DNA from: Phytohabitans houttuyneae
GTDB lineage: Bacteria; Actinomycetota; Actinomycetes; Mycobacteriales; Micromonosporaceae
Assembly: GCF_011764425.1 (NCBI RefSeq)
Contig: NZ_BLPF01000001.1
Location: forward strand, 2,967,001-3,031,000
Length of the DNA stretch: 64,000 nt
Direction: 5' to 3'
Positions 1 through 64,000 of this stretch are shown here, in pieces. The position numbers and the translations under genes were made by a program. Under the pieces are notes generated by a model, which was given only the letters and a program-made list of their open reading frames with translations, was not told where the DNA came from and searched no databases. How positions within the stretch are numbered: the first letter of the stretch is position 1; each line of letters opens with the position of its first letter.

Positions 1-66
1 CAGGTGGTCTTCGAGCCCGAGCTCGTCGTGCGCGAGTCCAGCCAGCGGATCCTCACGGAGGACTGA
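1..66 (+). CDS. LacI-family regulator, C-terminal tail (partial)
   Basis: An open frame enters from the window edge and ends with TGA at 64-66, giving a 21-residue tail that contains PELVVRESS. That string is the characteristic end of LacI/PurR-type sugar-responsive repressors (usually PxELVVRxS). The DNA-binding and ligand domains lie outside the window, so the ligand cannot be judged. The stop overlaps the 3' end of the convergent membrane-protein gene by about 14 bases. Confidence 0.6.
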   Translation, partial: QVVFEPELVVRESSQRILTED

Positions 67-796
67 CCCGGGTCAGCGTCTCCTCGTAGGCGGTCGACGG
101 CACGCGCCCCTGGGCGAACGGGCGCTCGATCTGCTGGATCGTAAAGAGCAGCAGCGTGATCATGCTGGCCACCGTGGCGGTGAGCGCGAGCTGCGGCAGC
201 GCCCGGTCGAACGGGAAGAAGAACATTGGCAGCCCGGCCAGCACCGCCCCGGCCAGCAGCGCAAACCAGGTCGCGTCACCGATCCGGGCGTCGGCCAGCG
301 CGAGGCGCTCCTGCCGGGCCTGGAGCAGCGACTCCACGACCGCCGGCGCCTCCTCGACATCCTCCCCGTTGCGGGCGGCGATGTCGTGCATCTCCTGCAC
401 GAGCTGCCATCCCCGGGCGTGCTGGTCGGTGCCCACCTCGGACAGCCGCGGCCACTCCTGGTCGACCACCTCGTGCAGGTACGCCCGGCTGAGCCCCACA
501 AGCTCGGTGCGATCCGGCTCGGGCATGCCCTTGGCCGACCAGGCCACGAGCTGTGCCGCCTCGGCCTCCGCGTAGGTCGCGTCCCGGGCCTCGTCGGCGC
601 TGCTCCACACGTCGATGAACACGAACGCCGCCACGATCGCGAAGAGCATGCCGGCGAGCGAGAACACCGCGCTCAGCACGCTGATGTCGACGAGTGGTCC
701 GGAGTCGCGGCGCCACCGGCGGAGCACGGCGACGACCGCGAGAGCGGCGACGGATACGCCCACCAACCAGAGCGTGCCGACCAGGTAGGTATTCAT
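53..796 (-). CDS. DUF4239 (bestrophin-like) membrane protein
   Basis: The protein has about 247 residues. Two hydrophobic segments lie at its N-terminus (around 4-24 and 36-62), a central charged helical region follows, and two more hydrophobic segments lie near the C-terminus, ending in a short soluble tail. This layout and the helical middle match the DUF4239 family of bestrophin-like integral membrane proteins, whose function is unknown. I chose the ATG at 796 because translation from the upstream alternative (874) adds a polar stretch before the first membrane helix. The gene is divergent from the secreted protein at 860. Confidence 0.75.
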   Translation of the reverse strand: MNTYLVGTLWLVGVSVAALAVVAVLRRWRRDSGPLVDISVLSAVFSLAGMLFAIVAAFVFIDVWSSADEARDATYAEAEAAQLVAWSAKGMPEPDRTELVGLSRAYLHEVVDQEWPRLSEVGTDQHARGWQLVQEMHDIAARNGEDVEEAPAVVESLLQARQERLALADARIGDATWFALLAGAVLAGLPMFFFPFDRALPQLALTATVASMITLLLFTIQQIERPFAQGRVPSTAYEETLTRVSPP

Positions 797-859
797 CGAG
801 CTTCCATTTAGGATGCATCCACTTCGTTCGGGGCTTACCAGGATAGATGAGGTAACTCT

Positions 860-1903
860 GTGCCAAACCGACATGTCACCTTACGGATAGTCCCGGTGCT
901 CGCCGCCCTCGTCGCTTTGGGGGCCGGTCCCGCACTCGCCGGACACGCCGCGGCGGCACCGGCGAAGTCCACAGTGGAGGCGTACCCGAGCGGCTGCTCA
1001 GGCGCCCTCTACCAGGTGCACACGGTGCGCAAACACGGCTCGTCCAGGCTGATCGCCATCGACCCCGCCACCGGTGCAGTGGCGCGCTCCGCCGGCCTCG
1101 ACCACGCGGTCAACGCGATGGGGTACGACGCCGCGCAGGGCCTCTTCTTCGCCGTCGCCACCCGCCGCGGCGGTCACCCGATCGGGGATGGCGGGCACGT
1201 CGTCTCCATCACTCCCGAGGGTGAAACCCACGATCTGGGGCCGGTCCGCGCCGCCGCCGGTCGCAAAGGGACTGTCGCTGTCGGCGGCGCGTACAGCGGG
1301 ACGGTCGTGGACGGCCGGCTGCTCCTGCTGCTCGACGGCGACCTCGTCGCGGTGGACGTGCGCGCGCAGAGCCCCACGTTCCTGCACGTGGTCCGCCGGG
1401 TCGACCTGCCGCGCCTGCCGAGCTTCGGCGACTGGGACGCGCGCCCAGGCGACGGCGGGCTCTACGCCGTGTCGACACAGGGACGCGAGCCGAGCCGGCT
1501 GGTCCGCATCGACCCGGACAGCGGCGCGGTGACCCAGACACCGGTGCCGGACCTGTCCCGCGACGGCTTCTACGGCGCGCTCGCGTTCGACGACGCCGGC
1601 ACACACGCCTATGCCACGGACAACAACCAGGAAAGCGCGCTGTACCGGATCGCGCTGGACGGTACCTCGGTCAAGCTCGCCGGCGGCTCCGGCCTGCTCG
1701 GCTCGGACGCGGCCTGGTGCCGCGGCCCCGCCCGACCACACCGGCGCCGGCCACCACGAGGCCCGCGCCACCTCCCGCGCCGGCCGCCGTGCCACCCGCC
1801 GTCCCGCCGCCGGCCCCACCGCGCCCGGTGCCGCCGGCGAGCGCGCCCACCACCCCGCCGGCCACCACACCGCCGCCCTCACCCACGCCGGTCGCCGCCG
1901 TGA
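860..1903 (+). CDS. Secreted beta-propeller-like protein (DUF6923-like), apparently frameshifted
   Basis: A GTG start with a GAGGT ribosome site 8 bases upstream opens a Sec signal peptide (about residues 1-35, ending in Ala-rich sequence). A propeller-like region follows, with repeated strands such as LIAIDPATGAV and LVRIDPDSGAV and DNNQ-type turns, as in DUF6923/WD-like secreted proteins. After residue 285 (AAWC) the frame turns into Arg/Pro-rich nonsense, while the next frame encodes a typical Pro/Thr linker and a membrane anchor (to 2058). One missing base between about 1718 and 1732 would join the two. The intact protein would be about 398 residues, exported and C-terminally anchored. 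Confidence 0.7.
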   Translation: MPNRHVTLRIVPVLAALVALGAGPALAGHAAAAPAKSTVEAYPSGCSGALYQVHTVRKHGSSRLIAIDPATGAVARSAGLDHAVNAMGYDAAQGLFFAVATRRGGHPIGDGGHVVSITPEGETHDLGPVRAAAGRKGTVAVGGAYSGTVVDGRLLLLLDGDLVAVDVRAQSPTFLHVVRRVDLPRLPSFGDWDARPGDGGLYAVSTQGREPSRLVRIDPDSGAVTQTPVPDLSRDGFYGALAFDDAGTHAYATDNNQESALYRIALDGTSVKLAGGSGLLGSDAAWCRGPARPHRRRPPRGPRHLPRRPPCHPPSRRRPHRARCRRRARPPPRRPPHRRPHPRRSPP

Positions 1904-2058
1904 AGGCCAGCCGCAAGCGGATGGTGGTGGCGGAGCCCCGCGAGGACGACCGGACCACCACCGTGCGCTGGGGCATCGTGCTGCTCGTGCTCGGCCTCGG
2001 CGGGGTGGCGTTCGCCAGACCGGTCGCGAAGCCGATCGCCAAGCTCCGCGGACGCTGA
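1717..2058 (+). other. Out-of-frame 3' part of the secreted propeller gene: Pro-rich linker and membrane anchor
   Basis: This frame encodes a PAP/TPP-rich linker of about 60 residues, a basic patch, one hydrophobic helix (WGIVLLVLGLGGVAFA) and a short basic tail ending KLRGR. That is the expected C-terminus of the preceding secreted protein and has no start codon or ribosome site of its own. The join requires a one-base insertion in the run GGCCCCGCCC near 1724-1733. It could be a sequencing error, a real mutation, or less likely a programmed slip. Confidence 0.65.
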
Positions 2059-2095
2059 TGGACCGGCGGGTGCGCCGCACCCGCCGGTGTGCGGA

Positions 2096-2311
2096 TCAGT
2101 AGCCCGGCGCCCAGAGGGCCCAACCGCCGGTGACCTGGTAACAGGAGTAGTAGTTCCAGAGCGTGCCGACGCCTCGCTGACCGGCGGCGTGGCAGGCCTC
2201 CGCGCTGGGCCAGACACCCACGACCCCGGCGCTCGCCGGCGACGCGACGGCGCCACCGAAAGCGGCCGCGAACACCGCCACGACCGCCAGCCTGTACAGC
2301 GCTCGCTTCAT
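2096..2311 (-). CDS. Small secreted protein, function unknown
   Basis: The product has 71 residues: a signal peptide (MKRALYRL followed by an Ala-rich core ending PASA) and a mature part of about 40 residues containing two Cys and several Trp/Tyr. A GGGAGA ribosome site 4-5 bases before the ATG at 2311 supports this start over the longer frame to 2401. The mature part (one Cys in EACHAAG, one in YSCYQV) could form a single disulfide. I do not recognise the family. The gene converges on the propeller-protein gene. Confidence 0.65.
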   Translation of the reverse strand: MKRALYRLAVVAVFAAAFGGAVASPASAGVVGVWPSAEACHAAGQRGVGTLWNYYSCYQVTGGWALWAPGY

Positions 2312-2511
2312 CGCTTCTCCCATCCAAGAGTTCGCATAGATAAAACTTTTAAGGAAGTTTACAGATTCACGGGTACCGCCAGAAGCGAAGCGCGTAAACA
2401 CGCAGCTGCGTCACCGTGCGTACGTGGAATGCCGCTGCCGAGCCGACGTCGACGGCGCCGCCTCGCGACACGATTTCTCCTATCGAGGGCGAGTCGACGA
2501 AGGAGATCGCG

Positions 2512-2790
2512 ATGATGGCAGAGCTGGCGAGCTACGCGGCGTACGCCCACCCGGGACCGGGCTGGGACGGCAACGGCTGGGACGGCGGCGGCCCCGGCTG
2601 GTGGGTGATCGTGCCCATCCTCTTCTGGGTGGTCGTGCTTTCGGCCGCCGGTTACCTGATCTACCGCTTCTCCCCGCGGCGCGCGGCGCGTACGGCGGCC
2701 GAGCGCACTCTCGCCGAGCGGTTCGCGCGCGGCGAGATCGACGCGGAGGAGCTCAACCACCGGCGGTCCGTGCTGCGCGGCAAGGGCTGA
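2512..2790 (+). CDS. SHOCT-domain membrane protein
   Basis: The 92-residue protein has a Gly/Trp-rich N-terminus (GWDGNGWDGGGPGW), one transmembrane helix (about 27-49), a basic turn and a C-terminal SHOCT motif (LAERFARGEIDAEELNHRR). SHOCT is a short domain found at protein ends, thought to mediate oligomerisation. AAGGAGA lies 6 bases before the tandem ATG codons at 2512/2515, so I prefer this start to the upstream one at 2416. A strong terminator follows directly. Confidence 0.8.
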   Translation: MMAELASYAAYAHPGPGWDGNGWDGGGPGWWVIVPILFWVVVLSAAGYLIYRFSPRRAARTAAERTLAERFARGEIDAEELNHRRSVLRGKG

Positions 2791-2798
2791 GGGCGGGC

Positions 2799-2830
2799 GA
2801 GGGTGGGACGGCGGCCGCCGTCCCACCCTC
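2799..2830. terminator. Perfect 16+16 inverted repeat, terminator of the SHOCT gene
   Basis: Bases 2799-2814 are the exact reverse complement of 2815-2830. The arms begin GAGGGTGGGACGGC. The repeat starts 9 bases after the TGA of the SHOCT gene. There is no U-tract, which is usual for actinobacterial terminators. Confidence 0.8.
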
Positions 2831-2846
2831 CACCGGATGTCCATCT

Positions 2847-2860
2847 GGCGACATGTCGCC
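2847..2860. promoter_or_regulatory. 14-bp perfect palindrome upstream of the S8 peptidase
   Basis: GGCGACATGTCGCC is its own reverse complement and lies 57 bases before the chosen ATG of the subtilase gene, between the terminator and the coding start. The position suits an operator; no regulator can be assigned. The LuxR-type gene downstream of the peptidase is one candidate. Confidence 0.45.
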
Positions 2861-2916
2861 TTTGCGCGCGCACGTAGGTAGTGACCCTCGCGCGCAACCG
2901 ACCACAGACTCACGCC

Positions 2917-5900
2917 ATGGTTCGTATCGCGCGCCGGGTGCTGGCCGCATTCACGGGAATCCTGGTCGCCGCCACCGCTCCGGTGGCGCTGCCCACGCCG
3001 GCGGCCGCGGCACCGGGTGGGACGGGAGGCGCGGCCACCGCCGCGACGGGGGCGTCCCGCATCACGCTGATCACCGGTGACGTCGTGGACATCGCGCCGG
3101 CCGGCGGCGGCCGCTACGCCGCGTCGGTGCGGCCCGGCCCGGGGCGCGAACGGATCACCTTCCACACCGTGGAGGCGGACGGCGGGCTGCGGCTGCTGCC
3201 CAGCGACGCCGTGCCGTACGTCTCCGCGGGCCTGCTCGACGCCGACCTCTTCGACGTCGAGGAGCTGATCGCCGACGGGTACGGCGACGCGTCGGCCGCC
3301 CGGCTGCCGCTGATCGTGCGGTACGCCGGCGGGCAGGCACCGGCGGTCAGCGCGCTGTCCGGCGCCGAGTCGGTGCGCCCGCTGCCCAGCGTGGGTGGCG
3401 CTGCCGTGGCCGCCGGCAAGGATTCGCTCGGCGAGCTGTGGCGGTCGGTCACGGCCGCACCCGCCGCCGCCCGCGCGTCCACCCCGGCGCTCGGCGGCGG
3501 CCTCACCGGCATCTGGCTCGACGGCCGGGTGCGCGCCAGCCTCGACCGCAGCGTCGCGCAGATCGGGGCGCCGGCCGCGTGGCAGGCCGGGTACGACGGG
3601 ACGGGTGTCGACGTCGCGGTGCTCGACACCGGCGTCGACGCGGCACACCCGGACCTGGCCGGCAAGGTGGTGGAGCAGCGCAACTTCAGCGACGCCGCCG
3701 ACACGGTCGACCGCGTCGGGCACGGCACGCACGTCGCGGCGACGATCGCGGGCACCGGTGCGGCGACCGGCGGCAGCCGGAAGGGTGTCGCGCCCGGCGC
3801 CGACCTGCTCGCCGGGAAGGTGCTCAACGACGGGGGCGTCGGGTACGACTCCTGGATCATCGCCGGCATGGAGTGGGCGGTCGCCCAGGGCGCCGAGGTG
3901 GTCAACCTCAGCCTCGGCGGCGAGGCGACCGACGGTACCGACCCGCTGAGCGAGGCGGTCAACCGCCTCACCGCCGACCACGGCACGCTCTTCGTGGTGG
4001 CCGCGGGCAACACCGGCCGGGACGCGGACGTCGGTACGCCGGCCGCCGCCACCGCCGCTCTCTCCGTGGGCGCGGTGGACCGGGACGAGAGCCTCGCCGA
4101 GTTTTCCAGCCGGGGGCCGCGCCTCGGCGACGACGCGGTGAAGCCCGAGATCACCGCGCCGGGCGTGGGCATCATCGCCGCGCGTGCGGCGGGCACCGGC
4201 ATGGGTACGCCGGTCGACGACCGCTACACCGCCGCCTCCGGCACCTCGATGGCCACCCCGCACGTGGCCGGCGCGGCCGCCCTGCTCGCCCAGGCCCGTC
4301 CTGAGTGGACAGCGGTACAGCTCAAGGACGCGCTGGTGAGCACCGCCAGGGGCAACCCCGCCATCGCGGTGGACGCGCAGGGCGGCGGGCGCGTCGACGT
4401 GGCCCGGGCTATCGGCCAGGGCGTCCACGGCACGGCGACGGCGAGCCTCGGCCTGCATGACGAGCCGGCCACGGGCACCCGCGAGCAGAAGCTCGTGTAC
4501 ACGAACACCACCGCCGCCGCGGTCACCCTCGACCTGGCGCTCGATGTGCCCGGCTCCACCGCGTTCTCCCTCTCCGCCGGCCAGGTCACCGTCCAGCCTG
4601 GACAGTCGGCGGACGTGACCCTCACGCTGGACGCGGCAAAGCTCACCCGCGGGCGGCACACCGGCCACGTCACCGCGACCGGGCCGGGCGGCGTGGTGGT
4701 CCGCACCGCGGTCGGCGCCACGCTGGACCTGCCCATCCACAAGGTGACCTTCCGGGCCGTCGACCGGCAGGGCGTACGGACCCCGGTGCCGGTGATCCTG
4801 CTCTTCGGCGATGAGCGGCGCAAAGACCAGTCCGGGTTCATCCAGCACTGGGAGGAGGGCAAGACCGTCGAGGTGTACGAGGGCACGTACGTCCTCAACG
4901 CCCTCATCGAAGACGGCGCGCCCCTCGACGAGCAGGCCACCTTCATCACCAACCCGGAGCTGCGGATCACCGGCGACACGGAGATCCTGCTGGACGCCCG
5001 CACCGGCACCCCGATCCGGATCGAGACGCCGAAGCCGGCCGAGCAGCAGAGCATCATCAGCTACTACGAGCGGCGGATACACGCCACCGGGCGCTCCACC
5101 GCGCACGGCGTCATGCACTTCAGCACGATCCAGCAGGTCAACGTCACGCCCACCAGGCCGGTCTCCGCCGGGCAGTACGAGTTCTCCTCCCGCTGGCAGC
5201 TCGTCGCGCCGATGGTGCAGCTCAAGGTGCCGGGCGTGAGCGGCCCCGTTGACATCAACCTGCTGCACCGGTCCCCCGTGTACGACGGCACCCGCCGGTA
5301 CCGTCTCGTGCCCTTCGGCAAGGACTTCCCGCGCGGCGCCGCCGCGCTGATCGTCGGCGCGGATGACGTGTCCGAGCAGGACCAGATCGTGGCCGCGGCC
5401 GAGGCGGGCGCCGCGGTGGCCATCATCGTCCGCACGCCGGACATGCCGGCCTGGACCGTGTGGCGCCCGGTCGGTGACCGGGAGCCGATCCCATCACTCG
5501 TGGTCGCCAACGACGACGGCCAGAAGCTCCTCGCGGCCGCGGGCGGCAAGACACGCCCGACCATCGACCTCACGCTCACCACCTCCAGCCCGTACCTGTA
5601 CGACGTCTTCCACGTCGAACGCGGGCGGGTGCCGGACCGGATCGTGCACCGCGTGACCCGCGACAACACGACCCGGATCACCTCCCGGTACGCGGAGAGC
5701 GGCGGTTTCGGCTGGGCCAAGGAGCAGCGCTTCGGCTGGCGGCCGTGGCAGGAGTACTCCTGGAACGACACGCAGCGGTTCGTACAGACGCCCAAGGGGC
5801 GCGAGGAGTGGGTGTCGGCGGGTGACTCCGTCTGGCAGCACCGCGTGCACTACTACTACACCTGGGACGACATGAACCCTATCGGCGGAGGAATGACAGA

Positions 5901-6597
5901 GGTGCCGCGCAGCTACGCGGCGCGCAGCACGCGAACGGAGGGGTGGTTCACGCCGGTCGTCCGCCCCGCCGCCGTACCGGGCATGGTCTCCGCCCGTACG
6001 GCCGACACGCTCGCCCTGTGGGTGCCCGAGTTCGTCGACGCGACGCACGGGCACTTCCAGGTGGCCGACGGCGAGGCGGTGACCGCCAAGCTGTGGCGGG
6101 ACGGCAAGCTCCTCGCCGAGCTGCCGGACGCGCGGCGGGACGTCGGCACGACCGCGGCGCCGGCCGGGTACCGGTTGGACCTGACCACCGCGCGGAGCGA
6201 CGAGGAGTGGCGGTGGGCCACCCGCACCGAGACGTCGTGGGAGTTTCGCTCCGCACGCCCGGCGGCCGGGCGCACCGAGCCGCTGCCGCTGCTCCAGATC
6301 GGGTACGGGGTACCGGCCGACCTCACCGGCTACGTCTCCGGACGGCACCCGCACCTGCTCGGGCTGACCCTGTGGCACCAGGAAGGGCTGCGCGCGCCGC
6401 GCGGCACCACGCTGCGCGTCGAGGTGTCGCTGGACGAGGGCGCGAAGTGGCGCGGCGTACCGGTGATCCGCCACGGCGACGGCTACCGGGCGCTCATCCC
6501 GGCCGGCACCGGGAGCGTGTCGCTGCGGGTGCACGCCCGCGACGGCGCCGGCAACGCGGTGACGCAGACCGTGATCCGCGCGTACGGCCTGAAGTAG
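2917..6597 (+). CDS. Secreted S8 (subtilisin-like) serine peptidase, 1226 aa
   Basis: The order is: signal peptide (1-32), an N-terminal propeptide-like region, then the catalytic domain with all triad motifs. These are Asp237 (VLDTGVD), His269 (GHGTHVA) and Ser444 (SGTSMATPHVAG), with the oxyanion Asn in AAGN. A long C-terminal half of about 760 residues holds beta-rich modules, including a PA-like insert near 790-850. It should act outside the cell as an endopeptidase; the substrate is unknown. ATG 2917 is chosen because the signal peptide starts there; a GTG at 2881 is in frame. The gene ends 6 bases from the convergent LuxR-type gene, a common pairing for these large actinobacterial subtilases. 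Confidence 0.9.
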   Translation: MVRIARRVLAAFTGILVAATAPVALPTPAAAAPGGTGGAATAATGASRITLITGDVVDIAPAGGGRYAASVRPGPGRERITFHTVEADGGLRLLPSDAVPYVSAGLLDADLFDVEELIADGYGDASAARLPLIVRYAGGQAPAVSALSGAESVRPLPSVGGAAVAAGKDSLGELWRSVTAAPAAARASTPALGGGLTGIWLDGRVRASLDRSVAQIGAPAAWQAGYDGTGVDVAVLDTGVDAAHPDLAGKVVEQRNFSDAADTVDRVGHGTHVAATIAGTGAATGGSRKGVAPGADLLAGKVLNDGGVGYDSWIIAGMEWAVAQGAEVVNLSLGGEATDGTDPLSEAVNRLTADHGTLFVVAAGNTGRDADVGTPAAATAALSVGAVDRDESLAEFSSRGPRLGDDAVKPEITAPGVGIIAARAAGTGMGTPVDDRYTAASGTSMATPHVAGAAALLAQARPEWTAVQLKDALVSTARGNPAIAVDAQGGGRVDVARAIGQGVHGTATASLGLHDEPATGTREQKLVYTNTTAAAVTLDLALDVPGSTAFSLSAGQVTVQPGQSADVTLTLDAAKLTRGRHTGHVTATGPGGVVVRTAVGATLDLPIHKVTFRAVDRQGVRTPVPVILLFGDERRKDQSGFIQHWEEGKTVEVYEGTYVLNALIEDGAPLDEQATFITNPELRITGDTEILLDARTGTPIRIETPKPAEQQSIISYYERRIHATGRSTAHGVMHFSTIQQVNVTPTRPVSAGQYEFSSRWQLVAPMVQLKVPGVSGPVDINLLHRSPVYDGTRRYRLVPFGKDFPRGAAALIVGADDVSEQDQIVAAAEAGAAVAIIVRTPDMPAWTVWRPVGDREPIPSLVVANDDGQKLLAAAGGKTRPTIDLTLTTSSPYLYDVFHVERGRVPDRIVHRVTRDNTTRITSRYAESGGFGWAKEQRFGWRPWQEYSWNDTQRFVQTPKGREEWVSAGDSVWQHRVHYYYTWDDMNPIGGGMTEVPRSYAARSTRTEGWFTPVVRPAAVPGMVSARTADTLALWVPEFVDATHGHFQVADGEAVTAKLWRDGKLLAELPDARRDVGTTAAPAGYRLDLTTARSDEEWRWATRTETSWEFRSARPAAGRTEPLPLLQIGYGVPADLTGYVSGRHPHLLGLTLWHQEGLRAPRGTTLRVEVSLDEGAKWRGVPVIRHGDGYRALIPAGTGSVSLRVHARDGAGNAVTQTVIRAYGLK

Positions 6598-6603
6598 CGG
6601 CTC

Positions 6604-7593
6604 CTACAGCCACCCGCGCCGGGCCGCTTGGAAGGCCAGGCCCGGCCGGGTGTCGACGCCGGCGAGCGCCATCAGGCGGTCGAGGCGGCGCTGCACCGTG
6701 CGCCGGCTCACGCCCATCTGGGAGGCGATCGACTTGTCCGGTACGCCGGCGACGAGCAGCGAGAGCACGAACCGCTCGGACTCGTCCGGCAGGTCCGGCT
6801 CCTCGTCCGGCGACCCGCCGTCGATCCGCACCGGTATGGCGACGTCCCAGTGGCTCTCGAAGAGCGCGACAAGCGCGTCCAGCAGCTGGCTGCGCCCGAT
6901 GATCGCCGCCGACGGCTCGCCGATGTCGCCCTCGTCACCGCGGATGAGGGGGCAGATCGCGGTCGCGCGGTCCGCGACGGCCAGCCGCACCGGCAGCGTA
7001 CGCAGGCTGCGTGCCTCCTCGCCCCGGCGCACGCCCTCGGCGACGTTGGCCTGCATGCCCGGCTCCATCAGCAGCGCCCGCTCGTAGATCACCTTGTACC
7101 GCACGCCGCGGTCGAGCGCGTCGAACTCCTCGGTGTTCTCCGCGCTCTCCATCGCCACCGCGTTCGCCCGGCAGAGCCAGAGCATCTCGGACTTCGCCGA
7201 GTCCTGGAGGCGGCGGATCCGCTCCCGCAGCGCCGCCGCGCCGACGACGACCTCGACGAGCTGGTCGGCGTGGCGGCGGCGGGCGCTGGTCAGGTACTCC
7301 TCGCTCAGCGCCGCCAGCCCGCGCCGCGCCTCCTCCAGCGACTCCTGCCGGCGCAGCAGCTCGGTGCCGAGCGCCGGCTCGGGCGGCAGCGGCCGGTACA
7401 CATCCGCGCCGTCGGCGGCCGCCAGCCCCTTGTCACTCAGCCCTGCCAGCAGTCGCTGCCCGTCCTCGGGCGGCAGCGACATCCGCTCCGCCACCTCACC
7501 CGCCCGGGCCGTGCCCAGGCGCACCAGCATCCGGTATGCCCACTCCTCCTCCGGCGCGAGCAGAGCCTCCCCGTTTCGCATGGCTTCCACCAT
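6604..7593 (-). CDS. TrmB/LuxR-type helix-turn-helix regulator
   Basis: The 329-residue protein starts with a winged-helix region (about 15-60: a first-pass TrmB/MarR-like fold), has a coiled-coil middle, then an alpha/beta sensor-like region and a C-terminal LuxR-type helix-turn-helix (about 270-320: LLVAGVPDKSIASQMGVSRRTVQRRL). Such proteins are solo regulators without a receiver domain; the signal is unknown. A second in-frame ATG lies at 7581. Its 3' end nearly touches the secreted subtilase gene, so control of that gene is plausible. A 10-bp palindrome (ATTGATCAAT, 7610-7619) sits just upstream and could be an autoregulatory site. Confidence 0.8.
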   Translation of the reverse strand: MVEAMRNGEALLAPEEEWAYRMLVRLGTARAGEVAERMSLPPEDGQRLLAGLSDKGLAAADGADVYRPLPPEPALGTELLRRQESLEEARRGLAALSEEYLTSARRRHADQLVEVVVGAAALRERIRRLQDSAKSEMLWLCRANAVAMESAENTEEFDALDRGVRYKVIYERALLMEPGMQANVAEGVRRGEEARSLRTLPVRLAVADRATAICPLIRGDEGDIGEPSAAIIGRSQLLDALVALFESHWDVAIPVRIDGGSPDEEPDLPDESERFVLSLLVAGVPDKSIASQMGVSRRTVQRRLDRLMALAGVDTRPGLAFQAARRGWL

Positions 7594-7683
7594 GCACCCG
7601 CCCGGGGAGATTGATCAATGATCGGGTCGCCCGGGGCGGGCCTCCTCACAGATTCCTTCAGGCACATATACCCCCGTCCGCGC

Positions 7684-7782
7684 CACCTGCGGACCGTATG
7701 CTCCCGCGGGCACCGCTGCGGCCGGCGGCTCGCCAGGGCTCGCCGAAATCCCCGGCCTCCGCTGCCGGGTCCGCGCGACAAG
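7684..7782. repeat. Dispersed 99-bp intergenic repeat, copy 1
   Basis: This stretch matches 40094-40192 at 93 of 99 positions with no gaps. It contains an 8-bp palindrome (CCCGCGGG) and a short direct repeat of GGCTCGCC. It lies between the LuxR-type gene and the sigma factor gene, ending 30 bases from the sigma stop codon. Both copies sit a few tens of bases downstream of a minus-strand stop codon in the same orientation. Confidence 0.75.
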
Positions 7783-7812
7783 CCCAGCGCGGAGTCTACA
7801 TAGGACGGACGG

Positions 7813-8649
7813 TCACCACGGGAACACGCGAATTTCGAGCCGGCCGAGTTGTGTGGGGCCGGCGAACACGTCGATCGCTGTCACGCGGTTGCCCGTGAGG
7901 GTCAACTTCAGGGCGAGCTTCAGGTGGCCTAGCGGGGCGACCACGAGGCCTGGCGTGCCGTCGAGGAGGGCTAGGCGGGCGAACGCGGCCGGCGCGGCGT
8001 TCTTGGCCGTCTCCTCCGCCACGCGCTCGGCGCCGCGCAGTACCACGCGCCCGCCGGCGCGGCGGACCGCGTCCGGGTCGAGGACCGCGAGCAGCGCGTC
8101 GAGGTCGCCGGCGCGCGAGGCGGCCAGGAACGCCTCGACCACCGTGCGCTGCCGCGCCAGGTCGGCCGGAGGCGGCGCCGTCCCGTGTATCCGCTGGCGC
8201 GCGCGGCTGGCCAGCTTCTTCGTCGTGGCCGGCGTGCGCTCCACGATGCCCGCGATCTGCTCGAACGGCACCGCGAAGACGTCGTGCAGCACGAACGCGA
8301 CCCGCTCCGCCGGGCCCAGCCGGTCGAGCACCACGAGCATCGCCAGCCCCACCGAGTCGGCGAGCGCTGCCTCCTCGGCCGGATCCTCGGCGCCACCCGG
8401 CGGCTCGAACGAGGCGAGGTCGGTGGCCTCCTCCCGGCGGCGCCGCCGCGCCCGCAGCAGGTCGAGGCAGACCCGGCCGGCGATCGTGGTGAGCCAGCCG
8501 CGCACGCTCTCGATGTCGCCGGCACTCGCGCGAGCGGCCCGCAGCCAGGTCTCCTGCACGGCGTCCTCGGCCTCGTCGAGGGAGCCGAGCATCCGGTGCG
8601 CGACCGCCCGCAGGTGGCCACGGTGCTGCTCGAAGTCTGCCGGGTCCAT
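7813..8649 (-). CDS. ECF sigma factor, SigJ/ECF41-like with SnoaL-type C-terminal domain
   Basis: The 278-residue protein has sigma region 2 (LGSLDEAEDAVQETWLRAAR, about 21-40), region 4 (about 110-155, with ATTKKLASRARQRI) and a C-terminal extension of about 110 residues with the VVEAFLAASRAGDLDALLAV signature of a SnoaL/NTF2-like fold. In SigJ/ECF41 factors this extension replaces a separate anti-sigma factor and tunes activity. AAGGTGAC precedes the ATG at 8649. No anti-sigma gene is adjacent. The divergent small gene at 8722 may be a target, since ECF41 factors often control their neighbour. Confidence 0.85.
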   Translation of the reverse strand: MDPADFEQHRGHLRAVAHRMLGSLDEAEDAVQETWLRAARASAGDIESVRGWLTTIAGRVCLDLLRARRRRREEATDLASFEPPGGAEDPAEEAALADSVGLAMLVVLDRLGPAERVAFVLHDVFAVPFEQIAGIVERTPATTKKLASRARQRIHGTAPPPADLARQRTVVEAFLAASRAGDLDALLAVLDPDAVRRAGGRVVLRGAERVAEETAKNAAPAAFARLALLDGTPGLVVAPLGHLKLALKLTLTGNRVTAIDVFAGPTQLGRLEIRVFPW

Positions 8650-8721
8650 CGGTCACCTTTCCCCGCCGGCGGTCGTCCTACCTGGTGCAGAGAGGTGGAC
8701 GGCTAGCGTGAGGAGACGCGG

Positions 8722-9021
8722 GTGCCCGTGCTGATGATTCACTACCAGGTTGCCGACGAGGGTATCGCAGAGGTGGTCGAGGCCGTCGAAGCGGCGTTCG
8801 AAGCGGTGGCGGAGAAGGGGCCGGCCGGCATCCGGTACGCGTACTACCGCGTGGCCGGTGGCAACGAGTTCGTCGCGCTGCTCGACCTGGACGAGGGCGT
8901 GGAAAACCCGCTCTTCGGCATCCCTGCGGCCGGGGACCTCCAGGCGACCGTGGCCAAGCGGGCTCTCGGTGAGCCGCCGACACCACGGCCGCTGGAGGTC
9001 ATCGGGTCCTACTCCGGATAA
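8722..9021 (+). CDS. Dimeric alpha/beta-barrel-like small protein
   Basis: The 99-residue protein starts at a GTG with GAGGAG 6-11 bases upstream. The pattern of strand (MIHYQV), amphipathic helix (EGIAEVVEAVEAAFEAVAEK), strands (RYAYYRVAGG, FVALLDLDEG) resembles antibiotic-biosynthesis-monooxygenase/ferredoxin-like folds. No catalytic residues can be assigned. It is divergent from the SigJ-like gene, with 72 bases between starts, and ends 1 base before the convergent ABC permease stop. Confidence 0.6.
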   Translation: MPVLMIHYQVADEGIAEVVEAVEAAFEAVAEKGPAGIRYAYYRVAGGNEFVALLDLDEGVENPLFGIPAAGDLQATVAKRALGEPPTPRPLEVIGSYSG

Positions 9022-9022
9022 C

Positions 9023-11380
9023 TCACTCGTTGTGCAGGACCTCGGCGATCGTGGTCCGAGCCGCTGACCTGGCCGGCATCAGCGCGCCCACGGCGGCGAT
9101 CACGATGCCGGCCAGCGCCAGCAGGACGAGCACCGGTGCCTGGTAGACGTCGAGCACCTCCGGCGGGAAGCCCACCTGCGCGGCGTCGGCCATCGCCGGC
9201 AGGACCACGCGGTGCGCGGCCACGCCGATCGGGATGCCGAGCAGGCCGCCCAGCGCGCCGAGCGCCGCCATCGAGGTCACGACCATCACGACGACCTGGC
9301 CGGGCGTCATCCCGATCGACTTCAGCATGCCCAGGTCGCGCCGGCGCTCACGGGTGCTGAGCACGGCCGTGTTGAAGACGCCCAGCGTGGCGACCACGGC
9401 GAGCATCAGCGTGAGCAGCGTGACGGTCACGATCGCGATCACGATGAACTGCTCGGCGCCCTCGGGTGGGGTCGCCACCAGGCCGGCCTTGCGCACCGAG
9501 TCCATGTACGCCTGCGCGTCCGTACCGTCCGTCAGCTGGATCTCGAAGCGGTCCGGAAACGCGTCGGGCGCGACGAGGGCGGCCGTCGGCCAGTCCGCGA
9601 TGATCGTCTCGGTCTCGTTGAACATCACCATGCCGGTGATCCGCACCTGCGTCATCCCCTTCCCGGCCTCGATCGCGAACGTGTCGCCGATGGACAGTCC
9701 ACGTTGGACCAGGAAGCGCTTGGCCACGGCCACCTCGCCCGCGCCGGTCGGCCACCGTCCTTCCAGGACCTTCTGGCCGAGCGCGGTCGTGTCTCCCTTG
9801 TAGAGCCTCAGCATCGTCTGGTCGGTGTTGCCGACCTGGCGCACGGGCATGTCGAACATGCCGAGCACGTAGCGGGTGCCGGGCAGCGACCGCAGGGTCG
9901 CCTCGTCCACGGCGCTGGCCCCGTCCGGACCGCCGTCCGGAAACGCCTCGACCTGTACCGCGCCCACACGCGCCTCGGTCTGCTGGTACCGCGTCAGCGA
10001 GTCGGCGAGGCCGATCGCCAGCGTCACGCTCGTCACGCCGAGCACCACCGCCGCCATCGTGAGGGCGCTGCGGGCCGGCCGGGCGAACGGCAGGCCGATG
10101 CCGAGGCTCACCGCCCGGGGCAGCCGGGTGCCGCTGAGCCAGCGCTGCACCAGCAGGCCGCGACCGGTGTGCTGCGCACTGCCCGCGCTGATCGCCTCGA
10201 TCGCCGGCAGGCTGCGCGCCCGCAGGGCCGGCACGAAGGCGGAGAGCGCGACGATCAGCGGCACGCCGACCAGCGCCGCGACGCTCACCCAGATCGGCAC
10301 GCCGACGCCCTCGCTGCCCAGGTTGCGAAACGCCTGGGACAGCAGCGGCCGGGCGAGCACGTTGCCGAGCACGGTGCCGAGCGCGCACCCCACGATCGCC
10401 GGCACCGAGACCATCGTCAGGTACACGGCCATCACCTGGGTCGGCGTGAAGCCGAGCGCCTTGAGCACCCCGATGTGCCGGAACCCGGCGACCACGGCAC
10501 CGCTGACCACGTTCGCCACGATGAGGATCGCGACCGCGAGGCCGAGCACGCCGAACGCCACGAGGAACGTCACGTAGGTGGCCGCCTCGCGGGACGCCTC
10601 GTCGCGCAGGACGAGGTACGAGGTCGAGCCGAGCCACGAGCCGGCCGGCAGGCCCTTTGTCACTTCGCTTTCGGCCACGCCGACCTGGGAGGTGGTGGAC
10701 GCGTGGTTGAAGCGGTACAGCATCTGGGTCGCGGTCGGCGTGAACGCCGCCATCTGGTCCGGGACGACCCACGCGTCCGCCGACCGGCTCATGCTGAACG
10801 CCTTGCCGACCACGGTGAGCCGGGTGCCGTCGGGGCCGCTGATCTGCTCGCCGATGCGGAAGAAGAAGCCGGGGCCGACCGGGTTCTGGTTGATCACAAC
10901 CTCGCCGGGCGCGGTCGCCCAGCGGCCGTCCCACACGTTGAGGCGGTCGACCGATCCCGCCGGGTCGGCCCGGCCGACGACGGTGAGCGGCATGGCACGG
11001 CCCCGGCCGTCGGACGTGAGCTCAACGGTCGCCTGGGCGAACGGTCCGGCCACCCCCGCGACGCCGGTCCAGCCCGCGGCCGAGGTGAGCTGGGCGTCGG
11101 TCGCCTTCGCCCGGTCGTAGGTGACCGCGAGGTGCGCGCCGAGCTGCCGCGCGTACGCCTGGTCGAACGGCCCGGAGGAGACCGCCAGCAGCCCCAGCGC
11201 CACCAGGATCATCGTGGTGGAGACGAAGACGACGATGCCCACGACGGCGGTCTGCAGCCGCCGCCGGCGCACGGCCGCGCGCGCCGCCAACCACACCGCA
11301 CTCTGTGCCCTCCACGCTCCGCCGCTCGGCGCTCGTCCACCGCCGTGGTCCATGCCCGTAGCCTCGCGACTCCCGCTCAC
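9023..11380 (-). CDS. ABC transporter permease, MacB/FtsX family, 785 aa
   Basis: An N-terminal transmembrane helix (about 45-70) is followed by a large extracytoplasmic domain, three helices (about 265-390), a second extracytoplasmic domain and three more helices near the end. That is the duplicated FtsX/MacB layout typical of Gram-positive lipoprotein or peptide exporters and of antibiotic-response ABC systems. The GTG start overlaps the TGA of the ATPase gene (GTGA at 11377-11380), so the two are translationally coupled. The divergent kinase/regulator pair at 12221 probably controls the operon. Confidence 0.9.
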   Translation of the reverse strand: MSGSREATGMDHGGGRAPSGGAWRAQSAVWLAARAAVRRRRLQTAVVGIVVFVSTTMILVALGLLAVSSGPFDQAYARQLGAHLAVTYDRAKATDAQLTSAAGWTGVAGVAGPFAQATVELTSDGRGRAMPLTVVGRADPAGSVDRLNVWDGRWATAPGEVVINQNPVGPGFFFRIGEQISGPDGTRLTVVGKAFSMSRSADAWVVPDQMAAFTPTATQMLYRFNHASTTSQVGVAESEVTKGLPAGSWLGSTSYLVLRDEASREAATYVTFLVAFGVLGLAVAILIVANVVSGAVVAGFRHIGVLKALGFTPTQVMAVYLTMVSVPAIVGCALGTVLGNVLARPLLSQAFRNLGSEGVGVPIWVSVAALVGVPLIVALSAFVPALRARSLPAIEAISAGSAQHTGRGLLVQRWLSGTRLPRAVSLGIGLPFARPARSALTMAAVVLGVTSVTLAIGLADSLTRYQQTEARVGAVQVEAFPDGGPDGASAVDEATLRSLPGTRYVLGMFDMPVRQVGNTDQTMLRLYKGDTTALGQKVLEGRWPTGAGEVAVAKRFLVQRGLSIGDTFAIEAGKGMTQVRITGMVMFNETETIIADWPTAALVAPDAFPDRFEIQLTDGTDAQAYMDSVRKAGLVATPPEGAEQFIVIAIVTVTLLTLMLAVVATLGVFNTAVLSTRERRRDLGMLKSIGMTPGQVVVMVVTSMAALGALGGLLGIPIGVAAHRVVLPAMADAAQVGFPPEVLDVYQAPVLVLLALAGIVIAAVGALMPARSAARTTIAEVLHNE

Positions 11381-12087
11381 AAGCTGCGCTCCAGACTGCG
11401 TTCACGGGCGACCTGGCCGTCGACGATCTCGATGACGCGGCTGGCGCAGCGGGTGGCGAGCCGCTCGTCGTGGGTGACCATCAGCAGCGTCTGGCCGATC
11501 TGGTTGAGGTCGAGCAGCAGGTCCATCACCTGCTCGCCGACGCGGCTGTCCAGCGCGCCGGTCGGCTCGTCGGCCAGCAGCAGCGCCGGGCGGTTCATCA
11601 GCGCCCGGGCCACCGCCACGCGCTGCCGCTCGCCGCCGCTGAGCTGGGCCGGGTACGTGTTGCGCCGGGCCGCGATGCCGAGCTCGTCGAGCAGCTCCAG
11701 CGCGCGGCGGCGGGCGTGTGTGGGTGCCACGCCGGCGAGCTGGGCGGCGAGCGCCACGTTGTCGAGGGCGGGCAGGTCGTCGATCAGGTTGAAGAACTGG
11801 AAGATCATCCCGATCCGGCGGCGGCGGAAGAGCGCCAGCCCTTTCTCGTTCAGCCGCCCCAGGTCGTCCCCGTGCACGACGACCGAACCGGAGGTTGGCC
11901 GGTCCAGCCCGGCGATCAGGTTGAGCAGGGTCGACTTGCCGCTGCCCGAGGGGCCCATCACGGCGACCGCCTCGCCGGCGCGGATCTCGAGGGAGACGCC
12001 GTTGAGGGCGATCGCGTCGCCGTACTCCTTGCGCACGCCCGACAGCTGGACGACCGCCGGCTCGTTGCCTTCGTCACTCATGGTCAT
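11377..12087 (-). CDS. ABC transporter ATP-binding protein (LolD/MacB-type)
   Basis: The protein of about 236 residues has a Walker A motif (GPSGSGKSTLLNLIAGL), Q-loop (IFQFFNL), signature LSGGERQRVAVARAL and Walker B (LLLADEPTGALD). It powers the coupled FtsX-like permease. Two in-frame ATG codons (12087, 12081) are possible; neither has a strong ribosome site. The 133-base divergent region to the kinase gene contains CATCCC at 12150 and GGGATG at 12179, a loose inverted repeat that may bind the regulator. Confidence 0.9.
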   Translation of the reverse strand: MTMSDEGNEPAVVQLSGVRKEYGDAIALNGVSLEIRAGEAVAVMGPSGSGKSTLLNLIAGLDRPTSGSVVVHGDDLGRLNEKGLALFRRRRIGMIFQFFNLIDDLPALDNVALAAQLAGVAPTHARRRALELLDELGIAARRNTYPAQLSGGERQRVAVARALMNRPALLLADEPTGALDSRVGEQVMDLLLDLNQIGQTLLMVTHDERLATRCASRVIEIVDGQVARERSLERSL

Positions 12088-12220
12088 AAAGACTGGCCCG
12101 CCGGACTCCCTCCGGGCATCGGCTCGCGGTGGTAACTCTCGGCGCGTCTCATCCCGTGGATGTAGGCGCTGCCTCGCCGGGATGATGTGCCTCCCGGCGG
12201 CGGCCTGAGAGAGTGGTGCC

Positions 12221-13018
12221 ATGGTGGGTTGGCTGGTGGCGGCGGTGGCGACCGCGGTCGCCGCGCTGCTCGCGGTCCGCCTGGTCCGCACCCGGCGCGC
12301 CTTCGCCCGGGCGCTGGAGGAGCGCGGCTGGCTGCTGGAGCGGGAGCGGGAGGCGGCGGCACACGGCGCGGTCGACGCCGAGCGCGCCCGGATCGCCCGC
12401 GAGCTGCACGACATCGTCAGCCACAACGTGAGCGTGATGGTCGTGCAGGCCGGCGCCGCCCGCCAGGTGGTCGACGCCGACGCGGGCGAGGCGACGGCGG
12501 CGCTGCGGGCGGTGGAGAGCGCCGGCCGCGACACCATGACCGAGCTGCGCCACCTGCTGGGCGTGCTCGCGCCGGCGGCCAGCGGGGAAGACGAGATCGA
12601 CCTCGCGCCCCAGCCGAGCCTCCGCCGGCTGACCCCGCTGGTGGACCGGATCGCCTTCGCCGGGCTGCCGGTGGAGGTCCGCATCTCCGGCGAGCCGTGC
12701 CCCCTGCCGACGGGAGTGGACCTGACCGCGTACCGGATCATCCAGGAGGCCCTCACCAACGCGCTCAAGCACGGTGACGGGGTCAAGGCCGAGGTCACCG
12801 TGCGTTACGCGGAGCGGTACCTGCGGATCGAGGTGCTCAACACCGGTCCGAGCGTGCTCTCCGGCGGCCGGCCGCGCCCGAGTGCCCAGGGCGGCGAGGG
12901 GCGCGGCCTGCTCGGCCTGCGCCAGCGGGTCGCGGTCTTCGGCGGCGACCTCGACGCCCGGCGGCGGCTCGGCGGCGGCTTCCGGGTCCGCGCCAAGATC
13001 CCCCTGGAGCGCCCGTGA
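12221..13018 (+). CDS. Sensor histidine kinase, NarL-partner (HisKA_3) type
   Basis: The 265-residue kinase has a single N-terminal membrane helix (2-20), a short coiled coil, the dimerisation/phosphoacceptor motif RIARELHDIVSHNVSVMV with His63, and a HATPase domain (NALKHG N-box near 185; GLLGLRQR G-box near 235). The very short N-terminus suggests membrane or partner-protein sensing. Its TGA overlaps the GTG of the response regulator. The ABC exporter on the other strand is the likely target, an arrangement seen in cell-envelope stress modules. Confidence 0.9.
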   Translation: MVGWLVAAVATAVAALLAVRLVRTRRAFARALEERGWLLEREREAAAHGAVDAERARIARELHDIVSHNVSVMVVQAGAARQVVDADAGEATAALRAVESAGRDTMTELRHLLGVLAPAASGEDEIDLAPQPSLRRLTPLVDRIAFAGLPVEVRISGEPCPLPTGVDLTAYRIIQEALTNALKHGDGVKAEVTVRYAERYLRIEVLNTGPSVLSGGRPRPSAQGGEGRGLLGLRQRVAVFGGDLDARRRLGGGFRVRAKIPLERP

Positions 13019-13707
13019 GCGAGCGAGCCGCCTCCGGCGCCGCCCCGCGGGTGGTCATCGCGGACGACCAGGCGCTGGTCCGCGGCGGCTTCCGATTGAT
13101 CCTGACGGCCCACGGCATCGACGTGGTGGGCGAGGCAGCCGACGGGGCCGAGGCGGTGGAGGCGGTGCGGCGGCTGCGCCCCGACGTGGCCCTGATGGAC
13201 ATCCGCATGCCGGGCATGGACGGCCTGGAGGCCACCCGCCGGGTGCTGGAGCACGCGCCGGAGTGCCGCGTGCTGATGCTGACGACGTTCGACCTCGACC
13301 GGTACGTGTACGCGGCACTGGCCGCCGGCGCCAGCGGCTTCCTGCTCAAGGACGTGACGCCCGAGCACCTCGTCGCCGCCGTGCGCCTCGTCGACACCGG
13401 CGACGCCCTGCTCGCGCCGTCGATCACCCGCCGGCTCGTGGAGCGATTCGCGGCCGCCGACACGACGGGTGCCGCCCCGCCCGCGATCCACCGCGACCTG
13501 GCCGGCCTGACGCCGCGCGAGCGCGAGGTGCTCACCCTCATGGGCCGCGGCCTGTCCAACGCGGAGATCGCCGCGTCGCTCACGCTGAGTGAGGCGACGG
13601 TCAAGACCCACGCCGCGCACATCTTCGGCAAGCTGAGCCTGCGCGACCGCGCACAGGCGGTGGTCCTCGCCTACGAGACCGGTCTGGTGAAGCCTGGCGG
13701 CCCGTGA
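13015..13707 (+). CDS. NarL/FixJ-family response regulator
   Basis: The receiver domain (about 8-125) carries the acidic pair in IADDQALV, the phosphoacceptor Asp in VALMDIRMPGMDG, and Lys in SGFLLKD. A LuxR-type helix-turn-helix follows (about 160-220, LTPREREVLTLMGRGLSNAE). The GTG start overlaps the kinase stop. The gene ends 3 bases from the convergent multicopper oxidase gene with no space for a separate terminator. Confidence 0.93.
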   Translation: MSERAASGAAPRVVIADDQALVRGGFRLILTAHGIDVVGEAADGAEAVEAVRRLRPDVALMDIRMPGMDGLEATRRVLEHAPECRVLMLTTFDLDRYVYAALAAGASGFLLKDVTPEHLVAAVRLVDTGDALLAPSITRRLVERFAAADTTGAAPPAIHRDLAGLTPREREVLTLMGRGLSNAEIAASLTLSEATVKTHAAHIFGKLSLRDRAQAVVLAYETGLVKPGGP

Positions 13708-13710
13708 GGT

Positions 13711-15561
13711 TCAGCCGCCGTGGTCGCCGTGAAACGGTGTCGTCACGCCGTCGTACCGCAGGTGCAGTGACATTCCCTGCGCGGCGTGGGCGAGGTTGTG
13801 GCAGTGGTTCATCCACTCGCCCGGGTTGTTCGCCCGGAAGGCGACGCGCCACACCTCGCCGGGGCGTACGTCGAACGTGTCCAGCCACAGTGGACTGCCG
13901 CTCACCCGCCGGCCGTCGCGCTCCAGCACGAGCACCCGGTGCCCGTGCAGGTGCCACGGGTGGGTGTCGAAGCCCCGGTTGGCCACGGTCAGCTCCACGA
14001 GGTCGCCCTCGCGCACGAGCTGGGTGGGCACGTTCGGTAAGGCGCGGCCGTTGACCGTGAAGGCGTACCGCGGCACGCCGTCCACCAGCGCGATGGCCCG
14101 GTCGAGCACCAGCGTGAAGCTGCGGTCGAAGCGGCTGTCCGGTCCGAATGGCGTGGTGGCCGGCGTCCCGTACCGCGTGATGTCCAGCTCCGGCCAGCCC
14201 TTCGGCGCGGGCTGCGGCTCACCCCCGCCGAGCCGCAGCCCTTCCCCGCCGTCCAGGTGGAGCGCCACCGCGGCGTCCGGCATCGTGAACGCCAGGTCGT
14301 ACCGGCCGCCCGCGGGCAGGCGCAATTCCACCTCGCGCAGCTCGCCGGGGCCGCTGAGGTCGCCGCCGTCGACCGCCACCAGCCGGTACGCGGCGCCGGC
14401 GAGCGTAAACCGGTGCGGCACGCTGTCGGTGTTGACAAGGCGCAGCCGCACCGGCGTGCCCGGCGCGGCCTGCGGTGTGCCCGCGACGCCGGTGACCGTC
14501 GTGCCGCCGAACGTGTGCACGGGCACGGTCAGGTCGAGGCCCTTCGCGGGCGGCCCGACGACGAGCGTGCCGTACAGCCCCATCTTCACGCCCACGTCCG
14601 AGGCCTGGTGCGTGTGGTACCAGTACGTGCCGACCTGGTCCGCGCGGAAGCGGTAGACGAACTCCCCGCCGGGCCGGACCGCGTCCTGGGTGACACCGGG
14701 CGCGCCGTCCTCCCCCGCCGGCACGTCGTACCCGTGCCAGTGCAGCGTCACCCCGCGCGCGATGTCGTCGTTCCGGAGGGTCACCTCGATGAGGTCGCCC
14801 TGCTCCGCGGTGATCGGCGGACCGGGCACCTGGCCGTTGTACCCCCATGCCTCGACGGTGCGGCCGCCCACCTGGACCGTCGTCTGGCGCGCGGTGAGCG
14901 CGTACCGCCGCACCCGCCCGCCCGGCGCGGGCGTCGTCGGGCCGCGCAGGTCGGCCACCGACACGCCGTGCCCCTCCGGGTGGCGGGTGGTGGGGCCGCC
15001 GCCGGCGTCGAGGTCCGCCCCCGTTGCGAACCCGGCCCCGACGCCGGCCAGCCCCATGGCGAGCACCGGCAGGAATGTCCACAGTGGTGGGCCAGCGGCG
15101 GCCACCCGCCACGTCACCAACCCGGCCGCCGCCACCAATGCCACCACCACGAACGCTTCGCTCCAGGTCGCCGGGTACCCGGCGAGGAGCGGGAGGAGCA
15201 GGCCTGCCGCGCCCGCGTACCCGGCGACGAGGAGCGGCACCACGACGGTGGGTGCGTTGCCCGGCGCGCCGGCCCGCACCGCGGAGAGCAGGCGCGGGCC
15301 GGCGGACAGGACGGCGGCGAGCCCGGCCACGCCCAGCAGCGGCCCGGTCAGGACCACCCGGTCCTGCGCGAACCACCAGCCGCCGGTGGCGAGGGCGACC
15401 GCGGTCGTGACCCGCACGAGGGTGACGACGACCGCGACCGCCAGGAGGGCGAGTGCGGCACGGGCGCGCCGGGCCGCCGCCGCGACACCCGCGCTGACCC
15501 AGCCGGCCGCCGCGAGGAGCGTGACCAGCAGGTCGAGCGCGATGAGCTGCGCGGTACTCAT
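13711..15561 (-). CDS. Membrane-anchored multicopper oxidase
   Basis: The 616-residue protein has about six hydrophobic segments in the first 195 residues, then cupredoxin domains with the full set of copper motifs: HWHG, HTHQ, HPWHLHGH and HCHNLAHAAQGM (type 1/2/3 sites). It should oxidise phenolics or metal ions at the outer face of the membrane with O2 as acceptor. An N-terminal multi-span domain on a multicopper oxidase is uncommon and may link it to electron or copper delivery. Its ATG overlaps the TGA of the DUF6220 gene, so the two act together. Confidence 0.9.
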   Translation of the reverse strand: MSTAQLIALDLLVTLLAAAGWVSAGVAAAARRARAALALLAVAVVVTLVRVTTAVALATGGWWFAQDRVVLTGPLLGVAGLAAVLSAGPRLLSAVRAGAPGNAPTVVVPLLVAGYAGAAGLLLPLLAGYPATWSEAFVVVALVAAAGLVTWRVAAAGPPLWTFLPVLAMGLAGVGAGFATGADLDAGGGPTTRHPEGHGVSVADLRGPTTPAPGGRVRRYALTARQTTVQVGGRTVEAWGYNGQVPGPPITAEQGDLIEVTLRNDDIARGVTLHWHGYDVPAGEDGAPGVTQDAVRPGGEFVYRFRADQVGTYWYHTHQASDVGVKMGLYGTLVVGPPAKGLDLTVPVHTFGGTTVTGVAGTPQAAPGTPVRLRLVNTDSVPHRFTLAGAAYRLVAVDGGDLSGPGELREVELRLPAGGRYDLAFTMPDAAVALHLDGGEGLRLGGGEPQPAPKGWPELDITRYGTPATTPFGPDSRFDRSFTLVLDRAIALVDGVPRYAFTVNGRALPNVPTQLVREGDLVELTVANRGFDTHPWHLHGHRVLVLERDGRRVSGSPLWLDTFDVRPGEVWRVAFRANNPGEWMNHCHNLAHAAQGMSLHLRYDGVTTPFHGDHGG

Positions 15562-16010
15562 GCCGCCGGGCTGACCGTCGGCTGTGGAGTATCTACTGTG
15601 GACTTCTCAGCTGCGAAGGCTCGGGCCCGGCGCAGCACCGCACCCGCCGCGCCCATCACGAAGAGCGCGTTGACCGCGTGCAGGCCGAGGACGAACAGCC
15701 CGGCCGGGCCGGTGTCCTCGTCCGAGCCGCCGGTGATGACGTTGCCGACCACGATGATGAGCACCTGCACCACCACGAGGCCGAGCGGGGCCAGCGACAT
15801 GCCGATGAGCCGGCCGGGCGCGCGGGCGAGCGCGGCGGCGACCGCCGTGAGGATGGAGAGGAGCGGGATGATCATCATCCCGGTGACGCTGTGCAACGCG
15901 AACGAGTCGTCGTCCTGCGGCCGGTCGAACGCGCCGACCGCGGCGAAGTAGAACTGCACCAGGATGGCGAGGAACAGCAGGCCGGCAAGGACCACGAAGA
16001 CCCTGCGCAT
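15558..16010 (-). CDS. DUF6220 four-helix membrane protein
   Basis: The 150-residue protein has four hydrophobic helices (about 4-25, 42-62, 70-92, 104-124) with His44 (FALHSVTG) and a second His in the last helix (LGLHAVNALF). This matches DUF6220. The ATG at 16010 begins directly with the first helix; longer in-frame starts add Arg-rich sequence. It overlaps the multicopper oxidase start by ATGA coupling and probably serves the same electron-transfer or copper-handling task (inference). Confidence 0.75.
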   Translation of the reverse strand: MRRVFVVLAGLLFLAILVQFYFAAVGAFDRPQDDDSFALHSVTGMMIIPLLSILTAVAAALARAPGRLIGMSLAPLGLVVVQVLIIVVGNVITGGSDEDTGPAGLFVLGLHAVNALFVMGAAGAVLRRARAFAAEKSTVDTPQPTVSPAA

Positions 16011-16131
16011 GATGTACTCCCTTCGATTGGCCCCGATCCTTCGCCGTCCGCGCCGCCGGCGCGTCTGCCCGGAGGCGGCATCCGGGTACGTCGCGCAACG
16101 TCCCGCGAGCGCCCGGACGTACGCACGCTGA

Positions 16132-16145
16132 CGTAGGCGCCTACG
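16132..16145. promoter_or_regulatory. 14-bp perfect palindrome in divergent promoter region
   Basis: CGTAGGCGCCTACG is a perfect palindrome between the DUF6220/oxidase operon and the kinase gene at 16192. It lies 47-60 bases before that ATG. It could be the binding site of the response regulator encoded downstream, controlling both directions; this is inferred from position only. Confidence 0.45.
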
Positions 16146-16191
16146 CCCCGAGGCGGATCTCGTGAGCCTGACCGGCGGATACGATCGCGCC

Positions 16192-17358
16192 ATGACCGCC
16201 CTTTACCGCCCCCGCCTGCCGGTGTGGGCGCAGGACCTGCTCCTCGCGGTCTTCGTCGCCTTCATGCAGGTGCAGGGCACCAGGCAGATCGCGACGCAGG
16301 AGCAGTTCGACCGGCTGAGCGTCGTCGGCGTGTACGCGCACGCGGTCCTGCTCGTGCTCAGCGGTCTGATCCTCGTGGTGCGCCGCCGCTGGCCATTGCA
16401 GGTGTTCGTCTTCGAGGTCGCGACGAGCGTCATGTACTACGGCTCCGGCTACCCCGACGGCCCCAACTGGGTCGGCGTGTTCATCGCGCTCTACACCGTC
16501 ACCGCCTACGGCGACCTGCGCTGGGCGTGGGTGGTGCGGGCCGGTCTCGTCACGCTCGTCGGCGGCTGGGTGGTCGCCGCCGTCATGTACCCGCCGGACA
16601 TCGGGTGGCTGGCCTTCCGGATCGGCACCGCCACGATGGCCGCGGTGCTCGGCGCGTCCGTGCGGATGCGCCGGGAGCTCGCCGCCGAGGCGCAGGAACG
16701 GGCGGAACGGGCCGAGCGCACCCGCGAGGAGGAGGCGCGCCGCCGGGTGGACGCCGAGCGGCTGCACATCGCCCGCGAGGTGCACGACACTGTCGCGCAC
16801 GCGATCGCGGTCATCAACGTGCAGGCCGGGGTGACCGCGCACGTGCTCGACAAGCGCCCCGAGCAGGTCCGGGAGACGCTGCGCACGATCGAGCTGACCA
16901 GCGCGCGGGCGCTTCGAGAGCTGCGCGCGACGCTCGGCGTGCTCCGCGACACCGAAGACGGCCGCGCGCCGACGCCGGGGCTGGACCGGGTCGAGGAGCT
17001 TGCCGGGCTGGCCCGGGAGGCGGGCCTCGATGTCAAGGTCGACGTGGCCGCCCCGCCGCGCGAGCTGCCCTCGGCTGTCGACCAGGCGGCGTACCGCATC
17101 CTCCAGGAGTCGATCACCAACGCGATCCGCCACGCCGGACCGGCCCGGGTCACCGTCGAGGTCCAGTACCAGCCGTCCGACCTGCGGATCCGGGTCACCG
17201 ACGACGGCAGCGGCTGCGACGGTGGTGGCGGCGCCGGCCGGGGCATCGAGGGGATGCGGGAGCGCTGCGCCCTGCTCGGCGGCGACCTCACCGCCGGGCC
17301 ACGGACCGGCGGCGGCTTCGAGGTGTACGCCCGGCTCCCGCTCGCGGACGCCGCATGA
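16192..17358 (+). CDS. Sensor histidine kinase, HisKA_3 type
   Basis: Five or so hydrophobic segments (about 12-30, 46-64, 70-85, 94-108, 115-135) form an N-terminal membrane sensor. A coiled coil leads to RLHIAREVHDTVAHAIAVIN with His198, then the HATPase domain (SITNAIRHAG; GIEGMRERC). A GTG at 16162 is an alternative start. The stop overlaps the ATG of the response regulator. It is divergent from the multicopper oxidase operon, which may be its target. Confidence 0.9.
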   Translation: MTALYRPRLPVWAQDLLLAVFVAFMQVQGTRQIATQEQFDRLSVVGVYAHAVLLVLSGLILVVRRRWPLQVFVFEVATSVMYYGSGYPDGPNWVGVFIALYTVTAYGDLRWAWVVRAGLVTLVGGWVVAAVMYPPDIGWLAFRIGTATMAAVLGASVRMRRELAAEAQERAERAERTREEEARRRVDAERLHIAREVHDTVAHAIAVINVQAGVTAHVLDKRPEQVRETLRTIELTSARALRELRATLGVLRDTEDGRAPTPGLDRVEELAGLAREAGLDVKVDVAAPPRELPSAVDQAAYRILQESITNAIRHAGPARVTVEVQYQPSDLRIRVTDDGSGCDGGGGAGRGIEGMRERCALLGGDLTAGPRTGGGFEVYARLPLADAA

Positions 17359-18023
17359 CCGAGGCGCCCATCCGCGTGCTGGTCGCCGACGACCAGGTGC
17401 TCGTGCGCACCGGCTTCACGATGCTGCTCGACCTCGAAGACGACATCGCGGTCGTGGGCGAGGCGGCCGACGGCCGGGAGGCGGTGGAGCTGGCCCGCGC
17501 GCACCGCCCCGACGTGGTGCTGATGGACATCCGCATGCCGAAGCTCGACGGCATCCAGGCCACCGCCCAGATCGCCGCCACGCCGGGCCTCGCGCGGGTG
17601 CGCGTGCTGATCCTGACCACGTACGACACCGACGAGTACGTCTTCGACGCGCTCGAAGCCGGCGCCAGCGGCTTCCTGCTCAAGGACGCCGGCCCGGCCG
17701 AGCTGCTGCACGCGATCCGCGTGGTAGCCGCCGGGGAGGCGCTGCTCGCCCCGCGGATCACGCGGCGGCTGATCGGGCAGTTCACGGCCGCGCGGACCGC
17801 CCGGCAGACCGCCGATGACCGCCTCGCCGTGCTCACCCAGCGTGAGCGCGAGGTGGTCGCTCTGGTGGGGCGAGCGCTGAGCAACGAGGAGATAGCGGCC
17901 GAGCTGACGCTCAGCCCGGCCACCGCCCGCACCCACGTGAGCCGCGCGATGGTCAAGCTCGGGGCCCGCGACCGGGCGCAGTTGGTGGTCGTCGCGTACG
18001 AGACCGGTCTGGTGCGGGTTTGA
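17355..18023 (+). CDS. NarL/FixJ-family response regulator
   Basis: The 222-residue protein has a receiver domain (acidic pair in VADDQVLV, phosphoacceptor Asp in VVLMDIRMPKLDG, Lys in SGFLLKDAG) and a C-terminal LuxR helix-turn-helix (LTQREREVVALVGRALSNEE). It is coupled to the kinase by an ATGA overlap. Its last codons fall in the first unit of an 18-bp tandem repeat, so the C-terminus (LVRV) may have been set by repeat expansion. Confidence 0.93.
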   Translation: MTEAPIRVLVADDQVLVRTGFTMLLDLEDDIAVVGEAADGREAVELARAHRPDVVLMDIRMPKLDGIQATAQIAATPGLARVRVLILTTYDTDEYVFDALEAGASGFLLKDAGPAELLHAIRVVAAGEALLAPRITRRLIGQFTAARTARQTADDRLAVLTQREREVVALVGRALSNEEIAAELTLSPATARTHVSRAMVKLGARDRAQLVVVAYETGLVRV

Positions 18024-18060
18024 TCCCCAGTGCGGGTTTGATCCCCAGTGCGGGTTTAAT
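18012..18060. repeat. 18-bp tandem repeat, 2.7 copies
   Basis: The unit GTGCGGGTTTGATCCCCA occurs at 18012-18029 and 18030-18047 exactly, and a third partial unit (GTGCGGGTTTAATC) runs to 18061. It includes the stop codon of the response regulator and fills the gap to the ECF sigma gene start at 18067. The third unit differs by G to A, which turns TTGATC into TTAATC. Confidence 0.85.
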
Positions 18061-18066
18061 CGGAGC

Positions 18067-19296
18067 GTGACCTTCGAGGCAGTGATCCGGGAGCAGGCGC
18101 CGCAGGTGCTTGGCGCGCTGGTCCGCCGGTACGGGCAGTTCGACGCCGCCGAGGACGCGGTGCAGGAGGCGCTGCTTGCCGCGGCGGTGCAGTGGCGTGA
18201 AGAGGGCGTCCCGGACAATCCGCGCGCATGGCTGATGACCGTCGCCACCCGGCGGCTGACCGACCAGTTCCGCAGCGAGAGCGCCCGCCGCCGCCGCGAG
18301 GAAAACGTCGTGGTCATGGCGCCGACCGACGAGCTCGTCGCGCCGGCCGCCGACGAGGAGCGCGGCCCGGACCGGGACGACACGCTCAAGCTGCTCTTCC
18401 TCTGCTGCCACCCGGCGCTGACGGCGGCCTCGCAGATCGCGCTCACGCTCCGGGCGGTCGGCGGCCTCACGACGGCGGAGATCGCGCACGCCTTCCTCGT
18501 ACCGGAGTCGACGATGGCGCAGCGGGTCAGCCGCGCCAAGCAGCGCATCAAGTCGACCGGCAGCACCTTCCAGCTGCCGCCACCGGCGGAGCGGGAGGAG
18601 CGGCTGCAGGCGGTGCTGCACGTGCTGTACCTCATCTTCAACGAGGGGTACACCGCCACGTCCGGCGCCGAGCTGCACCGGGTCGAGCTGACCGCCGAGG
18701 CGATCCGGCTGGCCCGCGCGGTGCACAGCCTGCTCCCGGACGACGGCGAGGTGGCCGGGCTGCTCGCGCTGATGCTGCTCGTCGACGCCCGCCGCCCCGC
18801 CCGCACCGGGCCCGGTGGCGACCTCATTCCGCTCGCCGACCAGGACCGCACCCTGTGGAACAGCGCGTTCATCAAGGAGGGCGTCGCGCTGGTCACCCGC
18901 ACGCTGGCCCGGGCGCCGCTCGGGCCGTACCAGCTGCAGGCGGCGATCGCGGCGGTGCATGACGAGGCGCCCCGCGCGGAGGACACCGACTGGCCGCAGA
19001 TCCTCGCCCTCTACGACCTGCTCGCCGGTGTCTCGGACAACCCGATGGTCACGCTCAACCGGGCGGTGGCGGTCGCGATGGTGCGCGGCCCCGAGGCGGG
19101 GCTCGACGAACTTTCCACCTTGGACAAGGACGAGCGGGTCGCCGGCCACCATCGGCTCGACGCGGTGCGCGCGCACTTCCAGGAGCTGGCCGGCGACCGG
19201 GAAGCGGCCCGGGCCAGCTACCAGCAGGCGGCCAGGCGCACCAACAGCCTGCCGGAGCAGCAGTACCTGCAGGCACGCGCCGCCCGCCTCGCCTGA
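18067..19296 (+). CDS. ECF42-type sigma factor with long C-terminal domain
   Basis: The 409-residue protein has region 2 (QFDAAEDAVQEALLAAAVQW) and region 4 (about 115-165, TTAEIAHAFLVPESTMAQRV), followed by a helical C-terminal part of about 230 residues with the TLNRAVAVAMV and LDAVRAHFQELAGDREAA segments seen in ECF42 factors, where the extension is TPR-like. ECF42 genes usually neighbour DGPF/YCII-domain protein genes; none is present here. The start is GTG, and the ribosome site lies in the tandem repeat region (CGGAGC). Confidence 0.9.
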   Translation: MTFEAVIREQAPQVLGALVRRYGQFDAAEDAVQEALLAAAVQWREEGVPDNPRAWLMTVATRRLTDQFRSESARRRREENVVVMAPTDELVAPAADEERGPDRDDTLKLLFLCCHPALTAASQIALTLRAVGGLTTAEIAHAFLVPESTMAQRVSRAKQRIKSTGSTFQLPPPAEREERLQAVLHVLYLIFNEGYTATSGAELHRVELTAEAIRLARAVHSLLPDDGEVAGLLALMLLVDARRPARTGPGGDLIPLADQDRTLWNSAFIKEGVALVTRTLARAPLGPYQLQAAIAAVHDEAPRAEDTDWPQILALYDLLAGVSDNPMVTLNRAVAVAMVRGPEAGLDELSTLDKDERVAGHHRLDAVRAHFQELAGDREAARASYQQAARRTNSLPEQQYLQARAARLA

Positions 19297-19305
19297 TCCG
19301 GGTCA

Positions 19306-19347
19306 CGGTGCCCTTACGCCGGCGTGCCGCGGTGCCTTACGCCGGCG
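19306..19347. repeat. Near-exact direct repeat at the end of the WYL regulator gene
   Basis: CGGTGCCCTTACGCCGGCG (19306-19324) is repeated as CGGTGCCTTACGCCGGCG (19330-19347). The second copy holds the stop codon (reverse of TTA at 19337) and last codons of the minus-strand WYL gene; the first lies in the gap to the ECF42 stop. It looks like a slippage duplication between convergent genes. Confidence 0.6.
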
Positions 19348-20293
19348 CCGAGGCGTAGCGGCGGCTGAGCACCCGCAGGTGGGCAGCGAGCTCCGGCGCG
19401 GCCGCCTCGTCGAAGCTGAAGTCGGCGTCCAGCATGCCGAGGTACAGCGCAAGCATGTGCGGCGAGTCGGAGCCGACCGTGACCGCGCAGGTGCGCTCGT
19501 CCACGGGTTCGATGTGGACGGAGGGCGGAAGGCGCTCGGCGACCGCCTGGGCCGTGGCGTGCACGGTGACGCGGGCCCGGTAGCGCCAGGTGGCGGAGTC
19601 GAGGCCACGCGCCACATAGCCGGTCACGTCACCGTCCGGCGCCTCGCGCGGCGCAAACCGGGGGCCGGTCGGCACCCGCGGCGTGAGGCGGTCCACCCGG
19701 AAGGTGCGCCAGTCCGCCTTGTCCACGTCCCACGCCACGAGGTACCAACGCCGTCCGGTGTGGACCAGCCGGTGCGGCTCGGTGTCCCGCACGCTGGCGG
19801 TACCGTCGTGGTTTTCGTAGTCGAACCGGAGCCGGTGGTGGTCGCGGCAGGCGGCGGCGATGGCCGAAAGGGTCCCCGGGTCGACGGCGGGGCCGGTGTG
19901 CGGCATCGGCACCATCGACGCGGCGACGGCCTGCACGCGGTGCCGGAGGCGGGACGGGAGCACGTGTTCAAGCTTGGTGAGCGCGCGTACCGACGTCTCG
20001 GCCATGCCGGCCACGGTGCCGGCGGCGGCGGTGCGGAGGCCGACCGCGACGGCGACCGCCTCCTCGTCGTCGAGCAGCAGCGGCGGTAGTGCCGCGCCAG
20101 CACCGAGCCGGTAGCCGCCGGCCGCACCGGGCGTGGCGTGGACGGGGTAGCCGAGGGTGCGCAGCCGCTCGACGTCGTTGCGGATCGTGCGGACGGTGAC
20201 GCCGAGCCGCTCGGCGAGCTGCGGGCCGGTCCAGTCGCGCGCCGACTGGAGCAGCGAAAGGAGGCGGAGCAGCCGCGCGGAGGTCTCCAACAT
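19337..20293 (-). CDS. WYL-domain transcriptional regulator (YafY family)
   Basis: The 318-residue protein has an N-terminal HTH_11 winged helix ([20 protein letters not shown], with [17 protein letters not shown]), a WYL domain (about 135-215, [15 protein letters not shown]) and a C-terminal WCX extension. YafY-type WYL proteins are ligand-responsive repressors or activators, often of divergent genes. The ATG at 20293 follows TGGAGAA. It is divergent from the epoxide hydrolase, and the 62-base gap holds an inverted repeat. A close paralogue is at 25845. Confidence 0.88.
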
Positions 20294-20314
20294 TTCTCCA
20301 GTCTCGCAGCCAAC

Positions 20315-20333
20315 GCGGAACGAACCTTTCCGC
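20315..20333. promoter_or_regulatory. Inverted repeat GCGGAA-N7-TTCCGC, candidate WYL operator
   Basis: The arms at 20315-20320 and 20328-20333 are perfect complements. They lie midway between the start codons of the WYL regulator (20293, minus) and the epoxide hydrolase (20356, plus). The position fits an operator controlling both genes. Confidence 0.5.
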
Positions 20334-20355
20334 ATTGCTTCATAGCCTCGGTGTC

Positions 20356-21513
20356 ATGAAGAGCTTCCGCATCGAGATCCCTCAGACCGATATCGACGAT
20401 CTTCGCGCCCGTCTCGCGGGGACCCGCTGGCCGGACGAGGTGCCGGGCACCGGTTGGAGCCGCGGCGTACCGCTGGGCCACCTACGGGAGCTGGCCGCCT
20501 ACTGGGCCGGCGACTTCGACTGGCGGGCGCAGGAGGCCGCGCTGAACGAGCTGCCCAACCTGGTCACCGACGTGGACGGGCAGGCGATCCACCTGATCCA
20601 CGTGCGCTCCCCCGAGCCGGGCGCGACGCCACTGCTGGTGACCCACGGCTGGCCGAGCTCGCCGGTCGAGTTCCTCAAGGTGATCGGGCCGCTGAGCGAC
20701 CCGCGCGCGCACGGTGGCGACCCGGCCGACGCGTTCCACCTGGTGATCCCGTCGCTGCCCGGCTACGGCTTCTCCACGCCGCTGGCCGGCGAGGGCTGGG
20801 GCAACCTCTTCCGGGTCGCGGGGGCGTGGGCAGAGGTGATGAGCCGGCTGGGGTACGAGCGGTACGCCGTGTACGGCACCGACGCCGGCGCGGGCGTGGC
20901 GGGCATGCTCCCGATGGTTGCCCCGGGCCGGGTGACCGGCGTGTACCTGACCGGCACCTCGGCCGCGATGCCCTTCGGCCCGCCCATCGACCTCAATGGA
21001 CTGTCTGGTGTGGACTGTGAGCGAGCCGAGCGGTTCAACCGCTTCCAGCTGGACGGCATGGGCTACCTGCACCTGCAGGCGACGAGGCCGCAGACGCTCG
21101 CCTACGCGCTGACCGACTCGCCCGTGGCCCAGCTCGCCTGGATCGTGGAGAAGGTGCACGAGTGGACCGACCCGGCGACACCGGTCGACCGCGACCAGCT
21201 GCTCACCAACGTCAGCGTCAACTGGTTCCAGCGCGCCGGCGCGTCCTCGGCACACGCCACGTACGAGGGGATCCAGGCATGGCGCGCGATGGCCGCGCAC
21301 GGCGGCTCCGCGGGCGGCGAGGCACCGCCCGGGCCGCCCATGGGAGTGGCGGTGTTCGCCGCCGACAACACGGTCCGCCGGCTGATGGATCCGGCGGGTG
21401 CCTTCGCGCACTGGTCGGAGTACGACCGGGGCGGGCACTTCCCGGCGATGGAAGTGCCCGACCTCCTGGTCGACGACGTACGCGCCTTCGTGCGGGTGCT
21501 CAGATCTTCGTGA
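20356..21513 (+). CDS. Epoxide hydrolase family alpha/beta hydrolase
   Basis: The 385-residue protein starts with the epoxide-hydrolase N-terminal domain ([20 protein letters not shown]). The alpha/beta core follows, with the HGWPSSP oxyanion motif, nucleophile Asp in YGTDAGAG, and the catalytic His in [12 protein letters not shown] near the end. It should open epoxides to diols through an ester intermediate; the natural substrate is unknown. The internal segment [20 protein letters not shown] is also found, in diverged form, in a gene fragment at 25700-25798. The 3' end overlaps the convergent lipoprotein gene by 14 bases. Confidence 0.92.
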
Positions 21514-22270
21514 GGGTCCAAATGAGACCGTCGCCGTCGGTGTCACCCTTCAGGGTCAGGGTCGAGCCCTGGCAGCTGTACGCGCCGGCGCCCAGGATCG
21601 GGTCGGTCTCGATCACCTTCCCGCTCTGGTTGGCCGCGTCGTCGATGTAGTCACCGATCGGCGCGTTGTTGAGCAGCTGAGCCGCCACCGGCTTGGTCAG
21701 CTCCAGGGTCAGCCGCAGGGCGCTCCAGTCGATCGCCCCGACCGGCTCCCACGTGCCCTCCTCGGCCGCGGGGGCCGGAGCGGCGGTCGTGGGCGCCGCA
21801 CCGGTCGCGCTCGGGCTGGCGCTGGGGACCGGCGGGGTGGCCGGCGTGGCGGGAGCGCTGGTCGTGGTGGTGCTGCCCGAGCTGCTCGCCTTGATCGTGG
21901 CGGTGCCCTGCCCGCCGTACGTGGCCGAGCCGGAGACCGAGTTGCCGGCCACGTCGGCGGTGAACGACAGCGGCTGCATGCCGCTGAAGTCGGCCCGGAC
22001 CTGGCCGCTCGGGTTGATCGTGACGGTGGCGCCGCTGCCGCCGGAGATGCTGCCGCTGGCGGCGGCGCTGGAGGCCTGGCCGCTGACCTGGGTGGTGCGC
22101 CAGGTGCCGACCATGCAGCCCGAGGCCGTACCGCTCACGGTGGGCTCGGGCGCCGCTGAGCTTGTGGTGCCGGTGGTGGGGTCGGCCGCGCCAGGCTCGG
22201 TGCCGGCACACCCGCCCACGGCGAGGCCGAGCCCGGCCAGGGTCAGGACCGCGACCGTCGGGACGCGCAT
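21500..22270 (-). CDS. Lipoprotein of unknown function
   Basis: The 256-residue protein has a lipoprotein signal peptide with a lipobox (LAVGGC), a Ser/Thr/Ala-rich segment, a beta-rich domain (about 50-130, [10 protein letters not shown] followed by alternating strands), a Pro/Thr linker, and a second small domain with two conserved-looking motifs ([12 protein letters not shown] and [12 protein letters not shown]). It should be tethered to the outer face of the membrane. I do not recognise the family. ATG 22270 is preceded by GGAGGAATC, a good ribosome site. Confidence 0.75.
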
Positions 22271-22353
22271 GATTCCTCCACACGGGAAATGAACATGTCG
22301 GTCAATGCGCATACCTGCTACCCGCGCGGCCCGGCGAGGAAACGAAGGCCTGC

Positions 22354-23157
22354 TCAGCGGAGGAAGGTGAGCAGCGGCTCGCGCAGTGCGTCCGGGTTGT
22401 GCAGGACGCCGTGGTCCTGGCCGGCGACGGTCAGGTAGCTGGCGCCGGGGATCGCGCCGGCCACGGCCTGCGCGGCGGCGGGAAACCACGCCGGGCTGGC
22501 GCCGCCGGCCATCGTGAGCGTGGGTACGCCGATCTTCGCCAGGCGGTCGGCCGGCAGGGCCAGGTCCGCGCCGCACACCGCCACGTCGTAGGGGAGGGTG
22601 TGCGCGAGGCCGACAAGGAACGGCCACGCGGGGCTGGCCTGCATGCCGTCGACCATCCCCGCCGGTACCGCGACCTGCTCGGTGAGGAAGAGGCGCACGG
22701 CCTCGTCGCGGCGCTCCTTGGCGACGAACGCGCGGATCTGCTCCGCGGTGCCCTCGGCCGGCAGGGGGCGGAGTCCATCCACGACGAACGGGGTCTCGTA
22801 CACCGCCAGCCGCTCGACCGGCAGCCCCTGTGCCGTCGCCTCGAGCGCGAGGATGCCACCGGACGAGTGACCGAAGAGGCTGGCCCGGCCGCCGGCTGCG
22901 GCGATCAGGGCGGCCAGGTCCTCGATCTCGCGCTCCACCGCGAACGTGTCCGCGTTGTCGCCGCTGTCGCCCCGGCCGCGCCGGTCGTACACGACCGCGG
23001 TGACGTGCGGCGCGAGCGTGGCGGCCAGCGCGGCGACGGTCGTGCGGTCGTTGAAGGCGCCGCCGATGAGGATCACAGGCGGGCCGTCGCCCATCGACTC
23101 GTACGCGATCGGCGTGCCGTCTGCCGAGGCCACGATCTGCGGGCTGGTGGTGGTCAT
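22354..23157 (-). CDS. Alpha/beta hydrolase
   Basis: The 267-residue protein has the oxyanion region LIGGAFNDR, the nucleophile elbow GHSSGG and the final His in GQDHGVLHNP. A GGAGG ribosome site lies about 7 bases before ATG 23157. The family is large (esterases, lactonases, haloperoxidase-like), so the substrate cannot be inferred. The gene stands alone on its strand, separated from the small gene at 23305 by a palindrome-containing promoter region. Confidence 0.85.
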   Translation of the reverse strand: MTTTSPQIVASADGTPIAYESMGDGPPVILIGGAFNDRTTVAALAATLAPHVTAVVYDRRGRGDSGDNADTFAVEREIEDLAALIAAAGGRASLFGHSSGGILALEATAQGLPVERLAVYETPFVVDGLRPLPAEGTAEQIRAFVAKERRDEAVRLFLTEQVAVPAGMVDGMQASPAWPFLVGLAHTLPYDVAVCGADLALPADRLAKIGVPTLTMAGGASPAWFPAAAQAVAGAIPGASYLTVAGQDHGVLHNPDALREPLLTFLR

Positions 23158-23268
23158 GGGTGTCCTCCGGGTCATCCGTCCTCTGGGCACTACACCATGG
23201 GGTCGGAACCGCGCGCCGGTTCTCGACACGCCTACCGGGGGTCTTTGTAGGGTGAGATCAGTTCCCGG

Positions 23269-23284
23269 TCACCCGGCCGGGTGA
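23269..23284. promoter_or_regulatory. 16-bp perfect palindrome upstream of small HhH-like gene
   Basis: TCACCCGGCCGGGTGA is its own reverse complement and ends 11 bases before the GGAGG ribosome site of the gene at 23305. It could be an operator, or form a hairpin in the 5' leader that affects translation. Confidence 0.5.
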
Positions 23285-23304
23285 TGACCCAACGTGGAGG
23301 ACCT

Positions 23305-23529
23305 GTGGCTGTCAGTGCCGATCTCGCGAAGCTCCTCGACAAGGCGTACGAAGACAAGTCCCTCGCCGAGCTCGTGGACGCTCCGGTGGCCGCCCTCTCG
23401 GGCGTGAGCGAAGGCGACGCGCAGCTTCTCAAGAGCGCATTCAACATCACCACCATTGGCGACCTCGGTCGCAGCAAGTACTTCAAGGCCGCCCAGGCGC
23501 TGGTCAACCTCGCCGACGGCGCCAAGTAG
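23305..23529 (+). CDS. Small helical protein, HhH-like, conserved type
   Basis: The 74-residue product is preceded by GGAGG four bases before a GTG, which fixes the start. It is all helical, with a pattern (LVDAPVAALSGVSEGDAQLL followed by FNITTIGDLG and KYFKAAQAL) typical of small helix-hairpin-helix-like proteins that occur alone in many bacteria. No function is known to me. It ends 3 bases from the convergent MocR gene. Confidence 0.75.
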   Translation: MAVSADLAKLLDKAYEDKSLAELVDAPVAALSGVSEGDAQLLKSAFNITTIGDLGRSKYFKAAQALVNLADGAK

Positions 23530-23532
23530 GGA

Positions 23533-24870
23533 TCACTCGACCCCGGCGTAGTCACCCGAGGCCACGGCTGCCAAGGCGGCCAGTGCCGCGGAGAGGGTGT
23601 CGACGGGTGGAGCCGCGAGGGCCAGGCGCACCGCGTTGGGCGCGTGCGCCGGCCCCACGGCGAACGCCGCCGCCGGGGTGACCGCGATGCCGTGGCGGGC
23701 CGCGGCGGCCACAAAGGTCTCCGCGCGCCACGGCTCCGGCAGCTCCCACCAGCAGTGATAGGCGTGCGGGTCGGCGCGCAGCGCGTACCCCCGCAGGATC
23801 TTGCCGGCCATCGCCTGGCGCTCCGCCGCATCGCGCCGCTTCGCGCGGACCAGGCCGGCGACGGTCCCGTCCGCCATCCAGCCGGTCGCGGCGGCGAGCG
23901 CGAAACCGCCGGCCGCCCATCCACCGGACCGCAGCGCGGCGGCCACCCGGTCCGCGACCGCGCCCGGCGGCGTGACCACGAAGCCAAGCGTGAGGCCGGG
24001 CGACAGGCGCTTGGAGAGGCTGTCGACGACCACCGTGCGGCCGGGTGCGAACGCCGCGAGCGGGGCGGGCTCGTCGCGCAGGAACGCGTACACCGCGTCC
24101 TCGATCGCGTAGATGTCGAGCTGGTCGAGGACGGCCGCCAGCGCGGCGCGGCGGGCCGGGGGCATCGTCACGCCGAGCGGGTTGTGCAGCGTGGGCTGCA
24201 CATAGACAGCGCGCACGCGGGCCTCGCGCACCGCCTCCGGCACGAGGCCGTCGGCGTCCGTCGGCAGCGGTACGAGCGAGACGCCGAGGCGCGCGGCGAT
24301 GCCCTTGACGACGGGGTAGGTCAGCGCCTCCACGCCCAGCCGCTCCCCCACCGGCACCAGCGCGGCGACGGCGGCGGCAATCGCCTGGCGGCCGTTGCCG
24401 GCGAAGAGAATGCGCTCGGGCTGGGGTGTCCAGCCCGCACGGCCCAGCACCGGCGCGGCGGCCTCACGCGCGCCGGCCGGACCGGTGATCGTGGCCGGGG
24501 CGAGCGCGGGCCCGAGGGCGGCCGGCCGCAGCAGCCGCTCCAGCCCTGGCGCGAGCAGCGCGGGCTGCTCGGGCAGCACGCTGAAGTTGAGCTCCAGGTC
24601 GACCCGCGCGCCGGCGGGCTCGGCGAGCGCCGGGTGGGACACCGGCGCGGACGCGCGGACGAACGTGCCCCGCCCCACCTCGCCGGTGGCCAGGCCGCGG
24701 CGGACGAGCTCCCCGTACACGCGGGCGGCGGTGGAGCTGGCGATGCCACGGGACCGGGCGAACGCGCGCTGCGGCGGGAGGCGGTCACCCGGACGCAGCC
24801 GGCCGGCGGCGATGTCGTCGGCCAGCTGGTCCGCGATCAGCCGGTAGTCGTCCACGCACGCCTCCCACAT
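23533..24870 (-). CDS. MocR-type GntR regulator with aminotransferase domain
   Basis: The 445-residue protein combines an N-terminal GntR winged helix (about 8-72, DIAAGRLRPGDRLPPQRAFA) with a fold-type I aminotransferase domain that has the PLP-binding Lys in DSLSKRLSPG and the VQPTLHNPLG substrate region. MocR proteins use PLP or PLP adducts as effectors. The gene is divergent from the hydrolase at 24928. The 57-base gap plus start codon contains four ATTGCAC half-sites, a likely autoregulatory operator. Confidence 0.9.
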   Translation of the reverse strand: MWEACVDDYRLIADQLADDIAAGRLRPGDRLPPQRAFARSRGIASSTAARVYGELVRRGLATGEVGRGTFVRASAPVSHPALAEPAGARVDLELNFSVLPEQPALLAPGLERLLRPAALGPALAPATITGPAGAREAAAPVLGRAGWTPQPERILFAGNGRQAIAAAVAALVPVGERLGVEALTYPVVKGIAARLGVSLVPLPTDADGLVPEAVREARVRAVYVQPTLHNPLGVTMPPARRAALAAVLDQLDIYAIEDAVYAFLRDEPAPLAAFAPGRTVVVDSLSKRLSPGLTLGFVVTPPGAVADRVAAALRSGGWAAGGFALAAATGWMADGTVAGLVRAKRRDAAERQAMAGKILRGYALRADPHAYHCWWELPEPWRAETFVAAAARHGIAVTPAAAFAVGPAHAPNAVRLALAAPPVDTLSAALAALAAVASGDYAGVE

Positions 24871-24911
24871 TGCACCGAGTGCAATGCTGTCATTGCACTT
24901 AGCTATTGCAC
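24869..24911. promoter_or_regulatory. Cluster of four ATTGCAC/GTGCAAT half-sites, candidate MocR operator
   Basis: ATTGCAC occurs at 24869-24875, 24892-24898 and 24905-24911, and its complement GTGCAAT at 24879-24885. Pairs form ATTGCAC-N3-GTGCAAT and TGCAATG-N4-CATTGCA palindromes plus a direct repeat. MocR proteins are known to bind two or more direct or inverted repeats upstream of divergent genes. The first site overlaps the mocR-like start codon, which suggests autorepression. Confidence 0.75.
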
Positions 24912-24927
24912 CACATAGCCTCGATGC

Positions 24928-25713
24928 ATGGCTATGGCGATCATCGACGACATCACGGTGGGGTACGACGACGAGGGCACCGGCGACGCGCTCGTGCTGG
25001 TGCACGGGCACCCGTTCGACCGGAGCATGTGGCGGCCACAGGTCGCGCGCTTCAGCCGCGCCGGCTGGCGGGTCATCGCTCCCGACCTGCGGGGATACGG
25101 GGAGAGCACGGTCGTGCCCGGCAAGACCACGCTGGACGTCTTCGCCCGTGACATCGCCGGGCTGCTGGACCGGCTCGGCGTGGAGCGGTTCGTCCTCGGT
25201 GGACTGTCGATGGGCGGCCAGATCGTGCTGGAGTGCCACCGCCTCTTCGCGCACCGGCTTCGCGGCCTCGTGCTGGCGGACACCTCCGCGCCGGCTGACG
25301 GCGACGAGCAGCGCGCATGGCGTGTGAGCACGGCCGAGCGGCTGGTGGCCGAGGGCATGGGGCCGTACGCGGAGGAGGTGCTCTACAAGATGGTCTCGCC
25401 GGGCGCGCCGCCCGAGGTGGCCGCGCACGTCCTGGGCATGATGCGCGGCACCGACCCCGAGGGTGCGGCGGCCGCGCTGCGCGGTCGTGCCGAGCGCCCC
25501 GACTACGTGGCGATGCTCGCCGGCGTGGCGGTGCCCGCACTGGTGGTGGTCGGTGCGGACGACGAGTTCACGCCGGTGGCCGAGGCCCGCCTGATGAGCG
25601 ACGCGATCCCGGAGGCGGCGCTGGTCGTGGTCGAGGGCGCGGCGCACATGCCCAACCTGGAGCGCCCCGCCGACTTCGACGAGGCGCTCGCGGCGTTTCT
25701 CAAATCGCTCTGA
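24928..25713 (+). CDS. Alpha/beta hydrolase
   Basis: The 261-residue protein has an HGHPFDRSMW oxyanion loop, nucleophile Ser in GGLSMGGQ, acid region VVGADDEFTP and catalytic His in GAAHMPNLE. This pattern fits the carboxylesterase/3-oxoadipate enol-lactonase-like branch. It is divergent from the MocR regulator and is its most likely target. The 3' end overlaps the epoxide-hydrolase fragment on the other strand. Confidence 0.87.
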   Translation: MAMAIIDDITVGYDDEGTGDALVLVHGHPFDRSMWRPQVARFSRAGWRVIAPDLRGYGESTVVPGKTTLDVFARDIAGLLDRLGVERFVLGGLSMGGQIVLECHRLFAHRLRGLVLADTSAPADGDEQRAWRVSTAERLVAEGMGPYAEEVLYKMVSPGAPPEVAAHVLGMMRGTDPEGAAAALRGRAERPDYVAMLAGVAVPALVVVGADDEFTPVAEARLMSDAIPEAALVVVEGAAHMPNLERPADFDEALAAFLKSL

Positions 25714-25798
25714 AGAAGCCGGTCCCGGTCCATTCGTAGAACCTCTCGACGATCCAGGCCAACTGCCCGGTGGGCGAGTCGGTGAGCCACGATATAAA
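25700..25798 (-). pseudogene. Epoxide hydrolase fragment (about 32 codons)
   Basis: The minus strand reads ISWLTDSPTGQLAWIVERFY then EWTGTG and a stop. This matches the segment [20 protein letters not shown] of the intact epoxide hydrolase at 20356 (14 of the 20 positions compared are identical). No start codon is present and an in-frame stop lies 9 bases upstream of the matching part. The rest of the gene is gone. Its orientation, divergent from a WYL regulator, repeats the architecture of the intact pair at 19.3-21.5 kb. Confidence 0.75.
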
Positions 25799-25802
25799 GC
25801 GC

Positions 25803-25823
25803 CTAGGTCAAGTTCGGTCCTAG
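25803..25823. promoter_or_regulatory. Inverted repeat CTAGG-N11-CCTAG before the WYL gene
   Basis: Five-base arms lie 22 bases before the ATG at 25845, in the same relative place as the GCGGAA/TTCCGC repeat of the paralogous regulator. It may be a WYL operator left after loss of the divergent gene. Confidence 0.4.
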
Positions 25824-25844
25824 CTTCGTGGCAACCTCAAGCGC

Positions 25845-26792
25845 ATGTGGGAAACCTCGGCGCGCCTGCTCAAGCTCCTGTCCCTGCTGCAAAACCGGCG
25901 CGACTGGTCCGGCGCGGAGCTCGCGGAGCGGCTGGGCGTGACGCCCCGCACGGTCCGGCGGGACGTCGACCGGCTGCGCGGTCTCGGCTACCCGGTGCAC
26001 GCGGTGCCCGGCGTCGCCGGCTACCGCCTGGGCCCAGGCGCCGCGCTGCCGCCGCTGCTGCTCGACGACGAGGAGGCGGTCGCCGTCGCGGTCGGCCTCC
26101 GCACGGCCGCCGGCGGCACCGTGGCAGGCATCGAGGAGACGTCGGTACGGGCACTCGCCAAGCTGGAACAGGTGCTCCCCTCCCGTCTGCGCCACCGCAT
26201 CAACGCGCTGCAAAGCGTCACCGTGCCGCTCACCGCCGGCGGTGCGACGGTCGATCCCGCGACGCTGACCGCGATAGCGGCCGCCTGCCGGGACAGCCAC
26301 CGCCTCCGCTTCGACTACCGGCAGCCGGACGGCACGGAGAGCCGGCGGGACGTGGAGCCGTACCGGCTGGTCCACACGGGACGCCGCTGGTACCTGGTGG
26401 CGTGGGACACCGGTCGCTCGGACTGGCGCACGTTCCGGGTCGACCGGCTCGTCCCGCGCACGCCGACCGGTCCCCGGTTCGAGCCGCGCGAGCTGCCCGC
26501 CGACGCCGCCGCGTACGTGTCCCAGTCGGTCTCCTCCTCGCCGTACCGCTACCAGGCGCGGATCCTCATGCACGCGCCGCTCGACGCGGTCGCCGAGGTG
26601 GCCTCGCCCACGGTCGGGCGGCTGGAAGCTGTCGACGAGCGCAGCTGCGTACTGCACACCGGCGCCAACTCGCTCGACGAGATCGCGATCCACGTCGGGC
26701 TGAAGGGAATCGACTTCGAGGTGCTGGAGCCGCCCGAGCTCGTCGAGCACATCAGGACGCTGGCGCGGCGACTCGCCAGAGCCGCAGGGTGA
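25845..26792 (+). CDS. WYL-domain transcriptional regulator (YafY family), paralogue
   Basis: The 315-residue protein has the same HTH_11 (LLKLLSLLQNRRDWSGAELA), WYL ([15 protein letters not shown]) and C-terminal WCX order as the regulator at 19337, and shares long identical stretches such as [19 protein letters not shown]. The two are recent paralogues or a transferred pair. Its former divergent partner seems to be the epoxide-hydrolase fragment, so its current target is unclear. Confidence 0.88.
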   Translation: MWETSARLLKLLSLLQNRRDWSGAELAERLGVTPRTVRRDVDRLRGLGYPVHAVPGVAGYRLGPGAALPPLLLDDEEAVAVAVGLRTAAGGTVAGIEETSVRALAKLEQVLPSRLRHRINALQSVTVPLTAGGATVDPATLTAIAAACRDSHRLRFDYRQPDGTESRRDVEPYRLVHTGRRWYLVAWDTGRSDWRTFRVDRLVPRTPTGPRFEPRELPADAAAYVSQSVSSSPYRYQARILMHAPLDAVAEVASPTVGRLEAVDERSCVLHTGANSLDEIAIHVGLKGIDFEVLEPPELVEHIRTLARRLARAAG

Positions 26793-26832
26793 CCGGTTCA
26801 CCACTAGTCGTGTTTGTCATGTCCTTCATCCG

Positions 26833-26859
26833 CGAAAGGCGCGAATACGGCACCTTTCG
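26833..26859. promoter_or_regulatory. Inverted repeat CGAAAGG-N13-CCTTTCG
   Basis: Seven-base perfect arms at 26833-26839 and 26853-26859 lie about 56 bases before the start of the surface-protein gene. The position suits an operator; the long loop makes a terminator for the WYL gene less likely but not excluded. Confidence 0.45.
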
Positions 26860-26914
26860 ACCTCCCCACGGGCCGCCATAGCGTGGCGTCTGGAGGTTTG
26901 GGTCTCTTGGGGTG

Positions 26915-27703
26915 ATGAGCGTGTGGCGGTTCGCGGGCCGTACGGGCTTGGTGCTCGGCGTCCTCGTCGTCTCCACCGCCGTGGCCGCCTCCCCGGCGTC
27001 CGCGGCGCAGGGCGTCACTGTGCGGATCTCCGAGGTGACCGGCCGCTTCGAGGCGGGCGCCTCGCCGGCCCAGATGACCGTGGTGGCCACCAAGCGCACC
27101 CGCGAGTGCATCAAGGTGCGCTGGTCGCTGGTGGTGAGCGTGGAAAACATGAGCCTCGACCAGCTCACGGTCGACCGCCGCGAGGAAGACGGCTCGTTTC
27201 CGGTCGACTTCCAGGCCGACGGCGCCGAGGGGCGGCTGACCGACGAGCGGCTCGACCCCGGCACGCTGTGCCGCAACCGCACGGTCACCGCGCGGTACAC
27301 GTTCCGGTTCGACGACGACGCCGGCGGTGGCCGCGTGTCCCTGCGCGCCGAGGCGTACGACGCCCGCAACGAGTTCCTGGAAAGCGACACCACCACCCGC
27401 AACGTCCAGGGCGACGCGCCCTCTCCCTCACCCACACCGAGCCAGGAAGAGGCGGGCGACCCGACCGAGGAGGCCGAGGCGCCGATCGCCGGCGACATCG
27501 CCGATCCGACCACACCGGTCGCCAAGACCGGGGGCTCCGGCCTGCTTCCGGTGGGCCTCGCGGTCGGCGGGATGATGGTCTTCCTCGGCCTGACGCTGCT
27601 CCTGCGCGCGCGGAGCAAGCTCCTGCGCAAGCCCGCGGGTCGCCCCGGAATGCGCGGCGACTGGCGCGGCGGCGCCGCGCGCACCATCCGGGAACGGCGC
27701 TGA
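26915..27703 (+). CDS. Exported, membrane-anchored surface protein
   Basis: The 262-residue protein has a signal peptide (1-31), a beta-rich domain with two Cys (RECIKVRWSL and GTLCRNRTVT), a Ser/Pro/Glu linker and a C-terminal membrane helix (LLPVGLAVGGMMVFLGLTLL) followed by a basic tail. PVAKTGGSG just before the helix resembles a degenerate LAxTG sortase signal, but the order with a long basic tail also fits simple anchoring. GTG (26912) and ATG (26915) are adjacent starts. Confidence 0.75.
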   Translation: MSVWRFAGRTGLVLGVLVVSTAVAASPASAAQGVTVRISEVTGRFEAGASPAQMTVVATKRTRECIKVRWSLVVSVENMSLDQLTVDRREEDGSFPVDFQADGAEGRLTDERLDPGTLCRNRTVTARYTFRFDDDAGGGRVSLRAEAYDARNEFLESDTTTRNVQGDAPSPSPTPSQEEAGDPTEEAEAPIAGDIADPTTPVAKTGGSGLLPVGLAVGGMMVFLGLTLLLRARSKLLRKPAGRPGMRGDWRGGAARTIRERR

Positions 27704-27791
27704 CCCCTGCGTTGACCTCAACTCCTGACGGGCAGACTGCGTATGTAGGGCAGAATCGAGCCGTTGCTCGGCCGTGAGGGAGGAAGACCTA

Positions 27792-29216
27792 ATGACGGAG
27801 TTGGCGCGCATCGGGGTCACGGGGTTGGCGGTCATGGGCCGCAACCTCGCGCGTAACCTGGCGCGGCACGGCCATCCCGTGGCGGTGCACAACCGCTCGT
27901 ACGGCCGGACCAAAGAGCTTGTCGAGGAGTTCGGCCACGAGGGGACCTTCCTGCCGGCCGAGACCGCTGAGCAGTTCGTCGCCAGCCTGGAGCGGCCGCG
28001 CCGCCTCGTGATCATGGTGAAGGCCGGTGCGCCCACCGACGCCGTGATCGACGAGTTCGCGCCGCTGCTTGAGGCGGGCGACATGATCGTCGACGGAGGC
28101 AACGCGCACTTCACCGACACCCGCCGCCGCGAGCAGGCGCTGCGCGAGCGTGGCATCCACTTCGTCGGCTGCGGCATCTCCGGCGGCGAGGAGGGCGCGC
28201 TGCACGGGCCCAGCATCATGCCCGGCGGCTCACCCGAGTCGTACGAGGCGCTCGGCCCGCTGCTGGAGGACATCTCCGCGAAGGTCGACGGCACGCCGTG
28301 CTGCACCCACGTCGGCCCGGACGGCGCCGGCCACTTCGTCAAGATGGTGCACAACGGCATCGAGTACGCGGACATGCAGCTCATCGCCGAGGCGTACGAC
28401 CTGCTCCGCCGCGGCGCCGGCCGCGAGCCGACCGAGATCGCCGACATCTTCCGCGGCTGGAACGAGGGGCGGCTCGGCTCGTACCTCATCGAGATCACGG
28501 CCGAGGTGCTCGCGCACACCGACGTGACCACCGGCCAGCCCTTCGTCGACGTGGTGCAGGACCAGGCCGAGCAGAAGGGCACGGGCCGCTGGACCGTGCA
28601 GATCGCGCTCGACCTTGGCGTGCCGGTCAGCGGCATCGCCGAGGCCGTCTTCGCGCGCTCGCTGTCCGGCGACGCCGACCTGCGCGCCGCCGCCCGCCGG
28701 CTGCCCGGCCCGGTGCCGGCCGGCAACTCCGACCTGCTTGTCGAAGACGTGGAGCAGGCGCTGTACGCGTCGAAGATCGTCGCCTACGCGCAGGGCTTCA
28801 ACCAGATCCAGGCCGGCAGCGCCGAGTACAACTGGAGCATCGACCCCGGCGCCATGTCGACGATCTGGCGCGGCGGCTGCATCATCCGGGCCAAGTTCCT
28901 CGACCGCATCAAGGCGGCCTACGACAGCAACCCGGGCCTGCCTTCGCTGCTCGTCGACGACTACTTCCAGGACGCCGTGCGGGGCGCGCAGGACGCCTGG
29001 CGCCGCGTCGTCACGTCCGCGACCTGGCTGGGCATCCCGGTGCCGGGCTTCGCTTCGGCGCTCGCGTACTACGACGGCCTTCGGGCCGAGCGGCTGCCGG
29101 CCGCGCTGGTGCAGGGCCAGCGCGACTTCTTCGGCGCCCACACGTACCGCCGCGTCGACCGCGAGGGCAGCTACCACGTGCTGTGGGGCGGTGACCGCAA
29201 GGAGGTCGCCGGCTGA
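27792..29216 (+). CDS. gnd: 6-phosphogluconate dehydrogenase, decarboxylating
   Basis: The 474-residue enzyme oxidises and decarboxylates 6-phosphogluconate to ribulose 5-phosphate with NADP in the oxidative pentose phosphate pathway. The N-terminal Rossmann motif is GLAVMGRNLA. The substrate motifs GCGISGGEEGA and GPSIMPGG are present, the catalytic Lys/His/Asn lie in FVKMVHNGIEYADMQL, and the all-helical C-terminal domain is complete. The length equals that of the long (dimeric) Gnd class. GGGAGG lies 8-13 bases before the ATG. A strong terminator follows. Confidence 0.97.
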   Translation: MTELARIGVTGLAVMGRNLARNLARHGHPVAVHNRSYGRTKELVEEFGHEGTFLPAETAEQFVASLERPRRLVIMVKAGAPTDAVIDEFAPLLEAGDMIVDGGNAHFTDTRRREQALRERGIHFVGCGISGGEEGALHGPSIMPGGSPESYEALGPLLEDISAKVDGTPCCTHVGPDGAGHFVKMVHNGIEYADMQLIAEAYDLLRRGAGREPTEIADIFRGWNEGRLGSYLIEITAEVLAHTDVTTGQPFVDVVQDQAEQKGTGRWTVQIALDLGVPVSGIAEAVFARSLSGDADLRAAARRLPGPVPAGNSDLLVEDVEQALYASKIVAYAQGFNQIQAGSAEYNWSIDPGAMSTIWRGGCIIRAKFLDRIKAAYDSNPGLPSLLVDDYFQDAVRGAQDAWRRVVTSATWLGIPVPGFASALAYYDGLRAERLPAALVQGQRDFFGAHTYRRVDREGSYHVLWGGDRKEVAG

Positions 29217-29231
29217 CGCGGATCAGTTGGA

Positions 29232-29264
29232 GAGCGGCGGGTCCCGGGTCGGGGCCCGCCGCTC
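29232..29264. terminator. Bidirectional terminator after gnd
   Basis: A 14-bp stem (GAGCGGCGGGTCCC with GGGGCCCGCCGCTC, one G-T pair) and 5-base loop lie between the convergent gnd and coiled-coil genes, 16 bases after the gnd stop. Confidence 0.85.
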
Positions 29265-29270
29265 GCATTC

Positions 29271-29855
29271 TTAGGAGTCGACCTCGCCCTGCGCCTTCTG
29301 GCAGGCGGTGGTCGCCTGCCGCAGCGCGGTGTCGAGCGCGGCCTCGTTGTTGGAGCCGGCCGCGTCCAGCGCCTCCACGAAGCGGCGCATGCAGGGCAGC
29401 AGCACGTCGCGCTCCTTGGTGACCTTGTCGAGCGACTCCTTGTTTTTGGTCGACTCGTCCTTCGCCTTCGTGAGGTCCGACTCGAGCTGGGTGATCTTGT
29501 CGTTGTTGGCCTTGATGGTCTCGTCGCGGTCGGAGACCTGGCTGCTCAGCGTGTCCCGGGTGTCGCCGAGCTGACTGCTCTTGGCCACGTAGAGACCGGT
29601 CATCACGCCGGCCAGCAGGAAGAGCGCGACCGCCGCCACCACCGCCACCAGCATCGGCGCCCGCCCGGGCTGCTGCTGTTGCTGCCCGTACGCGACACCG
29701 GTGGCCGGCGGCGCACCGGAGACGGCGTACGGCGGTGTGCTCGTCGCCGGCCAGCTCCCGGTGGGCTGGGGCGGCGGCGGGTAGCCGGGGTAGGCCGGCG
29801 ACTGCGGCGGGTACTGCTGCTGCGGGTCTTCCGGCGGGTACCCGGGGTGGGTCAT
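29271..29855 (-). CDS. Pro-rich, single-span coiled-coil protein
   Basis: The 194-residue protein has a Pro/Tyr/Gln-rich cytoplasmic N-terminus (about 1-65), one membrane helix (about 68-91) and an extracytoplasmic heptad-repeat coiled coil (about 95-150, LSSQVSDRDETIKANNDKIT), ending in a short helical part with two Cys. No known enzymatic domain is visible. It lies 35 bases downstream of the S1C-type protease gene and has the same Pro-rich/one-span/coiled-coil plan, so the two membrane proteins may be co-expressed and interact. Confidence 0.7.
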   Translation of the reverse strand: MTHPGYPPEDPQQQYPPQSPAYPGYPPPPQPTGSWPATSTPPYAVSGAPPATGVAYGQQQQQPGRAPMLVAVVAAVALFLLAGVMTGLYVAKSSQLGDTRDTLSSQVSDRDETIKANNDKITQLESDLTKAKDESTKNKESLDKVTKERDVLLPCMRRFVEALDAAGSNNEAALDTALRQATTACQKAQGEVDS

Positions 29856-29890
29856 CGCTCTTCCTCCTGAGGGGCTGGACTTCGTAAGGG

Positions 29891-31020
29891 TCAGCAGACC
29901 CGAAACTTCGTGCAGGCGACCTGGATCGGGGTGGCCAACCCGATCCCTTCGGAATCCTTGGCCTTGAGGCTGGCGATGCCCACCACCTGTTTGGCCGTGT
30001 TGACCACCGGGCCGCCGGAGTTGCCAGGGTTGATCGAGGCGTCGAACTGGATGAGGTCTCCGGCGCCGCCCTCGCCCTTGCGCAGCGCGCTCACCACGCC
30101 GACCGTCACGCTGTCGGTCAGCCCCAGCGGCGCGCCGATCACCACGATCTGCTGCCCGGACTTGACCGGCTCGGTGGCTGTCGCGAGGCCGGCGAGCTCG
30201 AACGGCGCCGAGAGCACGGCGACGTCGTTGGCCTGGTCGACATCGGTCACCGTCGCAGAGTAGGTCTCGCCGTCGCGCTCGAGCTCCACCCGGTTGGAGC
30301 CGCTGCCCCAGACCTCCCGCACCACGTGGTACGCCGTCAGCAGCCGGCTGCTGCCCGAGCTGGGACTGCCGATCGCGAACGCGGTGCCGGTCAGCGTGCC
30401 GGCGGTGATGCGGAAGACGCTGGGCAGCACGGCCGCCGCCACCGCCTGGGGGTCGAAGACCCGGCCGGCCTGCTCACCGAGCTGGTTGACCTGGCCCTCC
30501 AGGCTGTCGAGCCGCTGGTCGTCACTTGCCTGCACACGGTCTGCGTCAGCACGGGCCGAGGCAAGGTCGCCGCGCAGGTCGCTGATCTGGCGGGCCTGGA
30601 CGATCGCGACCACGCCGAGAGCGAGCGTGAACACGACCGCCACCGCGGCGAGCACGAAGCCGGCCCGGCGCGGCTTGGGCGCCGCCGGCGCACCCGATAC
30701 CGCGGCGCCGGACACCGGCCGCACCACGGGCGGCGGCGCCATCACTGGCTGCGGGCCGGCAACCGGCGGCGGGCCGGCAACCGGCGGCGGGCCGGCAACC
30801 GGCGGCGGGCCGGCAACCGGCGGCGGCCCCATCACGGGCTGCGGGTAGCCGGGCGGCGGCAGGTGCGCGGGCTGGGGCTGGGGCTGAGCGGCGACGGGCG
30901 GGGTGGCTGCGTGGGCAGGGGCGGCGGTGCGGCCGCCCCACCCTGGACCGGAAACGGAATCCGACCGGTCGGCTCGTCCGAGCCCGGGCCACCTCCCCCG
31001 GGACCGTGCGCAGTGGTCAC
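29891..31020 (-). CDS. Membrane-anchored trypsin-like (S1C/DegP-type) serine protease, N-terminus frameshifted
   Basis: After a Pro-rich N-terminus with four tandem GPPPVA units, there is one membrane helix, a short coiled coil and a trypsin-like domain. His lies in LLTAYHVV, Asp in QANDVAVL and Ser in INPGNSGGPV. No PDZ domain follows. The most coding-like N-terminus starts at GTG 31020 (TTAHGPGGGGPGSDEPTGRI) but is in another frame from the rest; one missing base between about 30915 and 30945 would join them. If translation instead begins inside the Pro-rich part, the protease domain is still complete. Confidence 0.75.
30753..30824. repeat. 18-bp tandem repeat, four perfect units, coding
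   Basis: GGGCCGGCAACCGGCGGC is repeated exactly at 30753, 30771, 30789 and 30807. On the minus strand it encodes four copies of a six-residue Pro-rich unit in the cytoplasmic tail of the protease. Exact identity suggests recent expansion and a copy-number-variable locus. Confidence 0.9.
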
Positions 31021-31095
31021 CGGTCAAGGATCGCATCGAGGCGCAAGCTCGCCCATATCGCCGCCATATCGATCAGGGCGGGTAGCGTCGGCCTG

Positions 31096-31755
31096 GTGAT
31101 CCGCGTGCTGCTCGCTGACGACGAAGCCATGATCCGTGCCGGCGTGAAGGCGATCCTCGCCGCCGACCCCGAGATCGACGTCGTGGCCGAGGCGGGCGAC
31201 GGCCGGGAGGCGGTCGACCTCACGCTCGCCCACCGCCCGCAGGTCGCGCTGCTGGACATCCGCATGCCGCGCCTCGACGGCCTCGCCGCGGCTGCCGAGA
31301 TCCACCGTGTCGCGCCGGAGACGGCGGTGGTCATGCTGACCACGTTCGGCGAGGACGACTACATCGCCCGCGCGCTCGGCGAAGGCGCAAGCGGGTTTCT
31401 GCTGAAGTCCGGCGACCCGCGCGAGCTGATCACGGGCGTGCGCGCGGTGGCCGGCGGCGCCGCGTACCTCTCGCCGCGCGTGGCCCACCGCGTGATCAGC
31501 GAGCTGCGCGACGGCCGCATGACCCGCGGCGCCGCCGCCCGCACCCGCACCGACGCGCTGACCGACCGGGAGCGCGACGTGCTGGCGCTGGTCGGCGCGG
31601 GACTGTCCAATGCGGAGATCGCGAAGCGCCTCTTCCTCGTGGAGGGCACCGTCAAGAGCTACGTGAGCGCAATCCTGACCCGGCTCGGGGTACGCAACCG
31701 CGTGCAGGCGGCCATCATCGCCTACGAGGCAGGCCTCGTCGCATCAGAGCAGTGA
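31096..31755 (+). CDS. NarL/FixJ-family response regulator
   Basis: The 219-residue regulator starts at GTG 31096 ([16 protein letters not shown]). The phosphoacceptor Asp lies in [13 protein letters not shown], Lys in SGFLLKSGD and the LuxR helix-turn-helix in [20 protein letters not shown]. No ribosome site is obvious, so the transcript may be leaderless. No kinase is directly adjacent: the likely partner at 34134 lies on the same strand beyond the P-type ATPase gene, whose 3' end overlaps this gene by 41 bases. Confidence 0.92.
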
Positions 31756-34024
31756 CGGCCTCCAGCAGCAGGCCCGCCGCCACCGCGATGGCCACCGCGA
31801 GCCCGGGCGCGCGGCCGCCGACCAGCTCCAGCTGGAAGAAGTCCTGCAGGAACGGGACCACCAGCACCACCGCGAAGGCGCCGCCCATCGCGGCCACGAG
31901 CAGGACCCGCCACCAGGTGTACGGCCGCGCGATGATCGCCAGCCCCCACAGCGCGACAAGGAAGAGCGTGAGCGTGGCGGCGGACGTCTCGGCGTCCAGG
32001 TTGCCGTCGTAGACGCCGCGAGCCGCAAGGTACGACGCGGTCGTGGCCGCCGCCGCGAGCACGCCCGCCGGCACCGCGAACCGCAGCACCCGCCCGACGA
32101 AGCCGCCCCTCGCCCGCTCGGTGTTGGGCGCGAGCGCGAGGAAGAACGCCGGTATGCCGATCGTCAGCGACCCGATCAGCGTCAGGTGGCGGGGCAGGAA
32201 GGGGTACGGCACCTGGCTCAGCACGACGATGACGGCGAGCAGCACCGAGTACACCGTCTTGGTGAGGAAGAGGTTGGCGACGCGCTCGATGTTGCCGATC
32301 ACCCGGCGCCCCTCGGCCACCACCGAAGGGAGCGCGGCGAAGCTGTTGTCCAGCAACACGATCTGAGCCACCGCGCGGGTCGCCGGGCTGCCCGAGCCCA
32401 TCGCCACGCCGATGTCGGCGTCCTTGAGCGCGAGCACGTCGTTCACCCCGTCGCCGGTCATCGCGACGGTGTGACCGCGGGCCTGCAGCGCGGCGACGAT
32501 CTCGCGCTTCTGCTGCGGCCCCACCCGGCCGAAGACAGTGCCGTCCGCCACGGCGTCGGCCAGAGCCTCGCGGTCGTCCGGGAGCGTGCGCGCGTCCACC
32601 GGGCGGTCCGCGCCGGGCAGGTCCAGCGAGCGCGCGACCGCGCCGACCGACAGCGCGTTGTCGCCCGAGATCACCTTGACCGCCACGCCCTGCTCGGCAA
32701 AGTACCGCAGCGTCTCGGGCGCGTCGGCGCGCAGCCGCTGGGCGAGCACGACCAGCGCCACCGGTGTGTCGTCCCGTTTGAGGAGCAGCACGCGCAGCCC
32801 GCGCGCGCCGTACCCGTCGGCCTCGGACAGCGCCTCGTGCCCCGCCGGCAGGAGCACGTCGGGCGCGCCGAGCCGCCAGGTGGCCGTTGTCCCGTCCGGC
32901 GCGGTGAGCGTGGCCCCGCTGAAGCGGCGAGCGGAGGAGAACGGCATCCGCTCCCCCACCGTCCACTGTGGCTGCTCAGGGCATGCGGCGGCGATTGCCC
33001 GCATGCTCGGGTTTGGCCGCTCGTCCGCGGCGGCCAGCGCGCCGAGCACCGCCCCGGCCTGCGCAGCGCCCTCACCCAGCGGCCGCACCTCGGCCACGGC
33101 CATCTCCACGTCGGTGAGCGTGCCGGTCTTGTCGAGCGCGACCACGCTCACCCGGGCCAGCCCTTCGATCGCGGGCAGCTCCTGCACGAGCGTGTTGCGC
33201 CGCCCGAGCCGGATCACACCGACCGCGAACGCCACCGAGGTGAGCAGCACCAGCCCTTCCGGCACCATCGGCACCAGGCCGCCGACCATGCGGCGTACCG
33301 CCTCGGGCAGGTCGTCGGAGTTGACGGCGACCTGGCTGGCCACGAGCGCCAGCCCGGTCGGAATGATCATCCAGGTGACCACCCGCAGGATCGTGTTGAT
33401 GCCGTTGCGCAGCTGCGAGTCGACGAGCGTGAAACGGCTGGCCTCCTCGGCGAGCCGGGCCGCGTAGGCCTCGCGGCCCACCTTCGTCGCGGTGAACGAG
33501 CCGGCGCCGGAGACCACGAAGCTGCCGGAGAGCACCTGGTCGCCCGCCCGCTTGACGACCGGGTCCGCCTCGCCGGTGAGCAGGGACTCGTCCACCTCCA
33601 GGTGCTCGGCCTCGGCGACCACCCCGTCCACCACGATCTTGTCGCCGGCGCCGAGCTCGATCAGGTCGTCGAGCACGATCTCCGAGGCGTCCACCTCGAC
33701 CGCGAAGCCGTCCCGGCGCACCACCGGGCGGGCGGCGCCCACGATCGCCAGCCGGTCGAGCGTCCGCTTGGCCCGCAGCTCCTGGATGACGCCGATCAGG
33801 GTGTTCGCGATGATCACGCCGCCGAAGAGGGCATCCTGGATCGGACCGACCGACAAGATCATGATCAGGAGCACACCGATGATGGCGTTGATCCTGGTGA
33901 ACAGGTTGGCCCGGATGATCTCGCCCACGCTCCGGCTGGACCTGGCCGGTACGTCGTTCACCTTCCCGGCGGCGATCCGCTCGGCCACCTCCGGCGCGGT
34001 CAGGCCGGTCTCCACGCGCAGCAT
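31715..34024 (-). CDS. Cation-transporting P-type ATPase, CtpE-like
   Basis: The 769-residue pump has the actuator motif LTGEAD (about 149-154), the fourth-helix motif PEGL (255-258), the phosphorylation site DKTGTLTD (Asp298), a KVISGDN-type hinge and [20 protein letters not shown]. There is no N-terminal metal-binding CxxC and no CPx motif, which excludes the heavy-metal class. [18 protein letters not shown] followed by [12 protein letters not shown] resembles mycobacterial CtpE, a calcium pump. The divergent promoter region to the kinase gene holds a GAC-N4-G(T/G)C palindrome. Confidence 0.9.
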
Positions 34025-34081
34025 GGGGCCACGGTAGGTGGGCGGCGGCGGGGAGCGCCCCGGCCGATCGTCGTCGGGTGA

Positions 34082-34099
34082 CCCTGACTTTCGGCAGGG
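34082..34099. promoter_or_regulatory. Palindromic box CCCTGAC-TTTC-GGCAGGG
   Basis: The seven-base arms have one mismatch and a 4-base spacer. The box lies between the divergent P-type ATPase (start 34024) and histidine kinase (start 34134). A near copy with perfect arms is at 38556-38571, and the preceding CCGATCGTC is shared too. The GAC-N4-GTC architecture resembles the DosR/NarL class of sites. Confidence 0.55.
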
Positions 34100-34133
34100 T
34101 TGGTGGCGCCGGAGCAGGGCTAACGTCGAGGCT

Positions 34134-35624
34134 GTGCGACGCGTGGCGACCGACATCCTGCTCTGGGTGGTGCTCGCCCTGCCCGTCGCGATCTCCTGGC
34201 CCGGCCACAACGCGTACCCCCTCTGGCTCCTCCTGCTCTCGATCGCCGCGCTCGCGGCGGCGGTGGCGGTGAGCCGGCGCTACCCGCTCGCCTCGCTCTT
34301 CGTCGTGGTCGCGCTCACCGCCGTGGACGGCAACTTCTCCTTCGCGCTGCCCGTGGTGAGCTACCTGGTCGGCCGGCGGATGGCGAGCGTGATCCCGGCC
34401 GCCGTCGGTTTCCTGGCGATCGTCGCCGTCGCCACGCCGTACGTGCTCGTTGACGCCGGCTTCATCGTCTGGACCCAGATGGCCGGCGTGCTCGTGTACG
34501 CGGGGCTCTTTCCCTGGCTCGTCGGCCGCTACCGGCGGCAGCAGCAGGATCTCGTCGCCGCCGGCTGGGAGCACGCCGAGCAGCTCGAGCGCGAGCAGCG
34601 GATGGCCGCCGACCAGGTGCGGCTGCGCGAGCGGACGCGGATCGCCGAGGACATGCACGACTCGCTCGGCCACGAGCTCAGCCTGATCGCGCTAAGGGCC
34701 GGCGCGCTGGAGCTCGACCCCGACCTCGACAAGCGGCACCGGGGTGCCGCGGCCGAACTGCGGGCCAGCGCCGGCGCCGCCACCGAGCGGCTGCGCGAGA
34801 TCATCGGTGTGCTCCGGGACCAGACCGACCCGGCACCCGTGCGGCCGGTGGACGAGGACATCGCCGAGCTCGTGTGGCGGGCGAAGGACTCGGGCATGGC
34901 CGTCGACTTCGACCGCGACGGGGCGGCCGGCCCGCTGCCGCCCATGGTCGACCGGGCCGCGCACCGGGTCGTGCAGGAGTCGCTGACCAACGCCAACAAG
35001 TACGCCCCCGGCGCCCCGGTCACGGTCCGGATCGAGCGCGGCGCCACGGACACGACGGTGACCGTGCGAAACGGGCCACCGCCCGCCGGCCCCCTCCCCA
35101 CGAGCGTGGCGGGCGGGCGCGGCCTGGTCGGGCTCACCGAGCGGGTGCGGCTGGCCGGCGGTACCCTCAGCGCCGCCCGCGTGCCGGACGGCGGCTTCGA
35201 GGTGGTGGCCCGCCTGCCGTACACGGCGACGCCCGCCCCGCCCGCGCCGGAGACCTCGACCGACCGGCGGCGACTCGTGCAGCGGCAGGCACGGCGCGGC
35301 CTCATCGCGGCGTTCGCGGTGCCGGTCGCGCTGGGCATCGTGATCGGCGGTACCGCGCTGGCCTACTTCGCCCACGCGACCGCAAACTCGGTGCTGCCGC
35401 CGGACGAGTACTCCCGCCTCAGCGTCGGGATGAGCCAGGCGGACGTGGAGCGGGTGCTCCCGGACCGCGAGTGGCTGGACGCGCCGGATCGCGAGGACGG
35501 TCCCGGTGACGACTGCCGCTACTACCGGTCACACGGAGACATGCTGCGCGCACGACTCGACGTCTACCGCCTCTGTTTCGCGGACGGCCGCTTGGTGGCG
35601 AAGGACGCTCTCCCCAGCGCGTGA
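34134..35624 (+). CDS. Sensor histidine kinase with C-terminal membrane helix and BamE-like domain
   Basis: The 496-residue protein has about four N-terminal membrane helices, a coiled coil, the phosphoacceptor motif [17 protein letters not shown] (His175) and a HATPase domain ([20 protein letters not shown]). Unusually, after residue 375 it continues with a Pro-rich linker, another membrane helix (about 395-420) and some 70 residues beginning [20 protein letters not shown], which resembles the BamE/SmpA fold. That places a small folded domain outside the membrane. Partner regulator: probably 31096. Confidence 0.88.
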
Positions 35625-35911
35625 CCTGTCTCGTTTCCGACAGGTCCGCGCCGGGTGGCGACACGGGGCGCCCTTGCCCTCGGTGCCGCCGACCCGGCCG
35701 GAAATTGGTAGGAGCGGGGGCTGGAGGCAGCTTGGCAGGCTTGGCAGGAAGCCCGCCGCTCCCGTCACATGACTATGGCTTGTGCGAGTCGCATTTGCAA
35801 GAGACTCAACATGATCATTCATGGTACGTTTCGCCCGGCGGGCTTGGATCCGTGCCGCCGCGGTTGTACAAGTTCACAAAGTGTCGTGTCCCGGGTGCGG
35901 GAGGAGGAGTC
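35625..35911. other. Promoter region without a gene
   Basis: This 287-base gap lies between the kinase and the XRE regulator on the same strand. It is poorer in GC than its surroundings around 35765-35890 and carries no frame with coding character. It probably holds the promoter of the XRE/DUF397 pair. ATGATCATTCAT near 35811 is an imperfect AT-rich palindrome. No terminator-like hairpin stands out. Confidence 0.4.
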
Positions 35912-36727
35912 GTGGAGGGCACGAGCCCGACCGTCCAGCGCCGCCGGCTCGGACTCGCTCTGCGTACATTGCGGCAGGAGCGGGGGCTGACCGGTGAGCA
36001 GGTCGGCGAGCAAGTGGAACGTTCCGCGTCGTGGATATCCCGTGTGGAGGGTGGCCGTATCGGCATCCGCGGCCGGGATCTGCGCGACCTCCTCGACCTG
36101 TACCAGGTGGACGATGCCGGCCGCCGCGCCGAGCTGCTCTCCCTCGCCGAGCGGGGGCGGGCGCGCAGCTGGTGGAGCGAGTTCAGCGGCACGATCTCCG
36201 AGGCGTACGCGACGTTCGTCGGCTTCGAGGACGAGGCGACCCGCTTCGAGTCGTACGAGCCGATGGTCGTGCCGGGCCTGCTCCAGCTCGAGTCGTACGC
36301 CCGGGCCCTGGTCGAGAGCGGCATCCCCCAGCTCAGCCGGCGCGAGGTGGAAGACCGCATCCAGGTGCGGCTGCGGCGGCAGGAGGTGCTCCGCAAGCCG
36401 GACCCGCTGCAGCTCTCGCTCGTGCTTCAGGAGGGCGTGCTGCGCCAGCGGGTCGGCAGCAGCCAGATCATGCGCGACCAGCTGCGCCACCTGATCGAGG
36501 CTGCCAATCTGCCCAACGTGGACCTGCGCATCCTGCTCGACGAGGACACCCAGCCGCTCGGCAGCTTCCACCACTTCGTCGTGATCTATCTGGAATCCGA
36601 TACCCCCGAAACGGTGTACGTCGAGGATTTCGCCGGGGGCGATTTGAACGCGCCGGTAGCATCCGCCCGTATCAGGAAACGTTCGCGCGATTTAACCGTC
36701 TCGCGCTCGATCCAGGCGAGTCGATAA
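35912..36727 (+). CDS. XRE-family regulator with DUF5753, C-terminus apparently frameshifted
   Basis: A GTG start follows a GAGGAGGAG ribosome site. Residues 10-65 form the XRE helix-turn-helix (LTGEQVGEQVERSASWISRV); DUF5753 follows (FVGFEDEATRFESYEPMVVP, LLQLESYARAL). After residue 249 (NAPVA) the frame becomes Ser/Arg-rich, whereas the adjacent frame from 36661 to 36762 reads IRPYQETFARFNRLALDPGE and a natural family end. One base is missing near 36658-36661. These regulators pair with DUF397 genes in actinomycetes and influence development or secondary metabolism. Confidence 0.85.
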   Translation: MEGTSPTVQRRRLGLALRTLRQERGLTGEQVGEQVERSASWISRVEGGRIGIRGRDLRDLLDLYQVDDAGRRAELLSLAERGRARSWWSEFSGTISEAYATFVGFEDEATRFESYEPMVVPGLLQLESYARALVESGIPQLSRREVEDRIQVRLRRQEVLRKPDPLQLSLVLQEGVLRQRVGSSQIMRDQLRHLIEAANLPNVDLRILLDEDTQPLGSFHHFVVIYLESDTPETVYVEDFAGGDLNAPVASARIRKRSRDLTVSRSIQASR

Positions 36728-36780
36728 CTAAGATCGAACTCGCCATGCAAGAAGCCCCCTAAGAATGTGAGAACGAGTCT

Positions 36781-36972
36781 GTGTTGACGAACTCTTGGCG
36801 CAAGAGCTCGCGCAGCTACAACAACGGTGACTGTGTGGAGGCGCGCCGTGACGCCACCACCGTCCAGATGCGAGACAGCAAGGACAGCGGAGGATCGGTG
36901 CTCGGTTTCCACCAAGACCGCTGGCAGGAGTTTTTGGAGGGTATCGCGCTGGGCGAGTTCGACCGCCGGTAG
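36781..36972 (+). CDS. DUF397 small protein, partner of the XRE regulator
   Basis: The 63-residue protein has the family pattern SWRKSSRSYNNGDCVEAR at the start, then VQMRDSKDSGG and a Trp-containing C-terminal helix (DRWQEFLEGIALGEFD). DUF397 proteins are encoded next to XRE-DUF5753 genes and several such pairs behave as regulator/antagonist couples. The gene starts at GTG, 18 bases after the restored end of the XRE gene, so they form one operon. Confidence 0.9.
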   Translation: MLTNSWRKSSRSYNNGDCVEARRDATTVQMRDSKDSGGSVLGFHQDRWQEFLEGIALGEFDRR

Positions 36973-36983
36973 CCCTTGGAGCG

Positions 36984-37010
36984 GGGAGTGCGGCCGGTCG
37001 CCGCACTCCC
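36984..37010. terminator. Terminator after the XRE/DUF397 operon
   Basis: An 11-bp perfect stem (GGGAGTGCGGC with GCCGCACTCCC) and 5-base loop CGGTC lie 12 bases after the DUF397 stop and before the convergent permease remnant. Confidence 0.85.
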
Positions 37011-37073
37011 GCAGTTCGTCTCAGGCGTATTTGTAGTGGGCGACCTCGTCTCGGAGAGCACGCCCGGAACGAC

Positions 37074-37576
37074 TCAGGCGTCGCGCCGCCTGAGGACGGC
37101 GTAGCCGGCCGCCACGATCGCCGCCGTCCACGCCACAAGCACAAGGCCGCCGGTCACGTCGCCGTCCGCCACGAACATGCCCCCGGCGACTCCCGGCAGG
37201 TAGTCGGAGACCGGATCGGGCACCACCATGGACAGGCCGACGACCGGATAGCGCCGGTCGAGTACTCCGAGGTGATCACCAGCATGGCGAGGGCGATCAG
37301 CGCGAACTGGGCGAGCGACACCGACGCCGCCGCCGGGTCCACGACCGACTGCAGGGTGGCGGTCGTGTCCCGCACCGCCTGCTCGTCTGGGTGCTCCAGG
37401 TCGTACGCGAAGTCGTTGCCGAGCAGGAAGGCGGTGCAGCCCATCAGCAGCAGGCTGCTCGCGAGGCACCACCACGTGGAGCGCACCGTCCAGAGCTTCA
37501 CCCATTCGGCACCCGCCGTCGCCGGGCCGCCGCGGAAACGTGGAGCGGAGCCGAGCGTCTTCGTTGGCTGGCTCAA
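37074..37576 (-). pseudogene. ABC-2 type permease, internally deleted and frameshifted
   Basis: From a TTG start overlapping the ATPase stop, the first frame reads SAPRFRGGPATAGAEWVKLW, two membrane helices and ITSEYSTGAIR. The intact permease at 58502 continues at the matching GEYGSGLIR for about 130 more residues. Here the sequence jumps within about 15 bases to another frame that encodes only the family's end (PDPVSDYLPGVAG, a last helix and VLRRRDA). About 350-400 bases are therefore missing near 37235-37250. The exporter should be non-functional unless another permease substitutes. Confidence 0.8.
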
Positions 37577-38496
37577 CGTCCCTCCCCCGGCACCGGCGTG
37601 GCGTACTCGACGCTCGCCGCGGTCAGCTCCAGATACGCCTCCTCCAAGGACGCGTCCCGCCGGCTCAGCTCGTGCAGGCGCACCCCCGCCTCGTACGCCA
37701 GGTCGCCGATGCGCTCGAGCCCCGCTCCGGTGACGGTGAGCTCGTCGGGGCCGGTGTGGCGTACCGCTATCGCCGCGGCCGCCAGCCGGTAGCGCAGGGC
37801 CTCCGCCTCGGGGGTGCGCACCCGGATGGCCGTGGTCGAACTGCCCGCGATCACCTCGGCGATCGGCGCGTCCCGGATGATCCGGCCCTTGCCGATCACG
37901 ACGAGGTGGTCGGCGGTCTGCTGCATCTCGCTCATGAGGTGGCTGGAGACGAAGACCGTGCGCCCCTCGGCGGCCAGCGCCCGCATGAGCTGGCGCACCC
38001 AGCGCACTCCGTCGGGATCGAGCCCGTTGACCGGCTCGTCGAAGATCAGCACCTCGGGGTCGCCGAGCAGCGCCTCCGCGATGCCGAGCCGCTGGCTCAT
38101 GCCGAGCGAGAAGCCGCCGGCCCGCTTGCGCGCCACGTGACTGAGGCCGACCGTCTCCAGGACCTCGCCCACCCGCCGCTCCGGTATGCCGTTGCTGCGC
38201 GCCATCGCCCGCAGGTGGTTGCGCGCGCTGCGGCCGGGGTGCACCGCGCGGGCGTCGAGCAGCGCACCCACTGTCCGAAGTGGATCCCTCAGCTCCGCGT
38301 ACGGCTTGCCGTTGACGAGCGCGCTGCCCGCCGTGGGGCGGTCCAGGCCGAGAATCATGCGGATGGTGGTGGACTTGCCCGAGCCGTTCGGCCCGAGAAA
38401 GCCGGTAACCCGGCCCGGCGCGATCCTCAGCGAGATGTCGTGCACCGCCGTGGTCGCGCCGTACCGTTTCGTCAGTCCGGTCACGGTGATGGTCAT
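37573..38496 (-). CDS. ABC transporter ATP-binding protein (ABC-2 exporter type)
   Basis: The 307-residue ATPase has Walker A GPNGSGKSTTIRMILGL, signature FSLGMSQRLGIAEALLGDPE, Walker B VLIFDEPVNGLDPDG and a C-terminal domain ending in ASLEEAYLELT, the mark of the bacitracin/BcrA-like and drug exporter group. Its stop overlaps the TTG start of the permease, which is deleted internally. A close paralogue with an intact permease is at 59278. The upstream region contains the palindrome at 38556. Confidence 0.9.
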   Translation of the reverse strand: MTITVTGLTKRYGATTAVHDISLRIAPGRVTGFLGPNGSGKSTTIRMILGLDRPTAGSALVNGKPYAELRDPLRTVGALLDARAVHPGRSARNHLRAMARSNGIPERRVGEVLETVGLSHVARKRAGGFSLGMSQRLGIAEALLGDPEVLIFDEPVNGLDPDGVRWVRQLMRALAAEGRTVFVSSHLMSEMQQTADHLVVIGKGRIIRDAPIAEVIAGSSTTAIRVRTPEAEALRYRLAAAAIAVRHTGPDELTVTGAGLERIGDLAYEAGVRLHELSRRDASLEEAYLELTAASVEYATPVPGEGR

Positions 38497-38555
38497 ACGG
38501 CCGACGCTACGAACGGCGGGCGCCCCACCGCAGGGCCCGATCGTCACCCCCTCAC

Positions 38556-38571
38556 CCTGACTTTCGTCAGG
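38556..38571. promoter_or_regulatory. Palindromic box CCTGAC-TTTC-GTCAGG upstream of the HRP1-like gene
   Basis: Six-base perfect arms with a 4-base spacer lie 59 bases from the ABC ATPase start (38496, minus) and 138 bases from the CBS gene start (38710, plus). The box and part of its left flank are shared with 34082-34099. The GAC-N4-GTC core has the same spacing as the mycobacterial DosR box. Confidence 0.6.
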
Positions 38572-38709
38572 TGGCCCGGCTTCCAGCTTTGCCCTTCGCG
38601 GGCCTGGCGCGGCGGCTACGGTGAGGGCTGAGGCGCTCCGCCTCGGGCAGTGCGCGAGCGCCGTTCGTCCGCCGGCCTCGGCGACGCGGCCGGAGGAAGG
38701 AGAGGCACC

Positions 38710-39138
38710 ATGAGCACAGCTCGCGACATCATGCATGCGGGAGCCGAGTGCATCAGCGAGGACGAGACGCTGGCCAACGCGGCCCGGATGATGCGGGACA
38801 TGCGCGTGGGCGCCCTGCCCATCTGCGGCAAGGACGACCGCCTGCACGGCATCATCACCGACCGCGACATCGTGATCCGGTGCATCGCCGAGGGTGGCGA
38901 CCCGCGCAAGATGACCGCACGCGAGATGGCGCAGGGCACGCCCATCTGGGTCGACGTGGACGCCGACCAGGACGAGGTGCTGCGCCTGATGGAGAGCAAC
39001 AAGATCCGCCGCCTGCCGGTGATGGAGGGGCAGCGCATCGTCGGCATGATCAGCGAAGCGGACCTCGCGGTGCACCTCGACGAGCACCGCCTTCACCACT
39101 TTGCCGAGAGCATCTACTCGGCTCAGCCCACCAGCTGA
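38710..39138 (+). CDS. hrp1: HRP1-like protein with two CBS domains
   Basis: The 142-residue protein consists of two CBS domains (about 8-62 and 75-130). Its sequence (TARDIMHAGAECISEDETL, GALPICGKDDRLHGIITDRD, RRLPVMEGQRIVGMISEADL) closely follows mycobacterial hypoxic response protein 1 (Rv2626c, 143 residues), a DosR-regulon member of unclear biochemical role. The Cys in PICGKDD is kept. A strong GGAGGAAGGAG ribosome site precedes the ATG. The upstream palindrome supports control by a NarL-type regulator. Confidence 0.88.
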   Translation: MSTARDIMHAGAECISEDETLANAARMMRDMRVGALPICGKDDRLHGIITDRDIVIRCIAEGGDPRKMTAREMAQGTPIWVDVDADQDEVLRLMESNKIRRLPVMEGQRIVGMISEADLAVHLDEHRLHHFAESIYSAQPTS

Positions 39139-39148
39139 CGGCGCCCGG

Positions 39149-39173
39149 CGGGGGCGCGGCCGCCGCGCCCCCG
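39149..39173. terminator. Bidirectional terminator between CBS and VOC genes
   Basis: CGGGGGCGCGGC and GCCGCGCCCCCG are perfect complements separated by one base, and flanking CTGACG/CGTCAG can extend the structure across a bulge. It separates two convergent genes. Confidence 0.75.
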
Positions 39174-39539
39174 TCAGCGCTCCTGCATGAGCCCCAGCTT
39201 GTGCCCGTCGGGGTCGGCGAAAAACGACATCCACAGCTCGGTGGCGCCGTCGCGGTGCACGACGTGCGGCGTCCCGAATGACTCGACGCCCGCCGCGACA
39301 AGGCGCGCGTGCTCCGCCTCGATGTCGTCGACGCGGAAGTAGAGCGTGCAGCGGCTCGCGAACTCCTCGGACTCCGGGACGCCGAGGTAGAGCCGCACGT
39401 CGCCGCTCGCGAAGAACGCCATCGGCTGGCCCTGCACCTGGAAGAGCAGCGGGATGCCCAGCACGTCACGGTAGAACCCCACCGAACGGTCGATGTCTCG
39501 GACGCTGATGTGGATCTGGGCCACCGGACCGAGCGCCAT
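39174..39539 (-). CDS. VOC-family (glyoxalase/dioxygenase-like) protein
   Basis: The 121-residue protein has two beta-alpha-beta-beta-beta units (IHISVRDIDRSVGFYRDVLG; YFRVDDIEAEHARLVAAG) and FFADPDGHKLGLMQE at the end. A metal site would use His11 and the C-terminal Glu. Such proteins act as lyases, dioxygenases or drug-binding proteins. GGGAGG lies 5-6 bases before ATG 39539. It is divergent from the MarR gene by 44 bases and is the likely target of that regulator. Confidence 0.85.
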   Translation of the reverse strand: MALGPVAQIHISVRDIDRSVGFYRDVLGIPLLFQVQGQPMAFFASGDVRLYLGVPESEEFASRCTLYFRVDDIEAEHARLVAAGVESFGTPHVVHRDGATELWMSFFADPDGHKLGLMQER

Positions 39540-39560
39540 GGCCACCTCCCGGGCGAGTGC

Positions 39561-39588
39561 TTAACTGTGGTAAAAGGTTAACCATGGT
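39561..39588. promoter_or_regulatory. Repeated TTAAC(T/C)(G/A)TGGT sites, candidate MarR operator
   Basis: TTAACTGTGGT (39561-39571) is repeated as TTAACCATGGT (39578-39588), which overlaps the MarR start codon; GGTTAACC (39576-39583) is a perfect palindrome. The sites fill the short gap between the divergent VOC and MarR genes. Confidence 0.55.
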
Positions 39589-40054
39589 GAAGCAGTCGGG
39601 GCAAGCACGGCTGCCCGCCCGCCCCGCCGGCGTGCCCGCCGACGAGCGCCACGAGACGGCCAACCTGTTGCACTCCGCGGCGTTGCGCCTGCTGCGCGCG
39701 GCGCGCACGCACGACGCCGGCATGGACCTCGACGGCCCACGCGCCTCGCTGCTGTCCGTCGTCGTCTTCGCCGGCCCGCAGCCGGTCACCCGCCTGGCCG
39801 CGATCGAGCAGGTCTCACCGCCCGCGATCACCAAGCTCGTCGCCGCCCTGGAGGCCGACGGCCTGGTGGTCCGCGAGCGCTCCGCGACGGACCGCCGAGT
39901 GGTGCTGGTCACGCCGACGGCGGCGGGCAGGCGCCTGCTGGAGCGCGGCCGGGCGGCGCGGGTGCGCGCGGTGGCCGCCCTGCTGGAAGGCGCCTCCGCC
40001 CGCGACCTGGCCACCCTGCGCCGCGCCGCCCAGCTGATCGCCGCCCGCATCTGA
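39584..40054 (+). CDS. MarR-family transcriptional regulator
   Basis: The 156-residue protein has the MarR winged helix (PQPVTRLAAIEQVSPPAITK, LVAALEADGLVVRERSATDR) flanked by dimerisation helices. The start at ATG 39584 lies inside the second operator-like repeat, suggesting autorepression. The divergent VOC gene is the probable regulon partner. It converges on the RNA methylase gene across the dispersed repeat. Confidence 0.9.
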   Translation: MVKQSGQARLPARPAGVPADERHETANLLHSAALRLLRAARTHDAGMDLDGPRASLLSVVVFAGPQPVTRLAAIEQVSPPAITKLVAALEADGLVVRERSATDRRVVLVTPTAAGRRLLERGRAARVRAVAALLEGASARDLATLRRAAQLIAARI

Positions 40055-40093
40055 AGAGCGCCGATCCAGGCATGGATCTGCCCGCGCCCGTGT

Positions 40094-40192
40094 CACCTGC
40101 GGACCGCATGCTCCCGCGGGCACCGCTCCGGCCGGCGGCTCGCCAGGGCTCGCCGAAACCCCCGCCCTCCGCTGCCGGGCCCGCGCGCCAAG
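40094..40192. repeat. Dispersed 99-bp intergenic repeat, copy 2
   Basis: The stretch matches 7684-7782 at 93 of 99 positions, same orientation, no gaps. It occupies most of the gap between the convergent MarR and methylase genes and ends 18 bases from the methylase stop codon. Confidence 0.75.
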
Positions 40193-40210
40193 ACCCGCCG
40201 CAGGCACGGG

Positions 40211-41197
40211 TCACGGCGGGGCGGCCGCGACCACGATCTGCGCTTCGGCACCGGACAGGCGGATCGGGTAGCGGGCCAGCACCGGCCAGGGCGCCGGCGC
40301 GTGGAGCAGTGCGACAAGGCGGCCGCCCGGCCGGAGGACGCGGCGCGCCTCGGACCACAGGCGGGACGGGTCCGTGGCGAGCGCGCCCGTGGCCGGGACC
40401 TGGCGGTCCCAGGGCGGGTTCACCACGATGCGGTCCACAGTGGATGCCCGCAGTGGGAGGGCGGCGGCGTCGGCGTGGAGCCAGCGGGCGGCCAGTGCGC
40501 CCGCGTTGGCTGTCGCCGCGCGCAGGGCGGCCGGGTCCGCGTCCACACCCAGCAGGCGGGCGCCGGTGCCGCCGGCCTCGATCAGGAGCGTGCCGGCGCC
40601 ACAGCACGGGTCGAGCACCACGTCGCCCGGCGCGACGGCGGCGAGCCGGACCATCGCCGCGGCCACCGGCGGGTGCAGCGTGCCGGGCACGCCCACCCGC
40701 TTGTAGTCACGCCGGTGACTCGGCCGGTCGCCCGGGCGCACCGCAACCGTGGCCCGCTTGCCCTCGATCGTCACCCGCCACGAGGTGGTGCCGGGTGGTG
40801 GGCGCACCCCGCCGCGCCGCGAGTGGTACGGCACGCCGAGCACCCTCGACAGGTGCACCCCGACGGCGTCCTCGACGTCGTACCGGCCGAAGCGGCGCGC
40901 GCCCACGACCGTGGCGGAGACGTCGAGCGGCCGGCGGGGTGCCCATGAGAGGTCGCCCAGCTCACCCAGGCGGCGGAGGTCTTCTTTCGTGTGGCCGATC
41001 CCGTGGATGACGGCGGCCACGAGCAGTACGTCGTCGGCGGTGGGCAGGGCACGGATCGCGGCAGCCGCATCCAGCGAGGTGAAGTGCACCTCGCGGTGGC
41101 CGATCAGGTCGACCTGACCGAGCCCGCGCTCGCGGATCTCGGTGGCGACCAGGGTCTCCATGCCTCGCACCGTCCGCGCCAGGAGGCGCGCGTGCAT
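40211..41197 (-). CDS. RNA/DNA methylase, UPF0020/TRM11-like (NPPW motif)
   Basis: The 328-residue protein has an N-terminal RNA-binding-like region (about 1-160, THUMP-like with RRFGRYDVEDAVGVHLSRVL) and a C-terminal Rossmann methyltransferase with the SAM motif DPCCGAGTLLIEAG, LLGVDADPAAL and the amino-methylating tetrad NPPW. Relatives methylate guanosine N2 in tRNA or rRNA. The SHRRDYKRVGVPGTLHPPVA segment is typical of the family. GGGAGAAG lies 5 bases before the ATG. Confidence 0.87.
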   Translation of the reverse strand: MHARLLARTVRGMETLVATEIRERGLGQVDLIGHREVHFTSLDAAAAIRALPTADDVLLVAAVIHGIGHTKEDLRRLGELGDLSWAPRRPLDVSATVVGARRFGRYDVEDAVGVHLSRVLGVPYHSRRGGVRPPPGTTSWRVTIEGKRATVAVRPGDRPSHRRDYKRVGVPGTLHPPVAAAMVRLAAVAPGDVVLDPCCGAGTLLIEAGGTGARLLGVDADPAALRAATANAGALAARWLHADAAALPLRASTVDRIVVNPPWDRQVPATGALATDPSRLWSEARRVLRPGGRLVALLHAPAPWPVLARYPIRLSGAEAQIVVAAAPP

Positions 41198-41347
41198 CGT
41201 TCTTCTCCCGCGGCAGGACCCGGGACGGCACGTCGCCGCCCCGCATCACCGGCGGTGGGGTCAGGCCCGCGACCCGCAGGTGGGGTCAGCGGGCGAGGAA
41301 GAAGAACGTCACAGGCCCACGTTAGCGGCGGGCGGAAGCGATATTTC

Positions 41348-42103
41348 TCAGCCCTCGACCGGCACGCTCGCCACCAGCGGCGCGGTCGGCGTCTTCGAGC
41401 CGGTATCGGGCTCGATCGTGACGCCGAGCGTGTCCATGCCGCGGATCCTGTCGATGAGCTTGGTCGCGCCGCCCTCGCCGGGCGTGAGCACGCCCCGCGA
41501 GTCGGGTCCGCCGCTGGTGACGGCCCACAGCTGGTACGCACGGTCGTCGCCGGGCGGCCGCGCACCCGAGAGCATGACAACACCCTCGTCCAAGCTCTCG
41601 GAGAGCACCATCGTGATCTGGCCGCCCCCGGTGACCGGCGCGGAACGCAGCCGCGCGTCGGACGCGGCGAGCACCGCCTCGACCCGGGTCGCCTCGGCGC
41701 GCAGGGCCTCGGCGGTGGCGCGCTCATCCCGTACCCGCTGCTCTTGAGCGATGTAGGAAACCGTGCCCGTGCCCGCGGCAAGGACCACGGCGGCGGCCGC
41801 GGCGGCCACGATCGGACCCCGCCGCCACCCGGCGGAGGGCGAGGTGGCGCGGGCCTTGCGGTCCGGGCGCTCGGCGGCCACCTGCCGGGTCTGGCGGATC
41901 TCGGCGAGCACGTTGTCCCGCAGGCGGGGCGGGGGCACCGACCATGCGCCGTCGGCCAGCCGCGCGGCGGTCTCCCGCAGCTCGGCGACGTCGTGCGCGC
42001 AGGACTCGCAGCCGGCGAGGTGGCGGGCGAAGGCGGCCCGCTCGACGTCGTCGAGAGCGTGCAGCGCGTACGCCCCCGCGAGCGCGTGGACGTCCGTCGT
42101 CAT
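41348..42103 (-). CDS. rskA: Anti-sigma factor, RskA-like
   Basis: The 251-residue protein has an N-terminal zinc-type anti-sigma domain (RHLAGCESCAHDVAEL, the HxxxCxxC motif), one membrane helix (about 99-120) and an extracytoplasmic RskA domain (GGQITMVLSESLDEGVVMLS, YQLWAVTSGGPDSRG). It should hold the SigK-like factor at the membrane until regulated proteolysis releases it. The ATG overlaps the sigma stop (ATGA), as is usual for such pairs. Confidence 0.88.
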   Translation of the reverse strand: MTTDVHALAGAYALHALDDVERAAFARHLAGCESCAHDVAELRETAARLADGAWSVPPPRLRDNVLAEIRQTRQVAAERPDRKARATSPSAGWRRGPIVAAAAAAVVLAAGTGTVSYIAQEQRVRDERATAEALRAEATRVEAVLAASDARLRSAPVTGGGQITMVLSESLDEGVVMLSGARPPGDDRAYQLWAVTSGGPDSRGVLTPGEGGATKLIDRIRGMDTLGVTIEPDTGSKTPTAPLVASVPVEG

Positions 42104-42722
42104 GCTGTCACTTCCACGCCCAGGCAGTCGCGCAGCCGGATCAGCCCGTCGCGCATGCGCGTCTTGATGGTGGGCAGCGCGGTGCCGAGCATCTCGGCGA
42201 CCTCGCGGTACGTGTACCCCCGTAGTAGGCGAGCGTGATCGCCTCGCGCTGCAGGCCGGTGAGGGTCTGGATGCACCGCCGCACCTGCTGCTGCTCCAGG
42301 TGTGCGGTGGCCTGGTCGACCACCTCGTCGTACGGCGTCTCGCCCTGCGCGGCGGCCAGCTTGCGGGCCCGCTCGGCGCCGGCCTGCTCGGAACGCACGC
42401 GGTCGACGGCCCGGCGGTGGGCGATCGTGAAGATCCACGCGGTGGCCGAACCCCGCTCCGGGTCGAAGCGACCGGCGGTGCGCCACACCTCGACGAGCAC
42501 CTCCTGCGCCACCTCCTCGGCCTGGGCGGGGTCGCGCACGACGCGCCGGGCCAGCCCGTACACCCGGGCGGCCACGAGGTCGTAGAGGCGCGTGAACGCG
42601 GCCTCGTCACCCCGCGCGACCGCGCGCAGCAGCTCGTTGGCCTCCGTGGAAGGGTCAGGCGGCGTGGGTACGGCCGACAGGTGCTCCGCCCGACGCAACC
42701 CTTCGTTGGCGCCGTCGCTCAT
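42100..42722 (-). pseudogene. sigK: ECF sigma factor, SigK-like, with apparent one-base frameshift
   Basis: Region 2 is intact (LYDLVAARVYGLARRVVRDP, AEEVAQEVLVEVWRTAGRFD), as is most of the linker up to QREAITLAYYGG. There the frame shifts: the natural region 4 (YTYREVAEMLGTALPTIKTR) continues in the next frame to the expected stop at 42100. The switch sits in a run of five C on the plus strand (42217-42221); a sixth would restore the gene. A coupled and intact rskA argues that this is a sequencing or assembly error rather than decay. Confidence 0.8.
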
Positions 42723-42963
42723 GAATGCCAGCCTCTCGCCGATCATCTGCGCGCCCATATCGGTACTTCGGAGCCGTAGGGTACAGGGATTGCCCGATCG
42801 ATTATTACCAACCTGTTTCCGCAGCGCGCATATCGTCCACTTAGCCTCTGCGTAGCCTTCCGGAGGGTGGACGCGGCCGTAAGACTCGCGGAAACTATGC
42901 CGGAACTCCCTGTAGTTCGAACTCCCAGCCGCCTCCAAATCAAACTCCCTCAGAGGACCGCTC

Positions 42964-45021
42964 ATGGGCGAGCCGATTCTGGTGGTAGATGTCGGCACAT
43001 TTGCCACCCGCGTCGCTCTGGTCGTCGGTGACCAGTCCGGGCTCCTGCGCGAGCCGGGCACCGGCAGCCTCGTCTGGCCCTCGTCGGTGTGCCTCGACGA
43101 CGCCGGCTGCCTGGTCGGCACCGCCGCCGAGCGGCGCAAGCGGGCCATCCCGCGGCGCTACATCGACGGGCCGCGGCGAGCGGTCGACGCGCAGGCCTCG
43201 ATGTGGCTGGACGGGCGGGAGGTCACCGGTGGCGAGGCGCTGGCCGCCTACCTGACGGCCGTGCGAGGCGAGGCCCGCCAGCAGTACGGCGCGGAGGTCC
43301 ACCGCGTGACGCTCACCACACCCGCGGCGTACCTGACCGGAGACCCTCGCCGAGACGTGCTCACCGCCGCGGGCGAGGCGGCCGGTTTCTCCTATGTGGA
43401 GCTTGTCTCGAGCGCGGTGGCGGTCGCGCTCGACCCGGAGACCGGTGGCGGGCTGCCGGGCGGCGCGCTGGTGCTGGCCTGCACGCTGGGCGCCACCTGG
43501 ACGGCGTCGCTGGTGCAGGTGCGGGGCAACCACACTGTCCAGCTTGCACAGGAGACCTCGGCCGCCGGCCACGACCTCGACGCCGTCTTGATCAATGACC
43601 TCCGCTCCGAGGGGCGTGCCTGGCTGGAGCCCTTGCTCGCCGCGCCGGGCGACGCCGGCCTGCGGGCCTACTACGACGCCGTCGACTTCGTGCGGCGGCT
43701 CAAGCACCAGCTCGCCGACGCCGAGGAGGTTTCCGACCACCTCACGCCGATCAGCCCGCCGTACCGGCTGACCCGCGAGTGGCTGGCCGCGTTCGCCGAC
43801 CCGGCGCTGCGCTGGCTGGCGGCGAGCTGCCACACCGTGCTCGCCGCGGCCGGCGCCGCACCGTCCGACCTGGGCGCGGTCGTGCTCGCCGGCGGCGGTG
43901 CGCGGATGCCGGCGGCCGAGCACACCCTCCGCGCGACGCTCGGCCACCCGGTGCGCCGGGCCGCCGATCCGGAGCTCGGCGTGGTCCGCGGCGCCGCCCG
44001 GTGGTCGATCGGCGCGCTCAGCCGCGCGGTGCCCGCCGAGCGGCCGAGCTGGCGGATCGAGCCCGTGGCGTGGGACATTCCGGGCGGCCGGGGCGAGCTG
44101 GTGCGGTGGGTGGTCGGCGAAGGCGAGGCCTACCAGGCTGGCGCCGTCGTCGCTCGCGTGCGGGCGCCGGACGACCGGGTGTTCGACCTGGTGGCGCCCC
44201 AGGCCGGCACGCTGCTCGCCCATCGGGCCGCCGCCGGCCAGCAGGTCGGCCCGGTGCTCGTCGCCGCCGCGGCCAAGACACCCAAAGCGCTCGCCGAGCA
44301 CCCGCCTCCCCACCAGCACCGGCTCGACGTCGCCGGCTCGTGGCTGCTGACCCCCGACCGGCAGCGGCTCGTCGAGTGCGACGGTGCCGGGCGGTACGTG
44401 CGGTACCGCACCGTCGGCGACCCCACCGTGACCGGCGAGTTCGTCCCCGAGGCAAGTGGCGCCACACCGGTGGGCGGCCGGGTGTTCGTCGGGCCGGACG
44501 GGCGGCTCTGCCTGGTCTCCTGGGACTCGGAGAGCTGGTTCCGCGTCTGGGATCTGGAGAGCGGCGGCCTGGTGACCCGGTTCCGCGACCCGGCCGGCGC
44601 CTCCGACGTGCGGGTCAACGAGGTCGAGTGGCGGCTGGCCACCGAGGCCGGCGGCAAGGCGGTGGGCCGCTACCGCCGGGCCACCTACACGATCTGGGAC
44701 CTGCGCACGGGTGACCGCCTCGACAAGGTCTCCGACGACGCGTGGACCCGCCGCCACCCCGACTACTCCAGCCGCAGCCGCGGTCAGGGCTTCGGCACCA
44801 CGGTCGCCAGCCCCGACGGGCAGCTGCGCGCGGCCACGCTGGAGGCGAGCGACGGCTCGTGGGTGCTGCTGGTGCACGACGTCGCGACCGAGCAGGAGGT
44901 GTTCCGGGCGGGCGAGCGGCCGGACCGCAAGGCGCTGGCCGGGTTCAGCGCCGATGGGCGCCACCTGCTCGCCAGCTGGGAGTCCGAGGGCAGGAGCCTG
45001 GTCGATGTCTGGCATGTTTGA
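42964..45021 (+). CDS. Hsp70-like protein with lipoyl-like and WD40-like C-terminal parts
   Basis: Residues 1-345 follow the Hsp70/actin ATPase fold: phosphate loop 1 is DVGTFATR, then TTPAAYLTGDPRR, and the adenosine loop VVLAGGGARMP. The second phosphate loop, normally DLGGGTFD, reads CTLGATWT, so ATP hydrolysis is doubtful. There is no peptide-binding domain. Residues about 365-435 resemble a biotinyl-lipoyl/hammerhead fold (GEGEAYQAGAVVARVRAPDD, PQAGTLLAHRAAAGQQVG), and about 455-685 a partial beta-propeller with VWDL and IWDL strand ends. The next gene overlaps and encodes a second, better-conserved Hsp70-like protein. Confidence 0.8.
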   Translation: MGEPILVVDVGTFATRVALVVGDQSGLLREPGTGSLVWPSSVCLDDAGCLVGTAAERRKRAIPRRYIDGPRRAVDAQASMWLDGREVTGGEALAAYLTAVRGEARQQYGAEVHRVTLTTPAAYLTGDPRRDVLTAAGEAAGFSYVELVSSAVAVALDPETGGGLPGGALVLACTLGATWTASLVQVRGNHTVQLAQETSAAGHDLDAVLINDLRSEGRAWLEPLLAAPGDAGLRAYYDAVDFVRRLKHQLADAEEVSDHLTPISPPYRLTREWLAAFADPALRWLAASCHTVLAAAGAAPSDLGAVVLAGGGARMPAAEHTLRATLGHPVRRAADPELGVVRGAARWSIGALSRAVPAERPSWRIEPVAWDIPGGRGELVRWVVGEGEAYQAGAVVARVRAPDDRVFDLVAPQAGTLLAHRAAAGQQVGPVLVAAAAKTPKALAEHPPPHQHRLDVAGSWLLTPDRQRLVECDGAGRYVRYRTVGDPTVTGEFVPEASGATPVGGRVFVGPDGRLCLVSWDSESWFRVWDLESGGLVTRFRDPAGASDVRVNEVEWRLATEAGGKAVGRYRRATYTIWDLRTGDRLDKVSDDAWTRRHPDYSSRSRGQGFGTTVASPDGQLRAATLEASDGSWVLLVHDVATEQEVFRAGERPDRKALAGFSADGRHLLASWESEGRSLVDVWHV

Positions 45022-46381
45022 GCCCCCGCAGTCCGTGCGCCCGCGCGACACCCCCGTGCTCGTGGTCGATCTCGGCACCACCACGTCGGCCGCCGTCGTG
45101 GTCGCCGGCGAGGAGTCGGTGCCGGTGCCCGATCCGGTGAGTGGCGCCGCCGCCTGGCCGTCCGCCGTGTTGTGGGACGGGCAGCAGATGCTCGTCGGCA
45201 CGCTGGCCGAGCGGCGCAAGCGGGCCGAGCCCGAGTCGTTCGCCGCCGAGTTCAAGCGCGGGCTGGCGGCCGACGTCTCGGTGGTGCTCGGCCGCCACCG
45301 GTTTCGCCCGGTCGAGCAGGTGGTGGCGCTGCTCGCGGCGCTGCGGCTGGAGGGCGAGCGGCTCCACGGCGCACCGATCACCCGCACGCTGCTCACCGTG
45401 CCCGCCGCGTACACGAGCGCGGACCCGCGCCGCGCCCGCGTCATCGCCGCCGCGGAGGCGGCTGGCCTGGAGACGGTGGAGCTGCTGCCCGAGCCGGTCG
45501 CCGCCGCGTTCGCGCCGGTGGCGGGCCCGCCCCTCGTTCCCGGCGACCTCCTCCTCGTGTACGACCTGGGTGGCGGCACCTTCGACGCCGCCCTCCTGCG
45601 CATCGGCGAGCGGTGGCACGAGCTGCTCGGCCACGCCACCCTCGACGACTGCGGCGGCCGCGAGATCGACGCGCTGCTCGCCGCCCGCGTGCACGCCGAG
45701 GGCGAGGCGTGGCTCGCGCCGCTGCTCTCGTCCGCCGGCCCGACCGATCCGGCCACGATGCGCCTGGGCATGGCGGTCACCGACTTCGCCCAGCGGCTCA
45801 AGCACCAGCTCAGCGCCGCGCCCTCGGTCGAAGACTTCTTCCTGCCCAACGCGCCGGCCTACCGCCTCACCCAGGCCGACCTGCGCACGCTGGCCGCGCC
45901 GCTGCTCAGCCGGACCGTCACCTGCTGCACCGACCTGCTCGCCCGCCTGGGGGTGTCACCACACCAGGTCGCGGCGGTCCTCACCGTGGGCGGCGGCTCC
46001 CGCATGCCCGCCGTGAGCGACCTCCTGCAGCAGACCCTGCGGCTCCCCCTCCGCACGACCGACGACCCGGACCTCGCCGCCGTCCGCGGCGCCGCCCACT
46101 GGCTCCCCCGGAGCGGCCCTCGCCGCGTGCCCGCCGTCACCTCGCCCGAGCCGTCGATCCCGCTGTCGTTCGCCATCCCGGGCGGCTCGGCACAGCTGCT
46201 GCGCTGGCTCGTCGCGCCCGGCCAGGCCTACGTGGCGGGCGTGCCACTGGCCCGCGTCCGCCTGCCCGGCGGGGCCTTGTGGGACCTCACCGCCCGCACG
46301 CCCGGCACGCTCGACCGCTTGCTGGCCACGCCCGGCTCCGAGGTGGTTGCCCACGAGTGGCTGGCACTAGCCCGCCCCTAG
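45005..46381 (+). CDS. Hsp70-like ATPase with C-terminal lipoyl-like domain
   Basis: The 458-residue protein has complete nucleotide loops: DLGTTTSAAVVV, VPAAYTSADPRRARV, YDLGGGTFDAALL and VLTVGGGSRMPAVSDLL. Instead of an Hsp70 substrate domain it ends, from about 385, in a short hammerhead-like domain (RWLVAPGQAYVAGVPLARVR, TARTPGTLDRLLATPGSEVV) also found in the upstream protein. ATG 45005 lies 17 bases inside the preceding gene, after CAGGAG; ATG 45014 is an alternative. The overlap implies stoichiometric expression and perhaps a heteromeric ATPase. Confidence 0.82.
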   Translation: MSGMFEPPQSVRPRDTPVLVVDLGTTTSAAVVVAGEESVPVPDPVSGAAAWPSAVLWDGQQMLVGTLAERRKRAEPESFAAEFKRGLAADVSVVLGRHRFRPVEQVVALLAALRLEGERLHGAPITRTLLTVPAAYTSADPRRARVIAAAEAAGLETVELLPEPVAAAFAPVAGPPLVPGDLLLVYDLGGGTFDAALLRIGERWHELLGHATLDDCGGREIDALLAARVHAEGEAWLAPLLSSAGPTDPATMRLGMAVTDFAQRLKHQLSAAPSVEDFFLPNAPAYRLTQADLRTLAAPLLSRTVTCCTDLLARLGVSPHQVAAVLTVGGGSRMPAVSDLLQQTLRLPLRTTDDPDLAAVRGAAHWLPRSGPRRVPAVTSPEPSIPLSFAIPGGSAQLLRWLVAPGQAYVAGVPLARVRLPGGALWDLTARTPGTLDRLLATPGSEVVAHEWLALARP

Positions 46382-46399
46382 CCCGCGTTTCGTAGCGGT

Positions 46400-46418
46400 G
46401 GCCGCGCGTCGTGCGGCC
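46400..46418. terminator. Hairpin after the Hsp70-like operon
   Basis: GGCCGC and GCGGCC pair across a 7-base loop, starting 19 bases after the stop codon. It is a short but GC-only stem, consistent with a terminator. Confidence 0.5.
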
Positions 46419-46426
46419 CGTGGCCC

Positions 46427-46493
46427 GCGCGAGTCGGCAGGCTAGTAGCCGCCCCACCGCGACGACGGCGGCGAACCGCGGGCGGACTCGCGC
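46427..46493. other. Nested stem-loop (possible structured RNA element)
   Basis: The outer arms GCGCGAGTC (46427-46435) and GACTCGCGC (46485-46493) are perfect complements, and inside them GCCGCC and GGCGGC form a second stem. The whole 67-base element lies in the gap between convergent genes and overlaps the end of a possible small minus-strand frame. Confidence 0.45.
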
Positions 46494-46612
46494 ACTCCCG
46501 CCTCGAAGATCTGCAGAAGCACGGGGTAGGGAAGATCAGCTAGGTGGATCTTGCATCCTGCCTCATCAATTGCCTTACCGCGCGGGCACCGTGAGCTGGG
46601 AAGACACCGCAC
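46442..46612 (-). CDS. Possible small ORF or gene remnant with atypical codon use
   Basis: From a GTG at 46612 a 56-codon frame reads KAIDEAGCKIHLADLPYPVL, then QIFEAGVRES and ends RWGGY before TAG. The central part looks protein-like but uses codons rare in this genome (GCA, ATT, GAT, GGA, CTA, CTT), in a locally lower-GC patch at about 46500-46590. There is no clear ribosome site. It may be the tail of a transferred or decayed gene. I recognise no family. Confidence 0.35.
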   Translation of the reverse strand: MRCLPSSRCPRGKAIDEAGCKIHLADLPYPVLLQIFEAGVRESARGSPPSSRWGGY

Positions 46613-46661
46613 GCACCGGGGCGAAGCCGACCGCGCGACGGCGCCGAGACCGCCGCGAACT

Positions 46662-47519
46662 CTACGCCGCGCGGAGTCCTGTGTGGATGGTGCGGGCGTC
46701 GAGCCAGTAGAGGTCGTCGCGGAGGCCGAGCCACGCGGTGTCCGCCGAGTCCAGCAGGCAGTCCCAGGCGTCCAGGTCGGCGGGGTCCAGCAGCCCCGCC
46801 GGGCGCAGGTGGTCGACCCGGTGTGCCAGCTTGTCCAGCACGCGGTTGACCTCAGCGTCCGTAAGCGGCAGCTCGCGCTCGAAGAGCGTCGTACGGGCGG
46901 CGACCTCGGTCAGGCCGGCGCGGCGCAGGCACTCGCTCCAGCCGTACGGCATCCGCACCGACCCCGGCAGCCCCGCCCGCATCGCCGCGAACCAGCGGTC
47001 CTGCGCCGCGTCCAGCCGTACCTCAAGGCCGGGCTCGCCGACGCCAAGGTCCCACGGCAGGTGCCGCGCGGGCAGGCCGCCCTCGGCCAGTGCCAGCCGG
47101 CCGCCCCCGCCCAGGAGGCCGGCCAGCGCGTTGACCGCCGCCTGCTGGTCGCCGGCGTGGTGCACCGACGCGGACGCCCACACCAGGTCGGCCGTCTCGC
47201 CGAGCGCGGCCCGCAGGTCGGTCAGGTCGCCGTCGAGGTCGGCTGCCACGAACTCGAGGTCCGGCGCGCGCTCCTTCGCCACGGCCAGGATCGCCGGCTC
47301 GCCGTCCACGCCGACCGCGCGACCACCGGGGCCGAGGGCTGTCGCGAGTGCGCGGGTCATGCCGGCACCGCCGCACCCCACGTCCACCGCCAGGCGGTCG
47401 CCGGGGCGGACGAGGGCGGCCGCGGTGGCCGCGTACCAGCTGGCCTCCTCGCCGGCGAGACGACCGAGATGCGCAGTTTGTTCCGACCAGACCACCGTGT
47501 ACGGATCCTCACTCGTCAC
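46662..47519 (-). CDS. SAM-dependent methyltransferase
   Basis: The 285-residue protein has the class I SAM-binding motif VDVGCGGAGMTRALA, an acidic end of strand 2 (AVGVDGEPAIL) and motif LDGDLTDLRAA, followed by a C-terminal lid region. The substrate is unknown. GTG 47519 is preferred because upstream sequence (CCGRRRH) is not family-like; no good ribosome site is seen. It is divergent from the kinase at 47588 by 68 bases. Confidence 0.82.
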   Translation of the reverse strand: MTSEDPYTVVWSEQTAHLGRLAGEEASWYAATAAALVRPGDRLAVDVGCGGAGMTRALATALGPGGRAVGVDGEPAILAVAKERAPDLEFVAADLDGDLTDLRAALGETADLVWASASVHHAGDQQAAVNALAGLLGGGGRLALAEGGLPARHLPWDLGVGEPGLEVRLDAAQDRWFAAMRAGLPGSVRMPYGWSECLRRAGLTEVAARTTLFERELPLTDAEVNRVLDKLAHRVDHLRPAGLLDPADLDAWDCLLDSADTAWLGLRDDLYWLDARTIHTGLRAA

Positions 47520-47587
47520 CGGCCCATTGTGTCGTCTCCTGCCACAGCAGGAGGCCACCTTGTCCGTCAGCGGCCTACTGTTCGGAT

Positions 47588-48811
47588 GTGGTGACCCAGT
47601 GGATCGGCCGGCTCTTCGACGAGCGGGCCTGGCCGGCGCGCCTGACGCTGCTTTTCGTGCTGACCGTCGGCTACCTGACGCTGCTGCGCGCTCCCGACTC
47701 GCCGCCGACGCTCGCCGACTGGATCATCGCGCTGGCGGCGGTGGGGGCGAGCGCGGGCGGCGGGCGGTGGCCGCTGGCGACGCCCATCGTGCAGGCCGGC
47801 CTGCTCGCCGTGGCGTACCAGGTGGGCACCCACGCCTCCGTCGTCGTGAAGGTCGCCACCGCCGTCGCCCTCTTCGAGCTCGCCATGCGCCGCACAGGCT
47901 GGAAAGTCCTGGTGGGCACGCTCGCACCCACCGCCGTGTACGTCCTGCATCCCAGCGGCGGCATCCCCTCGCTCCTCTACCGCGCCGCGGTCATGGTCGG
48001 CGCGCCGGTGCTGATCGGCGCGTACATCCGCTCGTTGCGCCAGACCGCCGCGCAGGCGCAGCAACGGGTGGCCGAGGAGGAGCGGCGCCGCCTGTCGGAG
48101 ACGCGGGCGGCGCGGGCCACGGAGCGTACGGCGATTGCCCGTGAACTCCACGATGTCGTGGCACACCACGTCGCCTCGATCGTGCTGCGGGTGGGCGTGG
48201 CGCGGCACGTGCTGCCGGCGGACGACCCGCGCGTGCGCGAGGTGCTCGACGACGTGCACGGCAGCGGCACCGCGACCCTCTCCGCCCTGCGGCGGCTGGT
48301 GACGGTGCTGCGTGACCCGGAGGTGGGCGACACGCCGCCGTTCGTGGAGCCGGGCGAGCTGCACGCCGCGCTCGACGAGGTGGTGCAACGCGGCCGGCAG
48401 GTGGGCCTGGACATCGCGTCGTCGGTCGACCCGGCGGTCGGCGACCTCGATCCGGTGCGCGGGCTCGCCGTCCTCCGCCTCACCCAGGAAGGCCTCACGA
48501 ACGTCGCCAAGCACGCCGGCACCGCCGCCCACGCCGAGATCTCGATGCGCCTCACACCCGACGACACGGTGCTGCTGGAGATCGTCGACGACGGCGGTAC
48601 GAGCCCGCCGGCGCTGCCCACCGCGGGCGACGTGCCGGGCCACGGCCTGGTCGGCATGCGCGAGCGGGTCGAGCTGCTCGGCGGCTCGCTCTCCGTGGGC
48701 CGCGAGGGACGGGGATGGCGGCTCTCCGCGCTGCTGCCGTCGGCGTCGCCGCCCGCGCCCAGGCGGTCCGCGCGGGTCTGCCACCCCAAGACGGCGCAGG
48801 CCCCCGCGTGA
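47588..48811 (+). CDS. Sensor histidine kinase, HisKA_3 type
   Basis: The 407-residue kinase has four to five N-terminal membrane helices (about 17-150), a coiled coil, TAIARELHDVVAHHVASIVL with the phosphoacceptor His, and a HATPase domain (GLTNVAKHAGTAA, GLVGMRERVELLGG). It starts at GTG 47588 without a visible ribosome site, so its mRNA may be leaderless. The stop overlaps the GTG of the response regulator. The adjacent methyltransferase or Erm gene could be targets, but this is only positional. Confidence 0.9.
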   Translation: MVTQWIGRLFDERAWPARLTLLFVLTVGYLTLLRAPDSPPTLADWIIALAAVGASAGGGRWPLATPIVQAGLLAVAYQVGTHASVVVKVATAVALFELAMRRTGWKVLVGTLAPTAVYVLHPSGGIPSLLYRAAVMVGAPVLIGAYIRSLRQTAAQAQQRVAEEERRRLSETRAARATERTAIARELHDVVAHHVASIVLRVGVARHVLPADDPRVREVLDDVHGSGTATLSALRRLVTVLRDPEVGDTPPFVEPGELHAALDEVVQRGRQVGLDIASSVDPAVGDLDPVRGLAVLRLTQEGLTNVAKHAGTAAHAEISMRLTPDDTVLLEIVDDGGTSPPALPTAGDVPGHGLVGMRERVELLGGSLSVGREGRGWRLSALLPSASPPAPRRSARVCHPKTAQAPA

Positions 48812-49455
48812 TCCGGGTATTGCTCGCCGACGACCAGCACCTCGTCCGCGCCGGCCTGCGCATGCTCTGCACCGCCGCGCCCGACGTCGAGGTGGTGGGC
48901 GAGGCGGACAGCGGCGCCGAGGCGGTGCGCCTCGCCGAGCAGGTGCTGCCCGACGTCATCCTCATGGACCTGCGCATGCCGGGCGTCGACGGCATCACCG
49001 CCACCGCGCGCATCCTCGCCGCGCGGCCGTCGGTGCGCGTGGTGGTGCTCACCACGTTCGACGACGACGATCACCTCTACCCCGCGCTGGCCGCCGGCGC
49101 GTGCGGCTTCCTGGTCAAGGACGCCGCCCCCGAAGACCTGCTGGACGGGGTGCGCCGGGCGGCCGCGGGCGGCTCCCCCTTCAGCCCCGCGGTGCTGCGC
49201 CGCCTCGTCGCGTCCGCGGTGCACAGCCGCTCGGCGCCCGCCGACCCGTCCCGGCCGGACTTCGGCCTCACCCCGCGCGAGACCGAGGTGCTCGCGCTCG
49301 TCGGCGAGGGCCTGTCGAACGGCGAGATCGCCGAACGCCTCCACCTCGGCGTGACCACGGTCAAGACGCACATCGCGAGCCTCATGACCAAGACCGCCAC
49401 GCCAAACCGGGTGCGCCTCGCGGTGCTCGCGGTCCAATCGGGCGTCACCGCCTAG
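48808..49455 (+). CDS. NarL/FixJ-family response regulator
   Basis: The 215-residue regulator has VLLADDQHLV, the phosphoacceptor Asp in VILMDLRMPGVDG, Lys in CGFLVKDAAPE and a C-terminal LuxR helix-turn-helix (LTPRETEVLALVGEGLSNGE). It is coupled to the kinase by a GTGA overlap. It converges on the Erm gene with a small hairpin between them. Confidence 0.92.
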   Translation: MIRVLLADDQHLVRAGLRMLCTAAPDVEVVGEADSGAEAVRLAEQVLPDVILMDLRMPGVDGITATARILAARPSVRVVVLTTFDDDDHLYPALAAGACGFLVKDAAPEDLLDGVRRAAAGGSPFSPAVLRRLVASAVHSRSAPADPSRPDFGLTPRETEVLALVGEGLSNGEIAERLHLGVTTVKTHIASLMTKTATPNRVRLAVLAVQSGVTA

Positions 49456-49479
49456 ATCAAAATCCAGAAGAGGTGAGCT

Positions 49480-49496
49480 ACCGCGATGTCCGCGGT
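49480..49496. terminator. Short hairpin between the regulator and the Erm gene
   Basis: ACCGCG and CGCGGT pair across a 5-base loop in the 66-base gap between convergent genes. The stem is short, so this is a moderate call. Confidence 0.5.
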
Positions 49497-49521
49497 GGTC
49501 CGGACCGTTGCTCCCGCGGCC

Positions 49522-50340
49522 TCACCCTCCGCGTTTGGCAAGACCCAAGCCCGGAGGCGCGCCCAGCAGGCGGAAGAGCAGCAGCCACTGCTCCGGCCAC
49601 ACATGACCGACCACTGTGGACATGTCGAGCCGCGCGGCCCGGAAAGCGCCGTCCACCTTGCGCGCCGGGTAGCGCTGCCGCAGCGACGCGTGCAGTGAGC
49701 CGCCGCCGCCGCCGAAGCCGAGGTCCACAAAGGACCGGTACGCCGCCCTCGCCCGGCCGGGCACGAGTGGCGCCGGCCGCCGTGAAAGGCGCAGGATGCC
49801 GGAGTCAACGCGCGGCACCGGGCGGAAGGCACGCCGGGAGATGCGGCCGTACAGCCCCCAGTGAAACTCCGGCCACGTCGCCACCGTCAGCCGGCTCCAC
49901 CGTCCATAGTCGCCTGTGCGCTTGCGGGCGTACTCGAGCTGGGTCACGAGCGTCGCCGACGTGAGCGCCGGCGCGCGCAGGCACCACTGCACGATCGGTG
50001 CGGTCAGCGCGTACGGGATGTTGCCCACCACCGCGAACGGCTCGCGCGGCGGTCGGGCGGTCAGAAAGTCCTGGTGCCGCACGGCCACGTTCTCCGGCAC
50101 GGCGAGGGCGGTGGCGAAGGCGGGGTCGACCTCGTACGCCACGACCCGCCCGGCCGCCTCGGCCAGCCGCCGCGTGAGCCGCCCGTCACCGGCGCCCACC
50201 TCCAGCACCAGGTCGCCGCGGCCCGGAGCGGCGGCGCGGACCACGCGGCCGAGCGCGCCCGGATCGTTCAGGAAGGTCTGCGACAGCACCCGCCGGGTGC
50301 GGTCGCGCTCGTTTCGGATGGGTTGGGTGTTGTGCGCCAC
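49522..50340 (-). CDS. erm: Erm-type 23S rRNA (adenine-N6) methyltransferase
   Basis: The 272-residue enzyme should dimethylate A2058 of 23S rRNA and give macrolide-lincosamide-streptogramin B resistance. It has QTFLNDPGALGRVV, SAM motif VLEVGAGDGRLTRRLA, EVDPAFA, the catalytic NIPY, and the Erm-specific TGDYGRWSRLTVATWPEFHW and FRPVPRVDSGILRL. These last motifs separate Erm from the housekeeping KsgA. The start is GTG 50340 with GGGAGAGGA nine bases upstream. A 260-base leader with a small ORF and hairpins suggests inducible expression. Actinomycetes that make macrolides often carry such genes; no biosynthetic cluster is visible here. Confidence 0.9.
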   Translation of the reverse strand: MAHNTQPIRNERDRTRRVLSQTFLNDPGALGRVVRAAAPGRGDLVLEVGAGDGRLTRRLAEAAGRVVAYEVDPAFATALAVPENVAVRHQDFLTARPPREPFAVVGNIPYALTAPIVQWCLRAPALTSATLVTQLEYARKRTGDYGRWSRLTVATWPEFHWGLYGRISRRAFRPVPRVDSGILRLSRRPAPLVPGRARAAYRSFVDLGFGGGGGSLHASLRQRYPARKVDGAFRAARLDMSTVVGHVWPEQWLLLFRLLGAPPGLGLAKRGG

Positions 50341-50358
50341 TGCCGGCGTCCTCTCCCA

Positions 50359-50444
50359 CCGGCCCACACGCGGGGCCGGCACTGCGCGGACAGGCCGTGG
50401 CGGGAGCGTGGCAGTGCGAACGCACGCGAAAGCGAGGCCTGTCC
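50359..50444 (-). promoter_or_regulatory. Candidate attenuator hairpins in the erm leader
   Basis: Three pairings are visible: GGACAGGCC (50388-50396) with GGCCTGTCC (50436-50444); inside it GTGCG-AA-CGCAC (50414-50425); and CCGGCCC (50359-50365) with GGGCCGG (50373-50379), the last directly upstream of the erm ribosome site (50350-50357). Sequence complementary to that site (GGGAGCG, 50402-50408 on the plus strand) lies within the first structure. Alternative folding after ribosome stalling is a known mode of erm induction. Confidence 0.55.
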
Positions 50445-50501
50445 GAGACGGTTAAGGGCTCGGAGGGCCCTGGAAGAGAACGCGGAGTGAGTGTGCGGCG
50501 A

Positions 50502-50600
50502 TCAGCCCAGGGCCGGACGCACCAGCCAAGGCCTGACAACGAAGGCAGGACCCCACGCACCCATCAGGGCGGGGGTCATGTTGAGCAGGGCGTGTGGCAT
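50502..50600 (-). CDS. Candidate Erm leader peptide, 32 aa
   Basis: An ATG at 50600 opens a 32-codon frame (MPHALLNMTPALMGAWGPAF, then a VVRPWLVRP stretch) that stops at 50502, 161 bases before the erm start and 58 bases before the first attenuator arm. There is no ribosome site, so the message may be leaderless. Position, size and downstream hairpins fit a leader peptide whose translation senses macrolides. This is inference. Confidence 0.45.
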   Translation of the reverse strand: MPHALLNMTPALMGAWGPAFVVRPWLVRPALG

Positions 50601-50678
50601 GGCACCGACGCTAGCGCAATCTCGACGGAGCCTGTATCGGATTTCCGCCAGCCCGCTCTTATGTTGCATGAGCGAACG

Positions 50679-53192
50679 TCACCAACCGGCGCCGAAGCAC
50701 ACCAGCGGCGCCAGGTCCTCCTCGGCCTTGGCCGCGCTCTCGATTGCGGCCGCCAGCGCGGCGGCCGGTGACTCACCATCTCGCAGTGCCGCGTGGTGGG
50801 CCGGACCGACCTGGTAAGCGACCGCGTCGGCGATCCGCGCGACGCCGGCCACGACACTCCCCGCGCCGCCGTGCAGCAGTGCGGCGGTCATCCCCAGCGT
50901 CTCCTCGCCCGGCCGAGGCCGGGCGAGGCCCAACTCGCACGCCGACAGCACGATGTGCGCCGGCAGCCTCGGCAGCTGATGCAGCTCGTGGCCGAAGAGC
51001 GGCCCGTCGGCCAGCTCCAGGTGGGAGAAGAGCGGGTTGTCCGGCTCGTGCACACCGTGCGCGGCCACGTGCAGCACGTCCGCGGTGCGCGCCGCGTCGC
51101 GTACCCCCGCTGTGGTGGACTCCGCCGGCGAGTGCACCGACCACACCTCCGCGACCAGCCGCACCTCCTCCGCGGCCCGGGCCACCCGCGGGCCCGCGGC
51201 CAGCGCCAGCGTCGGCCGCGTCGGCAGCGCGGCCCGGTCGCGAGCGGCCAGCCACGCGGTCGCCGACGCCACGACCGCCAGCGGGCGCCCGCGCAGGGCT
51301 GGCAGGAGCGTCCACGGCACGGCCACGAGCCCGGCTGCCGGCGCCAGCAGCAGCGGCCCGTCGGCCAGGTGCCGCCGCAGCGGGTGCCAGAGCAGCTCGT
51401 CGAGGCGCTGCAGTGACCGCCGGCTCGCCGCCCGCACGCTGAGCCGCATCGGCTCCGGCAGGTTGAGCGTGGCGAGCGCGTCGAGGTCGGCGCGGACCCG
51501 GTGGAGCAGCTCGATGGCGGGCGCCGCCGGACCGAGATCGAGCAGTGCGCGCCGGCGCGGCCCGGCCACGAGCGCGTGCAGCCGGCCGCCCGAGAGAAGG
51601 TGCGCCACGTAGGTGGCGTCCGCGACCGCGAGCTGGTCCTGCACCTCGCCGAGCGGTGCGGGCGCGAGCGTCTGTCCCGGGCCCGGCGTGTACCAGGAGC
51701 GCTGCCGGATCAGCCGCTCCAGCTGGGCGCATCGGGTGCGCAACGCGGGCACGGGGTGGCCGGCGAGCACGGCGCCGCGCAGCTCGACGCGGAGGTGGCG
51801 CAGCTCCTCCAGCATGCCCGCGGCCTCGGGGTCGGTCGGCGGCACCACGGGAGGCAGGCGCGTGGAGAGTGCGCGGGCCCGCTCGGCCCAGCCGAAGACC
51901 GTCGCCGGCCGGCCGGTCGCCAGCGCGCGGGCCAGCCCCTGCTCGGCGAGGCGCCGGCCGTGGCCGCTGACCGCCGTCTGCAGGTCGAGGCTGCCGAACG
52001 ACGCCTGGTACCGGTGCAGGTCGGCGAGCGCGGCCCGCAGCTCGGCATCGGCCCGCCCCGGCAGGCCCTGCGCGTCGGCCAGCCTGGCCCGCACCGACCG
52101 CGCGGCGAGTCGCGTCGCGATCGGGTCGTCGCGGCGCAGGTTGATGGCGCCAGCGGCGGCGACCCGGATCTCCTCGACGCTCCCTTGTGGACGGATGGCG
52201 AGCAGCGCCGCGATCCCGGTCAGCGTGGCCCGGCGCGCCTCGTCGTCGAGGCCCGCACTGGCCAGCTCGGCGGCCACCCGGGCGGCGTCGCCGGCGACCG
52301 ACCGCATCCCGCGCCCCCGCTCCACGGCGGCCGCGAGGGCGATGTGCTGCGCGAGCAGCGTCCACGCGTCGGCACCGCGGGCGGCGAAGCGCTTGCGGGC
52401 CCGCTCGGCGAGCCGCCGCGCGTCCGGGTACCGCTCCTCCAGCAGCGCGACCTGCGCCCGGGCCAGCTCGGCCTCGGCCTGGTCCTGTGGCGCCCGAGCG
52501 CCGCGAAACAGGTCGACCGCGTGGGCGAGGTCGTCGTCGGCCTCCCGCCACAGGCCGGCCGCGAGCAGCACCTGCGCGCGGTCGATGTAGTAGACCGCCG
52601 CATACATCGGGGACTGGCTGCTCAGCGTGGACTGGACGGTGTCCATCTCGCGCAGGGCCCGGGGCAGCGCGCCGGAAAGCAGGTAGAGGTAGCCGAGGTT
52701 GTGCGCCGCCTTGGCCGCGAGCATGTCCAGGCCGTGCCGGCCGGCGACGTCGATGCACCGGCGGAAGTCGGCCCGCGCCGCGGCCAGCACACCCCGCTGC
52801 ATGTGCAGGATGCCCCGGTTGAGCAGCGGCCGGCAGATGTCTTCGGGCTCCGACTCGTCCAGCAGGCTCACCGCCGCGTCGAGCGCGGCCAGCGCGTCGG
52901 GCGACCGCCCGGCACGCATGTAGAGGAGCCCTCGCTGCGCGGCGACCATGCCGCGCAGGCGCGCCGGCAGGTCGACCACCTCGTCGGCCTCACCGAGCAG
53001 GGCGAGCCCTTCGTCGAGGCTGTGCCGCTCGGCCTGGTGGTAGGCGAGGCTGATCAGGATCCGGGCGCGCAGGCCGGGCTCGGGGTCGCGGCGCAGCGCG
53101 GTGTGCAGCAACCGCCGAGCTGCGGCGTGCCGTCCGCGCTCGGTTTCCCGTACGGACTGGGCGTGCAGCTCGGCGGCGCTGGCAACGGGCAC
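50679..53192 (-). CDS. TPR-CHAT protease (caspase-like peptidase), 837 aa
   Basis: The N-terminal 430 residues or so are helical repeats of TPR type (LHTALRRDPEPGLRARILIS, AAKAAHNLGYLYLLSGALPR). A linker with LLEERYPDARRLAERARKR-like helices leads to a CHAT domain in the last 300 residues, with catalytic His712 (LHVAAHG) and Cys752 (VLSACELG). CHAT domains are caspase-clan (CD) cysteine proteases: separase relatives, and effectors of bacterial gasdermin and type III-E CRISPR defence. No signal peptide is present. It is the last gene of the sigma/subtilase operon, 72 bases after the subtilase stop, starting at GTG. Confidence 0.88.
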   Translation of the reverse strand: MPVASAAELHAQSVRETERGRHAAARRLLHTALRRDPEPGLRARILISLAYHQAERHSLDEGLALLGEADEVVDLPARLRGMVAAQRGLLYMRAGRSPDALAALDAAVSLLDESEPEDICRPLLNRGILHMQRGVLAAARADFRRCIDVAGRHGLDMLAAKAAHNLGYLYLLSGALPRALREMDTVQSTLSSQSPMYAAVYYIDRAQVLLAAGLWREADDDLAHAVDLFRGARAPQDQAEAELARAQVALLEERYPDARRLAERARKRFAARGADAWTLLAQHIALAAAVERGRGMRSVAGDAARVAAELASAGLDDEARRATLTGIAALLAIRPQGSVEEIRVAAAGAINLRRDDPIATRLAARSVRARLADAQGLPGRADAELRAALADLHRYQASFGSLDLQTAVSGHGRRLAEQGLARALATGRPATVFGWAERARALSTRLPPVVPPTDPEAAGMLEELRHLRVELRGAVLAGHPVPALRTRCAQLERLIRQRSWYTPGPGQTLAPAPLGEVQDQLAVADATYVAHLLSGGRLHALVAGPRRRALLDLGPAAPAIELLHRVRADLDALATLNLPEPMRLSVRAASRRSLQRLDELLWHPLRRHLADGPLLLAPAAGLVAVPWTLLPALRGRPLAVVASATAWLAARDRAALPTRPTLALAAGPRVARAAEEVRLVAEVWSVHSPAESTTAGVRDAARTADVLHVAAHGVHEPDNPLFSHLELADGPLFGHELHQLPRLPAHIVLSACELGLARPRPGEETLGMTAALLHGGAGSVVAGVARIADAVAYQVGPAHHAALRDGESPAAALAAAIESAAKAEEDLAPLVCFGAGW

Positions 53193-53264
53193 GCCCCATC
53201 ATGGCACGGCGACCCGCGACCCCGACTCGACCGATGATCCGGGGTTGTCGGTGCTCCCCTTCGC

Positions 53265-54773
53265 TTACGGCTGCTGCGGGTGCAGCGACTCGATCGCCCG
53301 CTTCATGCGCTTGACCGGGTCGCTCTCGCTCATCATCAGCGACGCGACCCCGTTGGAGGCGATCAGCGCCTTGGCGATGCGGCCGGCCAGGATCGGCGCG
53401 GCGAACGAGGTGCCGCTGGAGATCGCGAACCCGCCGCCGAAGTCGTCCGGGTCGATGTTTTCCCGGCTCACCCCGGCAAACGGGTCCGTGTACGCCGCGC
53501 CGGCACCCATCGCGTGGTCGAACCTCGGCATCGTGCTCACCACGGCAGCGCCCGGCGCCCAGTGGTGGACCCACTGCCCGGTGTTGCTGAACAGCGCGAT
53601 CGTGCCGTTGGGGTTGAGCGCGCCCACACTGGACACCGGCACGACGGGGGTGTCGACGCCCTGGGGCGGCGCCGCGTACGCCGCGGGGAACATCGGCCGC
53701 GCTGTCGCGTCGTTGCCGGCCGCGGCCACGACGGCCACACCGAGCTCGGCGAGGTCGCGGATCTCCTCGTAGAGCAGCGACATGTACGCGTCGTCGTCCG
53801 CTGACTCGTGGTAGAAGCCCAGCGAAAGCGAGATCACGTCGATCGCCTGGCCACCCGCCTCGCCGGCGGCAAACTTGCGGGCCAGCTCCTTGAGCGCCTG
53901 CAGGGCCGCGAGCAGCTCGGACTCGACGATCACGCCGTCGGAGTGGATCACCCGGACCGGCAGGATGTCGGCGTCCGGGCAGGTCTGCCGGACCAGCCCG
54001 CAGATGAACGTGCCGTGCCCGGCCAGCGGGTCGCGCATGCCGTCGAGCGGCCCGACCACGTCGCCGGTCGTGTCCAGCGCCGTGCCCGTGTCGCCACCGC
54101 CGAGCGCGTTGATCGGCGTCAGCATGCCGTCGGTGAACCAGTCGTGCTCCCCGCAACCCGTGTCGAGGACGGCGACCACCGGACGCCGCGGCGCCACGGT
54201 CGCCTGCCGTGCCGGGATCGGCAGCACAAGGTTGACCGGTTGGGTGGCGCCGAAGCCGAGCATGCCGTACTGCGCGACGGGGCCGAACGGGAACGCCGAG
54301 TGGTAAGGGAAGGCGGAGTGGTACGGGAACGCGGAGTGGTAGGGAAACGCCGAGTGGTACGGGAACGCCGAGTGGTACGGGCTGGCGGTGATCGGCGCGG
54401 TGGTCGCGAACATCAGGTGGTCGAGGCCGGCGCCGAGCGTGCGCAGCCGGCCGGAGTCCTTGGCACGCAGCGCCTGCAGCATGCGCCACGCGTCGGGCGT
54501 CGCCGGACCGCCGTTGCCCGGCGTGAGGCGCATGCAGCGGTCACCCTCGGCCGGGTCGTCGAGCCGGAGCTGGAGCCCCGCCGCCACCTCGTTGAGCACG
54601 CGGCGGTGGTCGCTCACGCCCTGGCGGCGCATCAGCAGCCGGTTGGCGACGTAGACGGTGGACTGAAGTCGCTGGTCGGGCAGCACCTGGGCCGCGACGG
54701 GGTCGAGGGCCCGTGCGCCGTACGCCGCGAGGAGCGCCGGCGGCGGTGTCGGGACATGGTTGTTGCTGGCCAC
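53265..54773 (-). CDS. Cytoplasmic S8 (subtilisin-like) peptidase, 502 aa
   Basis: The protein lacks a signal peptide. An N-terminal domain of about 130 residues and five tandem PYHSAF units (about 132-161) precede a subtilase domain with Asp204 (AVLDTGCG), His253 (GHGTFICG), oxyanion Asn354 (AAGN) and Ser456 (SGTSFAAP). All catalytic residues are present, so activity is expected, probably inside the cell and tightly controlled. GTG 54773 has GGGAG eight bases upstream. It lies between the small beta-domain protein and the CHAT protease in one operon led by an ECF sigma gene. Confidence 0.88.
   Translation of the reverse strand: MASNNHVPTPPPALLAAYGARALDPVAAQVLPDQRLQSTVYVANRLLMRRQGVSDHRRVLNEVAAGLQLRLDDPAEGDRCMRLTPGNGGPATPDAWRMLQALRAKDSGRLRTLGAGLDHLMFATTAPITASPYHSAFPYHSAFPYHSAFPYHSAFPYHSAFPFGPVAQYGMLGFGATQPVNLVLPIPARQATVAPRRPVVAVLDTGCGEHDWFTDGMLTPINALGGGDTGTALDTTGDVVGPLDGMRDPLAGHGTFICGLVRQTCPDADILPVRVIHSDGVIVESELLAALQALKELARKFAAGEAGGQAIDVISLSLGFYHESADDDAYMSLLYEEIRDLAELGVAVVAAAGNDATARPMFPAAYAAPPQGVDTPVVPVSSVGALNPNGTIALFSNTGQWVHHWAPGAAVVSTMPRFDHAMGAGAAYTDPFAGVSRENIDPDDFGGGFAISSGTSFAAPILAGRIAKALIASNGVASLMMSESDPVKRMKRAIESLHPQQP
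54291..54380. repeat. Five 18-bp tandem repeats encoding PYHSAF
   Basis: Units at 54291, 54309, 54327, 54345 and 54363 follow the pattern GAACGCCGAGTGGTACGG with one to three substitutions each, mostly in third codon positions. On the minus strand they encode five identical hexapeptides in the linker between the N-terminal and catalytic domains of the subtilase. Synonymous differences with conserved protein show selection on the peptide. Confidence 0.9.
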
Positions 54774-54800
54774 GATTAACTCCCACGGAAGAGGTCGGGG

Positions 54801-55268
54801 CTAAAGCTGCACCGGCGGTGTCACCACCGGGCGGTGCAGGGAGACCGTCGCCCCGGTCGTCGGATGGATCATGATCTGCACCAGGCCGGACGGCACCTCC
54901 GCGAAAGCGAACCGCCCGTCGTCGTCGGCCTGGGTCTCGTGCACACCTCGCGGAGTGCGCAGCTCGACCCGCAGCGCGCCGCCTGGTGCGATCCAACCGT
55001 CGATTCGGCGCCGCTGCGGTCCCGAATCCGACACGGTCACCATCACAGTGAGGCTTTCCGCCGAAAAGGTGACCGTCGACGCGGTCTCCGGGCCACGCGC
55101 ACCAGCCGGCTGGAGAGCCTCTTGCAGCCGCATGAGCTCGAATTCCAGGTCTTCCAACCGCAGCGTGAAAAGCACGCGGTCGGCCAGGTCCACGGGCGGC
55201 GGATCCAATGTGTCGTACATGTCATGGACCGCACGCAACAGCGTCAGGTCGTCAGTCACGCCGGTCAC
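54801..55268 (-). CDS. Small protein with helical N-terminus and CarboxypepD_reg/transthyretin-like domain
   Basis: The 155-residue protein has a helical N-terminal part (LTLLRAVHDMYDTLDPPPVD, LRLEDLEFELMRLQEAL) and a beta-sandwich of about 85 residues with the RIDGWIAPGGALRVELRTPR and DDDGRFAFAEVPSGLVQIMI motifs of carboxypeptidase-regulatory-like domains. No signal peptide is present. GTG 55268 overlaps the sigma stop by 17 bases; GTG 55259 is also possible. Being encoded between the sigma factor and the protease, it may bind and control either one (inference). Confidence 0.7.
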   Translation of the reverse strand: MTGVTDDLTLLRAVHDMYDTLDPPPVDLADRVLFTLRLEDLEFELMRLQEALQPAGARGPETASTVTFSAESLTVMVTVSDSGPQRRRIDGWIAPGGALRVELRTPRGVHETQADDDGRFAFAEVPSGLVQIMIHPTTGATVSLHRPVVTPPVQL

Positions 55269-55860
55269 TCCACTCCGGATCGGCGGCCAGCAGGCCGCGT
55301 AGCTTGTCGAGGCAGCGCCCCCGGGTCGGACCGATGCTGCCCACCGCGATCCCCAGCTCGGTGGAGAGCGAGGCGTAGTCCGGCCGGTCCTCGAACGCGA
55401 TCACCCGCAGCAGCCGCCGGCAACGCTCGGGCAGCTCCGCGATGTGGCGCCACAGGGTGTGGGCGGTGCGCTCGGCCAGCACCGTGGTGTCCGGCCCGCC
55501 CACCGGGGGTAGCGCCGCGTCGAGGGTCTGCGGCTCCGCCACGTCCACCCGCTTGCCGGCACGGGCGGTGCGCCACGCCTCGCGGCGCGCGGTGGTCGTC
55601 GTCCACCGGAGCACCGCCTGCGGGTCGCGCACCGAGTCCACATTGCGCACCAGGGCCAGCCAGGTCGTCTGCACCACGTCTTCGGCCGACTCACGATCGA
55701 GCCCATAAGCCCGGACAAGGTGCCACAACACCGGCGTCAGCAGCCGGACCAGCCGGTCCAGCGCCGCCGGGTCACCGGCCCGCCACGCGGCGAACTCGCG
55801 CGCTGCCACCTCCCAGGAGGTCGTGCCGACACCGGTGTCGTCAGAAGTCGCCGATGTCAT
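55252..55860 (-). CDS. ECF-type sigma factor of the subtilase/CHAT operon
   Basis: The 202-residue protein has sigma region 2 (AYGLDRESAEDVVQTTWLAL, ALVRNVDSVRDPQAVLRWTT) and region 4 (about 140-190, LPERCRRLLRVIAFEDRPDY, YASLSTELGIAVGSIGPTRG). A GGGAGGTG ribosome site lies five bases before ATG 55860. It is the first gene of a four-gene operon with overlapping or short junctions. No recognisable membrane anti-sigma factor is encoded, so control may be through the small protein or by proteolysis. Confidence 0.88.
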   Translation of the reverse strand: MTSATSDDTGVGTTSWEVAAREFAAWRAGDPAALDRLVRLLTPVLWHLVRAYGLDRESAEDVVQTTWLALVRNVDSVRDPQAVLRWTTTTARREAWRTARAGKRVDVAEPQTLDAALPPVGGPDTTVLAERTAHTLWRHIAELPERCRRLLRVIAFEDRPDYASLSTELGIAVGSIGPTRGRCLDKLRGLLAADPEWSDRRD

Positions 55861-56181
55861 CGCACCTCCCTCTTACCCGTCGCCTGCCGCCAGGGCAGGG
55901 CCTGACCTGCACCCCAACACACTGCGCCATCGTAGGTGGATTTCGATATCACCCAGGCGACAGTGCGCCGCGCACAAGGGAGGAGGTGATCAAAGTCGCG
56001 CTGATACCTCGGCGACAAAAGAAATTATCCGTGTATCACGGGCGCTCTTGGACGCTCCTCTACCCGGACTTCACAGAGCCGCGAGGTGCATGGGGGTGCA
56101 CCGAGCGGCCCGCTCCCCCTCTGGGGCTGGGGGAGGGACGGCGGGGGTGCTTCCCGGGGGATGCACCCCCGCTGCGTTCCC
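55861..56181. other. Intergenic region upstream of the sigma/subtilase/CHAT operon
   Basis: No convincing gene is present in these 321 bases. The part next to the sigma start should contain the operon promoter. The distal part is G/C-run rich: it has the hairpin at 56113-56135, and GGGGGTGCA (56091-56099) can pair with TGCACCCCC (56162-56170) around it, forming a long imperfect stem downstream of the STAS gene. Confidence 0.5.
56113..56135. terminator. Terminator after the STAS gene
   Basis: CTCCCCC and GGGGGAG pair across a 9-base loop, 47 bases downstream of the STAS stop codon, enclosed by the longer 56091/56162 pairing. Confidence 0.6.
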
Positions 56182-56580
56182 TCAGATCCGCGACACCTGC
56201 CGGCTGATGGCCACGGGCGCCGGCCAGGGACGGGTGATCTCCTCGGCGACCGCCGACGAGCCCACGATCGGAATCACCCGGTTGACCCGGGTGGCGCGCA
56301 GCGTGCGGCGGACCACCGCGTTCGGATTGCAGATGACCAGCTGCCCGCCGCGGGCGCGGACGCGCAGGTGCACAGCGACAAGCACCCGGACCCCCGCGGC
56401 GGACAGGAAGTCGACTCCCCCGAGGTCGACCCGCAAGGGCGCCGGGGTGGGCGGCAAGGCCCACAACAGCGCCCGGAACTCGTCCACGTTTGCTATGTCG
56501 ATCTCACCGCTGACGCGTACGTCCGTCCCCCTCGCACCGGCGGTGACCTCGGCCTTCAACTGGTGCTGACTTTCCCCCAT
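56182..56580 (-). CDS. STAS-domain anti-sigma factor antagonist
   Basis: The 132-residue protein is a single STAS domain (GEIDIANVDEFRALL, VDLGGVDFLSAAGVRVLVAV), with the phosphorylatable Ser in FLSAAG as in SpoIIAA/RsbV-type antagonists. Unphosphorylated, these bind a serine-kinase anti-sigma factor and free its sigma factor. No anti-sigma kinase gene is adjacent. The ATG at 56580 is preferred. A palindromic box (56648-56665) lies about 70 bases upstream. Confidence 0.85.
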   Translation of the reverse strand: MGESQHQLKAEVTAGARGTDVRVSGEIDIANVDEFRALLWALPPTPAPLRVDLGGVDFLSAAGVRVLVAVHLRVRARGGQLVICNPNAVVRRTLRATRVNRVIPIVGSSAVAEEITRPWPAPVAISRQVSRI

Positions 56581-56647
56581 GACCACGAGCCTAGGGAGGC
56601 GAACGGCTCGCGACGACCTACCGGATGTGGAATGTCGGGCACACTTG

Positions 56648-56665
56648 CTACGACCAAAGTCGTAG
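56648..56665. promoter_or_regulatory. Palindromic box CTACGAC-N4-GTCGTAG
   Basis: The seven-base arms are perfect with a 4-base spacer (minus strand CTACGACTTTGGTCGTAG). The site lies between the end of the response-regulator gene and the STAS start. The core GAC-TTTG-GTC has the same form as the boxes at 34082 and 38556. Confidence 0.55.
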
Positions 56666-56669
56666 GGGA

Positions 56670-57344
56670 TCACTCGGTCCCGGGGTGGACGACCCCGGTC
56701 TCGTACGCGTAGACCACCACCTGCACCCTGTCGCGCAGCGCCAGCTTTGTCAGGATCCTCCCCACATGTGTCTTGACCGTCGCCTCCGATACGACAAGCG
56801 ACTGCGCGATCTCCGCGTTCGAGTGGCCGCGCGCGACCTCGACGAGCACCTCCCGTTCCCGATCGGTGAGCTGGCCCAGCCGCTCGTCGGTGGGTGACCG
56901 CCCGGTCGCCGGGTCGGGCAGGTGCCCGGCGAACGCGTCGATCAACCGGCGGGTCACGCTCGGCGCGACCACCGCGTCACCGCCCGCAACCGACCGGATG
57001 CCGCTGATCAGGTCGGCGGGCGGCACGTCCTTGAGCAGGAAGCCGCTCGCACCGGCACGCAGCGCGGCGTACACGTACTCGTCGAGGTTGAACGTGGTGA
57101 GCACCAGGACCCGCGCCGCGGAGCCGGACTCGACGATCCGCCGCGTCGCCTCGATGCCGTCGGTGCCCGGCATGCGCACGTCCATCAGCACCACATCCGG
57201 CGCCAGCGCCCGGGTCATCGCGGCGGCCTGCGCGCCGTCGCCAGCCTCACCGACCACCTCCAGGTCGGGCTGGGTCGAAAGCACCATGCGGAAGCCAAGA
57301 CGCAGCAGCGCCTGGTCGTCGGCGAGGAGGATGCGGATCGTCAC
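56670..57344 (-). CDS. NarL/FixJ-family response regulator
   Basis: The 224-residue regulator starts at GTG 57344 (TIRILLADDQALL), with the phosphoacceptor Asp in VVLMDVRMPGTDG, Lys in SGFLLKDVPP and a LuxR helix-turn-helix (LTDREREVLVEVARGHSNAE). The start overlaps the kinase stop (GTGA). The ABC exporter upstream on the same strand is the probable target. Confidence 0.93.
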   Translation of the reverse strand: MTIRILLADDQALLRLGFRMVLSTQPDLEVVGEAGDGAQAAAMTRALAPDVVLMDVRMPGTDGIEATRRIVESGSAARVLVLTTFNLDEYVYAALRAGASGFLLKDVPPADLISGIRSVAGGDAVVAPSVTRRLIDAFAGHLPDPATGRSPTDERLGQLTDREREVLVEVARGHSNAEIAQSLVVSEATVKTHVGRILTKLALRDRVQVVVYAYETGVVHPGTE

Positions 57345-58492
57345 GCCGACCCCCCGTCGTCGAAGCGCAGCCGCGCGTGCACCCGCCACCCGCGCGCGCC
57401 TTCGCGGGGCCCGGCCGTCACCTCGCCACCGTACGCGGCGGACCGCTCCGCCATCCCGGTCAGGCCGTGACCACCGCCGGCCGCCGGCGCGGGCACCCGC
57501 CGCCCACCGTCGTCGACGACCTCCACCTCGGCCCCGCCGTCGCCGTACCGGAGTCGGACCTGCGCGCTCGCCTCCGCCCCGGCGTGCTTGAGCGTGTTTG
57601 TCAGCGCCTCCTGCACGATGCGGTACACGGCCACACCCGCGCCCCCACCCCACTCCCCCGGCACCCCGTCGACGGTCAGCACGACCCGCACACCCGCCGC
57701 GCGCACCCGCTCGACAAGCGCGTCGATGCCGTCCAGCCCCGGCTGTGGCGCGCGCCCGGCGCCCTCCTCCCGGAGCAGGCCGAGCACGCGGCGCATCTCG
57801 CCCAGCGCCTCCCGCCCGGTGGCGGCGACCATGTGCATGGTGCCCGCGGCCTGCTCGGGCGCGGCGGCAGCGGTGAGCGCGGCGCCGTCGGCGAGCGCGA
57901 CCATCACGGCCAGGTTGTGCGCCACGATGTCGTGCATGTCGCGGGCGATCCGGGCCCGCTCGGCGGCCACGGCGATCTGGGCCTGCTGGTCCCGCTCACG
58001 CTCCAGCCGCCGCGCCCGCTCCTCGAGCTCCTCCATGTACGCCCGGCGGGTGCGCACCGCGATTCCCAGCAGTACCGTGGCGGCGAGCACCGACGTGACG
58101 AACCCCAGCGCCGTCCAATGTGGACCATCGGCGACAAACACCACGAGCGCCGGCACCTCGATCGCCGCGACGATCGCGACGAGCTGCCGGCGCGGGCCGT
58201 ACCGCGCCGCGGTGTAGACGGCCACCGTGACGACCGACTCCGGGTACAGCCCCTCGACGCGTACGCCGACGATCGCGCCGGCCAGGATCGCCAGTGCGAA
58301 CACAGCCCAGAAGACCCCGACCGGCCAACGCCGCCGCCACGCGATGGGCGCGTGCACGGCGACGAACCAGATCCACTCGTCGGCGCCCGCCCCGCGGAGC
58401 ACCGCCGGCCCGGTGAAGAGGGCAAGCAGGACGGCGAGGCCGGCGTCGACCAGGCGCGGGTGCCGCGCCAGCACGGTCCGCAGGGTCCCCAT
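57341..58492 (-). CDS. Sensor histidine kinase, HisKA_3 type
   Basis: The 383-residue kinase has about five N-terminal membrane helices (to residue 145), a coiled coil, RIARDMHDIVAHNLAVMVAL with the phosphoacceptor His, and a HATPase domain (ALTNTLKHAGAEA, GLTGMAERSAAYGG). It lies 9 bases downstream of the ABC permease gene, so exporter, kinase and regulator form one operon, as in several antibiotic-sensing modules. Confidence 0.92.
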   Translation of the reverse strand: MGTLRTVLARHPRLVDAGLAVLLALFTGPAVLRGAGADEWIWFVAVHAPIAWRRRWPVGVFWAVFALAILAGAIVGVRVEGLYPESVVTVAVYTAARYGPRRQLVAIVAAIEVPALVVFVADGPHWTALGFVTSVLAATVLLGIAVRTRRAYMEELEERARRLERERDQQAQIAVAAERARIARDMHDIVAHNLAVMVALADGAALTAAAAPEQAAGTMHMVAATGREALGEMRRVLGLLREEGAGRAPQPGLDGIDALVERVRAAGVRVVLTVDGVPGEWGGGAGVAVYRIVQEALTNTLKHAGAEASAQVRLRYGDGGAEVEVVDDGGRRVPAPAAGGGHGLTGMAERSAAYGGEVTAGPREGARGWRVHARLRFDDGGSA

Positions 58493-58501
58493 GGCGGAAG
58501 G

Positions 58502-59281
58502 TTATGCGTCCCGGCGCAGCAGTAGGGCGACTCCACCCGCGAGAAGGAGCGCGGACCACCCCACCATGACGGCCGCCGAGGCGCCCGGCGCGAGCGTCTC
58601 GAACGGCTGCCCACCCCCGTCGATGCTGTACATGGCCTGGCCGGCGACCGTGGGCACGTACTTCATCACGTCCTTCTCCATCTCGCCGGGCAGCACCGGA
58701 CCGAGCAGCACCGGGATGACGAAAAGCGCGGCGACCAGCGTGGTGATCGCGCCGGCCGTGTGCCGCACCGCCGTGCCGACGCCGAGGCCGAGCAGACCCA
58801 CCAGCACCGGGGCGAGCGTCGCGCCCACGATCGCGCGGGGCACGCCGGCGTCACCCAGCGAGGCGCCGTGCTCACCGAGAAACGCCTGGCAGGCCAGAAA
58901 CGAGCCGAGTGCCGTCACGGCCATCACCGGCAGCGTGACCGCCACCTGCACCACCGCCTTGGCCGCCGTCACGGGCCACCGCCTCGGCACGGCGGTGAGG
59001 GTGGCACGGATGAGGCCACTGCCGTACTCGCCGGTCATCTGGAGCACGCCGAACACGCCGAAGACCAGGACGAAGAAGTCGATCGGCAGGAACGCGGCGC
59101 CGACCACCTCGGGCAGCGCGGGTGGCGGGTCTCCGCCCTCGACCGCGTGGCGCACCCCGTACCCGATCGCGCCCGCGATGCCGACCGCGAGCACCGCCGA
59201 CGTGCCGAGCGTGACCCAGGTGGAACGGAGCGAGACGAGCTTGGTCCACTCCGCCCGCACGACGCGTGGAAACGTGATCAC
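58502..59281 (-). CDS. ABC-2 type transporter permease
   Basis: The 259-residue protein starts with RAEWTKLVSLRSTWVTL, the usual entry of this drug/lantibiotic exporter group, has six membrane helices with the GEYGSGLIRATL turn after the second, and ends ALLLRRDA. GTG 59281 overlaps the ATPase stop. It shows what the deleted permease at 37074 would look like when intact. Confidence 0.9.
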   Translation of the reverse strand: MITFPRVVRAEWTKLVSLRSTWVTLGTSAVLAVGIAGAIGYGVRHAVEGGDPPPALPEVVGAAFLPIDFFVLVFGVFGVLQMTGEYGSGLIRATLTAVPRRWPVTAAKAVVQVAVTLPVMAVTALGSFLACQAFLGEHGASLGDAGVPRAIVGATLAPVLVGLLGLGVGTAVRHTAGAITTLVAALFVIPVLLGPVLPGEMEKDVMKYVPTVAGQAMYSIDGGGQPFETLAPGASAAVMVGWSALLLAGGVALLLRRDA

Positions 59282-60174
59282 GCGAACTCCACCGCCTCCC
59301 GGGTCAGGTCCATGTAGGCCTCTTCCAGCGACGCGCGGCGCGGCGTCAGCTCGTGCAGCGCGATCCCGTGGCGCCGGGCCAGGTCGCCGATCTCCGCGGC
59401 GCTCGCGCCGCTGACCTGGAGCAGGCCCGGCTCCGCGCTGGTCACCGCCGCGCGGCCGGCAACCAGCGCGTCGCGGAGGGCGGTGGCTTCGGGGGTACGG
59501 ACGAGCACGCTGCCGACCGCCACCCGCGCGATGAGCTCCGCCACGGTGGTGTCGGCGAGCAGCCGCCCCCGACCGATGATCACCAGATGCTCGGCGGTCA
59601 CCGCCATCTCGCTCATGAGGTGGCTGGAGACGAGGACCGTGCGCCCTTCGGCGGCCAGCCCTTTGAGCAGGTTGCGGATCCAGAGCACACCGTCGGGGTC
59701 GAGCCCGTTGACCGGCTCGTCGAGGATCACCGCGGCCGGGTCGCCGAGCAGCGCTGCCGCGATTCCGAGCCGCTGCCCCATACCGAGTGAGAAGCCACCG
59801 GCCCGCCGCCGGGCGACCGCCTCCAGCCCGACCGCCGCCAGCACCTCGTCCACCCGCGCGGCCGGGATGCCGTGTGTCTGTGCGAGCGCGAGCAGGTGGC
59901 TGCGCGCCGTACGTCCCTTGTGGACGGACTTGGCGTCGAGCAGCGCACCCACCTGCCGCAGCGGGGCGGTGTGCTCCCGGTAGGCCCGGCCGTTGACGGT
60001 GGCGACACCGCCGGTCGGCCGGTCCAGCCCCACGATCATGCGCATGGTGGTGGACTTGCCGGCGCCATTGGGGCCGAGAAAGCCGGTCACCTGGCCCGGC
60101 TTGACCGTGAACGAGAGCTCGTCGACGGCGAGCTTGTCGCCGAAGCGCTTGCTCAGCGCGTGTACCTCAATCAT
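59278..60174 (-). CDS. ABC transporter ATP-binding protein (ABC-2 exporter type)
   Basis: The 298-residue ATPase has Walker A GPNGAGKSTTMRMIVGL, signature FSLGMGQRLGIAAALLGDPA, Walker B VILDEPVNGLDPDG and the C-terminal ASLEEAYMDLT domain. It is a close paralogue of the ATPase at 37573. Exporter substrate is unknown; the group includes peptide-antibiotic and multidrug exporters. Confidence 0.93.
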   Translation of the reverse strand: MIEVHALSKRFGDKLAVDELSFTVKPGQVTGFLGPNGAGKSTTMRMIVGLDRPTGGVATVNGRAYREHTAPLRQVGALLDAKSVHKGRTARSHLLALAQTHGIPAARVDEVLAAVGLEAVARRRAGGFSLGMGQRLGIAAALLGDPAAVILDEPVNGLDPDGVLWIRNLLKGLAAEGRTVLVSSHLMSEMAVTAEHLVIIGRGRLLADTTVAELIARVAVGSVLVRTPEATALRDALVAGRAAVTSAEPGLLQVSGASAAEIGDLARRHGIALHELTPRRASLEEAYMDLTREAVEFA

Positions 60175-60249
60175 GGTCCTGACGCTAGGCTCGCGCGCCC
60201 GCCGCGCCGACCGCCTGCGGCGTGATCCCGCCGCGTGCGGGCGTCAGCC

Positions 60250-60909
60250 TCAGGTCTGACCCACTCCTCCCGGAGGCTGATCCGCGCCCACGATCTCGTC
60301 GATCAGCCCGTACTCCATCGCCTGCTCGGCGGTGAGCATCCGGCCGGCGGACAGATCGTCCTCGATCCGGCTGCGCGGCTGCCCGGTCGCCGTGGCGATC
60401 CGCACGGCCAACTCCTCCAGCTCGCGCAGGTACTGCCCCGCCGCCGCGGCCACCTCGTCGGCGGTGCCGCTGACCGTGGCGGAGCGCGGCTCGCTGAGGC
60501 GGATGCGCGAGTGCCGGTACGCCAGCCGCCGCGCCGACGCCGCGAGCACCCCCACGGCCGCGCCGCCGGTGAGGCTGGTGACCACCGCGTGCACCGGCGC
60601 GCCCATCGTGTCGATCACGTCGATCAGACCGAACGCGGCGGCCAGGTCGCCGTCGGGCGTGGCCAGCTGCAGCCGCACCGGCTCGCTGCCGAGCGCGTCC
60701 AGCGTCATCAGCGCGGCAGCCGCGCGGGTGGCGGCGCTGTCGTTGAGCGGACCGGTGACCACGACCATCCGCTGGTCGAAGAGGCGCTCCTGCAGCCACG
60801 GCGGCACGCCCTCGCCGGCCGGCACCTCGGGTGGCAGCGGCGGCTGGCCGGGCGAGCCGGGTCCGAGCGGCGGGTGCCACGGCCGGAGCGGATCGTGTCG
60901 CAGGTCCAT
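60250..60909 (-). CDS. ClpP-like protein lacking catalytic residues
   Basis: The 219-residue protein has the ClpP/crotonase fold (RMVVVTGPLNDSAATRAAA, LATPDGDLAAAFGLIDVIDT, LTAEQAMEYGLIDEIVGA) after a Pro-rich N-terminus of 35 residues. The catalytic Ser position (GxAxSMG in ClpP) is Ala118 in LTGGAAVGVLAAS, and the catalytic His position is Ser139 in SRIRLSEP. It should therefore be inactive as a peptidase and might act as a structural or regulatory subunit mixed with active ClpP. AGGAAGG precedes the ATG at 60909. Confidence 0.82.
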   Translation of the reverse strand: MDLRHDPLRPWHPPLGPGSPGQPPLPPEVPAGEGVPPWLQERLFDQRMVVVTGPLNDSAATRAAAALMTLDALGSEPVRLQLATPDGDLAAAFGLIDVIDTMGAPVHAVVTSLTGGAAVGVLAASARRLAYRHSRIRLSEPRSATVSGTADEVAAAAGQYLRELEELAVRIATATGQPRSRIEDDLSAGRMLTAEQAMEYGLIDEIVGADQPPGGVGQT

Positions 60910-60947
60910 GAGGGGCCTTCCTGATCGCTTGCCGCGACCGTAACCCC

Positions 60948-61832
60948 TCAGGCCACCGTGACCGGACGCTTTTCGCGCAGGGCGATATCGCCCGCTTCCA
61001 GAACGGCCACGACCTCCCGCCCGAAGCCGACGTCGCACGGATCGGGGCCGCCCCGCAGCAGCCGGTCGATCGCCGCGCCGAAGGCCGACACCGCGCTGCC
61101 CTCCGGTACCGGCATCGACACGACACCGTGCTCGCCGTAGAAGTCGGTGTCGCGCAGCATCGCACCGACCGGCGCGTCAAGCGTCAGGGACGCGGTCGTG
61201 ACCGGGCCACCGGTGTGCCGCAGCGTCAGGTGGGTCGTGTCGCGCGGGCCGGCAACCGCGCTCACCTCGGCGACCGGCCCGAGCACCGGCAGCACCACGG
61301 AGAGCACGTGCGGGCCGATGTCCCACAGCGCGCCGCGCTCGCGCCGCCAGGCCGAGGCGCCGTACGGGCTGCCGGGCTGGAAGATCGAGGCGAACTGGGT
61401 CACCCGCGCGCCGAGCCACCCGCCGGTCGCGGCCGTCTCCTCGACGAACCGCACGATGTTGTCCCGGAAACGGTTGGTGAAGAAGACCACCGAGGAGAGG
61501 TCGCGCTCGCGGACCGCCGCGACGATCCGGTCGGCCGAGGCGGTGTCGACAGCCACCGGCTTGTCCAGCAGCAGGTGCTTGCCCGCGGTGGCCGCTCGCA
61601 GGGCCAGCTCGGCCTGCACGTGCGGCGGCAGCGCGATCGACACGGCGTCCACTTCGGACAGCAGGGCGTCGAGGTCGGTGTACGGGGTGGCGCCGTACCG
61701 CCCGGCGAGCGCCGCCGCCTTCGCGCCGTCACGGCCCCACACCGCCACGAGCTCCGCGCCCGGGTGTGCGGCAAGCGCCGCGCCCTGTGTCTCCGCCGCC
61801 CAGTGACCGGTGCCGAGCAGCCCGAATCTCAT
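60948..61832 (-). CDS. Gfo/Idh/MocA-family oxidoreductase
   Basis: The 294-residue protein has an N-terminal Rossmann fold (FGLLGTGHWAAETQGAALAA), the HLLLDKPVAVD signature with the conserved EKP-like Lys (here DKP), and an alpha/beta C-terminal domain with GALWDIGPHVLSVVLPVLG. Members use NAD(P) on sugars, inositols or bile pigments. The substrate is unknown. ATG 61832 is preferred; GTG 61838 is in frame. It lies 10 bases downstream of the MFS gene and may share its transcript. Confidence 0.9.
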   Translation of the reverse strand: MRFGLLGTGHWAAETQGAALAAHPGAELVAVWGRDGAKAAALAGRYGATPYTDLDALLSEVDAVSIALPPHVQAELALRAATAGKHLLLDKPVAVDTASADRIVAAVRERDLSSVVFFTNRFRDNIVRFVEETAATGGWLGARVTQFASIFQPGSPYGASAWRRERGALWDIGPHVLSVVLPVLGPVAEVSAVAGPRDTTHLTLRHTGGPVTTASLTLDAPVGAMLRDTDFYGEHGVVSMPVPEGSAVSAFGAAIDRLLRGGPDPCDVGFGREVVAVLEAGDIALREKRPVTVA

Positions 61833-61842
61833 GCCCACATGA

Positions 61843-63024
61843 TCACACTACGGGCTCCCGCGCGGCGGGCGGCCGGAGCGCCGCGGCTGTGCCCGCCACG
61901 AAGAGTGCGAGCACGACCGGGATGCCCAGCGCGACCGGCAGGCTCGTCACCTCCGCCACGCCGCCGATCAGCACCGGGCCGGTGAGGAAGCCGGCGTACC
62001 CCATGCTGGCCACGCGGGCCAGCGCCCGGCCGGCGCGGGCCGGGTTGCGGTTGCCGGCGGCCGAGAAGACCTGCGGCGCGATGCAGGACAGGCCGGCGCC
62101 CAGGCACCCGAACCCGATCACGCCGGCGACCGGGTGGCCGATGAGCAGCGCGACGCCGAGGCCGGTGGCGGCGAGCAGGCCGCAGCCGCGCACCAGGCGG
62201 ACCGGGCCGAGCGCCGCGGCGAGCCGGTCGCCGACCAGCCGGCCACCGGTCATGCCGATCGAAAACGCCGCGTACGCCGCGGCGGCGAAGCCTGGCGAGC
62301 TGCCCAGGCTCTCGCGCAGGTAGACAGTGCTCCAGTCGGCCGCGGCGCCCTCGCCGACGAGGCAGCAGTACGCGAGCACGCCGAGGAACAGCACGCCGGA
62401 CATCGGCCCCGTGCCCGAACCGCCGGACGCTGCCTGCGGGGCCGGCCCGCCGAGCGACGGCGCCCGCCACGCCACCGACCAGGCCGCCAGCGCCGCGGCC
62501 AGTGCTCCCACCGCCAGGAACGTGACGTCCGGTGCCACGCCGCCGTACGCGAAGAGGCCGCCGATCGCCGCGCCGAGGAAACCGCCGACGCTGTACACGG
62601 CGTGGAAGGAGGACATGATCGGGCGACCCCAGGCCCGCTCGACCTCGACCGCGCTCGCGTTCATCGCGATGTTGAGCGAGCCGTGGATAGTGCCGAAGAG
62701 GAAGAGCGCGGCGGCCAGCAGCACGAGGTCGCCGGCGAGCGCGGGCAGCACGAGCGCCGCACCCTCGGCGAACGCCACCGGCGTCGTGACCCGCTGGCTC
62801 CCCCAGCGGTCGACCACCCGGCCCATCGCCTGCATGCCGGTGATCGCACCGGCCGCGAAGACCAGCAGGCCCACGCTGAGCTGCCCGTCGCTGAGCGAGA
62901 GGTCCTGCTTGATCGCCGGGATGCGCGCGGTCCAGGTGCCCAGCGCGGTGCCGAAGAGCAGGAAGAGCAGCGACGTCGAGACCCGTGCCCGGCGGAGCGC
63001 GGCACGGTCCTCGGTCAATGTCAT
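61843..63024 (-). CDS. MFS transporter
   Basis: The 393-residue protein has about twelve membrane helices, with the MFS loop motif GRVVDRWGSQRV between helices 2 and 3 and a GGRLVGDRLAAALG repeat in the second half. The pattern TARIPAIKQDLSLSDGQLSV near the start is typical of the YbjJ/FucP-like branch. A sugar or sugar-derivative substrate would suit the linked Gfo/Idh/MocA enzyme (inference). Confidence 0.9.
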   Translation of the reverse strand: MTLTEDRAALRRARVSTSLLFLLFGTALGTWTARIPAIKQDLSLSDGQLSVGLLVFAAGAITGMQAMGRVVDRWGSQRVTTPVAFAEGAALVLPALAGDLVLLAAALFLFGTIHGSLNIAMNASAVEVERAWGRPIMSSFHAVYSVGGFLGAAIGGLFAYGGVAPDVTFLAVGALAAALAAWSVAWRAPSLGGPAPQAASGGSGTGPMSGVLFLGVLAYCCLVGEGAAADWSTVYLRESLGSSPGFAAAAYAAFSIGMTGGRLVGDRLAAALGPVRLVRGCGLLAATGLGVALLIGHPVAGVIGFGCLGAGLSCIAPQVFSAAGNRNPARAGRALARVASMGYAGFLTGPVLIGGVAEVTSLPVALGIPVVLALFVAGTAAALRPPAAREPVV

Positions 63025-63051
63025 AGGGCAGGCTAGCGCTTGACGCCGGCT

Positions 63052-63834
63052 CTACTTGCCCTTGCCGGCCTTGCGCTTGCGGGTCTTGCCCTTGCGCTTG
63101 CCGGTGAACCGCTGGGTGACCAGCAGCGCCTCGTGCGCCTCGGCAGCGGCGGCGCGCGCCTCGCCGGCCATCGCCCGCGACTGCGCCTCCGCGTCCCACA
63201 GCGCCTCGGCCGCCTGCCGGGCGACGAGGGCTGCCCGCTCGTACGCCCGCCGCGCGGCGAGCTCCTCGGCCCGCAGGTGGTCGGCGCGCCGCTCGCGCTC
63301 CTCGACGTCGGGGTCCCAGTCGCCGGCCTGGCGCCACACCGCGCGCAGCTCGTCGACCGACAGCTCACCGCGCCGGTACGCCGCGAGCGCGGCCCGCGAG
63401 ACGTCGCGCTGGCGCTCGGTGTCGGCGCCCTCGACGTCGCCCGCCGCGACAAGCTCCAGATCGACCGTGGCCGGCACGTCCTGCCCCGCTCGCTCGGTGC
63501 GCGCGGCCTGCGCCTCCCGCCAGGCACCCTGGTACGCGAAGCCGGCCTCCTCCTGCGCCCGCCACGCCTCCTCGCGGTCCGCCTCGGCATTGGCCAGCCG
63601 CTCGCGCGCCTCGATCGCGGCCGCGGCGGCCAGCCCGGCCACCGCGTGGGCGTGGCCGGCGTGCCTGGCCAGCTCGCGGGCTGCGGCGCTGAGCTTGGCG
63701 GGGTCGGGGCGCGGCTGGCGGCGCGGGCGCTCGGCGATCGCGGCCAGGACCAGCATCCCGAACACGACAGAGCCAGCGATCACCATCAGCGCGGAAACGG
63801 CGGTCAACTCCACGAGGGCCTCCCCGGTGACCAT
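63052..63834 (-). CDS. Single-span coiled-coil protein with Lys/Arg tail
   Basis: The 260-residue protein has one N-terminal membrane helix (about 12-33), then a long Ala/Glu/Arg-rich helical region (about 45-235) with heptad character, and a strongly basic tail (TGKRKGKTRKRKAGKGK) that could bind nucleic acid or polyanionic cell-wall polymers. A SHOCT-like stretch (RGELSVDELRAVWRQAG) occurs in the middle. No known domain is evident. It stands 27 bases upstream of the MFS gene. Confidence 0.7.
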   Translation of the reverse strand: MVTGEALVELTAVSALMVIAGSVVFGMLVLAAIAERPRRQPRPDPAKLSAAARELARHAGHAHAVAGLAAAAAIEARERLANAEADREEAWRAQEEAGFAYQGAWREAQAARTERAGQDVPATVDLELVAAGDVEGADTERQRDVSRAALAAYRRGELSVDELRAVWRQAGDWDPDVEERERRADHLRAEELAARRAYERAALVARQAAEALWDAEAQSRAMAGEARAAAAEAHEALLVTQRFTGKRKGKTRKRKAGKGK

Positions 63835-63910
63835 CGACCAACGTCAACTATAGGCGCCGGGTGCCCGATCCGTCACCGCACAGCCGGTCCGACATTGGCC
63901 CACCACACCC

Positions 63911-63929
63911 CTACTACCGCCGTTAGTAG
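63911..63929. promoter_or_regulatory. Inverted repeat CTACTA-N7-TAGTAG
   Basis: The six-base arms lie 10 bases before the GTG of the last, partial gene. TACTA/TAGTA palindromes of this kind are typical of BlaI/MecI-family operators in actinobacteria, so the gene may belong to such a regulon. Confidence 0.45.
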
Positions 63930-63938
63930 AGTGTCGGC

Positions 63939-64000
63939 GTGAACGACATCCTCGGGTGGATCGTGACGGTCGCCGCACTGGCCGTCGCGCTGTTCTGTCT
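63939..64000 (+). CDS. Membrane protein, N-terminal part only (partial)
   Basis: A GTG at 63939 opens a frame reading NDILGWIVTVAALAVALF to the window edge, a single hydrophobic helix starting at once. No family can be named from 20 residues. The upstream CTACTA/TAGTAG repeat suggests repressor control. Confidence 0.5.
   Translation, partial: MNDILGWIVTVAALAVALFC

Follow-up and report, generated by a model that had tools for sequence, protein, structure and literature searches.

A tandem peptide array at the putative activation junction of a subtilase in an ECF54-type sigma factor operon of actinobacteria

CHAT proteases act together with bacterial gasdermins, and short peptides are sensed by RRNPP receptors. 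In type III-E CRISPR systems (Csx29, Csx30, CASP-sigma), the CHAT protease cuts an inhibitor of the sigma factor. Closest in gene content to the locus described here are ECF54 sigma factors. According to the accessible text of a 2022 review (PMC8999054), which credits Casas-Pastor 2021 and Huang 2015, these sigma factors have conserved carboxypeptidase-type, subtilase and CHAT neighbours, and proteolytic control of the sigma factor is proposed. In that text the mechanism is so far a proposal, and no prodomain, junction array, promoter motif or RNA is mentioned.

We analysed a window of 64,000 nucleotides from Phytohabitans houttuyneae. The initial annotation had described a set of four genes running in one direction, and all four were confirmed on the minus strand. 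The first gene of the operon encodes an ECF sigma factor of 202 aa (55255..55860; Sigma70_r2, 6.5e-10), which scores above the cut-off of the TIGR02937 sigma70-ECF model (3.4e-14). It is followed by the gene of a 155-aa protein (54804..55268), by a putative subtilase zymogen of 502 aa (53268..54773; catalytic D204/H253/N354/S456) and by a TPR-CHAT caspase-like protease of 837 aa (50682..53192; CHAT, 3.6e-23) with H712 and C752 as catalytic pair. In the latter, residues H708, H712, C752, D789 and H800 are each conserved in 100% of 64 sequences. As in type III-E systems, a TPR-CHAT protease, an ECF sigma factor and a regulator are thus combined in one locus. In contrast to them, the window has the subtilase instead, and no Cas effector was found by PADLOC among ten neighbouring ORFs.

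The 155-aa protein is a candidate substrate or a candidate partner of the sigma factor. Its model (AlphaFold pLDDT 87.9) displays two N-terminal helices and a seven-strand beta sandwich, and D22, P25, R58, D90-G91-W92, G118 and T150-P151 are invariant in 35 sequences. The best family signal is CarboxypepD_reg, with E of only 0.014. No anti-sigma family of Pfam or NCBIfam is matched, and the protein may represent a new kind. A Csx30-like origin was also considered; no Csx30-like chain occurs among the matches listed by Foldseek and VIA-align, which does not amount to an exclusion.

All four genes occur together in 71 of 80 named actinobacterial loci, which were retrieved via the subtilase, and in 10 of 20 fetched stretches. 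Three of these 20 stretches (L045, L046, L052) contain the sigma factor, the 155-aa protein and CHAT, while a subtilase match is missing. The gene of the 155-aa protein overlaps the sigma gene in the window and adjoins it in 74 of the 74 loci showing both. This synteny shows that the sigma factor and the 155-aa protein are co-inherited with two probably cytoplasmic proteases, in agreement with the earlier view of a protease pair tied to its own sigma factor. Neighbours of the subtilase, CHAT and carboxypeptidase type are conserved in the 71 loci (the window's own carboxypeptidase-like match being the weak one given above), and the operon has no recognisable anti-sigma factor. Judged by gene context and the ECF superfamily model rather than by ECF group models, the operon is of the ECF54 type. 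The claim that this four-gene set is undescribed holds only for experiments, as far as the literature consulted shows; the gene context itself is in print as ECF54, in the accessible text of PMC8999054. As a rough side observation on ORFs chosen by a GC filter, at least one flanking homologue is common to 156 of 465 Microbacterium pairs and to 28 of 36 Nocardioides pairs.

A promoter-like GTATCA-N16-CTCC site (55982..56007, minus strand) is directed towards the sigma operon and presumably drives it. That such a motif precedes the sigma gene favours the proposed linkage of the operon to its own sigma factor. TATCA-N16-CTCC was found upstream of the sigma gene in 41 of 73 loci, and directly 3' of the CHAT gene in 28 of 70. 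The motif count of 89 compares with 1 and 2 when the first box was permuted, 4 with both boxes reversed, 5 with boxes swapped and 7 with the second box altered. In another count of upstream motifs, 59 regions were reduced to 43 by k-mer similarity, and shuffles moved two-base blocks. Of the controls to the count of 89, the one with the second box shifted (TATCA-CCTC) gave 32 matches, probably because the first box itself is common at these sites. The motif makes it possible to search for members of the regulon. In the genome of the window, 7 matches were detected, the same number as in the reversed control, so nothing exceeds chance beyond the two sites of the window.

The second of these sites (56033..56058, plus strand) is divergent, and downstream of it, at about 56100-56180, lies a strong hairpin whose fold was computed without shuffle control. 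Together they may mark the start of a candidate non-coding RNA. For the RNA after CHAT, a covariance model reached E <1e-20 only in its 12 build sequences, other matches having E of at least 0.048 or lying on the opposite strand of the same segments. A comparison of three loci with Rfam brought no family to E 1, and the promoter region of the window gave two sub-threshold Rfam matches (mir-343, g2).

The N-terminal domain of the subtilase (54402..54668, minus strand; approximately residues 36-124) is modelled as a subtilisin prodomain, with beta-alpha-beta-beta-alpha-beta order, by predicted structure and structure comparison. Its end residue was placed by alignment of DH118-119 with what we take to be the matching prodomain end of subtilisin. 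At E 5, searches with 48 members matched 20 Pfam families, none of which is a propeptide family. The catalytic alignment begins near residue 182, and about 57 residues, including a repeat array, separate it from the presumed prodomain end. The protein thus looks like a zymogen with prodomain, junction insert and catalytic domain, as far as model and alignment can tell, and with this layout the earlier idea of one protease activating the other is a reasonable conjecture. No export signal was found in a crude hydropathy check. Both the insert and the probable cytoplasmic location distinguish this subtilase from pro-subtilisins and PCSK9. Plasmodium SUB1 is eukaryotic and exported, its activator is of a different protease class, and we know of no array in it. 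The system is similar in that a subtilase is activated by another protease acting on the prodomain (SUB1/plasmepsin X, in the accessible part of PMC10128010).

The array consists of five PYHSAF copies (residues 132-161; 54291..54380, minus strand), one peptide encoded by five different DNA copies. Tandem Repeats Finder places it at 54287-54381, with period of 18 and 5.3 copies. Among 109 S8 ORFs, dereplicated solely by identical last 280 residues so that close relatives remain and some lie outside the operon type, 86 carry at least three whole tandem copies in the stretch between prodomain and catalytic Asp. None of 327 other stretches of these proteins and none of 109 shuffled linkers did so. 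Some array was recognised in 92 of the 109, six of them having fewer than three whole copies by a strict finder. No array was called in 17, including both same-family loci fetched (L047, L048); several of these 17 have single or irregularly spaced motifs. In a small control, 30 loci were fetched and 15 distinct ORFs passed a motif filter; the array was present in 4 of 4 ECF54-type proteins, counting L185 (the subtilase of genome G050, also L049), versus 0 of 11 other S8 proteins. The literature searched contains no description of the array, and a remark in the primary ECF54 papers (Casas-Pastor 2021; Huang 2015) is possible.

The junction insert is mostly composed of 3-12 copies of one short peptide. 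The 66 distinct units are alike within clades and different between them, and within clades they are more conserved than the remainder of the operon. Peptide copies are all identical in 77 of 86 arrays, and each of these 77 is encoded by two or more DNA versions. Across array copies, pooled pS is 0.50 and pN 0.011. From these substitution patterns it appears that the identical peptide is kept copy by copy through selection. Of 30 unit positions at which every copy has serine, only 4 mix AGY and TCN codons, so that the copies derive mainly from duplication followed by synonymous change, not from convergence. Identical peptides with nearly scrambled codons, replaced wholesale between clades, are unusual in evolution and point towards a specific receptor. 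Different peptides at the same place in relatives suggest that the array is a recognition tag contributing to activation of the protease.

The explanation that we prefer, still tentatively and at somewhat under even chances, takes the array for a multivalent recognition tag within the subtilase's activation junction. The repeats would serve as docking sites for a partner, for which the TPR part of CHAT is the likeliest candidate, and cleavage within the junction or close to it would release the subtilase from its prodomain. Active subtilase, CHAT or both would then remove the 155-aa protein or the sigma factor and thereby reset transcription from the TATCA-N16-CTCC promoter; the direction of this cascade is likewise conjectural. 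Several observations stand against the proposal. The TPR signal becomes weaker once the set is dereplicated to 31 loci (r=0.133, p=0.059), and a similarly weak one is seen for the 155-aa protein. The 66 listed units have no residue in common, K/R being absent from 43 and D/E from 50, which makes it improbable that any protease with a single, constant specificity cleaves every array at one residue. In the predicted structure the array is disordered (pLDDT ~35), and for this reason the model does not reveal its role. The 17 ORFs with no array called and the three stretches without subtilase match also fit poorly. A more specific version, which we hold to be possible but rather doubtful, is a protease cascade in which every clade has a peptide code of its own: each array would be read only by its own TPR-CHAT (or 155-aa) partner, copies being kept identical within the array while partner and peptide change together between clades. 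If the receptor is TPR-CHAT, common actinobacteria would possess a two-protease activation cascade. The junction array provides an experimental handle on the ECF54 mechanism.

Somewhat less probable is a model in which the proteases target the sigma factor, or the 155-aa protein as inhibitor, and so hold the system off or on, with the array serving another contact, for example with the 155-aa protein. This agrees with the ECF54 proposal in the accessible text of PMC8999054, with the Craspase precedent, with the constant adjacency of the two genes and with a partial Mantel value for the 155-aa protein (0.135, p ~0.017), which falls to 0.094 (p=0.103) after dereplication. By itself, however, it leaves the array unexplained, and the 155-aa protein has no known anti-sigma domain.

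We consider it unlikely that the array is a mere flexible spacer whose repeats arose by DNA slippage and carry no information. Its disorder, the frequency of small residues and Pro in the units and the variation of copy number among relatives (PYGSTN x6 and x8) would suit a spacer. Yet the divergence between DNA copies comes close to that of independent codon draws (0.378 vs 0.426) while their peptides stay identical, and units are conserved within clades beyond the rest of the operon. An aromatic residue (Y or F) follows Pro in 35 of 52 distinct six-residue units, which is also odd for a spacer.

Identical tandem peptides at a protease junction, their clade-specific sequence and the TPR neighbour could also indicate a self-processing precursor, with the subtilase cutting its own array into peptides sensed by TPR as an intracellular or exported signal. 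This is improbable given the absence of both an export signal in the hydropathy check and a residue common to all units; moreover, close species often share one unit, which is thus not a fast-changing identity signal.

An anti-phage or cell-death module, as raised by the initial annotation, is very improbable: CHAT proteases do serve in type III-E CRISPR and the subtilase has two weak PADLOC matches (subtilase 4e-8, IetS 0.0014), but the CHAT protein has none, and scores lie far below the NCBIfam cut-offs for the anti-phage subtilase IetS (NF042956, 12.4 bits vs 900) and the type III-E TPR-CHAT Csx29 (NF041237, 24.6 bits vs 300). A collection of 72,556 plasmid records gave no match at E 1e-40 and a viral collection a single remote one (24%, E 4e-8). 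PADLOC gave no convincing defence match among the ten neighbouring ORFs. Five match nothing, and five match only mad2, mad3, mad8, AriA or CARF3 models, which in our view reflects shared methyltransferase, ATPase and HTH parts. The CARF3 matches extend over about 45 residues close to the end of two regulator-like proteins.

The four genes that the initial annotation had described in the window, coding for sigma factor, small protein of 155 residues, subtilase and TPR-CHAT protein, are all located on the minus strand. The sigma gene is overlapped by the small gene, and downstream of this pair short gaps precede the subtilase and TPR-CHAT genes. As claimed there, the catalytic residues of the subtilase and the CHAT dyad H712/C752 are intact; an alignment of 64 TPR-CHAT proteins shows no variation at either dyad residue. 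The earlier observation is correct and the operon is of a known kind, the four-gene set being already known as gene context. According to passages of a 2022 review (PMC8999054, citing Casas-Pastor 2021 and Huang 2015), the conservation of carboxypeptidase, subtilase and CHAT proteins near the sigma gene has led to a proposal of proteolytic control for the sigma-factor group ECF54; no experiments on such control are reported in these passages.

Synteny of the operon is conserved in actinobacteria, all four genes being present at 71 of 80 named loci fetched by their subtilase. Gene order at the complete loci is either sigma-small-subtilase-CHAT or subtilase-sigma-small-CHAT. The incomplete loci, some of them cut by contig ends, lack a match to CHAT (3) or to the small protein (3), or retain subtilase and CHAT only (2) or subtilase only (1). 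Within the order, 59 of 200 genomes matched the 155-residue protein (E 0.001); within the class, 28 of 394 matched the subtilase (E 1e-25, at most three candidates scored per genome). Both counts include the window's own genome. Twenty stretches, 19 of them picked through a match to the 155-residue protein, were fetched for gene content and yielded matches to sigma factor in 20, 155-residue protein in 15, CHAT in 17, subtilase in 13 and all four in 10. At three loci (L045, L046 and L052) sigma factor, 155-residue protein and TPR-CHAT protein occur with no subtilase match within the stretch; some lineages may do without the subtilase or encode it elsewhere.

The window subtilase, whose modelled layout is suggestive of a zymogen, carries five tandem copies of PYHSAF (residues 132-161; bases 54291-54380, minus strand) between prodomain and catalytic domain. 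All five peptides are the same and all five DNA copies are different. Related subtilases contain arrays of different sequence in equivalent position, for example NPYHSG x4, NPFHAS x6, NPFTRT x3-5, GYGDGV x7, PYTDPH x6 and NPFKA x7. Arrays were detected in 92 of 109 dereplicated S8 reading frames from fetched loci, with at least three whole copies in 86, whereas the same finder detected none in 327 other stretches of those proteins or in 109 shuffled linkers. Eleven further S8 proteins encoded in these genomes had no array. Since the search patterns for the 80 loci lie in the catalytic domain, outside the array, arrays were not selected by pattern. The junction array appears to be new within the literature searched.

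The array is under selection. Within 86 arrays, pooled pS is 0.498 and pN 0.0113. Recent slippage would be expected to leave identical DNA copies; peptide copies are fully identical in 77 of the 86 arrays, and all 77 comprise at least two DNA versions. Synonymous codon difference between copies (0.378) is close to the 0.426 expected for independent draws from the same gene. In close pairs (n=57) the unit differs by 0.086, against 0.18-0.30 in other operon parts, while in distant pairs (n=942) its difference of 0.64 is similar to that of other parts; the unit is therefore held within clades and replaced between them. Two Micropruina records, with PVWEPH x4 and PMWEPH x4, exhibit a change in every copy.

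The period is six in 70 of 86 arrays and the commonest unit form is [NH]-P-[YF]-x-x-[TGSP]. Proline occurs in 82 of 86 units and cysteine in none of 66 distinct units. In loci L136, L068 and L076 the motif core is irregularly spaced or has altered spacers, which a linear motif fits better than a repeat fold.

Subtilase and TPR-CHAT genes each occur twice in the operons of loci L039 and L042, where one subtilase bears a 12- or 13-residue repeat and the other a single motif. Genome G000 has a second locus (L058; contig 3, 1569000-1581000), which contains subtilase, TPR-CHAT protein and ECF sigma factor in a different arrangement and no peptide array. Subtilases from other families are closer to the window subtilase (53268-54773), with 50% in L060 and 46% to L087 of Nocardioides jensenii, than are those of the two same-family loci fetched, which reach 33-37% and are devoid of array; this closer relationship outside the family hints at horizontal transfer.

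Units share no amino acid across the whole set, so it is unlikely that every array is read by a single protease with one fixed specificity; the reader probably differs from clade to clade. Unit distance was compared with distances of six operon parts, other parts held fixed. Across 49 loci it correlates with TPR (r=0.189, p about 0.013) and the 155-residue protein (0.135, p=0.017), the remaining four parts being not significant; after thinning to 31 loci, the values are 0.133 (p=0.059) and 0.094 (p=0.103), respectively. These correlations give only a hint of TPR or the 155-residue protein as partner. We envisage that a partner would dock on the array, the junction would be cut to release the subtilase, and the 155-residue protein or the sigma factor could then be removed. 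As a working system, the type III-E CRISPR protease comes closest; passages of PMC10028731 describe it as a TPR-CHAT enzyme whose cleavage target inhibits an ECF sigma factor. The window TPR-CHAT protein falls outside that family (24.6 bits against a cut-off of 300). Function of the junction-array operon is directly testable.

A promoter-like motif is enriched around these operons. GTAT-18-CTCC is found upstream of sigma in 23 of 43 thinned regions, as opposed to 7-10 for the best dyad in each of 20 shuffles. The strict form (TATCA, 15 to 17 bases, CTCC) lies at most 330 bp upstream of sigma at 41 of 73 loci and directly after CHAT at 28 of 70, with both sites in 21; the spacer is 16 bases in 64 of 69 such sites. 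It totals 89 matches in 80 loci, 20 of them elsewhere, compared with 1-7 for five altered motifs and 32 when TATCA was kept and the second box shifted. Allowing up to two mismatches, 54 of 73 upstream regions match, against 2.45 of 73 random stretches. A search of the window's whole genome returned seven matches, as did the reversed control. The window itself contains one site directed towards sigma and one divergent, separated by 25 bases.

In 12 loci (11 Microbacterium, 1 Microbacteriaceae), namely L119 12210-12400, L127 12249-12439 and L129 12215-12405 plus nine others, the post-CHAT site is followed by a conserved structured stretch of some 150 bases that terminates in a hairpin. Nine of its 31 predicted pairs have two-sided changes, with a covariation term of just -0.82, and no Rfam match was obtained in the three loci searched. 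It is possibly a sigma-dependent RNA. In the window, at 56033-56180 (plus strand), the divergent sigma motif is followed by a strong hairpin (raw fold energy, without shuffle control, -84 kcal/mol over 140 nt). No convincing gene is present there on the plus strand, and the region is possibly a non-coding RNA.
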